Assembly: GCA_902168195.1 (NCBI GenBank)
Contig: CABHOJ010000027.1
Span: 1-41,038 of the forward strand
From: an uncultured Methylotenera sp.
Lineage (GTDB): Bacteria; Pseudomonadota; Gammaproteobacteria; Burkholderiales; Methylophilaceae
DNA length: 41,038 nt
Direction of reading: 5' to 3'
In this document: piece by piece, positions 1 to 41,038 of the stretch
Position numbering within the stretch: position 1 is the stretch's first letter
Layout: the number at the start of each line of letters is the position of its first letter
Translations under genes and position numbers: made by a program
The notes under the pieces: model-generated
Told to the model about the DNA's origin: nothing
The model's database searches: none
Seen by the model: the letters and a program-made list of their open reading frames with translations, nothing else

Positions 1-77
1 TTTTTTTTTTTCAAGCAGAAGACGGCATACGAGATAGGAGTCCGTCTCGTGGGCTCGGAGATGTGTATAAGAGACAG
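1..77. other. Illumina Nextera P7/i7 adapter read-through (contamination, not genomic)
   Basis: Poly-T (1-11), P7 CAAGCAGAAGACGGCATACGAGAT (12-35), 8-nt index AGGAGTCC (36-43; reverse complement GGACTCCT = Nextera N705), then GTCTCGTGGGCTCGGAGATGTGTATAAGAGACAG (44-77). Confidence 0.99.
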
Positions 78-523
78 GCGATACGCCGGGTGTGCTTTCC
101 ACACACCTCCATGCAGACGGTAGCTACAACCATTTACTGAACGTACCCTCCGGCATATCCAATGGGCACGGCAGCAAGACCATCCAGATGGAAGGCAACG
201 CGGTATTCAAGATCGCCGTCAATACGCTGGATGCGATCGTTGACGAAGCCCTAGAGGCGAATGGGCTTCAGAAATCCGATGTCGACTGGCTGGTGCCACA
301 CCAAGCCAATATCCGTATCCTGCAATCCACTGCGAAAAAGCTGGGGATGGGCATGGATCGTGTCGTCGTGACGGTCGATACCCACGGCAACACGTCGGCT
401 GCCTCTATCCCGCTGGCATTGGATGTCGCCGTGCGGGACGGGCGCATCAAACGCGGTGAGACGGTGCTGATGGAAGCATTCGGTGGCGGATTCACCTGGG
501 GTGCCGCCCTAGTCAAGTATTAA
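78..523 (+). CDS. fabH: 3-oxoacyl-ACP synthase III (KASIII), 3' part only; truncated by contig edge
   Basis: Frame reads [15 protein letters not shown]...[12 protein letters not shown]...[12 protein letters not shown]...[13 protein letters not shown]; typical FabH C-terminal half; followed by fabD. Confidence 0.95.
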
Positions 524-548
524 CCCTCACTCGAATCAAGAGAACCCT

Positions 549-1478
549 ATGAAATCTGCTTTCTTCTTTCCCGGTCAAGGTTCGCAATCCGTCGGCATGA
601 TGCAGGGCTTTGGTGATCTGGCCATCGTTCGCGACACCTTCACGGAAGCTTCGGATATCCTCAAGACAGACTTTTGGTCCATGGCGACCGAACCTAACGA
701 ACTCTTGAATCAAACCACCAACACCCAGCCTTTGATGCTGGCGGCTGGGGTAGCTACATGGCGTGCATGGCAAGTGACAGGCGGCCCCATGCCGACCGTC
801 ATGGCGGGTCATAGTCTGGGCGAATATACCGCTCTGGTAGCTTCGGGAGCATTGACTTACAAGGACGCCTTGCCTTTGGTGCGCTACCGTGCGGAGGTCA
901 TGCAAGACGCTGTCGCGGAAGGTGTCGGCGCAATGGCGGCTATTCTGGGTCTGGACGACGATACCGTACGTGCTGTTTGCGCTGAAGCTGCCCAAGGCGA
1001 AGTGCTGGAAGCCGTCAACCTCAATTCACCCGGCCAAGTCGTTATTGCAGGGCATAAAGCCGCGGTAGAGCGCGGTATGGAACTCGCCAAGAGCAAGGGT
1101 GCCAAGCGCGCCTTGCCTTTGCCGGTCAGTGTCCCATCCCACTGCGCACTCATGAAGCCTGCAGCCGAACAGCTGCGGACTTACCTGCAGCAAGTCACTG
1201 TACGTGCTGGCGAAGTGCCCGTATTACACAATGCCGACGTAGCCAGCCACGAGGCTGCTGATCAGATCAAGGATGCATTGGTACGCCAGTTATATAGCCC
1301 TGTACGCTGGGTCGAGACCGTCCAAGCCATCCATGAGATGGGTGTCACACAAACTGCAGAATGCGGGCCAGGTAAGGTGCTGGCAGGGCTTACCAAGCGC
1401 ATCGTCGCTGAGTTGCCATGTATCGCATTGGTCGGTCAGGAAAGCCTGGCTGAAGCAAAGTCACAATTCAATAGCTAA
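549..1478 (+). CDS. fabD: malonyl-CoA:ACP transacylase
   Basis: FFPGQGSQSVGM and GHSLGEYTALVASG motifs; fab cluster context. Confidence 0.97.
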   Translation: MKSAFFFPGQGSQSVGMMQGFGDLAIVRDTFTEASDILKTDFWSMATEPNELLNQTTNTQPLMLAAGVATWRAWQVTGGPMPTVMAGHSLGEYTALVASGALTYKDALPLVRYRAEVMQDAVAEGVGAMAAILGLDDDTVRAVCAEAAQGEVLEAVNLNSPGQVVIAGHKAAVERGMELAKSKGAKRALPLPVSVPSHCALMKPAAEQLRTYLQQVTVRAGEVPVLHNADVASHEAADQIKDALVRQLYSPVRWVETVQAIHEMGVTQTAECGPGKVLAGLTKRIVAELPCIALVGQESLAEAKSQFNS

Positions 1479-1507
1479 CGATTGGCTAAAGATCCAAGGG
1501 AGACATC

Positions 1508-2248
1508 ATGCTGGAAAATCAAATCGCCCTGGTGACAGGTGCAAGTCGCGGCATCGGGGCAGCGATCGCTCAGGAGTTGGGTAAACAGGGCGCTGTCGTT
1601 GTCGGTACTGCAACCACCTCCAATGGTGCCGAGCAGATCACGCAGGCCCTACAACAGGCAGGCATCAATGGCACCGGAATGGCGCTGGATGTGAATGACG
1701 CCACCCAAATCGAGGCTGTACTGAAAACGATCGCCGATACGTTCGGAGAGGTCTCCATCCTGGTCAACAATGCAGGGATCACACGCGACACACTACTGAT
1801 GCGTATGAAAGATGAGGACTGGGATGCCGTCATCTCGACCAATCTCACATCCGTGTATCGCTTATCGCAGGCTGTCATGCGTCCAATGATGAAGGCGCGT
1901 CATGGCCGCATCATCAGCGTCTCTTCTATCGTCGGCCATACCGGCAATGCCGGCCAGACCAATTACGCGGCCGCCAAAGCGGGCATGAGCGGCTTCACCA
2001 AATCGCTGGCGCAGGAGTTGGGCAGTCGGGGCGTGACCGTCAATTGCGTCGCTCCCGGCTTCATCGATACCGATATGACGCGCGAATTACCGGAAAAGAT
2101 CAAGACCGATCTGCTGGCCAAGATCCCGATGGGCAAGCTCGGTGACGTCAAGGATATCGCAGCGGCAGTGGCATTTTTAGCTTCGCCATCAGCCGGTTAC
2201 ATCACTGGTGAGACATTGCACGTCAATGGTGGCATGTACATGGCCTGA
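1508..2248 (+). CDS. fabG: 3-oxoacyl-ACP reductase
   Basis: SDR motifs TGASRGIG, NNAG, YAAAKAG; C-terminal VNGGMYMA; fab cluster. Confidence 0.97.
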   Translation: MLENQIALVTGASRGIGAAIAQELGKQGAVVVGTATTSNGAEQITQALQQAGINGTGMALDVNDATQIEAVLKTIADTFGEVSILVNNAGITRDTLLMRMKDEDWDAVISTNLTSVYRLSQAVMRPMMKARHGRIISVSSIVGHTGNAGQTNYAAAKAGMSGFTKSLAQELGSRGVTVNCVAPGFIDTDMTRELPEKIKTDLLAKIPMGKLGDVKDIAAAVAFLASPSAGYITGETLHVNGGMYMA

Positions 2249-2280
2249 TCCTCAGGGATCGAGGCCTGTGGTTGTTTTTT
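2242..2280 (+). terminator. possible attenuator/terminator between fabG and acpP
   Basis: Imperfect stem GGCCTGATCC/GGATCGAGGCC overlapping the fabG stop, followed after a short gap by TTGTTTTTT. Confidence 0.35.
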
Positions 2281-2306
2281 GAATTCCTCAGGACTTTTGC
2301 TAGAAT
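2279..2306 (+). promoter_or_regulatory. candidate sigma70 promoter of acpP
   Basis: TTGAAT (2279-2284), 16 bp spacer, TAGAAT (2301-2306), upstream of acpP start 2350. Confidence 0.5.
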
Positions 2307-2349
2307 AGCCTGAGCTGAACAAGCTACATAACTTGAAAGGGGTAATTAG

Positions 2350-2586
2350 ATGTCTGACATCGAACAACGCGTTAAAAAGATCGTTTCCGAGCAATTGGGT
2401 GCCAATGAGGCAGACGTAAAGAATGAGTCTTCCTTTGTGGACGATCTGGGCGCAGATTCACTGGATACAGTGGAATTGGTCATGGCGCTGGAAGAAGAGT
2501 TTGACTGTGAAATCCCTGATGAAGAAGCAGAGAAGATCACCACCGTCCAGCAAGCGATTGACTACGTCAACGCAAACCTGAAGTAA
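2350..2586 (+). CDS. acpP: acyl carrier protein
   Basis: 78 aa with phosphopantetheine site [20 protein letters not shown]. Confidence 0.98.
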
Positions 2587-2626
2587 CCATCCCGACTTTT
2601 CCTAGTCATTTTTTCTTGGAGTTGCC

Positions 2627-3874
2627 TTGTCCAAGCCAGACCTGCAAAAGCGCAGAGTTGTAGTCACGGGCCTGGGCGTCGTGTCACCGGTAGGTATCGG
2701 TGTTGAAGCGTCCTGGGCCAATCTGGTCGCCGGTAAATCCGGTATCACCAAAATCACCAAATTCGATCCTAGCAATTTCGCCTCGCAGATCGCCGGGGAA
2801 GTGAAGGGTTTCGATGTGTCGCAATATCTTCCTGCCAAGGAAGCGCGTCGCATGGATATCTTCATCCAGTACGGCATGGCAGCTGCCATCGAGGCCGTCA
2901 AGGATTCGGGTATCGTGGCGACTGAGGAGAATGCCGAACGTATCGGCGTTTCCATCGGCTCGGGTATCGGCGGACTGCAACTCATCGAGGATACCAACGA
3001 TATCTACGATGAAAGCGGTCCTCGCAAGATATCGCCATTCTTTATCCCAGGTACCATCATCAACATGATCTCGGGCAACCTGTCCATCATGTATGGGTTC
3101 AAGGGTCCAAATGTCGCCATCGTCACTGCTTGCACGACGGGCACGCATTCGATTGGCGATGCGGCTCGCATGATCGAGTACGGCGATGCGGACGTCATGG
3201 TTGCAGGCGGCGCTGAAGCCGCTATCACGGAACTAGGGGTTGGTGGCTTCGCCGCTGCGCGTGCCCTATCTACCAGAAACGATGACCCGGCAACGGCGAG
3301 TCGTCCCTGGGACCGGGACCGTGATGGTTTCGTGATCGGAGAAGGTGCGGGTGTGATGGTGCTGGAAGAGTATGAATCCGCCAAGAAGCGGGGCGCCAAG
3401 ATCTACGCGGAGCTCACAGGCTACGGCATGAGTGCGGATGCCTACCACATGACGGCGCCGAATATGGATGGCCCGCGCCGTTCCATGCTGAATGCGCTAC
3501 GTAATGCTGGCGTCAATCCAGATCAAGTGCAGTTCGTGAACGCACATGGCACCTCGACGCCGCTGGGTGACACGAATGAAACCAATGCCATCAAGGCGGC
3601 ATTCGGCGATCATTCGAAGCAGCTGGTAGTGAATTCGACCAAATCCATGACCGGACACCTATTGGGCGGAGCAGGGGGCCTGGAGTCTGTATTCACGGTG
3701 CTGTCCATCCATCATCAGGTATCACCGCCTACGATCAATATCTTCAATCAGGATCCCGAATGTGATCTCGATTATTGTGCGAACGAGGCACGCGACATGA
3801 AGATCGATGTCGCGCTCAAGAACAACTTCGGCTTCGGTGGCACTAACGGAAGCCTGGTATTCGCCAAGATATAG
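2627..3874 (+). CDS. fabF: 3-oxoacyl-ACP synthase II
   Basis: TTG start; [26 protein letters not shown] active-site Cys, [25 protein letters not shown]. Confidence 0.97.
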
Positions 3875-3878
3875 TCCT

Positions 3879-3915
3879 CATCCACTTGGTGCGGAAGTAC
3901 TGCACCAAGTGGATG
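3879..3915. repeat. perfect 14-bp inverted repeat (hairpin) downstream of fabF
   Basis: CATCCACTTGGTGC - 9 nt loop - GCACCAAGTGGATG; no obvious T-tract. Confidence 0.8.
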
Positions 3916-4184
3916 CATCATTGTACGTTTGTACACAGATTCCCGATATATGACAGACAGATGTTGGCTTTAGTGACTGTTTCCATTCAGTATTTTATAA
4001 GCATTTGATTTTATTACGCTTTTAATTTGCATAAATTATAATCAACTGGCAAAAAACTGAATCCGTAGCGAGAGTTAGCACTTCAATCCAACAGTCATCC
4101 ACAAAACAATCCACAGCTTTTGTGGAATAGCTAAAATCCTTTGTGTGACAAGCAACATGCTTTAGCATAGGCGCAGACCAATCA

Positions 4185-5030
4185 ATGCATGTTACGAATT
4201 CGATGACCGTTACCCCTCAGTACATAGTCAATGGCAAGCTGGATGCGCAAGTATCACCCCTTGACCGCGGCTTTGCTTATGGAGACGGCGTCTTTCGCAC
4301 CATGCGCATGACAGAGAACCGTGTGGTTGCATGGCCACTGCATTACAGCAAGCTGATGGAGGACTGCAACCGGCTCGACATCGTTTGCCCATCTTCGGAC
4401 GTTTTGCATGCAGACATCCAGCGCCTGAATGAAGATCGAGTGCCGGATGCGGTGATCAAGATCATCGTGACCCGCGGTGAAGGAACGAGAGGCTATGCCT
4501 TGCCTGCGCTCGCGCAGCCCAATCGCGTGGTGATCAAGTCTGCTTATCCGCTTTATCAGGAATCGAACTTCTCAGAAGGCGTCAGCTTACACCTTTGCCA
4601 GTTGCGACTCGGGCACCAGCCTCAACTTGCTGGAATCAAACACCTCAACCGGCTTGAAAACATACTGGCGCGCATGGAGTGGAACTCCTCCGCATTCGCC
4701 GACGGCGTTCTGCAGGATATCGACGGCAATGTCATCGAATGCACTGCAGGCAATCTGTTCATTCGTATCGGCAAGGATCTCGTTACTCCCGATCTGTCTC
4801 TCTGTGGTGTCGCGGGGATCACGCGTCAGCGCATCCTTCAGCTATCGGAAGCGCTTGGCCTGAACATCTATGTGGATCGCGTCTCTATGGCCGATATGAT
4901 GTCTGCTGACGAAGTCCTGATCTGCAACAGCCTCTACGGTGCCTGGCAAGTGATCGACTTCAATCATCGGCAATGGCCTAGTCAGCCGCTGGCCTCAACC
5001 GTTCGTCAGTTATTACAGGAACAGTCTTGA
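4185..5030 (+). CDS. pabC: aminodeoxychorismate lyase (PLP fold type IV); start could be 4203
   Basis: LDRGFAYGDGVFRTMR, KHLNRLENILARMEW, ECTAGNLFI; upstream of mltG. Confidence 0.9.
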   Translation: MHVTNSMTVTPQYIVNGKLDAQVSPLDRGFAYGDGVFRTMRMTENRVVAWPLHYSKLMEDCNRLDIVCPSSDVLHADIQRLNEDRVPDAVIKIIVTRGEGTRGYALPALAQPNRVVIKSAYPLYQESNFSEGVSLHLCQLRLGHQPQLAGIKHLNRLENILARMEWNSSAFADGVLQDIDGNVIECTAGNLFIRIGKDLVTPDLSLCGVAGITRQRILQLSEALGLNIYVDRVSMADMMSADEVLICNSLYGAWQVIDFNHRQWPSQPLASTVRQLLQEQS

Positions 5031-6028
5031 TCAAACGCCTATTCTTCCTGCTCGTTTTGATGGCAGTCGTCCTCAGCGCCTGGATGCTTTATTTCTCGCA
5101 CATGCCCATCCCCATGCGTGCTGAGTCGCAAGAGATCGACCTCAAGGCAGGTAGCAGTTTGAAAAGCGTAGGGCAACAACTGGTCGATCAAGGCATATTG
5201 AACGAGCCTTGGAGCTTTGTCCTCATGGTACGTATCCTGGGGGCTGCCGGGAATATCAAGGCAGGCAATTATCTGATCGAGCGTGGCGTCACGCCATATG
5301 GGCTCTATGTGACGTTCACCGAAGGCAGCATTACCCAAGCCAGTATCACGTTCATTGAGGGATGGAATTTCAAGCAGGTACGTGCGGCCCTGGACAGGAA
5401 CGAGGGTGTCAGGCACATGACGATGGCCTATACGGATCAACAGATCCTTGCAGAGATCGGTGCCAAGGAAACGCATCCAGAGGGATTGTTCTTCCCGGAC
5501 ACCTACTATTTCAGTCGTGGTGCCAGCGATCTGGATGTGCTGAAACGTGCATACCAGACCATGCAGACCAAACTAACAAAGGCTTGGCAGGAGCGGGAAT
5601 CCGGCCTGCCTTATGACTCTGCCTATGAGGCGTTGATCATGGCTTCTATTGTGGAAAAGGAGACCGGCAAACCCTCGGAGCGCCCTGAGATCGCGGGGGT
5701 ATTCCTGAATCGCCTACGCATCGGTATGCGATTGCAAACCGACCCGACCGTCATCTATGGCATGGGCGACCGTTTCGACGGCAATCTGCGCAAGGTCGAC
5801 CTGATCGCCGACACGCGCTACAACACCTACACCCGGGCAGGATTGCCACCGACGCCGATCGCCATGCCAAGTCTTGCCGCTATTGAAGCGGCTCTTCATC
5901 CCGCCAAAACCAAGGCACTGTATTTCGTCGGTAAAGGGGATGGTAGCCACGTCTTCTCGAGCACGTTGGCGGAGCACAACCGTGCGGTGGTCAAGTATCA
6001 ACTAAGAAGGTCGGGCAATGCGAGGTAA
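5027..6028 (+). CDS. mltG: endolytic transglycosylase MltG (YceG)
   Basis: N-terminal [47 protein letters not shown]. Confidence 0.96.
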
Positions 6029-6623
6029 GTTCATCACACTCGAAGGCATGGATGGTGCAGGGAAAAGCACGCACATCCCGCATATCCTTGATCATTTCCG
6101 CGCTCGTGGCTTGGAAGTGGTCTCGACACGAGAGCCAGGGGGCACTTCGCTGGGCGAACGCCTGCGCGAGATCTTGTTGCATGAGGCCATGCATCCGGAG
6201 ACTGAGGCTTTACTGATGTTCGCAGCCCGCAGGGAGCATATCTCGGAGGTCATCGAGCCCGCTTTGGCCAGAGGGGCTTACGTTGTCTCAGATAGGTTTG
6301 CGGACGCGTCTTATGCCTATCAATGTGGCGGGCGCGGCGTGGATTTCGAAAAAATGCGCCTGTTGGAGCAATGGGCGCTAGACGACTTACAACCGGACAT
6401 CACGTTGCTGTTCGATGTACCGGTAAACGTCAGCCTGCAACGCTTGGCGAAAGCACGGTCTCCCGACAAGTTCGAGCAAGAAGGCGCTGATTTTTTTACG
6501 CGCATCCGTGACGCCTACCTGCGGCGTGCGCAACAATATCCCCATCGTTTTCGCATCATCAACAGCGATCAGCCACTGGAAGACGTTATCAGATCACTTG
6601 ATCGTATTATCTCAAGCATATGA
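6018..6623 (+). CDS. tmk: thymidylate kinase
   Basis: [17 protein letters not shown]-loop, [19 protein letters not shown]. Confidence 0.97.
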
Positions 6624-7639
6624 AAGATAAGGTGTATACCTGGCAGAACGATCTATGGCGGCAGCTGGCATCCGCAGGTGATCGTCGACATCATGCTTTG
6701 TTGCTCCGGGGTAAGCGGGGGATCGGTAAATTCGATTTCGCTGTGCAGCTCAGCAAGGCTTTGCTGTGCGAAGTCCCTGATGCGCGTGGCTTTGCGTGTG
6801 ATGCATGTCCGAGTTGCAACTGGTTCAACCAAAGTAATCATCCCGATTATCGACTACTGACCCCAGAGCAGGATGCGGCTGAGGACGAGGATGCGGCACC
6901 AGCCAAGAAAACAGGGAAAAAGAGTCAGATATCGATCTCGCAGGTCCGTGAGTTAGGGGATTTCCTCGAGTTGGCCAGTCATCGCAGCGGCGGTGTGAGG
7001 ATTGTCCTGATCCATCCTGCCGAAGCGCTCAATGCGTCGTCTGCCAACGCGCTACTCAAGATGCTTGAGGAGCCGCCGCCCTCGGCCATGTTCATCCTGG
7101 TCACGCACCAGCCGCAAAAGCTGCTCCCTACGATCATGAGCCGATGCCACAAGATCGATATGCCTGTCCCCACCAGGCAAGATGCGCTGGCATGGCTGGA
7201 GCAACACGGGGTCGCAGAAGCCGAGCCGATGCTCGAGTATGCCGGTGGTTCCCCGCTGGCGGCGCGAGACTCGCTCGATAATGATGCCGGTAAGCTCAGC
7301 GAGTTGTGGAAAAGCTTGGCCAGAGGCGCGCGCATGGATGCTTTTTCCAGTGCGCCACAATTCGTCTCCCATGGGATGGAGATCGCTATCACCGTTTTAC
7401 AGAAATGGGTGTATGACCTGTTGGCAACTCGACTGACAGGACAGATTCGATACCATGCGAGTCTGCAAGGCGCTTTGCAAGGGTTGGCCAAAAGCGTAGA
7501 CTTGGGCTTGCTGCTGGATTATCAGCGCAAACTGGATGAAGCCAGAAAGTCAGCCACGCACCCTCTGAATAACGAGATGCAGCTGGAAAGCCTTCTGATT
7601 CAATATACGCAATTATTTCTGACACAGACCAAGCCGTGA
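6620..7639 (+). CDS. holB: DNA polymerase III subunit delta'
   Basis: [21 protein letters not shown] zinc motif; [26 protein letters not shown]. Confidence 0.95.
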
Positions 7640-8016
7640 ACACACAAGCGACGCCCACATCAGATTCTGCAGCCAGCGCGCCCAAACCAGGCGTCCTTTC
7701 CCTTGCCATCAAGGAAAAGGCCGCCTTATATGCTGCCTATATGCCGTTCGTTAAAGGCGGCGGACTGTTCATTCCGACCAACAAGAGTTTCAAGGTCGGA
7801 GACGAAGTCTTCATGCTGTTGAGCCTGTTGGACGATCCGGTCAAGCTCAAAGTTGTCGGGCATGTCATCTGGCTCACTCCGGTCACTCAAGGTAGCCGTC
7901 CGCAGGGCATAGGCGTGCAATTCAGCGATAAGGACGGTGGCGTCGAAGCACGTAACAAGATCGAAGGATTGCTTGGCGGCGCATTGAAGTCAGCCCGCCC
8001 CACACACACCATGTAA
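7636..8016 (+). CDS. pilZ: PilZ domain protein (type IV pilus assembly PilZ-like)
   Basis: GGGLFIPTNKSFKVGDEVFMLLSLLDDPVKLKVVGHVIWLTP; between holB and tatD. Confidence 0.85.
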   Translation: MNTQATPTSDSAASAPKPGVLSLAIKEKAALYAAYMPFVKGGGLFIPTNKSFKVGDEVFMLLSLLDDPVKLKVVGHVIWLTPVTQGSRPQGIGVQFSDKDGGVEARNKIEGLLGGALKSARPTHTM

Positions 8017-8043
8017 GCAGTCGTTCCAAGGCCACTCAGCACC

Positions 8044-8820
8044 ATGCTCGTAGATTCGCATTGCCATCTTAATTTCCCGGAATTGATCGCCAACATGGAA
8101 GCCATCAGACATTCGATGGCGGAGCATGAGGTCAATCATGCCTTGTGCATCTCGGTCACGCTAGGGGAGTTCCCTCAGGTACTGGCGGTGGCAGAGGCTC
8201 ATGACAACATCTATGCATCCGTCGGCGTTCATCCAGATTACGAAGATGAAGGCGAGATTGCCGTAGATGAGCTGGTTCGATTGGCCGATCACCCCAAAGT
8301 CATCGCCATCGGAGAGACCGGGCTGGATTACTTTCGGCTCACTGGCGATCTCGAGTGGCAACGCGATCGTTTCCGCAACCATATTCGAGCCGCAATCCTT
8401 GCGGATAAGCCCCTGATTATCCATACGCGTTCAGCAGCAGAAGATACGATCCGCATCATGCGCGAAGAGAATGCCCAGCGTGTGGGCGGGGTGATGCACT
8501 GCTTTACGGAAAGCATCGAGGTCGCCATGCAGGCCATCGAACTCGGCTTCTACATCTCTTTCTCAGGCATCGTCACCTTCAAGAACGCGACCAGCCTGAA
8601 GGAAGTCGCCAAGCAAGTGCCGCTCGACAGCATCCTGGTCGAGACCGATTCGCCTTATCTAGCGCCCGTCCCGTTTCGTGGTAAGACCAATCAGCCGGCT
8701 TATGTGAAGTATGTGGCAGAAGAAGTAGCGAGATTGCGCGAGATACCTTACGAGGTACTGGCCAAGGCCACCACGGATAATTTCTTCAAACTTTTCAAAC
8801 AAGCGCGCCGATGCAACTGA
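8044..8820 (+). CDS. tatD: TatD family metal-dependent DNase
   Basis: DSHCHLNF, IGETGLDYFR, PLIIHTRSA, HCFT, VETDSPYLAPVP. Confidence 0.95.
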   Translation: MLVDSHCHLNFPELIANMEAIRHSMAEHEVNHALCISVTLGEFPQVLAVAEAHDNIYASVGVHPDYEDEGEIAVDELVRLADHPKVIAIGETGLDYFRLTGDLEWQRDRFRNHIRAAILADKPLIIHTRSAAEDTIRIMREENAQRVGGVMHCFTESIEVAMQAIELGFYISFSGIVTFKNATSLKEVAKQVPLDSILVETDSPYLAPVPFRGKTNQPAYVKYVAEEVARLREIPYEVLAKATTDNFFKLFKQARRCN

Positions 8821-9599
8821 CACTGCTTGGATCTGGCTCGAGCGCCGGCACGCCGGTGATCGGGTGCCAATGCGAGACGTGTCGTTCCGATCACCCCAGA
8901 AACAAGCGCACGCGATGCTCTGCCGCGATCACGTTGCCAGACGGCCAGGTGATCCTGATCGACACCGGCCCGGACCTGCGTTTGCAGGCGTTGCGTGAGG
9001 GCCTCGATAGGGTGGATGCGGTGTTGTATACCCACACCCATGCGGACCACCTGCACGGTATCGACGATTTGCGGGCGTTCTGCCAGCTGCAACGCGCCCA
9101 GATCCCTTTGTATGGCAATGCCGATACCGTAGCGCATATCCATCAGAAGTTCGCTTACACCTTACGCGATCCCGGCGACTTCTGGGACCTTCCTGTGCTT
9201 TCAGTGCATCAAGTAGATCGACCTTTCGAGTTGTTTGGGACTGTCGTGACCCCCATTCCAGTGCAACACGGCAGGATAGGCATACTAGGATATCGGATCG
9301 GGGATCTGGCTTATCTGACGGATGTCTCGGAAATCCCGTCCACCTCACTGAAATTACTTGAGGGTTTGAGTATTCTTTTACTGGACTGCCTGCGTTATAA
9401 ACCTCATTACACGCATATCAACCTGGAACAAAGCCTGGAGTATGCGAGTCGGATCGAGGCACAGCGTACCTTTATGATCCATATGACCCATGAAATGGAA
9501 TACGAGGCCTTGGGTCGACAATTGCCGGAGAATGTATTCGTAGGCTATGACGGATTGAAATTGCGTTTTGACAGCCAACCATCGGCGTCAGAATGCTAA
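8811..9599 (+). CDS. MBL-fold metallohydrolase (PhnP-like)
   Basis: LGSGSSAGTPVIGCQCETC, THTHADHLHGIDDLR; overlaps tatD end. Confidence 0.85.
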   Translation: MQLTLLGSGSSAGTPVIGCQCETCRSDHPRNKRTRCSAAITLPDGQVILIDTGPDLRLQALREGLDRVDAVLYTHTHADHLHGIDDLRAFCQLQRAQIPLYGNADTVAHIHQKFAYTLRDPGDFWDLPVLSVHQVDRPFELFGTVVTPIPVQHGRIGILGYRIGDLAYLTDVSEIPSTSLKLLEGLSILLLDCLRYKPHYTHINLEQSLEYASRIEAQRTFMIHMTHEMEYEALGRQLPENVFVGYDGLKLRFDSQPSASEC

Positions 9600-9645
9600 A
9601 ATCGACATTAATGCAGTCACTTAAATGAAAGTTAGGATTTCAAAC

Positions 9646-10038
9646 ATGCAATTCAGCAAGCTCATCGTTCTACCGGCACTTCTCTCGGCCTTCGTGCTAT
9701 TCAGTGGGACTTCTGTGGCTGCCGAGCCGGTGAAAGCCAAGGCGAAAGCGACCTATACCGAAGACGAATTCCTGCGTGCGTTCAGCGGCAAATCCCGCAA
9801 GGTGATCTCCGACAAGCTTGGTAAGCCGGTCAAGAAGGAACAGGCCGTCAAGCCTTCGAGCGCAAGCACTGTCGTCGGCCGTATGGGCCAGGACGTCAAC
9901 GCCTCGAAACCGGTCAATGTGGAAATGTGGTACTACAGCAATATCGTCCAGTATCAGCCTAAAAAGACCTACAAAGTCATTGAAATGACCTTTGTGAACG
10001 ATCGTTGCATGAACATCGCGTTCTTCAATAACAAGTAA
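9646..10038 (+). CDS. secreted hypothetical protein (possible BamE/SmpA-like fold)
   Basis: Signal peptide MQFSKLIVLPALLSAFVLFSGTSVAA; C-terminal VEMWYYSN...MTFVNDRCMNIAFFNN. RBS AGGA favours start 9646 over 9625. Confidence 0.6.
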   Translation: MQFSKLIVLPALLSAFVLFSGTSVAAEPVKAKAKATYTEDEFLRAFSGKSRKVISDKLGKPVKKEQAVKPSSASTVVGRMGQDVNASKPVNVEMWYYSNIVQYQPKKTYKVIEMTFVNDRCMNIAFFNNK

Positions 10039-10044
10039 GTAGGC

Positions 10045-10080
10045 AAAAAAATCCCGGCCTGGGGAGAGTGTGGCCGGGAC
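10045..10080 (-). terminator. intrinsic terminator for the AHL synthase gene
   Basis: Minus strand TCCCGGCC-loop-GGCCGGGA followed by TTTTTTT. Confidence 0.8.
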
Positions 10081-10199
10081 AGAGGAGACTTGTAGTCAGA
10101 TAGCATCGTTCATCACATGCATGGACCAGATTGCCAGTTAAGCAAATCGGCGATAGCTATCTGATGTGTCAGGCTCGCTTTCTGACCTACCAGAGCCAC

Positions 10200-10787
10200 T
10201 TATGCAGCTTTTGGCAGTGCCCCGAACAGGTTGGCGTAGGTCTTTTCGATATCCACATGTAACGCCACCGTATTCTCCACACCGATCCTCAGTGACGGCC
10301 CGAATCTGGAGATCACTACCCCGGCGCGGTTCAGCAGTCGCTCGATCGCCGTCGTCGTCACCGTCACGTATTCTTCGATGTGCATACGATGACCGAACGC
10401 GATGATCTCTTGGATGGATTCCATCGCGATCTCGGAGAAGCCGAAGTGATGTTCTCCTTCGGTTTCGATCGCGAACCGGCTGAGCTCCCAAATGTTGGGA
10501 TGCTCAGGCGCCTTGTTCCCGTTCAGCAGTTCGGGGAAGGAGTCTTTGAGCATGTAAGGGCCTTCCGTCGGTAATATCCGCCAGCAGCCGCGCAGACCGC
10601 CTTCAGGTTCGCGCATCAACATGTACAGGGGTTCCATCGCGTCGTAGCCATCGATCTCCATGCCGCTGATGATCGGCACATCCCATCCCATCCGTCCTTT
10701 GAACACCTTGGCCCTCAACTTGTGCATATCCCACAAGTCCTTGCTATTGAAATCCCTTCTCGCAGCGATACGAATACTGAGTGACAT
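10200..10787 (-). CDS. acyl-homoserine-lactone synthase (LuxI family, LasI-like)
   Basis: Invariant LuxI residues LRAKVFKGRMGWDV, EIDGYD, ELSRFAIE, VTVTTTAIERLLNRAG.ISRFGP; GGGGGA RBS before ATG. Confidence 0.95.
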   Translation of the reverse strand: MSLSIRIAARRDFNSKDLWDMHKLRAKVFKGRMGWDVPIISGMEIDGYDAMEPLYMLMREPEGGLRGCWRILPTEGPYMLKDSFPELLNGNKAPEHPNIWELSRFAIETEGEHHFGFSEIAMESIQEIIAFGHRMHIEEYVTVTTTAIERLLNRAGVVISRFGPSLRIGVENTVALHVDIEKTYANLFGALPKAA

Positions 10788-10853
10788 TGATTCCCCCTAT
10801 CCAGATTGGTTATGCAGGTGGAATAAATAGTTATGCGTTTTGACTAGGAAGAT

Positions 10854-10873
10854 AACTATCAGGATTGATAGGT
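10854..10873. promoter_or_regulatory. lux-box-like palindrome upstream of the AHL synthase gene
   Basis: AACTATCAGGATTGATAGGT; arms match at 7 of the 8 outer positions; about 66 bp upstream of the synthase ATG. Confidence 0.8.
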
Positions 10874-10984
10874 GGGATTTAAGAAGACACGAGCGAGAAT
10901 GATGGGGCCTTGACCTATCAGGCTTTCCGGGGGTGTTCGGTGGCCAGGTCAAGATTGGACCTAGACCCAAAGAAGGGATGAATC

Positions 10985-11284
10985 ATGAAATTAGACGACC
11001 TGAACCACACTCAAGACGCCATCGATATTCTCGATATACGAGATCTACGAAAAGCGAGGCGCGAGAGCCAATCGAAATTCTGGAAACGTTTCGGGGTGAC
11101 GCAATCCACAGGCAGCCGATTCGAGCAGGGGCTTGGGATCCCGGTCTCTGTGGCGATCCTGGTCAAACTCTATCTTGAAGGGAAAGTGTCTGAAGGCGAT
11201 CTTCAGCGCGCGAGAAGAGCGGCGAGAGCTGCCACCCCATTGGATAAAGCCGATACGCAATCAGCCTGGGTTAATCAGGCCTAG
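10985..11284 (+). CDS. RsaL-like HTH repressor of quorum sensing
   Basis: KARRESQSKFWKRFGVTQSTGSRFEQGLGIPVSVAILVKLYLEGKVSEGDL resembles the RsaL signature (ARRESQ..FW.RFG..QS.GSRFE.G..IP); lies between luxI and luxR homologs in the opposite orientation. Confidence 0.85.
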   Translation: MKLDDLNHTQDAIDILDIRDLRKARRESQSKFWKRFGVTQSTGSRFEQGLGIPVSVAILVKLYLEGKVSEGDLQRARRAARAATPLDKADTQSAWVNQA

Positions 11285-11986
11285 ACTAATCGCTTTGACG
11301 ATCGCCTGTTGACGGGTATTCACCTTGAATTTGAATCGAATATTGGAGATATGAAAATTCACAGTCGCTTCCGAGCATCCCAGAATCATTGATATCTCCC
11401 AGGAGGATTTACCTATGGTGGCCCATTTCAAGCATTCTAGTTCGCGCTTGGTCAAATGGGCCTCTTCCTTTATCGGCTCCGATACCTTGAAGAACTTGAG
11501 AGACGATTCGAACAGATAATCTCGGATCAGCGATAACTCAGCCATCGAATGATCCAGTTCCCGGATGAATTTTTTATCCGACAAGGAATCTGACACAAAG
11601 CTGATGACGCCAAATTCATTACCAGGACCATGGATGGGGAAGGTGATCCCCGACCGGATCCCGTAACTGCATGCTTCCTCGTATAGTTGCTGCTGATTAG
11701 GTAATTGGAACGTCTGGGGTTGCCAGATCAGGGGGACAGCGCTTTTGAGACAGTGACTGACCGTCGGATCGACATAGTGCAACTTCTCATTATCGTAAGT
11801 CGTACGCCAACTATCTGAATAATTGCTTCTCAGAAATGCGTTCTCAAGCGGCATGTTCTTGTTTGGGACCACCCCATACAGGGTTTGCTCAAACCCATGC
11901 TCATGCGCTAGTTTGAATAGCGCCTCAGACCAAGCGTTTTCTGTCGTGAGATTGAGCAACTCGAGGAGCTTCTCGATTTTTGCCAC
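11261..11986 (-). CDS. LuxR-family AHL receptor/transcriptional activator (LasR-like)
   Basis: Autoinducer domain WRTTYDNEKLHYVDPTVSHCLKSAVPLIW; LuxR HTH LTKRELECLKWATIGKSSWEISMILGCSEATVNFHISNIRFKF. Confidence 0.95.
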   Translation of the reverse strand: MAKIEKLLELLNLTTENAWSEALFKLAHEHGFEQTLYGVVPNKNMPLENAFLRSNYSDSWRTTYDNEKLHYVDPTVSHCLKSAVPLIWQPQTFQLPNQQQLYEEACSYGIRSGITFPIHGPGNEFGVISFVSDSLSDKKFIRELDHSMAELSLIRDYLFESSLKFFKVSEPIKEEAHLTKRELECLKWATIGKSSWEISMILGCSEATVNFHISNIRFKFKVNTRQQAIVKAISLGLINPG

Positions 11987-12055
11987 AGCGTCCTCCAGCT
12001 AAAGTTGTTATTCTTGTTGTTGATGCACTTGGGTGATGTTCTCTATCGATGCACG

Positions 12056-12091
12056 ACTTATGCATAATGAATAGATATTTTGTGCATAAGT
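12056..12091. repeat. inverted repeat in the divergent luxR/glycoside-hydrolase-like intergenic region
   Basis: ACTTATGCATA (12056-12066) and TGTGCATAAGT (12081-12091), 10/11 complementary, 14 nt apart. Confidence 0.7.
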
Positions 12092-12212
12092 ATTCTCTGT
12101 AATTAGGTCATTCTTTGTCAATCGTCTTAGCGAAATCGTCCGTAATGAACATCAAGATAAAGTGTCTTCCAATTCATTGCCTGGCTTCATCCTTGGTCGT
12201 TGACCCGGGTAG

Positions 12213-13580
12213 ATGAGCATGCGGAATCTATATGCACTCTTAGTGCTATTGCTGATGTCACAGGGTATCCATGCCGAGCTGATGCCATGGCCGGATAACC
12301 CGCGCCAGTGGAGTTATGCAGGGCAGCCCATGATCCTTGCCGGAGCCAGCGATGATGACAATCTGTTCCAATGGCCGGAAGAAAGCTTGATACCGCATCT
12401 GGATCGCCTGAAACTGGCTGGCGGCAATCTGGTGAGGAATACCATGAGTGATCGCCGAGACAAGGGGTTCGAGCTTTACCCTTACTTGGAAATAAGGCCG
12501 GGTCGTTATGATCTGGATCGCTGGAACCCGACATATTGGGCAAGGTTCGATCGCTTCTTGGAAGAGACGCATCAACGCCAGATCATGGTACAGATCGAAC
12601 TATGGGATCGTTTCGATTATTCCGACCATGGCCAGATCAAGCATTGGCAAAACCATCCCTACAATCCGAAGAACAACATCAATTACAGCAGCTGGAAGTC
12701 ACGGCTTGGTATGCGCTACCCGGACCACCCCGGCAAGAATAGGCAGCCATTCTTTTTCACGACGCCGGAACAGCATCACAACCAGCTGTTAATGGATTAT
12801 CAGAAGCGGTATGTCGATAAAGTACTGAGCTATAGCCTCAAATACGACCACATTCTCTATTGCATCGATAACGAGACGAAAGCAGGGGAGGCGTGGAGCA
12901 GATACTGGGCGGTCTATCTTAAAGACCGGGCTGCATCGGCGAACAAGCGCATCTACGTCACGGAGATGCTGGATGAGCGAACCATGGATCCGGCCGTCCA
13001 TGGCAGGACGATAAATCATCCGGAGCTATACGACTTTATCGAGGTCTCGCAAAACAATCATAACGACGGCATCGCACATTGGCAGAATCTGCTGCGGGTC
13101 AGGGGCTATCTGGAAGCTTTGCCGAGGCCGATGAATTCGATCAAGGTCTATGGTGCCAACGGTAGCAAGTATGGCAATGAGCAACAAGCCATAGCGCGAT
13201 TCTGGCGAAACGTGTTGGCGGGCACCAGTGCCATACGCTTTCATCGTCCTGATTCCGGGTTAGGTTTGAGCGGAGCATCTACCGGCGCTCTGCGTTCCTT
13301 GCGATCGCTGCAAAGCAAAGTCTCATTAGCCGGCATCGTGCCGCGAGAAGTATCAGCGATGAAAGGGGAGGCCTACGTGGCTTCGATCGGAAAAACCTAT
13401 CTGATATACCTACCGCGAGGTGAAGCCCTCATCGATATGACCATCCCGAACACGATGAAACTGGAATGGCTGAATCTGGAAACGGCCAAATGGCACCCGG
13501 GTCACTTAAAACCACGCGAAGAGGGTTTGGCTCTCAACGCACCCAGTGCAGGGCATTGGATTGCCCTTATCGGGCAATAG
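12213..13580 (+). CDS. secreted glycoside-hydrolase-like (TIM-barrel) protein
   Basis: Signal peptide MRNLYALLVLLLMSQGIHA; GH-like layout (GGNLVRNTM, YDHILYCIDNET, C-terminal beta domain with LEWLNLETAKW). Family not identified. Confidence 0.65.
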   Translation: MSMRNLYALLVLLLMSQGIHAELMPWPDNPRQWSYAGQPMILAGASDDDNLFQWPEESLIPHLDRLKLAGGNLVRNTMSDRRDKGFELYPYLEIRPGRYDLDRWNPTYWARFDRFLEETHQRQIMVQIELWDRFDYSDHGQIKHWQNHPYNPKNNINYSSWKSRLGMRYPDHPGKNRQPFFFTTPEQHHNQLLMDYQKRYVDKVLSYSLKYDHILYCIDNETKAGEAWSRYWAVYLKDRAASANKRIYVTEMLDERTMDPAVHGRTINHPELYDFIEVSQNNHNDGIAHWQNLLRVRGYLEALPRPMNSIKVYGANGSKYGNEQQAIARFWRNVLAGTSAIRFHRPDSGLGLSGASTGALRSLRSLQSKVSLAGIVPREVSAMKGEAYVASIGKTYLIYLPRGEALIDMTIPNTMKLEWLNLETAKWHPGHLKPREEGLALNAPSAGHWIALIGQ

Positions 13581-13688
13581 ATACCCTAAGCATTCAAATT
13601 ATTCCTACATGGGATAGTAGGTTTGTCCGATGATGAGATTCTTGTCGAATGATTATTCTCGCTGCTGAGAAATATTCAGGAGCCGACA

Positions 13689-14003
13689 ATGTCCATCCTT
13701 AAACGAATAATGCGTATCACTACTGCAGCCGCATTAGGCATCCAGATCCTGCATGCGTCTGCGGTGATCGCTGCCGACGCAACGCCAACTAGCCCGGCTG
13801 AACCTGTGCAACCAAGGGATACCAGGCCTTCAGCGCCAGCAGACAATGCCAGCGACTATGACCCCAATACCGGACAATTCAAGTCAGATCCTGGGCCAAA
13901 GCAAGATACAGATAGTACGCGGAATCCATCTGCCAACCCTTACGATAGATCGATTCAGCCTACGGATATTCCGCCCAAACGCCCATCAGAACCGCTTAAG
14001 TAA
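13689..14003 (+). CDS. secreted proline-rich hypothetical protein
   Basis: Signal peptide ending ASAVIA-AD; Pro/Asp-rich body; RBS CAGGAG upstream. Confidence 0.55.
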   Translation: MSILKRIMRITTAAALGIQILHASAVIAADATPTSPAEPVQPRDTRPSAPADNASDYDPNTGQFKSDPGPKQDTDSTRNPSANPYDRSIQPTDIPPKRPSEPLK

Positions 14004-14025
14004 GCAATTCAGGTCCCTGGAGTGA

Positions 14026-14232
14026 ATGATGAATTACGATACTTGCAAGACCATTGCGTACAGCTTCTTTGTGATGGCATTTTTGTTAGGTACGTCATCC
14101 ATCGTCATATTCGACCGCTGGATAGAGGCTGAGCAATTAGCATCTAGTGCTGAATTTGAAAGGGTGAATCCTGACGGGTCATTGACTGCGTTGTCGAGAG
14201 ACTACGCGATTGAGCATGTAGGATACGAATAG
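14026..14232 (+). CDS. small hypothetical membrane protein
   Basis: 68 aa with one TM helix (IAYSFFVMAFLLGTSSIVIF); close downstream of the preceding ORF. Confidence 0.4.
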   Translation: MMNYDTCKTIAYSFFVMAFLLGTSSIVIFDRWIEAEQLASSAEFERVNPDGSLTALSRDYAIEHVGYE

Positions 14233-14429
14233 CGGGTTTTATAAATCGCCGGCCTTAAATATTCGCATAATGTATATTATGTCAAATGACAAAATAACAC
14301 AGAAGGCCGCAAACGATGATGTTTACTCACCTTCTTACATAAGATTGGTAAGACGGCCGCTACTTTACTTCAATTGATCCAAGGTCTAGTATTTTCGCTC
14401 GGGGAGATTTCCAAAAAAGGAGATCCATC

Positions 14430-14612
14430 ATGGCAAAGTTCGATCCAGGCACACCCGTTAAACTACTTGGCGGTAAATATGTAATGACCGTCGTCGAAAA
14501 TTCCGAACAGACCCGCGAAGCTAAATGTCATTGGCATGACGATACGGACCGCGTGGCATGGATACCTGAAGGTATCTTGCGCGATGCCCATGATGAAGTG
14601 CCCTCATCCTGA
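14430..14612 (+). CDS. small YodC/DUF2158-like protein
   Basis: FDPGTPVKLLGGKYVMTVV...AKCHWHDD resembles DUF2158; RBS AAGGAG. Confidence 0.65.
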   Translation: MAKFDPGTPVKLLGGKYVMTVVENSEQTREAKCHWHDDTDRVAWIPEGILRDAHDEVPSS

Positions 14613-14630
14613 TCATTATCATTGCAAACA

Positions 14631-14660
14631 AAAAAGGCTCCGTAATGGAGCCTTTTTTAT
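14631..14660. terminator. intrinsic terminator (bidirectional form)
   Basis: AAAAAAGGCTCCGTAATGGAGCCTTTTTTAT. Confidence 0.9.
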
Positions 14661-14701
14661 TGTGGGATCATCATCAGAGACGATGACTAGCTTGTAGCCG
14701 C

Positions 14702-15379
14702 TTATGGTTTCTTGGGTTTGGAATGCATGTCGTTGATGATCTTGGCAGCCCATTCTTTGCCTCCCAGACCGAAGGCAATGGCTAGCGCAAGGAACACTGC
14801 GCCAAAGATGATCACGAAGAGCGCGGTGATCAGCTGTGTCGCGATATCGAGTTGCTCGAGCGCCACAAACAACGCGAATATCTGGATCGCATACTCTGCC
14901 GACGTGCTGATGGCCAAGGCCCCTTCGAACTTGATACCGTGCAGCCACGCAAACACCAAGCGATTGATGAACCGCGCTAGCAAGGTACCAAAGATGAGGA
15001 CGAGGATGGCGATGATGATCTTTGGCAGATAATTGGCCAGGTGATGCAGCATCTGAGCGACTTCGGTCAACCCTAGTGTGTTGGCTCCGGTGATGATGAA
15101 CAGCAGGATGACCAGCCAGTAAACGACCATACTGATCACGCCACTCAATGTGAGGTTGAACTCACTGTGCTGCATGAATGCTTCTAGCCCTGACCGGTCT
15201 GCAAACTTATCGAAATGGGTCAGTTCCAGGATACGTTTGACGCCGATACAGGCCGCTTTCGCGCAGATCCAGCCAAAGAATAGGATGACGATGACGGCCA
15301 GCAGCTTAGGGAAAAATGTGACGATTTGCGTCCAGAACTCATTCAAGGACGTAAGAAAAATATCGATCTGATATTGCAT
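14702..15379 (-). CDS. MscS-type TM-helix (PF05552-like) membrane protein lacking an MscS beta domain
   Basis: Repeated hydrophobic helices with FGWICAKAA and IFGTLLARF; ends ALAIAFGLGGKEWAAKIINDM. Confidence 0.8.
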   Translation of the reverse strand: MQYQIDIFLTSLNEFWTQIVTFFPKLLAVIVILFFGWICAKAACIGVKRILELTHFDKFADRSGLEAFMQHSEFNLTLSGVISMVVYWLVILLFIITGANTLGLTEVAQMLHHLANYLPKIIIAILVLIFGTLLARFINRLVFAWLHGIKFEGALAISTSAEYAIQIFALFVALEQLDIATQLITALFVIIFGAVFLALAIAFGLGGKEWAAKIINDMHSKPKKP

Positions 15380-15574
15380 GGACCCTCCTTATTTAAACTT
15401 GCGAGATCAAGCGTCGAGGCTTGATTTGGGTGATCGGCTTGGGTAGGCTATTTCTAAGTCTTGAAATTCTAGGCTTAAACGGCTTAATCTCGCAATCAGG
15501 ATGGCGTCCATATTTAATTCATAATGTTAGGTATGCGATTCATATTATTGTTTATATGATATTAATTAATTTTA

Positions 15575-16078
15575 TTACTTGCCATATTTCTGTCTGATCC
15601 AGTGGTCAAAACTGAGCTTTCCCGCACCGCCGAACAAGAGTGGCAGCAACATGATGAGATAGATAAGCGGCAGCTTGTAATTGCCGAATCCATCCCCCTC
15701 TTCATCAACGATCCGGTAGCCCGTGGCCAACTCAGACAATGTGCTCCAATGCTCTGGCCAATGCACCGAGGCGATAGCAACAATGGTCAGTATAATCAGT
15801 GAGATGCTGAAGAATCTTGTCGCAAGCCCCAGGATCAGCGCGACCGCACCGCCCAGTTCGAACCAGGTGGCCATTTGCCAGCTCACTTCGGCTGGGAGCA
15901 GATCGAATGGGAACGGAAAGGTCAGGTCTGCGAACCAATTAGTGCCAGTCAGTTTCTCATACCCTGCTTCGCCGAACTCCCACGCCAGCACAAGGCGCAA
16001 TAATAGCGGCGGCAAAGCAGGTGCGAAGCGATCCAGCAGATTGAGTGCGCAAAGATAATAGTGCGTTGCTAGTGACAT
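15575..16078 (-). CDS. DoxX family membrane protein
   Basis: LLLRLVLAWEFGEAGYEKLTG, ELGGAVALILGLATRF. Confidence 0.85.
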   Translation of the reverse strand: MSLATHYYLCALNLLDRFAPALPPLLLRLVLAWEFGEAGYEKLTGTNWFADLTFPFPFDLLPAEVSWQMATWFELGGAVALILGLATRFFSISLIILTIVAIASVHWPEHWSTLSELATGYRIVDEEGDGFGNYKLPLIYLIMLLPLLFGGAGKLSFDHWIRQKYGK

Positions 16079-16155
16079 GTTTTCCCCTGATTGTCGATGA
16101 AGTTGTAATACTTGGTCGGGGATAACCTGGCCTACCTTACAGCTTTTTCAAGACG

Positions 16156-16797
16156 TCACTGAGGAACAGGCGGCGTAAATTTCGCGGTGCGTGCCTTGGC
16201 CAGTTTGTTCTTGTAGCGATAATACAGTCGCACACCCAGCAGGACTGCCAATACCAGCGCATAGACCATGGGTTCGCGGAGATCCTTCTTGACCAGCCAG
16301 AGGAAATGCAGAACCCCGAATATCGCCACCAGATAGACCAGATTGTGCAATTTCTTCCAGTTCTCACGCAGTTTTCTGATCATGTAGGTGTTCGACGTGA
16401 CGGCCAGCGGAACGGCAAGAGCGAACGCGCTGAAGCCCACGAGTACATAAGGATGCTTGACGATGTCCTTGCTGATCGCCATCCAGTCGAACCAGTGATC
16501 CAGCCATACATAGGTCGTGAGATGCAGGCAGGCATAAAAGAACATGAACAAGCCTGTCATCCGACGCAACTGGATCTGCCAGACCGACCCGGTGAGCAGG
16601 CGGATTGGTGTCAGGCTGAGCGTGACCATCAGCATCACCAGCGCCCAAGTGCCGGTCGAACGCTCGACAAATTCGACCGGGTTGGCTGTCAAATCATCGT
16701 GAACGCCTAGCCACACGAGCCTACCCAGCGGGATCAACGCGATCCCGAAAAGTAGCGTCTTCAGCCAGAAGAGCTGACGTTTGCTGGGGGCCTTCAC
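16156..16797 (-). CDS. msrQ: heme-binding membrane subunit of methionine sulfoxide reductase
   Basis: LTPIRLLTG, RRMTGLFMFFYACLHLTTYVWLD, LRENWKKLHNLVYLVAIFGVLHFLW; next to msrP. Confidence 0.93.
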   Translation of the reverse strand: MKAPSKRQLFWLKTLLFGIALIPLGRLVWLGVHDDLTANPVEFVERSTGTWALVMLMVTLSLTPIRLLTGSVWQIQLRRMTGLFMFFYACLHLTTYVWLDHWFDWMAISKDIVKHPYVLVGFSAFALAVPLAVTSNTYMIRKLRENWKKLHNLVYLVAIFGVLHFLWLVKKDLREPMVYALVLAVLLGVRLYYRYKNKLAKARTAKFTPPVPQ

Positions 16798-16805
16798 TGT
16801 CGTTC

Positions 16806-17777
16806 CTAGTAGTTCTTGCGCAGGTCCATGCCGGTGTACAACTGCCCTACCTGGTCCGCATAGCCATTGAACATCTGGGTTTTGATGCGAGGACTGAACA
16901 AGCCGCCGCCAATCCGGCGTTCGGATGCCTGGGTCCAGCGTGGATGATCCACCGTGGGATTCACGTTGGCGTAGAAGCCGTACTCGGAGGGCCCCGCTTT
17001 CATCCAGGCGGTTTGCGGCATCTTTTCCGTGAACCGGATCTTGACGATCGATTTCGCCCCCTTGAAGCCATATTTCCAGGGCACGACGAGACGCATGGGC
17101 GCCCCATTCTGGTTCGGCAAGACTTCGCCGTAGAGCCCGACTGCCATGATGGTCAAGGGGTGCATGGCTTCATCCATGCGCAATCCTTCGACATAGGGCC
17201 AATCCAGCACAGGTACCCGGACGCCAGGCATGGTCTGCGGGTCCGCCGCAGAGATGAATTCGACGTACTTGGCGTTGCCCGTAGGCTCGGCCCATTTGAT
17301 CAGTTGCGCCAGCGGCAACCCGACCCAGGGAATGACCATCGACCAGGCCTCGACACAGCGCATGCGATAGATGCGCTCTTCCAGCGGGGCGAGCTTGAAG
17401 ATGTCTTCGATAGCGATGCGTTTGGGCTTTTTGACCTCGCCCTCGATGCTCACCGTCCAGGGGCTTGGCTTGAAGAATCTGGATTCGCTTGCAGGGTCGC
17501 TTTTGCTGGTGCCGAACTCGTAGAAGTTGTTGTAAGTCGTGACATCTTCATAATCGGTGAGCTTCTCACCGGCGCCATATGGCGTTTTCACGATGCCGTT
17601 GATCTTCTGCTGACGTTGTACTGCGGCTCTTGCATCGAGCGGCAGCAGACCCGCTACCGAAGCCGCGCTGGCGATCAATCCGAAGCCGGCGGCCTTGATG
17701 AATTCACGGCGGTTGTCGAAGACTTCACGCGAGGTGATCTCTGACGGAAAGATGTCCGGCTTTTTACCAATCAACAT
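16806..17777 (-). CDS. msrP: molybdopterin-dependent protein-methionine-sulfoxide reductase catalytic subunit
   Basis: Tat-like signal [34 protein letters not shown] with Cys ligand; [20 protein letters not shown]. Confidence 0.96.
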
Positions 17778-17855
17778 GATGCGTGTCTCCGATGAAGTGA
17801 ACAGTTATCCGTTGGTCGCCGCGCCGGAGATAACCTTACAGCTATTTTGCGAGGG

Positions 17856-18773
17856 CTAATTTGTGAGCGAGCCCATGGTCAGCTTGATCTCCTCACTCAG
17901 GGCGCGGGCACCAAGTTCGTCGCTGATCTGCTGCGCTTCCTCTAGCAACTTCCTGGCTTCTGCACCCTGCCCTTGCCTGGCTTTGGATTTCGCCAGGTAA
18001 TAGTAGCCCATCGCTTCCCAGTAGGGGCCGCCTTGGTCCTTGCCCAACTTGATGATCTTGTTGGTGTATTTTTCGGCGTTCGCATAATCCTTGGCATCGC
18101 TGTACATCCTGCCCAGCTCCAAGGTCGCCCCTGCGAAACTATCGGCATCGCCGCTTCGTTCCTGCATGAGCACGGCCTTCACCTGGTATTCGATCGCCTG
18201 ATCATGCTTGCCTTGCTTGTTGTAGACATCGGCGATGCGCGCATAGTTGTCTGCCCGTTCGTTATCGTTGGCAGCCAGCTTGCTGCCGGCAAGGAAACTC
18301 TCCAGCGCCTTGTCCAGTTGCTGGCTGGTGACCTGTGTTTCGCCGATCAGGTTGAGATTGATGCGCTCGAAACGCACGTTGCGTTCGCTACGGGATAAGT
18401 CCAGGCTCTGCTGGTAAGTCTGCAGGGCCGCATCCGTCTCGCTTGCGGACTTGTGCACGTTGCCGATCAAGGTCAGCGCGATGATGCGGTCGAGTGTTTT
18501 TTGCGAGAGTTTTTCCCCGGCCCGTAAGGCTTCCAGGGCTTCCTTGGTCTTGCCGGCACCGCCATATGCCCTGCCCTTGCACATCAAGGCGTCGCGATTA
18601 TTCGCCTGCTGGCTGAGTACCTGCTCAGCCAAGGCCAACGCTTTCGATGCGTCGCCTTCGGAGATCGCCTGGTTGCAACCGGCTATCTTGGCGGTGATAT
18701 CTTCGGCAGCATGGGCCGGCAGGCAGATCGTAGCCGCAAGGATCGCAGCCAGGGAGAATTTCAACGGCATCAT
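17856..18773 (-). CDS. periplasmic TPR repeat protein
   Basis: TPR repeats; start at 18773 (or 18770) gives signal peptide MMPLKFSLAAILAATICLPAHA and removes overlap with cysQ. Confidence 0.75.
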   Translation of the reverse strand: MMPLKFSLAAILAATICLPAHAAEDITAKIAGCNQAISEGDASKALALAEQVLSQQANNRDALMCKGRAYGGAGKTKEALEALRAGEKLSQKTLDRIIALTLIGNVHKSASETDAALQTYQQSLDLSRSERNVRFERINLNLIGETQVTSQQLDKALESFLAGSKLAANDNERADNYARIADVYNKQGKHDQAIEYQVKAVLMQERSGDADSFAGATLELGRMYSDAKDYANAEKYTNKIIKLGKDQGGPYWEAMGYYYLAKSKARQGQGAEARKLLEEAQQISDELGARALSEEIKLTMGSLTN

Positions 18774-18774
18774 G

Positions 18775-21659
<2,885 letters not shown>

Positions 21660-21674
21660 TCACAACCGTTAGCG

Positions 21675-23072
21675 TCAAGAGAACAGTCTCAAGGCACCCG
21701 GACTGCCGGGCATGATGCCGCGTGCGACCATGGTGGCGTGGATGACCTTGAGTTGCTGGCGGATCTTTTCGATCTGCATGTCGCCCAGCGGTCGCTGGTT
21801 GTCATCGACCAGCCTGCCGCTCAGGCTGCCTTCCATCTGTTTCGCGATCAGCACCATCTGGTTAAAGACTTCAGTGCAGTGCTTGACGCGGGGGATGTCG
21901 AGCTGGAACGTCACACCGCGGATCACAGCGGTGCGCAGCATGTCCAGGGTGAACGGTGTCTTGTCCTGGTTGATCAATGCGAACAAAGGCTGACCGCTCT
22001 CGTTCAGGTAATAGAACGCCCCATCATCCGCAAGCGTGAGCCCGCTGGCTTCGGCCATGCCGCGGAACTTGGTCCCTGTGAAGGGGCCGCTGGCGCCTTG
22101 GGCAAGATGGAAGCCCACCAGCTTGTCGACTTCGATACAGAACTGATCGAGATCGTTGGCATAGATGACGGGATCCGGATTGCCGTGCCATTCGACCTGC
22201 GCATTGAACGAGCGGCCCATCTCCTCGATCGCATTCTGGAAACGGCTGAGGGTGGCCCTGGATACCGGACCGCCGCGATCCGCGAGTTGCAGGCTGCAGG
22301 CTGCTCGCGTGAACATGGCCTCTTCCTGCTCCCTCGTCAGCATGCGCCAGACGCCATCCGCGCCGTGTCCATAGGCATAGACAGGCTTGTCCAGATCGAC
22401 TAGTGACAATAGATACTGGCGAAGATCCAGCCCTGAGATCGGCTGTGCCAGATAGAGCACGGCAGTGATATCGATCTGATGGCTGACCGCGGAAGGCAGT
22501 GCGCCATGTTCGGTGTCGGCCACGGGGGCTGATGAGGAAGGCATGGCGGCTTCTACAGGGGCTTCTGCGGCTTCCGGTTCCGATAGCGGCAAGGGCTCGG
22601 CTGTGGTTTGGAACGCGGCGGCTTGCTGCTCAGCATCAGGGATGGTGTCGACAAAGCCCGCATCTGAACGCAGTTCTTCCATGCTTGCTGTCTCTTGATC
22701 CTGCCAGTCCGGAACGGTCTCTTCCTCCGGATCGGGTTGATAGGCGCGCGTCAGCTCCGGGATGTCTTCCGATGTCGCCATGTCGTGTTCGAATTCGGCG
22801 ACCGCGGAGGCAGCCTCGGCGATGGCGGGATTGCTCGATTCCATGGCCTCGTCATAGCTCGGGCTGAAAGCGGCTGTGGCTTGCACTTCGTCTTTGAGCA
22901 CGGCATCCGTATCGATATGGAATTCGTCCTCCAGCAGAGGGTCACGCTCAGCTTCTTCGAAGGTGTCGGCGGCCATCTTGCGCAAGCTACGCTCCTGCCA
23001 CCAGTTGAAGACGACGACGGCCACGATGATGATGGCGCCCAGGGCAAGCAAGGCCAGTTGTAGGTCACTCAT
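21675..23072 (-). CDS. zipA: cell division protein ZipA-like
   Basis: N-terminal TM LALLALGAIIIVAVVVFNWWQERSLR; acidic linker; C-terminal FtsZ-binding-like domain; between ligA and smc. Confidence 0.85.
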   Translation of the reverse strand: MSDLQLALLALGAIIIVAVVVFNWWQERSLRKMAADTFEEAERDPLLEDEFHIDTDAVLKDEVQATAAFSPSYDEAMESSNPAIAEAASAVAEFEHDMATSEDIPELTRAYQPDPEEETVPDWQDQETASMEELRSDAGFVDTIPDAEQQAAAFQTTAEPLPLSEPEAAEAPVEAAMPSSSAPVADTEHGALPSAVSHQIDITAVLYLAQPISGLDLRQYLLSLVDLDKPVYAYGHGADGVWRMLTREQEEAMFTRAACSLQLADRGGPVSRATLSRFQNAIEEMGRSFNAQVEWHGNPDPVIYANDLDQFCIEVDKLVGFHLAQGASGPFTGTKFRGMAEASGLTLADDGAFYYLNESGQPLFALINQDKTPFTLDMLRTAVIRGVTFQLDIPRVKHCTEVFNQMVLIAKQMEGSLSGRLVDDNQRPLGDMQIEKIRQQLKVIHATMVARGIMPGSPGALRLFS

Positions 23073-23111
23073 AGGTCAGCTCTTTGCGATTCGCGAATAT
23101 TCTTAGTATGT

Positions 23112-26100
23112 TTAATTTGGGGTCACCAATTCGGCATTCATCTGCATGGCGGCTTCGATATCCACTTCCACGATGCGCGATACCCCGGATTCCTGCATGG
23201 TGACACCAATCAGCTGCTGGGCCATCTCCATGGTTATTTTATTATGGCTGACGAACAAAAACTGTGTGCGTTCGGACATTTTTTTCACCATATTGCAAAA
23301 GCGTTCGGTGTTGCTGTCGTCCAGAGGCGCATCCACTTCATCCATCAGGCAGAATGGCGCCGGATTCAGCCTGAACAAGGCAAAGACCAGTGCCAGCGCA
23401 GTCAACGCCTTCTCGCCGCCTGATAATAGGTGGATGGTGCTGTTCTTCTTGCCCGGCGGTTGGGCGAACACCTGCATGCCCGTATCGAGGATCTCCTCAC
23501 CCAGCAATTCCAGCCGGGCTTGGCCGCCGCCGAACAAGGTCGTGAACAGCTCGCCGAAATGCCGGTTAGCTTCGTCGAAAGTATGTTGCAGCCGCGTGCG
23601 CGTCTCCTTGTCGATACGCCGGATCGCGTCCTCCAGGGTCTGGATCGCCTGGTCCAGATCGGCTGCCTGGTTATCGAGGTAGGTCTTGCGCTCGCGTTCG
23701 CTAGCGAGTTCCTGGATAGCCGCCAGATTCACAGGGCCGAGCGCCTCGATCTCCTGTTGGGTGCTGCCGACCTGACGATCGATCTCGCTGACCTTGGCCG
23801 TCGGCGAGAGCTTGGCACCGAGTTCGACCTCTTCCAGGCCGGTGGCGGTCAGTTCTGCAGCGCATTGTTCGTAAAGCAGCCGTGCCTGCTGTTCCTGCAG
23901 CCGTGCCTGTTCGAGCTTGTCGCGCTGCGGATGTAGTTGCTGCTCGTTCTGCATGCGCGCACGTTCCTGGGCCTGCAGTTCCTGCTCGGTCCCAGCCATA
24001 TGGTTCCGTGCCTGGGCTAGGTCCGACTCACGCGCCTGCTTGTTGACCAAAGCGGTTTCCAGATTTGCCATGAGATTGTCCATGCGGGCGGCTTCCAGCA
24101 GGATCTCCGTCTCCTTCAGCCGGATAGCTAACGACGATTTCTCTTCATTCGAAACCAGAAGTTTGTTGTTTATCTCTTTGATATTATTGGATATGAGTTT
24201 TCCATCAAACCCCTTCTCCTGAGCGAGGCGCTCGGCCTTCAGCAGCGCCACACGCGCCTCGTTGAGCACCAGCTCTGCTTCGCGTCGCGTGTTCTGGGTT
24301 CGTTCACGCAGCGCCTGTTGTTCAATCAGCGCCTGCTTCAGGTTCGCCAGCCCGGTTTGCTTTTGTTTGATCTCTGACTTGGCCGTATCCATGCGCTGCT
24401 GCAAGGCTGCTTGCTCGGCCTGCATGGCTTTTTGCCGTTCGAGGACATGGGCCTGCTGTTGTTGCATGCGCTGGATCTCCAATGTGAGCCGATGTTGCTC
24501 CTGAGTGGCCTGCCGTAGCTCCTGTTGCAGCGTCTGGGCTTGTTGGCGGAGGGACTGCAGGCCACGCTCGGTCTCTGCCAGCGCTGTCGAACTGTGGCGC
24601 ACGGCAGCCTGCAGCTCAGGCAGGCCAGCTTGAAGCGTTTCGAGCTCGCGCTGGCGCTCCAGCACGCCATGCAGGGCCGACTGGGCGGCGTGATAGCTGA
24701 CGCTGTGGCGCGTGAATATATCTCCCGCACGATTGACGAGGGCTTCACCCGGCCGTAACTGGCCACGCAATTGCGAGATATCTGCGTCATCCGCCAGATA
24801 GAGGTTCGCCAGCCAGTCATGCATCAACCCGGCTAGATTGGGCTGTTTCAAGCTAATTATCGAAAGCAATGGCGTCAAGGCCGGATTGGGTTCCTGACGG
24901 TGATCTGGACCAGGCTCGCAGAGTACCAGTGCAGCTGGCGGGCGTTGGCTGGTATCGGTATGCAGTTCTGCTTGCAGCAAGGCGTTGAGTCGGGCGCCCA
25001 ATACCGATTCCAGTGCAGTCTCCCATCCCTCCTGGATCGTGACTTTCTGCCAGATACGATCCGCATTGGCGAGCCCCGCGGACTTGAGCCAGCCCTCCAG
25101 CTCGATTTCCTGCCCCATGGCCTGTTGCAGTTTGACCAGCGATGCGATCTGCGCTTCGGCTTGTGTCAACGCGCGCTGGTCCTTGAGCTGCTGTTCGCGT
25201 AACTGGGCAATGTCGGTGATGGATCGTTGTTCCTGATCACTGAATGCCGCGACCTGTCGCTCCAGCTCAGCGAGCTGTTGTTGCAGGGTCTTGGCCTGGG
25301 TGTGCTTCGCTTCCAGCTCGCCGGCATCAGGCAGTTGAAGCGACTTCAGCTCCTGCTCCAGTCGTTGCAGGCGCTGCTGCTGTTCTTGCTGACTGCGATT
25401 GAGATGTTCCAGGCTGGCGCTTTCCAGCTTGATGGCCTGCTCGGTATCGAAAAACGCCTTCTGGGCTGCGGTATGGCCTGCCTGAGCGGCGCTGAAGGCA
25501 CGCTCCTGCTCCGGTAATCCCTTGCGAGCGTCTTGCAACGCCTGTTCGGCTTCGTTCTGTTGGGAGGTCGCTTGGTGTTGCTGAAGAACAAGCTGTTCGA
25601 GGTTCTCCTGTAACGTCACCAACTGTCCATCGATCTTCATCGACTGCTGCTGGATCTGCTGCAGCTGGGCCGTGAGTCGTTCGCGTGCTTCCTGCGTATG
25701 CTTCACCTGCTGTTCCAGGTTGGAGACTTCGGCGTTGGCTTCGTAGTAACGGGTCTGTGCCGTCTGCACTTGCTCCGTGGCTGCATAATGCTGCTGGCGC
25801 AGCTGCTCTACCAGGCTTTCCGTCTTGCGTAGATCAGCCATCTGCGCTTCCAGTGCATTGACCAGCTTCTCCACCTGGCGCTGGGCCTTGTCCATCTGGA
25901 CTGCGGCATCGCGCTTCCGTAGCAGCCAGAGCTGGCCCTGCGCGAGTTTGAGCGCGTTTTGCAAGCGGTGATACTGCTCGGTGATCACGGCCTGCGATTC
26001 CAGACGGGCGATCTGTTTTTCCATCTCGCGCCGTATATCCTCGACGCGTGTCAGGTTTTCGCGCGTATCGCGCAAGCGCAGCTCGGTCTCGCGCCGGCGT

Positions 26101-26624
26101 TCCTTGTACTTGGAGATACCGGCCGCTTCTTCCAGGAACACCCGTAGTTCTTCGGGTTTGGCTTCGACGATGCGGGAGATCGTGTTCTGGCCGATGATGG
26201 CGTAAGCACGGCCCCCCAGACCTGTGCCCAGGAACAGGTCGGCGACATCCCGTCTGCGAACAGGCGTGTTGTTGATGTAATAACTGGAGCCTTTGTCGCG
26301 CTCGATCACCCGTTTGACGGCGATCTCTGCATATTGCGACCATTCGCCGCTGGCGCCACCCAGGCTGTTATCGAAGATCAGTTCGACACTGGCGCGTGAG
26401 ATCGCCTTGCGATTGCCGGAGCCGTTGAAGATCACATCCGACATAGAATCGCCGCGCATCTCTTTGGCACTCGATTCCCCCAGCACCCAGCGCACAGACT
26501 CCATGACGTTCGATTTGCCGCAGCCGTTCGGGCCGACCACGCCTACGCGCTGGCCGTGGATATGCAACGTGGTCGGATCGACGAAGGACTTGAAACCGGC
26601 GAGCTTGAGGTGAGTGAGGCGCAA
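23112..26624 (-). CDS. smc: chromosome segregation protein SMC
   Basis: Walker A GPNGCGKSN, coiled coils and hinge, LLSGGEKALTALALVFALF signature, FCLMDEVDAPLDD Walker B. Confidence 0.98.
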   Translation of the reverse strand: MRLTHLKLAGFKSFVDPTTLHIHGQRVGVVGPNGCGKSNVMESVRWVLGESSAKEMRGDSMSDVIFNGSGNRKAISRASVELIFDNSLGGASGEWSQYAEIAVKRVIERDKGSSYYINNTPVRRRDVADLFLGTGLGGRAYAIIGQNTISRIVEAKPEELRVFLEEAAGISKYKERRRETELRLRDTRENLTRVEDIRREMEKQIARLESQAVITEQYHRLQNALKLAQGQLWLLRKRDAAVQMDKAQRQVEKLVNALEAQMADLRKTESLVEQLRQQHYAATEQVQTAQTRYYEANAEVSNLEQQVKHTQEARERLTAQLQQIQQQSMKIDGQLVTLQENLEQLVLQQHQATSQQNEAEQALQDARKGLPEQERAFSAAQAGHTAAQKAFFDTEQAIKLESASLEHLNRSQQEQQQRLQRLEQELKSLQLPDAGELEAKHTQAKTLQQQLAELERQVAAFSDQEQRSITDIAQLREQQLKDQRALTQAEAQIASLVKLQQAMGQEIELEGWLKSAGLANADRIWQKVTIQEGWETALESVLGARLNALLQAELHTDTSQRPPAALVLCEPGPDHRQEPNPALTPLLSIISLKQPNLAGLMHDWLANLYLADDADISQLRGQLRPGEALVNRAGDIFTRHSVSYHAAQSALHGVLERQRELETLQAGLPELQAAVRHSSTALAETERGLQSLRQQAQTLQQELRQATQEQHRLTLEIQRMQQQQAHVLERQKAMQAEQAALQQRMDTAKSEIKQKQTGLANLKQALIEQQALRERTQNTRREAELVLNEARVALLKAERLAQEKGFDGKLISNNIKEINNKLLVSNEEKSSLAIRLKETEILLEAARMDNLMANLETALVNKQARESDLAQARNHMAGTEQELQAQERARMQNEQQLHPQRDKLEQARLQEQQARLLYEQCAAELTATGLEEVELGAKLSPTAKVSEIDRQVGSTQQEIEALGPVNLAAIQELASERERKTYLDNQAADLDQAIQTLEDAIRRIDKETRTRLQHTFDEANRHFGELFTTLFGGGQARLELLGEEILDTGMQVFAQPPGKKNSTIHLLSGGEKALTALALVFALFRLNPAPFCLMDEVDAPLDDSNTERFCNMVKKMSERTQFLFVSHNKITMEMAQQLIGVTMQESGVSRIVEVDIEAAMQMNAELVTPN

Positions 26625-26766
26625 TTGATGGGGTGGTTAAGGTTCAGGATTGATGATTTATTAAAGTGATTAAGCAAACTTGTATAATGCGATATTCACG
26701 TTTGATGCCGGTCAGAGAACCAATTCAGGCCGCATCGCTCTTATTACGATTTATACGGTAGCCCTT

Positions 26767-27186
26767 ATGTCTAGTCAACCTAGTAAAACGCTTGAAACCT
26801 TCGATAATCCGAAACCGGAGCGCGATTTCCATATTCACATGGAAATCCCGGAATTCACCTGCCTGTGCCCCAAGACCGGCCAGCCCGATTTTGCCGTGCT
26901 CTACCTGGATTACATCCCGGACCAGAAGTGCGTCGAACTCAAGAGCCTGAAGCTCTACATGTGGTCGTTCCGCGACGAAGGCTGCTTCCATGAGGCCGTC
27001 ACCAATCGCATCCTCGACGACCTGGTCGCGGCTACCCAACCCAAATTCATGCGCCTGACTGCCAAGTTCTATGTGCGCGGCGGTGTCTTCACCAATGTCG
27101 TCGCCGAGCATCGCAAGTCCGGCTGGCAACCTGCTCCGCGCGTCGACCTCACGCAATTCGACGCACAATCCAATATCCGCGGTTAA
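26767..27186 (+). CDS. queF: NADPH-dependent 7-cyano-7-deazaguanine reductase (short type)
   Basis: [14 protein letters not shown] with catalytic Cys; [29 protein letters not shown] at 26767 preferred over 26680. Confidence 0.95.
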
Positions 27187-28811
27187 TGGCTGGCGCCTTC
27201 GGCGCCGATGCCCGTCTGCGAGCGAATGAACTGCGCCTCGAATAAGGCGCGTTCGTTCGTCGCCCGTTTGGAGTGATCCAGCACCGAACCTGCCCATATC
27301 CCCAGGAACGCGATGGAAACACTGAACAGGGCCGGGTTGGAATAAGGCACGACCGCAGTGTCATGCCCCAGCACTTGCACCCATACCGCTGGCCCCAGGA
27401 TCACCATGCCGGTGGCGGTCAACAAGCCAGCCCATCCGCCGAGCAAAGCCCCGCGTGTGGTCATGCGCTGCCAGAACATCGACATGATGAGTACCGGAAA
27501 AGTCGCCGATGCCGCGATGGTGAACGCCAGGCCTACCATGAATGCCACATTCTGTTTCTGGAACAAGATCCCCAGCAGCACAGCCAGTAAACCGAGCACC
27601 ACCGTTGCCACGCGGGAGACCAAGACCTCCTGTCTATCCCCCGCTTGCTTGTTGATGACGTTGGCATAGAGGTCATGCGAGATCGCTGCCGCGCCGGCCA
27701 GCGTCAATCCTGCGACCACGGCCAATATGGTGGCGAACGCCACCGCCGAGATGAATCCGAGAAAAAGATCACCACCCAGCGCGTGGGCCAGATGCACGGC
27801 CGGCATGTTGTCGCCGCCGATCATGCTGCCATCGGCGTTGAAATAAGCGGGATTGCCAAGAATGAAAGCGACGGCGCCCATGCCGATGATGAAGGTCAGG
27901 ATGTAAAAGTAGCCGATGAAGCCGGTGGCGTAGAACACCGACTTGCGGGCCTCTTTCGCATCGGGCACGGTGAAGAACCGCATCAGGATGTGCGGCAGAC
28001 CTGCCGTACCGAACATCAATGCGATGCCGAGCGAAATGGCGCTGATCGGGTCGGAGACCAATCCACCGACGTACATGATGGCCATCCCTTTGCTATGTTG
28101 GTCGACGGCCGTCTTGAACAACGTGTCGAAGCTGAACCCGACCAGATAGAGGGTACCGAAGGCCATGCAGGAAGCGCCCGTCAGTAGCAGTACCGCCTTG
28201 ATGATCTGCACCCAGGATGTCGCCAGCATGCCGCCGAAGGTGACGTAGGCGATGATCAGCACCCCGACGATCACCACCGCCAGTTCGAACGACAAACCGA
28301 ACAGGGTCTGGATCAGGGCGCCGGCCCCGACCATCTGCGCGATCAGGTACAGCAATACCACCGATAGGCCAGCGACTGCCGAGAATACGCGGATCGGCGT
28401 CTGGCTGAAGCGATAGGCCGCGACGTCGGCAAAGGTATAGCGACCGAGATTGCGTAGCCGTTCCGACATCAGGAACATGATGATGGGCCAGCCGACGAGG
28501 AAGCCGATGGCATAGATCAAGCCGTCATAGCCTTGCTTGTAGACCAAGGCCGTGATGCCGAGGAAAGATGCGGCCGACATGAAGTCCCCGGCGATCGCCA
28601 GCCCGTTCTGGAATCCGGTGATGCCGCCACCAGCGGAATAGAAATCCTTGGCGGTCTTGGTGCGGCCAGCGGCCCACCAGGTGATGGCCAGCGTGGCGCC
28701 GACAAAGATCAGGAACATGACGATCGCGCTGCTGCCCCGCTCGCGGGCGCCGGACTGGGCGAATGCCGGGAATGCCTGCCATAGCAGCAGGCCGAATAGC
28801 ACTCGGTTCAT
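27183..28811 (-). CDS. actP: sodium:solute symporter, ActP-like (acetate permease)
   Basis: SSS family; [47 protein letters not shown]; coupled to DUF485. Confidence 0.9.
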
Positions 28812-29116
28812 CGCTCGACGGCTTTCTTGATGTGTTGTGTCAGGGTGTCGAAATGGCGATTGGCCCGGTAGACATAGATCCCCGTGAGCACAAAAGCCAG
28901 CAGGATGATGCCTACGCCAAGCGGGAATCCGATGGTGGTGTATTGGCCCCAGACGACGATCTTGAAGAAGTCGGGCGAGAACGCCACGAGCAGGATGAAG
29001 CCGAAATAGGCTGCCAGCATGAGTGCGGATAGTTGCCAGGCCAGTCTCCCCCGCTGTTTCACCAATTGATGATATTCGGGCAATTGCTTGATCTTATCTA
29101 CGACCGCTTGCTGCAT
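28808..29116 (-). CDS. DUF485 (YjcH-like) membrane protein
   Basis: [32 protein letters not shown]; overlaps actP start. Confidence 0.92.
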
Positions 29117-29242
29117 GTCTCTCGCTCTCCCAGTGAAGATTCGGGCTGATGCCTCTGATGCGAGCTTAATCCAAAATATTCAGTATCAACAACCCTCTCG
29201 TCCTGACGAGCCGCGTTTCGTCAGCAATGGCGGAAATAGAGG

Positions 29243-29271
29243 TTGACAAGGGCGGCGACCGTCTTTAAGAT
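29243..29271 (+). promoter_or_regulatory. sigma70 promoter of the tRNA pair
   Basis: TTGACA (29243-29248), 17 bp spacer, TAAGAT (29266-29271); 14 bp upstream of tRNA-Ala. Confidence 0.75.
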
Positions 29272-29284
29272 TGCGCCTCTTTTC

Positions 29285-29360
<76 letters not shown>

Positions 29361-29426
29361 GTTAAAGAAATTTTTACTGGGAAAAGAGAGTTTTTGTAGT
29401 AGAATACGCACCGTTAAATGTTCCGG

Positions 29427-29502
29427 GTCCCCATCGTCTAGAGGCCTAGGACACCTCCCTTTCACGGAGGCGACCGGGGTTCGAATCCCCGTGGGGACGC
29501 CA
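29427..29502 (+). tRNA. tRNA-Glu (anticodon TTC), CCA encoded
   Basis: GTCCCCATCGTCTAGAGGCCTAGGACACCTCCCTTTCACGGAGGCGACCGGGGTTCGAATCCCCGTGGGGACGCCA. Confidence 0.98.
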
Positions 29503-29510
29503 ACAAAATC

Positions 29511-29534
29511 AAGCCGCTAATCGCGGCTTTTTTT
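29511..29534 (+). terminator. intrinsic terminator after tRNA-Glu
   Basis: AAGCCGC-TAAT-CGCGGCTTTTTTT. Confidence 0.9.
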
Positions 29535-29852
29535 ATTGCTTTATCCCTCGCCTCTCGCCTTACCCCTCGTTCTCTGCCTATGCCTTTCCAGTCATGAAAA
29601 TATATTGAAAAACATATATTTATTATTATTTCGTAATTGATCCATTAAGAGCGTACGATGTCTCATGTCCTGAATATTCCCTACAGATGAGGTCATGATG
29701 TGTATCTCGTCTGTCTCGAACGTCCTACACACCCATCGTGGTTCAGAAGATATGCCGGAGGAATCTGCGGGAGATTCTCCGGGTGCCAGCATCGCAAGAA
29801 CACCTATCAGGCAAGCGACACTCAGCCCGAACCATAAAAAGAGGCAATATCT

Positions 29853-30068
29853 ATGTATACGATCAAACAATCTACAGCCACCATGGCTACCCTTGCATTA
29901 CTACTCAGTCTGTCAGCCTGTAGCGGCATGTCCGCACGTGACAAGAACACGGCGATCGGCGCCGGTATCGGCGCCGTCGGCGGTGCAGTCCTGACCGGCG
30001 GCAGTGCCATCGGTACGGTCGGCGGCGCTGCAGTCGGCGGTGTCATCGGGAACCAGGTCGGCAAGTAA
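29853..30068 (+). CDS. small glycine-zipper lipoprotein (OsmB-like)
   Basis: Lipobox LLSLSACSG; glycine zipper AIGAGIGAVGGAVLTGGSAIGTVGGAAVGGVIGNQVG. Confidence 0.8.
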   Translation: MYTIKQSTATMATLALLLSLSACSGMSARDKNTAIGAGIGAVGGAVLTGGSAIGTVGGAAVGGVIGNQVGK

Positions 30069-30090
30069 TCAGTCCAGACTGGACATACAA

Positions 30091-30120
30091 AAAGAGTGGC
30101 CTTGCGCCACTCTTTTTTAT
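30091..30120 (+). terminator. intrinsic terminator
   Basis: AAAGAGTGGCCTTGCGCCACTCTTTTTTAT. Confidence 0.9.
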
Positions 30121-30211
30121 TGCCTCAGCTCAATGCTTTAACCCTAGCCGGCCCGATTCTTTTCAATGCTGGCTCTCATCACCAGGCTAGGCAAGTCAGC
30201 TTGGCGCTGGC

Positions 30212-31384
30212 CTAGCGGGTGATGGAAAAACCTACCCTGACCTGGGTATCGCGATCGCGGTCATAGTCCAGCAAGGTCTCCCCATAGCCCGAGAACAGCT
30301 GCAGATGCACGAAAGTCCCGGTGCGGGCGAAGATGCGTGTGCTCAATGGGTATGACAGATCGAGCTGGCCGCTTGCATAGCCTGCTGTGCCCTGTCGGTA
30401 CATGCCGTTGACGATCAGACCATCCTCGCGTCCATAGCGCAGGATCCAGTCCGCATAGCCACGGTAACGCTGGATGTCATCGTTATCGCTCTTGTCGATG
30501 TAATGGTAGATCTTGGGCAGGAACGAGAGCCGTTTGCCGTGATCGAGATCCATGTGCCAGATCGGTTTCAGATAGGCGATATTGAGCGATCGGGAATCCG
30601 CGCCCGATTGGCCGTTGGACTCGTGTTCGAGACCCGCACGCCAGTCATTGGGCAACCAGGCTTTGCCGCTGCCCGCCCAGCCGTAATAGAGGCCGGGGCG
30701 GTAGCTGGTGTCGCGGAATGGACTCGAATCGTCTCCCAGGTCCCAGAGCGAAGTCTGGGTGTAGGTGAAATACAGGTTGCTGAATAAAGGCGAGAACTTC
30801 GAGAGCGAGCTCTCGGGATCGAACAGGCGATACTTGAAACTCAACTGGAACCTGGCGTCCGCCCCATTCCTCGAGTCCGACCCGACGACGAAATAAGTCG
30901 GTTCATTTGCGGATAGCCCCGGCTCATCTCCCGGCTTGGCGATGACGATGGTGGGAGAATCGCTGCTCTCCGCCTTTTTTGCATCAGTTGCATCGGTAGT
31001 GGCGACATTCAGCGGTCCGACGTCATCGTCCACCGACGCCTGCAGCAGGAATTGATTGGAGCTAACCCCGGTCAGACTGGCTTTGACCAAGCCTGTGAAC
31101 CGTGATTTCGGTTGCCCTTTGTAGGTGCGGCGGTCGGAAACCTGAGTGGATGTGACTGTAGGGACAAGCAGCAGGGTCTCTTCCCCGCCCGTTCCGTCCA
31201 GCGACAACCCCAACTGCTCGGGCCAGGCGGCATTCGAGGGTTTGACGATCTCAAGCGTCAAGGTCTGGCCTGGGCTGATCAGGGTGTCCTTGGGGACAGC
31301 CAGCCATGCTTCGGCCGCCAGGCCCAGCAAAGGATGCCCGAGGCCAATCAATAACATTGGCAGATGCCATGCACGTATGGTCAT
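30212..31384 (-). CDS. pldA: outer membrane phospholipase A (OMPLA)
   Basis: GLEHESNGQSG (catalytic His/Ser region HxSNG), beta-barrel C-terminus. Start at 31384 gives signal peptide MTIRAWHLPMLLIGLGHPLLGLAAEA. Confidence 0.9.
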   Translation of the reverse strand: MTIRAWHLPMLLIGLGHPLLGLAAEAWLAVPKDTLISPGQTLTLEIVKPSNAAWPEQLGLSLDGTGGEETLLLVPTVTSTQVSDRRTYKGQPKSRFTGLVKASLTGVSSNQFLLQASVDDDVGPLNVATTDATDAKKAESSDSPTIVIAKPGDEPGLSANEPTYFVVGSDSRNGADARFQLSFKYRLFDPESSLSKFSPLFSNLYFTYTQTSLWDLGDDSSPFRDTSYRPGLYYGWAGSGKAWLPNDWRAGLEHESNGQSGADSRSLNIAYLKPIWHMDLDHGKRLSFLPKIYHYIDKSDNDDIQRYRGYADWILRYGREDGLIVNGMYRQGTAGYASGQLDLSYPLSTRIFARTGTFVHLQLFSGYGETLLDYDRDRDTQVRVGFSITR

Positions 31385-31398
31385 TGGAGTACTTTCGT

Positions 31399-31432
31399 AA
31401 AAACTCCCCTGCAAGCCGTCTTCATGCAGGGG
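31399..31432 (-). terminator. intrinsic terminator downstream of the PQQ dehydrogenase
   Basis: Minus strand CCCCTGCA-11 nt-TGCAGGGG followed by AGTTTTTAC. Confidence 0.75.
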
Positions 31433-31471
31433 ATGTTTCAAGACATGCGCGTGGTGCGCGATGAGGGGATG

Positions 31472-33295
31472 CTACTTGGACAAAGAATACACCAAGATGT
31501 TGTCGCCTTGCTTATATCCAAAGATGGAATTGCCGCCTGCGGCGACCGCAACGTACTGCACGCCGTCGATCTCATAGGCGATGGGCGGCGCATTGACGCC
31601 GGCATCGGCCTTGGCTTGCCATAGCAGCGCGCCGGTCTGCTGGTCGTAGGCATTGAAGCTGCCGTTGCCTTCCCCGGTGAACACCAGGCCACCGGCCGTC
31701 GCCAGCACACCCCCTACCAACGGCTGTTCGGTCTTTTGCTGCCAGGCGATCTTGCCGGTACGGAGATCGATGGCGGACAACAGACCCCAGCGAGCTTCAT
31801 CTACGGGTTCTGAAGACGCGTAGCGGATGGGTGGTTCACCATTTTTGCCCGGCGTTTCATGCAGGGTGTATTTGATGGGAGCATGGATCCCTGCAACGAA
31901 GACTCGCTGATCCGTCTCGCTCAAGGCGATTGGCGACCAGTTCGCGCCGCCCAGGATACCCGGGAACAGGCGCGTGCCCTCGAACGTGGCTTTGGCGAAG
32001 AGATTGTGTTGCGGCACGAACGCATCGGATTTGAATAAGAGTTCACCCGTCAAGCGGTCGTGGACATAGAACCAGCCGGTCTTGCCGGCCTGGCCAACGG
32101 CGGGGATGCGCTTGCCGTCGCGCACAAGCTCGAACAGCACCGGTGGGCTTGCGAGGTCGTAGCCCCAGAGGTCATGGGGTACTTGCTGGTAATGCCAGCG
32201 GATCTTGCCTGTCCGGATATCGAGCGCGACCAGGGAAACCGTATAGAGGTTGTCCCCAGGTCTTGCCACATCGTTCATCTGCGGCGAAGGGTTGCCCGTG
32301 CCGAAGTACAAGAGGCCGTTCGCAGCATCGATGGCAGGCGTGCTCCAGGCGGAACCGCCACCGAATCTGGCGGCATCCGGGTGATCGCCGAGGCGGGCTT
32401 TCTCCTGTGCGATATCACGGTTCAGTTTGACCCCGTCAGGCGTGGTCTCACGGAACTGCCCTTCCCAACCTTTGGCCGGGATCGTATCGAATTGCCAAAC
32501 CCGCTTGCCTGACTGCACATCGAATGCCGCGAGGAACCCGGGGCGACCGTAGCGTCCAGTGACGCCGATCACGGCGCCGAGTGGCGCATCGTCGCGAGGA
32601 TTGTCGATATGCAAGCCATAGCCCACCCCTGTGATACCGACGATGACCTTGCCTTGATAGACGACTGGCGCCATGGCGATACCGATACCGGTGCCGCCGG
32701 TGGTCTTGGCGATACGGTTGGGGTCGGCGTTGCTGAGGGATTCCTGGCCCTCGGTCGCCACAGCGGCTTCGACGGCATCGATGTCCCATTCCAGCTTGCC
32801 GGTCTTGGCGTCGAGTGCGATGAGTCGTGCATCGACCGTCCCCATAAAGACTTTACCGTAGCCGACAGCGACGCCGCGATTGGCCGGGCCGCAACACATC
32901 TTCCAATCCTGGCGTCGCTGGTGTTCATAACGCCATAACTGCTTGCCTGTCTTGGCGTCCAGCGCCAGCACATGGTTATAAGGGAGCGATACGTACATCA
33001 CACCACCGACGACGATAGGCGTGGATTGGAAGCTGGCACTGACGCCGGTCTTCACCTTCCATGCAAGATCCAGCTTGGTGACATTGGCGCGGTCGATTTG
33101 TTTCAACGGCGAATAACGCTGATTGGCGTAATCCCGCCCAAAGCTCGGCCACTCCCCTGCTTGCGCTTGGGCGATATTAGCGGTCGTCTCATCCTGCTTC
33201 CCTGATTGCGCCTGCTGCAACCCCGCACATCCGGCAATGCCGGTCAGGATCAGGCAGAAGGCTGCATAAGTCAGCAAGGGGCGTATCAGCATCAT
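31472..33295 (-). CDS. PQQ-dependent alcohol/quinoprotein dehydrogenase, lipoprotein-like N-terminus
   Basis: Lipobox-like LTGIAGCAG; repeated beta-propeller W-motifs; vicinal Cys KMCCGPANRG; DARLIALDAKTGKLEW. Confidence 0.88.
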   Translation of the reverse strand: MMLIRPLLTYAAFCLILTGIAGCAGLQQAQSGKQDETTANIAQAQAGEWPSFGRDYANQRYSPLKQIDRANVTKLDLAWKVKTGVSASFQSTPIVVGGVMYVSLPYNHVLALDAKTGKQLWRYEHQRRQDWKMCCGPANRGVAVGYGKVFMGTVDARLIALDAKTGKLEWDIDAVEAAVATEGQESLSNADPNRIAKTTGGTGIGIAMAPVVYQGKVIVGITGVGYGLHIDNPRDDAPLGAVIGVTGRYGRPGFLAAFDVQSGKRVWQFDTIPAKGWEGQFRETTPDGVKLNRDIAQEKARLGDHPDAARFGGGSAWSTPAIDAANGLLYFGTGNPSPQMNDVARPGDNLYTVSLVALDIRTGKIRWHYQQVPHDLWGYDLASPPVLFELVRDGKRIPAVGQAGKTGWFYVHDRLTGELLFKSDAFVPQHNLFAKATFEGTRLFPGILGGANWSPIALSETDQRVFVAGIHAPIKYTLHETPGKNGEPPIRYASSEPVDEARWGLLSAIDLRTGKIAWQQKTEQPLVGGVLATAGGLVFTGEGNGSFNAYDQQTGALLWQAKADAGVNAPPIAYEIDGVQYVAVAAGGNSIFGYKQGDNILVYSLSK

Positions 33296-33504
33296 GGCAA
33301 GGTCATTTTCTGGATTGAATCAAATAAAGTATACCGACTTGTATATGTAATTGGCTAGCGTTGCTGTAAGCACGAGTAGCTAGACTGCCTGGCTAGGTTG
33401 CTATCGTTGCATGCCGGGACAAACGTTATGCCGCCTGACCCTCTGATGGCGCCCGCCCGGCCCTAAGCGCAGCTGACTATACGCCCGTCCGCAATTTCGT
33501 TGCA

Positions 33505-33530
33505 TGGCAAATCACGGCTTGGCAAATCAC
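33505..33530. repeat. tandem direct repeat TGGCAAATCAC, 15-bp period
   Basis: 33505-33515 and 33520-33530 identical 11-mers. Confidence 0.85.
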
Positions 33531-33626
33531 ATGCGATCAACAGCTTGCCCAATATTTGAATATTATTCATGAATAGATTTCACCTTACAAATCATTAAAT
33601 TGTTAAGACAACAGAACTTTTGAATA

Positions 33627-33666
33627 GGTATTGAATCGGAATAATCAGTATGTGAGAATCAATACC
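33627..33666. repeat. inverted repeat upstream of the MerR/B12 regulator gene
   Basis: GGTATTGAATC (33627-33637) and GAATCAATACC (33656-33666), 10/11 complementary. Confidence 0.75.
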
Positions 33667-33697
33667 CACCAAGGTATCTGTTGATGAAGAGGCATCC

Positions 33698-34627
33698 ATG
33701 AAGATGAACCAAACTGCCGTTAAAGAAGCATTCCCTATCCGTACGGTCTCTGCCTTGACCGGGATCAATCCGATCACACTTCGTACCTGGGAGCGTCGCT
33801 ATGGACTGATCGCGCCGATCCGCACTCCCAAGGGCCACCGGCTCTACACCAAAGACCAGATCGCCATGCTGCATCGCGTGGTCGCCCTGGTCGACAGCGG
33901 CATCCCGATCAGCCAGATCAACTTCAGCCTGCTGACCTCCGATCCTGAGAAGCGCAGCACGCAGGAAGAAGAGTTCTGGGGTCGCCTCATCTCCCGCATG
34001 ATCACGGCGGTGAGCCGCTTTGAAGAGGCGGTGCTGGAAAACACCTACAACGAGGCGATGGCGCTCTACCCCATCGAGACGGTTACGCAACGCCTGCTGA
34101 TCCCCATGCTGAGGAACCTCGGCGAGCGTTGGGCAGCCGGCGAAGGCATGGTGGCTGAAGAGCATTTCTTCGGTGTGTATCTGCGCAACAAGCTCGGTGC
34201 GCGTTTCCATCATCGCAAGCGCCTCGATTACGGCCCTGTACTCTTGACCGCCTGCCTGCCGGGCGAGCGCCATGAAGCAGGTGTCCTGCTATTCGCCTTG
34301 AGCGCTCAGGACCATGACTACCGCACCATCCTGCTGGGCAGCGACATGCCGCTAGAGGAATTACCGGCCACGGTGAAGCAATCGCGATCCGATGCCATCG
34401 TGCTTGCCGCCTCTTACTGCGAACAACCGGCGAAATTGATGCAATCGTTACGCACGCTGGTGCAATCGACGGATGTCCCGGTATTCATCGGTGGTTACGT
34501 ATCGGTCGAGCATCACGACGCCATCCTGGCCACGGGCGCCTACCCCCTGGGGGCGGATATTAGTTTCAGTTTCCGTCACATCGATGAAACGCTACGTAAG
34601 CAGATTCATCGTAAAGCCAATCATTAG
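33698..34627 (+). CDS. litR: MerR-family regulator with B12-binding domain (CarH/LitR-type photoreceptor)
   Basis: MerR HTH (IRTVSALTGINPITLRTWERRYGLIAPIRTPKGHRLYT); W-x9-EH motif (WAAGEGMVAEEH); ExHxxG lower-ligand His motif (ERHEAG). Confidence 0.92.
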   Translation: MKMNQTAVKEAFPIRTVSALTGINPITLRTWERRYGLIAPIRTPKGHRLYTKDQIAMLHRVVALVDSGIPISQINFSLLTSDPEKRSTQEEEFWGRLISRMITAVSRFEEAVLENTYNEAMALYPIETVTQRLLIPMLRNLGERWAAGEGMVAEEHFFGVYLRNKLGARFHHRKRLDYGPVLLTACLPGERHEAGVLLFALSAQDHDYRTILLGSDMPLEELPATVKQSRSDAIVLAASYCEQPAKLMQSLRTLVQSTDVPVFIGGYVSVEHHDAILATGAYPLGADISFSFRHIDETLRKQIHRKANH

Positions 34628-34655
34628 TCAGAACAGCATCACGCAAAGGATATCT

Positions 34656-35699
34656 ATGCAAGTCACCAGCCTCGCAATCAATTGGTCAGAGCGTGGCCTC
34701 GTTCCGGATTATGCGATCCGCGCCGGGATCCGCCGCCTGGTCGAGAAACGCCTCAAGGAGATCGCGGCGCACGATTGCGAAGTGGGTGCCGAGATCGAGA
34801 ACGCGTTCATCGACAGGATGAACCAATCCCCAGTAGCACCAGTGCCGGAACTGGCCAACGAACAACATTACGAAGTGCCGTCAGACTTCTTCAAGCTATG
34901 CCTTGGCCGTCACCGGAAATACAGCAGTTGCTACTGGGCGGAAGACACCAAGACCCTTGACCAGGCGGAAGCCCTGGCGCTAAAACTGACGTGCCAGCAT
35001 GCGACCCTGGCGGACGGGCAGGACATCCTGGAACTGGGCTGTGGCTGGGGTTCGCTCAGTCTTTGGATGGCTGACAAATACCGTAATAGTCGCATCACGG
35101 CTGTCTCCAACTCCAATTCGCAGCGCGAATACATCATGGAAGAGGCCCGCGCCCGCGGCCTGTCCAACCTCAAGGTCATCACCTGCGACATGAACGACTT
35201 CCAGGCCCCCGGACAATATGACCGTATCGTCTCGGTCGAGATGTTCGAGCACATGCGCAACTACAGCAAACTTTATTCACGCGTGTACAGCTGGTTGCGC
35301 CCTGGCGGCCGCTTCTTTAAGCATATCTTCGTGCATCGCATGACGCCCTATGCCTTCGAGGTCGCTGGCGAAGACGACTGGATGAGCCAGTTCTTCTTCT
35401 CCGGCGGCATCATGCCGAGCGACGACTTGCCCCTGCGCTTCCAGGAGCGGCTCAAGCTGCTGAAGCAATGGCGCTGGAACGGTACGCACTACGAGAAGAC
35501 TGCCAACGCCTGGCTGGAGAACATGGATGCGCATGAGGACGAGATCACAGCCATCCTGGCAACCACCTATGGTGCGGACAATGTCGAGATGTGGCGCAAC
35601 CGCTGGCGTATCTTCTATATGTCATGCGCCGAACTGTTCGGGCTCAAGGATGGCCAGGAATGGTGGGTCAGCCATTACCTCTTCGAGCGGCCGATCTAG
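34656..35699 (+). CDS. cfa: SAM-dependent methyltransferase, cyclopropane-fatty-acyl-phospholipid synthase family
   Basis: HYEVPSDFFKLCLGRHRKYSSCYW; LELGCGWGSLSLWMA SAM motif; VSVEMFEHMRNY. Start 34656, not 34473. Confidence 0.92.
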   Translation: MQVTSLAINWSERGLVPDYAIRAGIRRLVEKRLKEIAAHDCEVGAEIENAFIDRMNQSPVAPVPELANEQHYEVPSDFFKLCLGRHRKYSSCYWAEDTKTLDQAEALALKLTCQHATLADGQDILELGCGWGSLSLWMADKYRNSRITAVSNSNSQREYIMEEARARGLSNLKVITCDMNDFQAPGQYDRIVSVEMFEHMRNYSKLYSRVYSWLRPGGRFFKHIFVHRMTPYAFEVAGEDDWMSQFFFSGGIMPSDDLPLRFQERLKLLKQWRWNGTHYEKTANAWLENMDAHEDEITAILATTYGADNVEMWRNRWRIFYMSCAELFGLKDGQEWWVSHYLFERPI

Positions 35700-36227
35700 A
35701 TGCTGCTGAACATCATCGGATTCCAGATCGGCTGGTTCGCCTGCGTACTCGGGGCCGCATACGGCTATCCGCTGCTGGGGCCATTGGTCGCATTGCCGGT
35801 GATCGGCCTGCATTTGATGCGCCAGGCCGACCGATCGACCGAGATCGCCTTGATGGTCTTCGTCACCCTCATCGGTAGCACCTATGACCAGACCCTGATG
35901 TGGTTCGGCTTGGTGGGTTACAGCGCCAGCATATGGAGCCTGGACTTGCTACCGATCTGGATGATCACACTGTGGTTGCTGTTCGCCACCACCTTGAATG
36001 TCAGCCTGAAATGGTTGCAAGGCCGCTACCTGATCGCGGCTGTGTTCGGCTTCATCGGCGGCCCCCTTGCCTACTGGGGTGGCGCGAAGCTCGGTGCCAT
36101 CAACTGGCTGCAGCACTTCGAGTTGCTACTCGCGCTGGCGATAGGCTGGGCCATCTTGATGCCTGTGCTGGCGTGGCTTGCGGCCTATTTCGGTACGTTC
36201 GCCAGAAAAGAGGTCGCCCATGTTTGA
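35700..36227 (+). CDS. DUF2878 family membrane protein
   Basis: Multi-TM; immediately follows the cfa stop; FWFACVLGAAYG/QTLMWFGLVGY-type sequence; operon context. Confidence 0.8.
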   Translation: MLLNIIGFQIGWFACVLGAAYGYPLLGPLVALPVIGLHLMRQADRSTEIALMVFVTLIGSTYDQTLMWFGLVGYSASIWSLDLLPIWMITLWLLFATTLNVSLKWLQGRYLIAAVFGFIGGPLAYWGGAKLGAINWLQHFELLLALAIGWAILMPVLAWLAAYFGTFARKEVAHV

Positions 36228-37017
36228 CTGGCCTATCTTCCTGCAGGGGCTGTCCGGTCTGCTAGCCTTCGGCTTCCTGGGCTGGCTGCTGAGTCTCGCG
36301 CGTCACAACGTGACCCATGTCGACAGCATGTGGAGCCTGTTCTTTGTCGTGGCTGCGGCTATCTATGGCTACGGGACCGGCGCTTTTGATGGTGATGCCA
36401 TGCCACGCTACTGCCTGGTGATGTCGCTGGTGATCCTCTGGGCGACGCGGTTGTTCGTCTATCTCACCTGGCGTAACTGGGGGCCGCACGAGGATCACCG
36501 TTACCAAGCCATCCGCAAGAATAACGAGCCACATTTCTGGCTCAAGAGTCTTTATATCATCTTCGGGTTGCAGGCCGTGCTGGCCTGGATCGTCTCGTTG
36601 CCTTTGCACGGCGCGATCCAGAGCGCATCCGAACTGAATTGGTTGGATGGATTAGGCGCCGCGCTCATGGTGTTCGGCCTACTGTGGGAGACCATCGCCG
36701 ACTGGCAGCTGGCAAGATTCAAGGCCAACCCCGAAAATAAGGGTATGGTGATGGATCAGGGCCTCTGGGCTTACAGCCGTCACCCCAACTACTTTGGCGA
36801 ATTCTGCGTGTGGTGGGGCTTCTACCTCATCGCCTGCGCCGCCGGCGCATGGTGGAGCGTGCCAGCGCCGTTGTTGATGACGCTGCTCCTGCTTAAAGTC
36901 AGCGGCGTTGCCTTGCTGGAGAAGGATATCGGCGAACGCCGCCCGAAATATGCCGATTACGTGGCGCGAACCAATGCCTTCTTCCCCGGACCCTCCAAAC
37001 AGAAAGGGAATGCCTGA
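36220..37017 (+). CDS. DUF1295 family membrane protein (steroid 5-alpha-reductase-like)
   Basis: NVTHVDSMWSLFFVVAA, LWAYSRHPNYFGEFCVWWGFYL. Confidence 0.92.
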   Translation: MFDWPIFLQGLSGLLAFGFLGWLLSLARHNVTHVDSMWSLFFVVAAAIYGYGTGAFDGDAMPRYCLVMSLVILWATRLFVYLTWRNWGPHEDHRYQAIRKNNEPHFWLKSLYIIFGLQAVLAWIVSLPLHGAIQSASELNWLDGLGAALMVFGLLWETIADWQLARFKANPENKGMVMDQGLWAYSRHPNYFGEFCVWWGFYLIACAAGAWWSVPAPLLMTLLLLKVSGVALLEKDIGERRPKYADYVARTNAFFPGPSKQKGNA

Positions 37018-37634
37018 TGCGTATCGCCGCCCTCACTCTGCTCATCCTGTGTGCCTTGCCCGCACATGCCCAGGAGTGGGCGTTCAAGGTTTATCTGGAC
37101 AAGAGCCATATCGGCGAGCACACCTTCAGGCTGGACGAGAAGGATGGCGCCAAGAGCCTCAACAGCTCCGCCAAGTTCAACGTCAAGCTGCTATTCATCA
37201 ACGCCTACAGTTACCTGCACAAGGCCCAGGAGACATGGCGCGGCGATTGCCTGACTAGCCTAGAAGCGAGGACCGAGGAGAACAAGGAGATCACCCAGGT
37301 CAAGGGCGAGCTGAACAGTAGCGAATTCAAGGTCGATGCCCCCAAAGGCCAACTCGATCTACCGGCCTGCGTGATGACCTTCGCTTACTGGAACCCCAAG
37401 ATGCTGCAGCAGAGCAAACTGCTCAACCCGCAGACCGGGGAATGGCTGGACGTCAGGATCAAATCCATGGGCATGGAGGACATCGATGTCCGCGGCAAGA
37501 AAGTGCAGGCGGAACGCTACCGGCTGGAAGCCACCAAGATGAAGATCGACCTCTGGTACGGCAAGGCCCAGGAGTGGCTGGCACTACAATCCACCACGCC
37601 CGAAGGCTACCTGATCAATTACAAACTCAAGTAA
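37017..37634 (+). CDS. periplasmic DUF6134-like protein
   Basis: Signal peptide MRIAALTLLILCALPAHA; WAFKVYLDKSHIGEHTF, PACVMTFAYWNP; TGATG coupling with the preceding gene. Confidence 0.7.
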   Translation: MRIAALTLLILCALPAHAQEWAFKVYLDKSHIGEHTFRLDEKDGAKSLNSSAKFNVKLLFINAYSYLHKAQETWRGDCLTSLEARTEENKEITQVKGELNSSEFKVDAPKGQLDLPACVMTFAYWNPKMLQQSKLLNPQTGEWLDVRIKSMGMEDIDVRGKKVQAERYRLEATKMKIDLWYGKAQEWLALQSTTPEGYLINYKLK

Positions 37635-37645
37635 CGACTGAAACC

Positions 37646-38233
37646 ATGATGAAACCGCATTCCCCCTTCAAGAGACTCTATAACTTCATCCTGGCCGGAT
37701 GCGCCTCCCTGCTTGCAGGCTGCGCGACCCAGAGCCTGCCGCCGATCGCCACGGTGCCGCAAGTCGACCTGCAACGCTTCATGGGTGACTGGTATGTCAT
37801 CGCCGCCATCCCGACCGCGATCGAAACAGAAGCGTTCAATGCGGTCGAGTCCTATTCGTTGCAGAAGGACGGCACCATCGACACTGTGTTCACCTTCCGC
37901 AAGGGCGCTTTCGATGGCCCCGCCAAACGCTATAACCCCAAGGGCTTCGTCAAGGAAGGTACCGGCAATGCGCTATGGGGCATGCAGTTCATCTGGCCGA
38001 TCAAGGCGGAATATCGCATCGCCTACCTGGACGAGGCTTACGAGAAGACCGTGATTGCCCGCAACGCACGCGATTACGTCTGGATCATGGCGCGTAAACC
38101 ACAATTGAGCCAGAGCGAATACCTGGAACTGGAGACCTTTGTGGCCGGCCTAGGCTATGACGTGACCAAGATACGCAAGGTGCCGCAGGACTGGAGCACC
38201 GTGAAACAACCATCCGCGACAGAAGGTAAGTGA
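37646..38233 (+). CDS. blc: lipocalin family lipoprotein (Blc-like)
   Basis: Lipobox SLLAGC; lipocalin FMGDWYVIAAIPT; YDVTKIRKVPQ C-terminus. Confidence 0.92.
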   Translation: MMKPHSPFKRLYNFILAGCASLLAGCATQSLPPIATVPQVDLQRFMGDWYVIAAIPTAIETEAFNAVESYSLQKDGTIDTVFTFRKGAFDGPAKRYNPKGFVKEGTGNALWGMQFIWPIKAEYRIAYLDEAYEKTVIARNARDYVWIMARKPQLSQSEYLELETFVAGLGYDVTKIRKVPQDWSTVKQPSATEGK

Positions 38234-39186
38234 TGCAAGTCGGAAAGCCACGCCCCATCATCCTGCGCCTGTTGCGCTGGCTGGACAGTAGTGTCCCCCC
38301 GGAATCCCTCACATCGGGGTCGGATGGCGCAGAGAACAAGGTCGATTGGCTGCGCGTCCTTCCCTTCCTGCTCATGCACCTGGCATGTTTCGCCGTCATC
38401 TGGGTAGGCTGGAGCCCTTTCGCCGTGGCTTTCGCGATCGTGCTCTATGGCGTGCGGATGTTCTCCATCACCGCCTTCTACCACCGCTATTTCTCGCACA
38501 AGGCTTTCAATACCTCACGTGTCGGGCAGTTCATCTTCGCCTTGCTTGGTGCTACCGCCGTACAGCGCGGCCCGCTCTGGTGGGCATCGATGCATCGCCA
38601 CCATCATGCGCATTCGGATCGCCAAGAGGACGCGCATTCTCCCATTCGCCACGGATTCTTCTGGAGCCACCTCGGCTGGTTCCTCTCGGATGCGCATTTC
38701 GCCACGCGCACCGACCGTGTCAAGGAATTGGCCAAGTACCCGGAACTGCGTTTGCTGGATCGCTTTGACGCCATCGTTCCCCTGCTCTTCGCCCTGGCGA
38801 TCTACGGGTTTGGCGCCTGGCTGGAAACCGCGGCACCGCAACTGGGGACCAACGGCTGGCAGCTGCTGGTCTGGGGCTTCGTCATCTCGACCGTGGTGCT
38901 CTATCACGCCACCTTCAGCGTCAATTCGCTTGCTCATGGCTGGGGTAGCCGTCGCTACAACACGCCGGACCATAGCCGCAACAATCTCTGGCTGGCCCTG
39001 CTGACCCTGGGAGAAGGCTGGCACAACAACCATCATCATTACCCTGGCTCGGCCCGCCAGGGATTCTACTGGTGGGAAGTGGATCTCACGTATTACGGTT
39101 TACGGGTCATGGCTGCGATGGGATTGATCTGGAATCTGCGAGCGATCCCGGTAGACATCCGTGAGTCACGCAAGATCAAGCGCTGA
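38230..39186 (+). CDS. membrane fatty-acid (acyl-CoA-type) desaturase
   Basis: Three His boxes: HRYFSH, HRHHHAHSD, HNNHHHYPGS. Start GTG 38230 or ATG 38233. Confidence 0.93.
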   Translation: MMQVGKPRPIILRLLRWLDSSVPPESLTSGSDGAENKVDWLRVLPFLLMHLACFAVIWVGWSPFAVAFAIVLYGVRMFSITAFYHRYFSHKAFNTSRVGQFIFALLGATAVQRGPLWWASMHRHHHAHSDRQEDAHSPIRHGFFWSHLGWFLSDAHFATRTDRVKELAKYPELRLLDRFDAIVPLLFALAIYGFGAWLETAAPQLGTNGWQLLVWGFVISTVVLYHATFSVNSLAHGWGSRRYNTPDHSRNNLWLALLTLGEGWHNNHHHYPGSARQGFYWWEVDLTYYGLRVMAAMGLIWNLRAIPVDIRESRKIKR

Positions 39187-39227
39187 AGCGACATAACAAC
39201 AATAAAGAATTAGATAAAAGCAACGAT

Positions 39228-40478
39228 ATGAAGATCGCCATCATTGGTTCGGGGATAGCAGGCAACACGGTCGCCTACCACTTGCACAAGGAGCACGACA
39301 TTACGGTGTTCGAGGCCGGCAACCACATCGGTGGGCATACCCATACCCACCAGATCGGGCTCCTCGGTCAGGACTATGCCGTGGACACCGGATTCATCGT
39401 CTTCAACGACCGCACCTACCCTAACTTCATCCAGCTGCTGGACGAGCTCGGCGTGGCTTCCCAGCCCAGCGACATGAGCTTCAGCGTGCGTTGCGAAAAG
39501 ACAGGGCTGGAATACAACGGTACCTCGCTCAATTCCCTGTTCGCGCAACGTCGCAATCTGTTCAAACCCAGTTTCATCCGCATGATCCTCGATATCCTGC
39601 GGTTCAATAAGGAGTGCCTGGAGTTACTCAAGGATGGCGAGGAGATCCGCCTTGGGGACTATCTGGCGCAAAACGGTTACGGCCTGGACTTCGTCGATCG
39701 ATATATTGTTCCCATGGGATCGGCGATTTGGTCGACGGACACGAAGAGCATGATGGATTTCCCAGCACGCTTTTTTGTCCGTTTTTTCCACCATCATGGC
39801 ATGCTGACCGTCGATGACCGCCCGCAATGGCGCGTGGTCAAGGGAGGGTCGGCAAGCTATGTCGAGCAACTCACCAAGGGCTTCCGCAGCAAGATCCGGC
39901 TCAATAATCCGGTCCTCAAGGTGCGGCGCCTGAAGCGTTCGGTGAGGGTGACCTCGCTGCACGGCGGCGAGGAAGCCTTCGATTGGGTGTTCTTCGCCTG
40001 TCATAGCGACCAGGCACTGGCCATGCTGCACGATGCGACACCGCAGGAACGCGAGATCCTGGGGGCGATCCCCTATCAGGAGAACAGTATCTTCCTGCAT
40101 CACGATGCAGCGATGATGCCGAAACGCAAGCTGGCTTGGGCCGCCTGGAATTATCATGTCACGCCGGAGCCGACGGATCGCGTCGCCGTGACCTACAACA
40201 TGAACATCCTGCAAGGCCTGCAGTCGGCAGAACCGCTGCTCGTGACCCTGAACCATACGCAGGGGATCAACCCGGCCAAGGTCATCAAGCGCCTGACCTA
40301 TCACCACCCGGTCTATACCACCGCTGGCGCGGCCGCACAGGCCCGTCACCATGAGATCAGCGGCCATCAGCGTACCGCCTATTGCGGCGCTTACTGGCGC
40401 AACGGTTTTCATGAAGATGGCGTGGTCAGCGCCCTGACGGCCCTATCGCACTTCAATGAGGCGATCCATGCCCGCTAG
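39228..40478 (+). CDS. FAD-dependent amine oxidase-like oxidoreductase
   Basis: Rossmann GSGIAGNTVAYHL, HIGGHTHTHQ, DTGFIVFNDRTYPNF. Confidence 0.92.
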   Translation: MKIAIIGSGIAGNTVAYHLHKEHDITVFEAGNHIGGHTHTHQIGLLGQDYAVDTGFIVFNDRTYPNFIQLLDELGVASQPSDMSFSVRCEKTGLEYNGTSLNSLFAQRRNLFKPSFIRMILDILRFNKECLELLKDGEEIRLGDYLAQNGYGLDFVDRYIVPMGSAIWSTDTKSMMDFPARFFVRFFHHHGMLTVDDRPQWRVVKGGSASYVEQLTKGFRSKIRLNNPVLKVRRLKRSVRVTSLHGGEEAFDWVFFACHSDQALAMLHDATPQEREILGAIPYQENSIFLHHDAAMMPKRKLAWAAWNYHVTPEPTDRVAVTYNMNILQGLQSAEPLLVTLNHTQGINPAKVIKRLTYHHPVYTTAGAAAQARHHEISGHQRTAYCGAYWRNGFHEDGVVSALTALSHFNEAIHAR

Positions 40479-41038
40479 TGCCATCTACACCGGCTGGGTC
40501 GGGCACCGTCGTTTCCTGCCGGTGCCGCATGGCTTCAATTACCGGCTGTTCATGATGTACCTAGACCTGGACGAGTTGCCGAGCTTGTTCGACAAGCGCT
40601 GGTTCTGGTCTGCCCGTGGCCCCAATCTCGCATGGTTCAAGCGTGAGGACTATTATGGCGATCCGGGGCTATCCCTGAGGACGGCGATTGCGGACCTGGT
40701 GCATCGCGAGACCGGCAGACGCCCGACCGGGCCGATCCGCTTGTTGACGCACATGCGCTATTTCGGACATTGCTTCAATCCTGTGAGTTTCTATTACTGT
40801 TTCGAGCAGGACGGCGAGACATTGCAAGCCATTGTCGCAGAGATCACCAATACCCCCTGGAAGGAACGGCACGCTTACGTGCTTGACTGCGCGCGCGGGC
40901 GTGGGGACAAGACCTACCGTTTCGGCTTCAGCAAAGATTTCCACGTCTCGCCCTTCATGCCTATGGAGGTCGAGTATGACTGGGGGTTCAACCACCCGCG
41001 GGATCGCCTGCATGTGCATATGCGCAACCTGCAGCCGG
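40468..41038 (+). CDS. DUF1365 family protein, partial (runs off window end); absent from the supplied ORF track
   Basis: ATG at 40468 overlapping the previous stop; MPASAIYTGWVGHRRFLPVPHGFNYRLFMMYLDLDELP...RYFGHCFNPVSFYYCFE...VAEITNTPWKERHAYVL. Confidence 0.92.
   Translation, partial: MPASAIYTGWVGHRRFLPVPHGFNYRLFMMYLDLDELPSLFDKRWFWSARGPNLAWFKREDYYGDPGLSLRTAIADLVHRETGRRPTGPIRLLTHMRYFGHCFNPVSFYYCFEQDGETLQAIVAEITNTPWKERHAYVLDCARGRGDKTYRFGFSKDFHVSPFMPMEVEYDWGFNHPRDRLHVHMRNLQP

Follow-up and report, generated by a model that had tools for sequence, protein, structure and literature searches.

The window, that is, the whole 41,038-nt stretch of DNA analyzed here, is the entire contig C27 of a 1.68-Mb MAG (77% complete) that belongs to the Methylophilaceae. 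Three neighboring genes in this window form a quorum-sensing (QS) cassette: a luxI-type gene encoding a LasI-like AHL synthase (10200..10787, minus strand, 195 aa), an rsaL-type repressor gene (10985..11284, plus strand, 99 aa), and a luxR-type gene encoding a LasR-like receptor/activator (11261..11986, minus strand, 241 aa), which has a GTG start with GGAGGA just 5' of it. The rsaL gene converges on luxR and is transcribed divergently from luxI, and reading of the minus strand gives luxR>, <rsaL, luxI>. Both the ORF coordinates and the related loci place rsaL between luxR and luxI, as the L1 topology requires. At their 3' ends, luxR and rsaL share 24 bp in the window; this overlap is 14–26 bp long in most relatives and 11 bp long in the P. 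aeruginosa record NZ_CP131792.1 (hereafter L155). This 847-kb record, which is typed as a conjugative plasmid, carries a complete lasR-rsaL-lasI.

Pfam analysis revealed Autoind_bind (PF03472, 111 bits) and GerE (PF00196, 72.5 bits) domains in LuxR and an Autoind_synth domain (PF00765, 123 bits) in LuxI, all far over the cut-off, as well as an RsaL-like HTH domain (PF22495, 74.3 bits vs. a cut-off of 27) in the 99-aa protein. The best PDB matches of these proteins were full-length LasR (6mvn, E = 1.9e-56), LasI (1ro5, E = 1.1e-59), and RsaL (5j2y, E = 5e-14), respectively. Identity to the P. aeruginosa proteins was 39% for LuxR (over 239 aa), 50% for LuxI, and 39% for RsaL, and the LuxR N-terminus MAKIEKLLELL could be aligned with MALVDGFLELE of LasR. 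The first-pass annotation of this DNA had placed the three ORFs here in the lasR-rsaL-lasI order, which is borne out by coordinates and strands. The motifs it had quoted were also found in the receptor (VDPTVSHC and IGKSSWEIS...CSEATVNFH), the repressor (ARRESQ.KFW.RFG..QS.GSRFE), and the synthase (VTVTT...RAG...SRFGP). Its proposal that a beta-proteobacterium carries a Las-type R-L-I circuit is supported by domains, PDB matches, and gene order, the host being a Methylophilaceae MAG.

The proteins were then compared with LasI and LasR at positions which we take to be catalytic and AHL-pocket residues. All of R23, F27, W33, D44, D47, R70, E101, and R104 of LasI are kept in the window LuxI, and so are T142 and T144. 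Retention of these two residues agrees with the earlier suggestion that the Thr is compatible with a 3-oxo-AHL, which would be the predicted product of this enzyme. In the window LuxR, LasR residues Y56, W60, R61, Y64, D73, T75, V76, W88, T115, G126, and S129 are kept, among them the invariant pocket residues (Y56, W60, D73, and W88). On the other hand, it departs from LasR at four pocket positions (Y47L, A70H, L125F, and A127V), and its ligand may therefore differ from that of LasR. This protein is the sole autoinducer-binding LuxR found in the genome, so that, subject to the incompleteness of the MAG, the cassette is probably its sole AHL circuit.

Comparative analysis covered 53 genome loci that have a close luxI gene, some of them cut by contig ends. 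The large majority show the luxR>, <rsaL, luxI> arrangement, in which luxR and rsaL overlap or are close neighbors. Exceptions were a Burkholderia dolosa locus in which rsaL could not be detected, a luxI of Mixta with neither luxR nor rsaL nearby, and three loci (L046, L049, and L050, from Solimicrobium, Pseudoduganella, and Duganella) with the order luxI>, rsaL>, <luxR. Compared with the usual cassette, luxI points the other way in these three; rsaL and luxR are still convergent and overlapping or close.

The convergent/divergent arrangement with rsaL between luxR and luxI is a described class (PMC3386692), and its occurrence in beta-proteobacteria has also been described (PMC3742214, PMC3386692). 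The BraR-RsaL-BraI system of plant-beneficial Burkholderia has the L1 topology and was reported to be under strict RsaL repression; BraI makes 3-oxo-AHLs, the likely cognate signal being 3-oxo-C14 (PMC3742214). The window cassette is a further example of this arrangement and not a new system. Since BraR-RsaL-BraI had already been described in beta-proteobacteria, on which the first-pass annotation was silent, the cassette is less surprising than it first appeared. Judged by the published description of BraI, the two systems share the beta-proteobacterial R>-<L-I> organization, but the window belongs to Methylophilaceae, for which our literature search found no report of such a cassette. The resemblance to P. 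aeruginosa LasR-RsaL-LasI includes gene order and orientation, the 3' overlap of luxR and rsaL, and protein homology, whereas the pocket residues and the host are different, and the targets probably are as well. Cassettes of Massilia, Novimethylophilus, and Gallionella (L002–L054) have the same topology and promoter elements, mostly with 60–79% LuxI identity, but occupy other genomic locations, and their fetched flanks share no neighbors with the window.

The distribution of the cassette in Methylophilaceae is narrow. True LuxI proteins (>100 bits) were detected in 5 of 187 genomes of the family, and the same five genomes all contain a QS RsaL. A sixth RsaL-like match over the cut-off (in genome G026) groups with non-QS proteins. 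The five positive genomes are spread over four genera, and the nearest named cassette, with the closest luxI and luxR by identity, is that of another member of the family, Novimethylophilus kurashikiensis (79% for LuxI and 68% for LuxR). Both observations would be expected if the cassette were an ancestral Methylophilaceae trait which was lost in most members and never transferred. Phylogenetic analyses, which had been proposed together with the first description of the locus, speak against this scenario: the window LuxI was placed near Oxalobacteraceae and Novimethylophilus sequences, and a single Methylophilaceae clade was rejected for both LuxI (AU test, P-value = 6.7e-5) and LuxR (P-value = 1.3e-5).

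Genomic context also argues against the ancestral origin. Seven relatives share the conserved block mltG-tmk-holB-pilZ-tatD-MBL-h9625 that adjoins the cassette in the window. This argues that the contig is native and not a contamination, and the cassette is absent from the corresponding site in all seven. Two genomes (G017 and Methylobacillus G011) carry the cassette elsewhere while lacking it at the window's syntenic site. Cassette loci differ from one another, and when flanking genes of the window were sought near other cassettes, none was found except one weak match (27%). Considering that the trees reject one Methylophilaceae clade and that seven syntenic relatives have no cassette at the site, horizontal acquisition of the cassette as a module is the probable course of events. 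Its loss in most lineages seems less likely, and we regard an ancestral trait as an improbable explanation, albeit the best of those that compete with our own. The choice offered initially between transfer and deep conservation may therefore be answered with both, as the class is common in beta-proteobacteria and this copy appears, from trees and synteny, to have moved horizontally. Close plasmid-borne relatives were also sought and none was found, the best match (49.5%) being to the lasI of a P. aeruginosa megaplasmid record; a plasmid search with RsaL gave matches in two plasmid records only.

The rsaL-luxI intergenic region contains a palindromic lux box, ACCTATCAATCCTGATAGTT (10854..10873, minus strand), which ends 66 nt before the luxI ATG and is a predicted site for LuxR-AHL. 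It has the top lux-box score in the window and agrees with the consensus of relatives. Of 47 other intergenic regions, 46 have a lux box (at least 13/20 match) at the equivalent position, ending 57–98 nt before luxI, and P. aeruginosa lasI also has one there, with lower identity. Downstream of the box, two sites resembling the RsaL operator TATGN7CATA are predicted on the minus strand: operator A, TAGTCAAAACGCATA (10832..10846), with 6/8 arm positions and 7 nt after the lux box, and operator B, TATTCCACCTGCATA (10811..10825), with 7/8 arm positions and 28 nt after it. Operator A has the same register as a site established experimentally in P. aeruginosa, TATGAAATTTGCATA, which lies 7 nt after the lux box in L155. 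In P. aeruginosa, the published RsaL operator, TATGnAAnTTnCATA, overlaps the -10 box of lasI (PMC11139201).

In 43 of the 47 promoters, counting that of the window, a site of this type reaches 7 or 8 of 8 arm positions, compared with about 1.2 expected from shuffling, and 36 of 47 have such a site in the register of operator B. The RsaL-type sites of beta-proteobacterial cassettes lie +7/8 or +28 to +30 from the lux box, and both registers reach 6/8 or more in fourteen promoters (shuffle mean 0.03). Because the promoters are related, these counts are not independent. The +7 register of P. aeruginosa is shared by a subset of the beta-proteobacterial promoters. Taken by themselves, the two window operators do not reach significance (P ~0.07) and would not be noticed without the relatives, in which their registers are conserved. 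The promoter resembles that of P. aeruginosa in that the lux box is followed, within the luxI promoter, by a predicted TATGN7CATA-type operator, and differs from it in the second predicted register at +28, which is absent from the published consensus site of the lasI promoter.

On the other side of the cassette, a gene for a 455-aa protein (12213–13580) with a signal-peptide-like start is divergent from luxR. The protein has only a subthreshold match to DUF6298 and is hydrolase-like by appearance. No lux box above chance was found in the intergenic region between luxR and this gene. The same region contains an inverted repeat, CTTATGCA...TGCATAAG (12057–12064 and 12083–12090), which looks like RsaL-type half sites, yet is within chance for TATGN7CATA and was not found 5' of luxR in the relatives checked.

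A genome-wide search for lux boxes gave one other two-mismatch match, ACCTATCAATTCAGATAATT, at 26227–26246 of contig C30 (L159:4229–4248), 58 nt upstream of a gene for a 721-aa ABC protein (L159:4307–6472). Among seven other lux-box-like matches examined in the genome, this was the only one clearly at a promoter, the rest being inside ORFs or weak. The ABC protein is similar to the type I secretion ATPases HlyB (592 bits) and LssB (458 bits), both under the subfamily cut-offs. In the cassette-bearing Methylobacillus G011, a lux box was found upstream of a homolog with 67% identity, and in Gallionella G941 one lies farther upstream of the homolog. Altogether, a good lux box precedes the ATPase homolog in three of seven QS-positive genomes (at -79, -224, and -548 from the called ORF start); none was found upstream of the homolog in the four other QS-positive and two QS-negative genomes. 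Because the upstream lux box is not universal in QS-positive genomes, we propose this ATPase as a QS target solely as a lineage-specific hypothesis. In genome G939, the ATPase homolog is located near a protein that ends in RTX-like repeats.

These data suggest the following model. LuxI would use acyl-ACP and SAM to make a medium- to long-chain AHL, probably a 3-oxo form. AHL-bound LuxR dimers would bind at the lux box and switch on luxI, together with rsaL via the shared bidirectional promoter. As RsaL builds up, it would occupy the TATGN7CATA operators that lie over the core promoter of luxI, capping AHL synthesis. Such a circuit, with luxI and rsaL both under activation by LuxR-AHL and luxI also under repression by RsaL, would be an incoherent feed-forward loop. 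Activation by LuxR-AHL and repression by RsaL are known for P. aeruginosa (PMC10746200). The regulon may include the HlyB-like type I secretion ATPase on the separate contig as a likely output. A more specific proposal is that beta-proteobacterial L1 cassettes have two RsaL registers about two helical turns apart (+7 and +28), at which RsaL may bind cooperatively, and that type I secretion is under the control of the mobile cassette in this methylotroph lineage, via a lux box at the promoter of the secretion system; we consider this combination possible but rather doubtful at present.

A decaying relic, with intact genes and a regulation that is no longer Pseudomonas-like (e.g., degenerating RsaL operators), might be suspected from the imperfect window operators (6/8 and 7/8), as many Massilia promoters have 8/8. 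Decay does not fit well with three intact ORFs, in which catalytic and most pocket residues are retained, with a lux box that fits the consensus of relatives, or with a second lux box in front of the secretion gene, and we find it quite unlikely. Considering all sequence-based evidence, the locus is very probably a complete L1-type (LasR-RsaL-LasI) AHL quorum-sensing cassette that is probably functional and was probably acquired horizontally by a Methylophilaceae lineage. The known range of a well-studied signaling circuit with a built-in brake is hereby extended to methylotrophs of a family that seldom carries it. The finding suggests that the three genes and the promoter travel as one unit, and provides both a candidate output (type I secretion) and an operator prediction for the capping of AHL by RsaL outside Pseudomonas.

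The first-pass annotation had made its interpretation depend on the alignment of the 99-aa protein with RsaL. This protein does align with P. aeruginosa RsaL. In the phylogenetic tree, it groups with QS-linked RsaLs, including that of P. aeruginosa, apart from a non-QS RsaL-like family (support 100/99); the tree was used for this QS versus non-QS split only, because it is poorly resolved within the QS group. There is hardly any chance that the protein is merely a generic RsaL-like HTH protein of the kind common in Burkholderiales outside QS, since, even though 171 of the 400 genomes from this order encode an HTH protein with PF22495 above the cut-off, with no adjoining luxI or luxR in the loci examined, the window protein falls on the QS side of the tree, its gene holds the conserved position, and the promoter it shares carries predicted RsaL-type operators. 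The separate family (L101–L130, Burkholderiales) consists of proteins of ~100 aa with PF22495 scores of up to 97 bits and the core ..FWSRIGVTQSGGSRYESGRNMPKPVRELLRLVH.., and its genes are located outside QS loci in varied neighborhoods.
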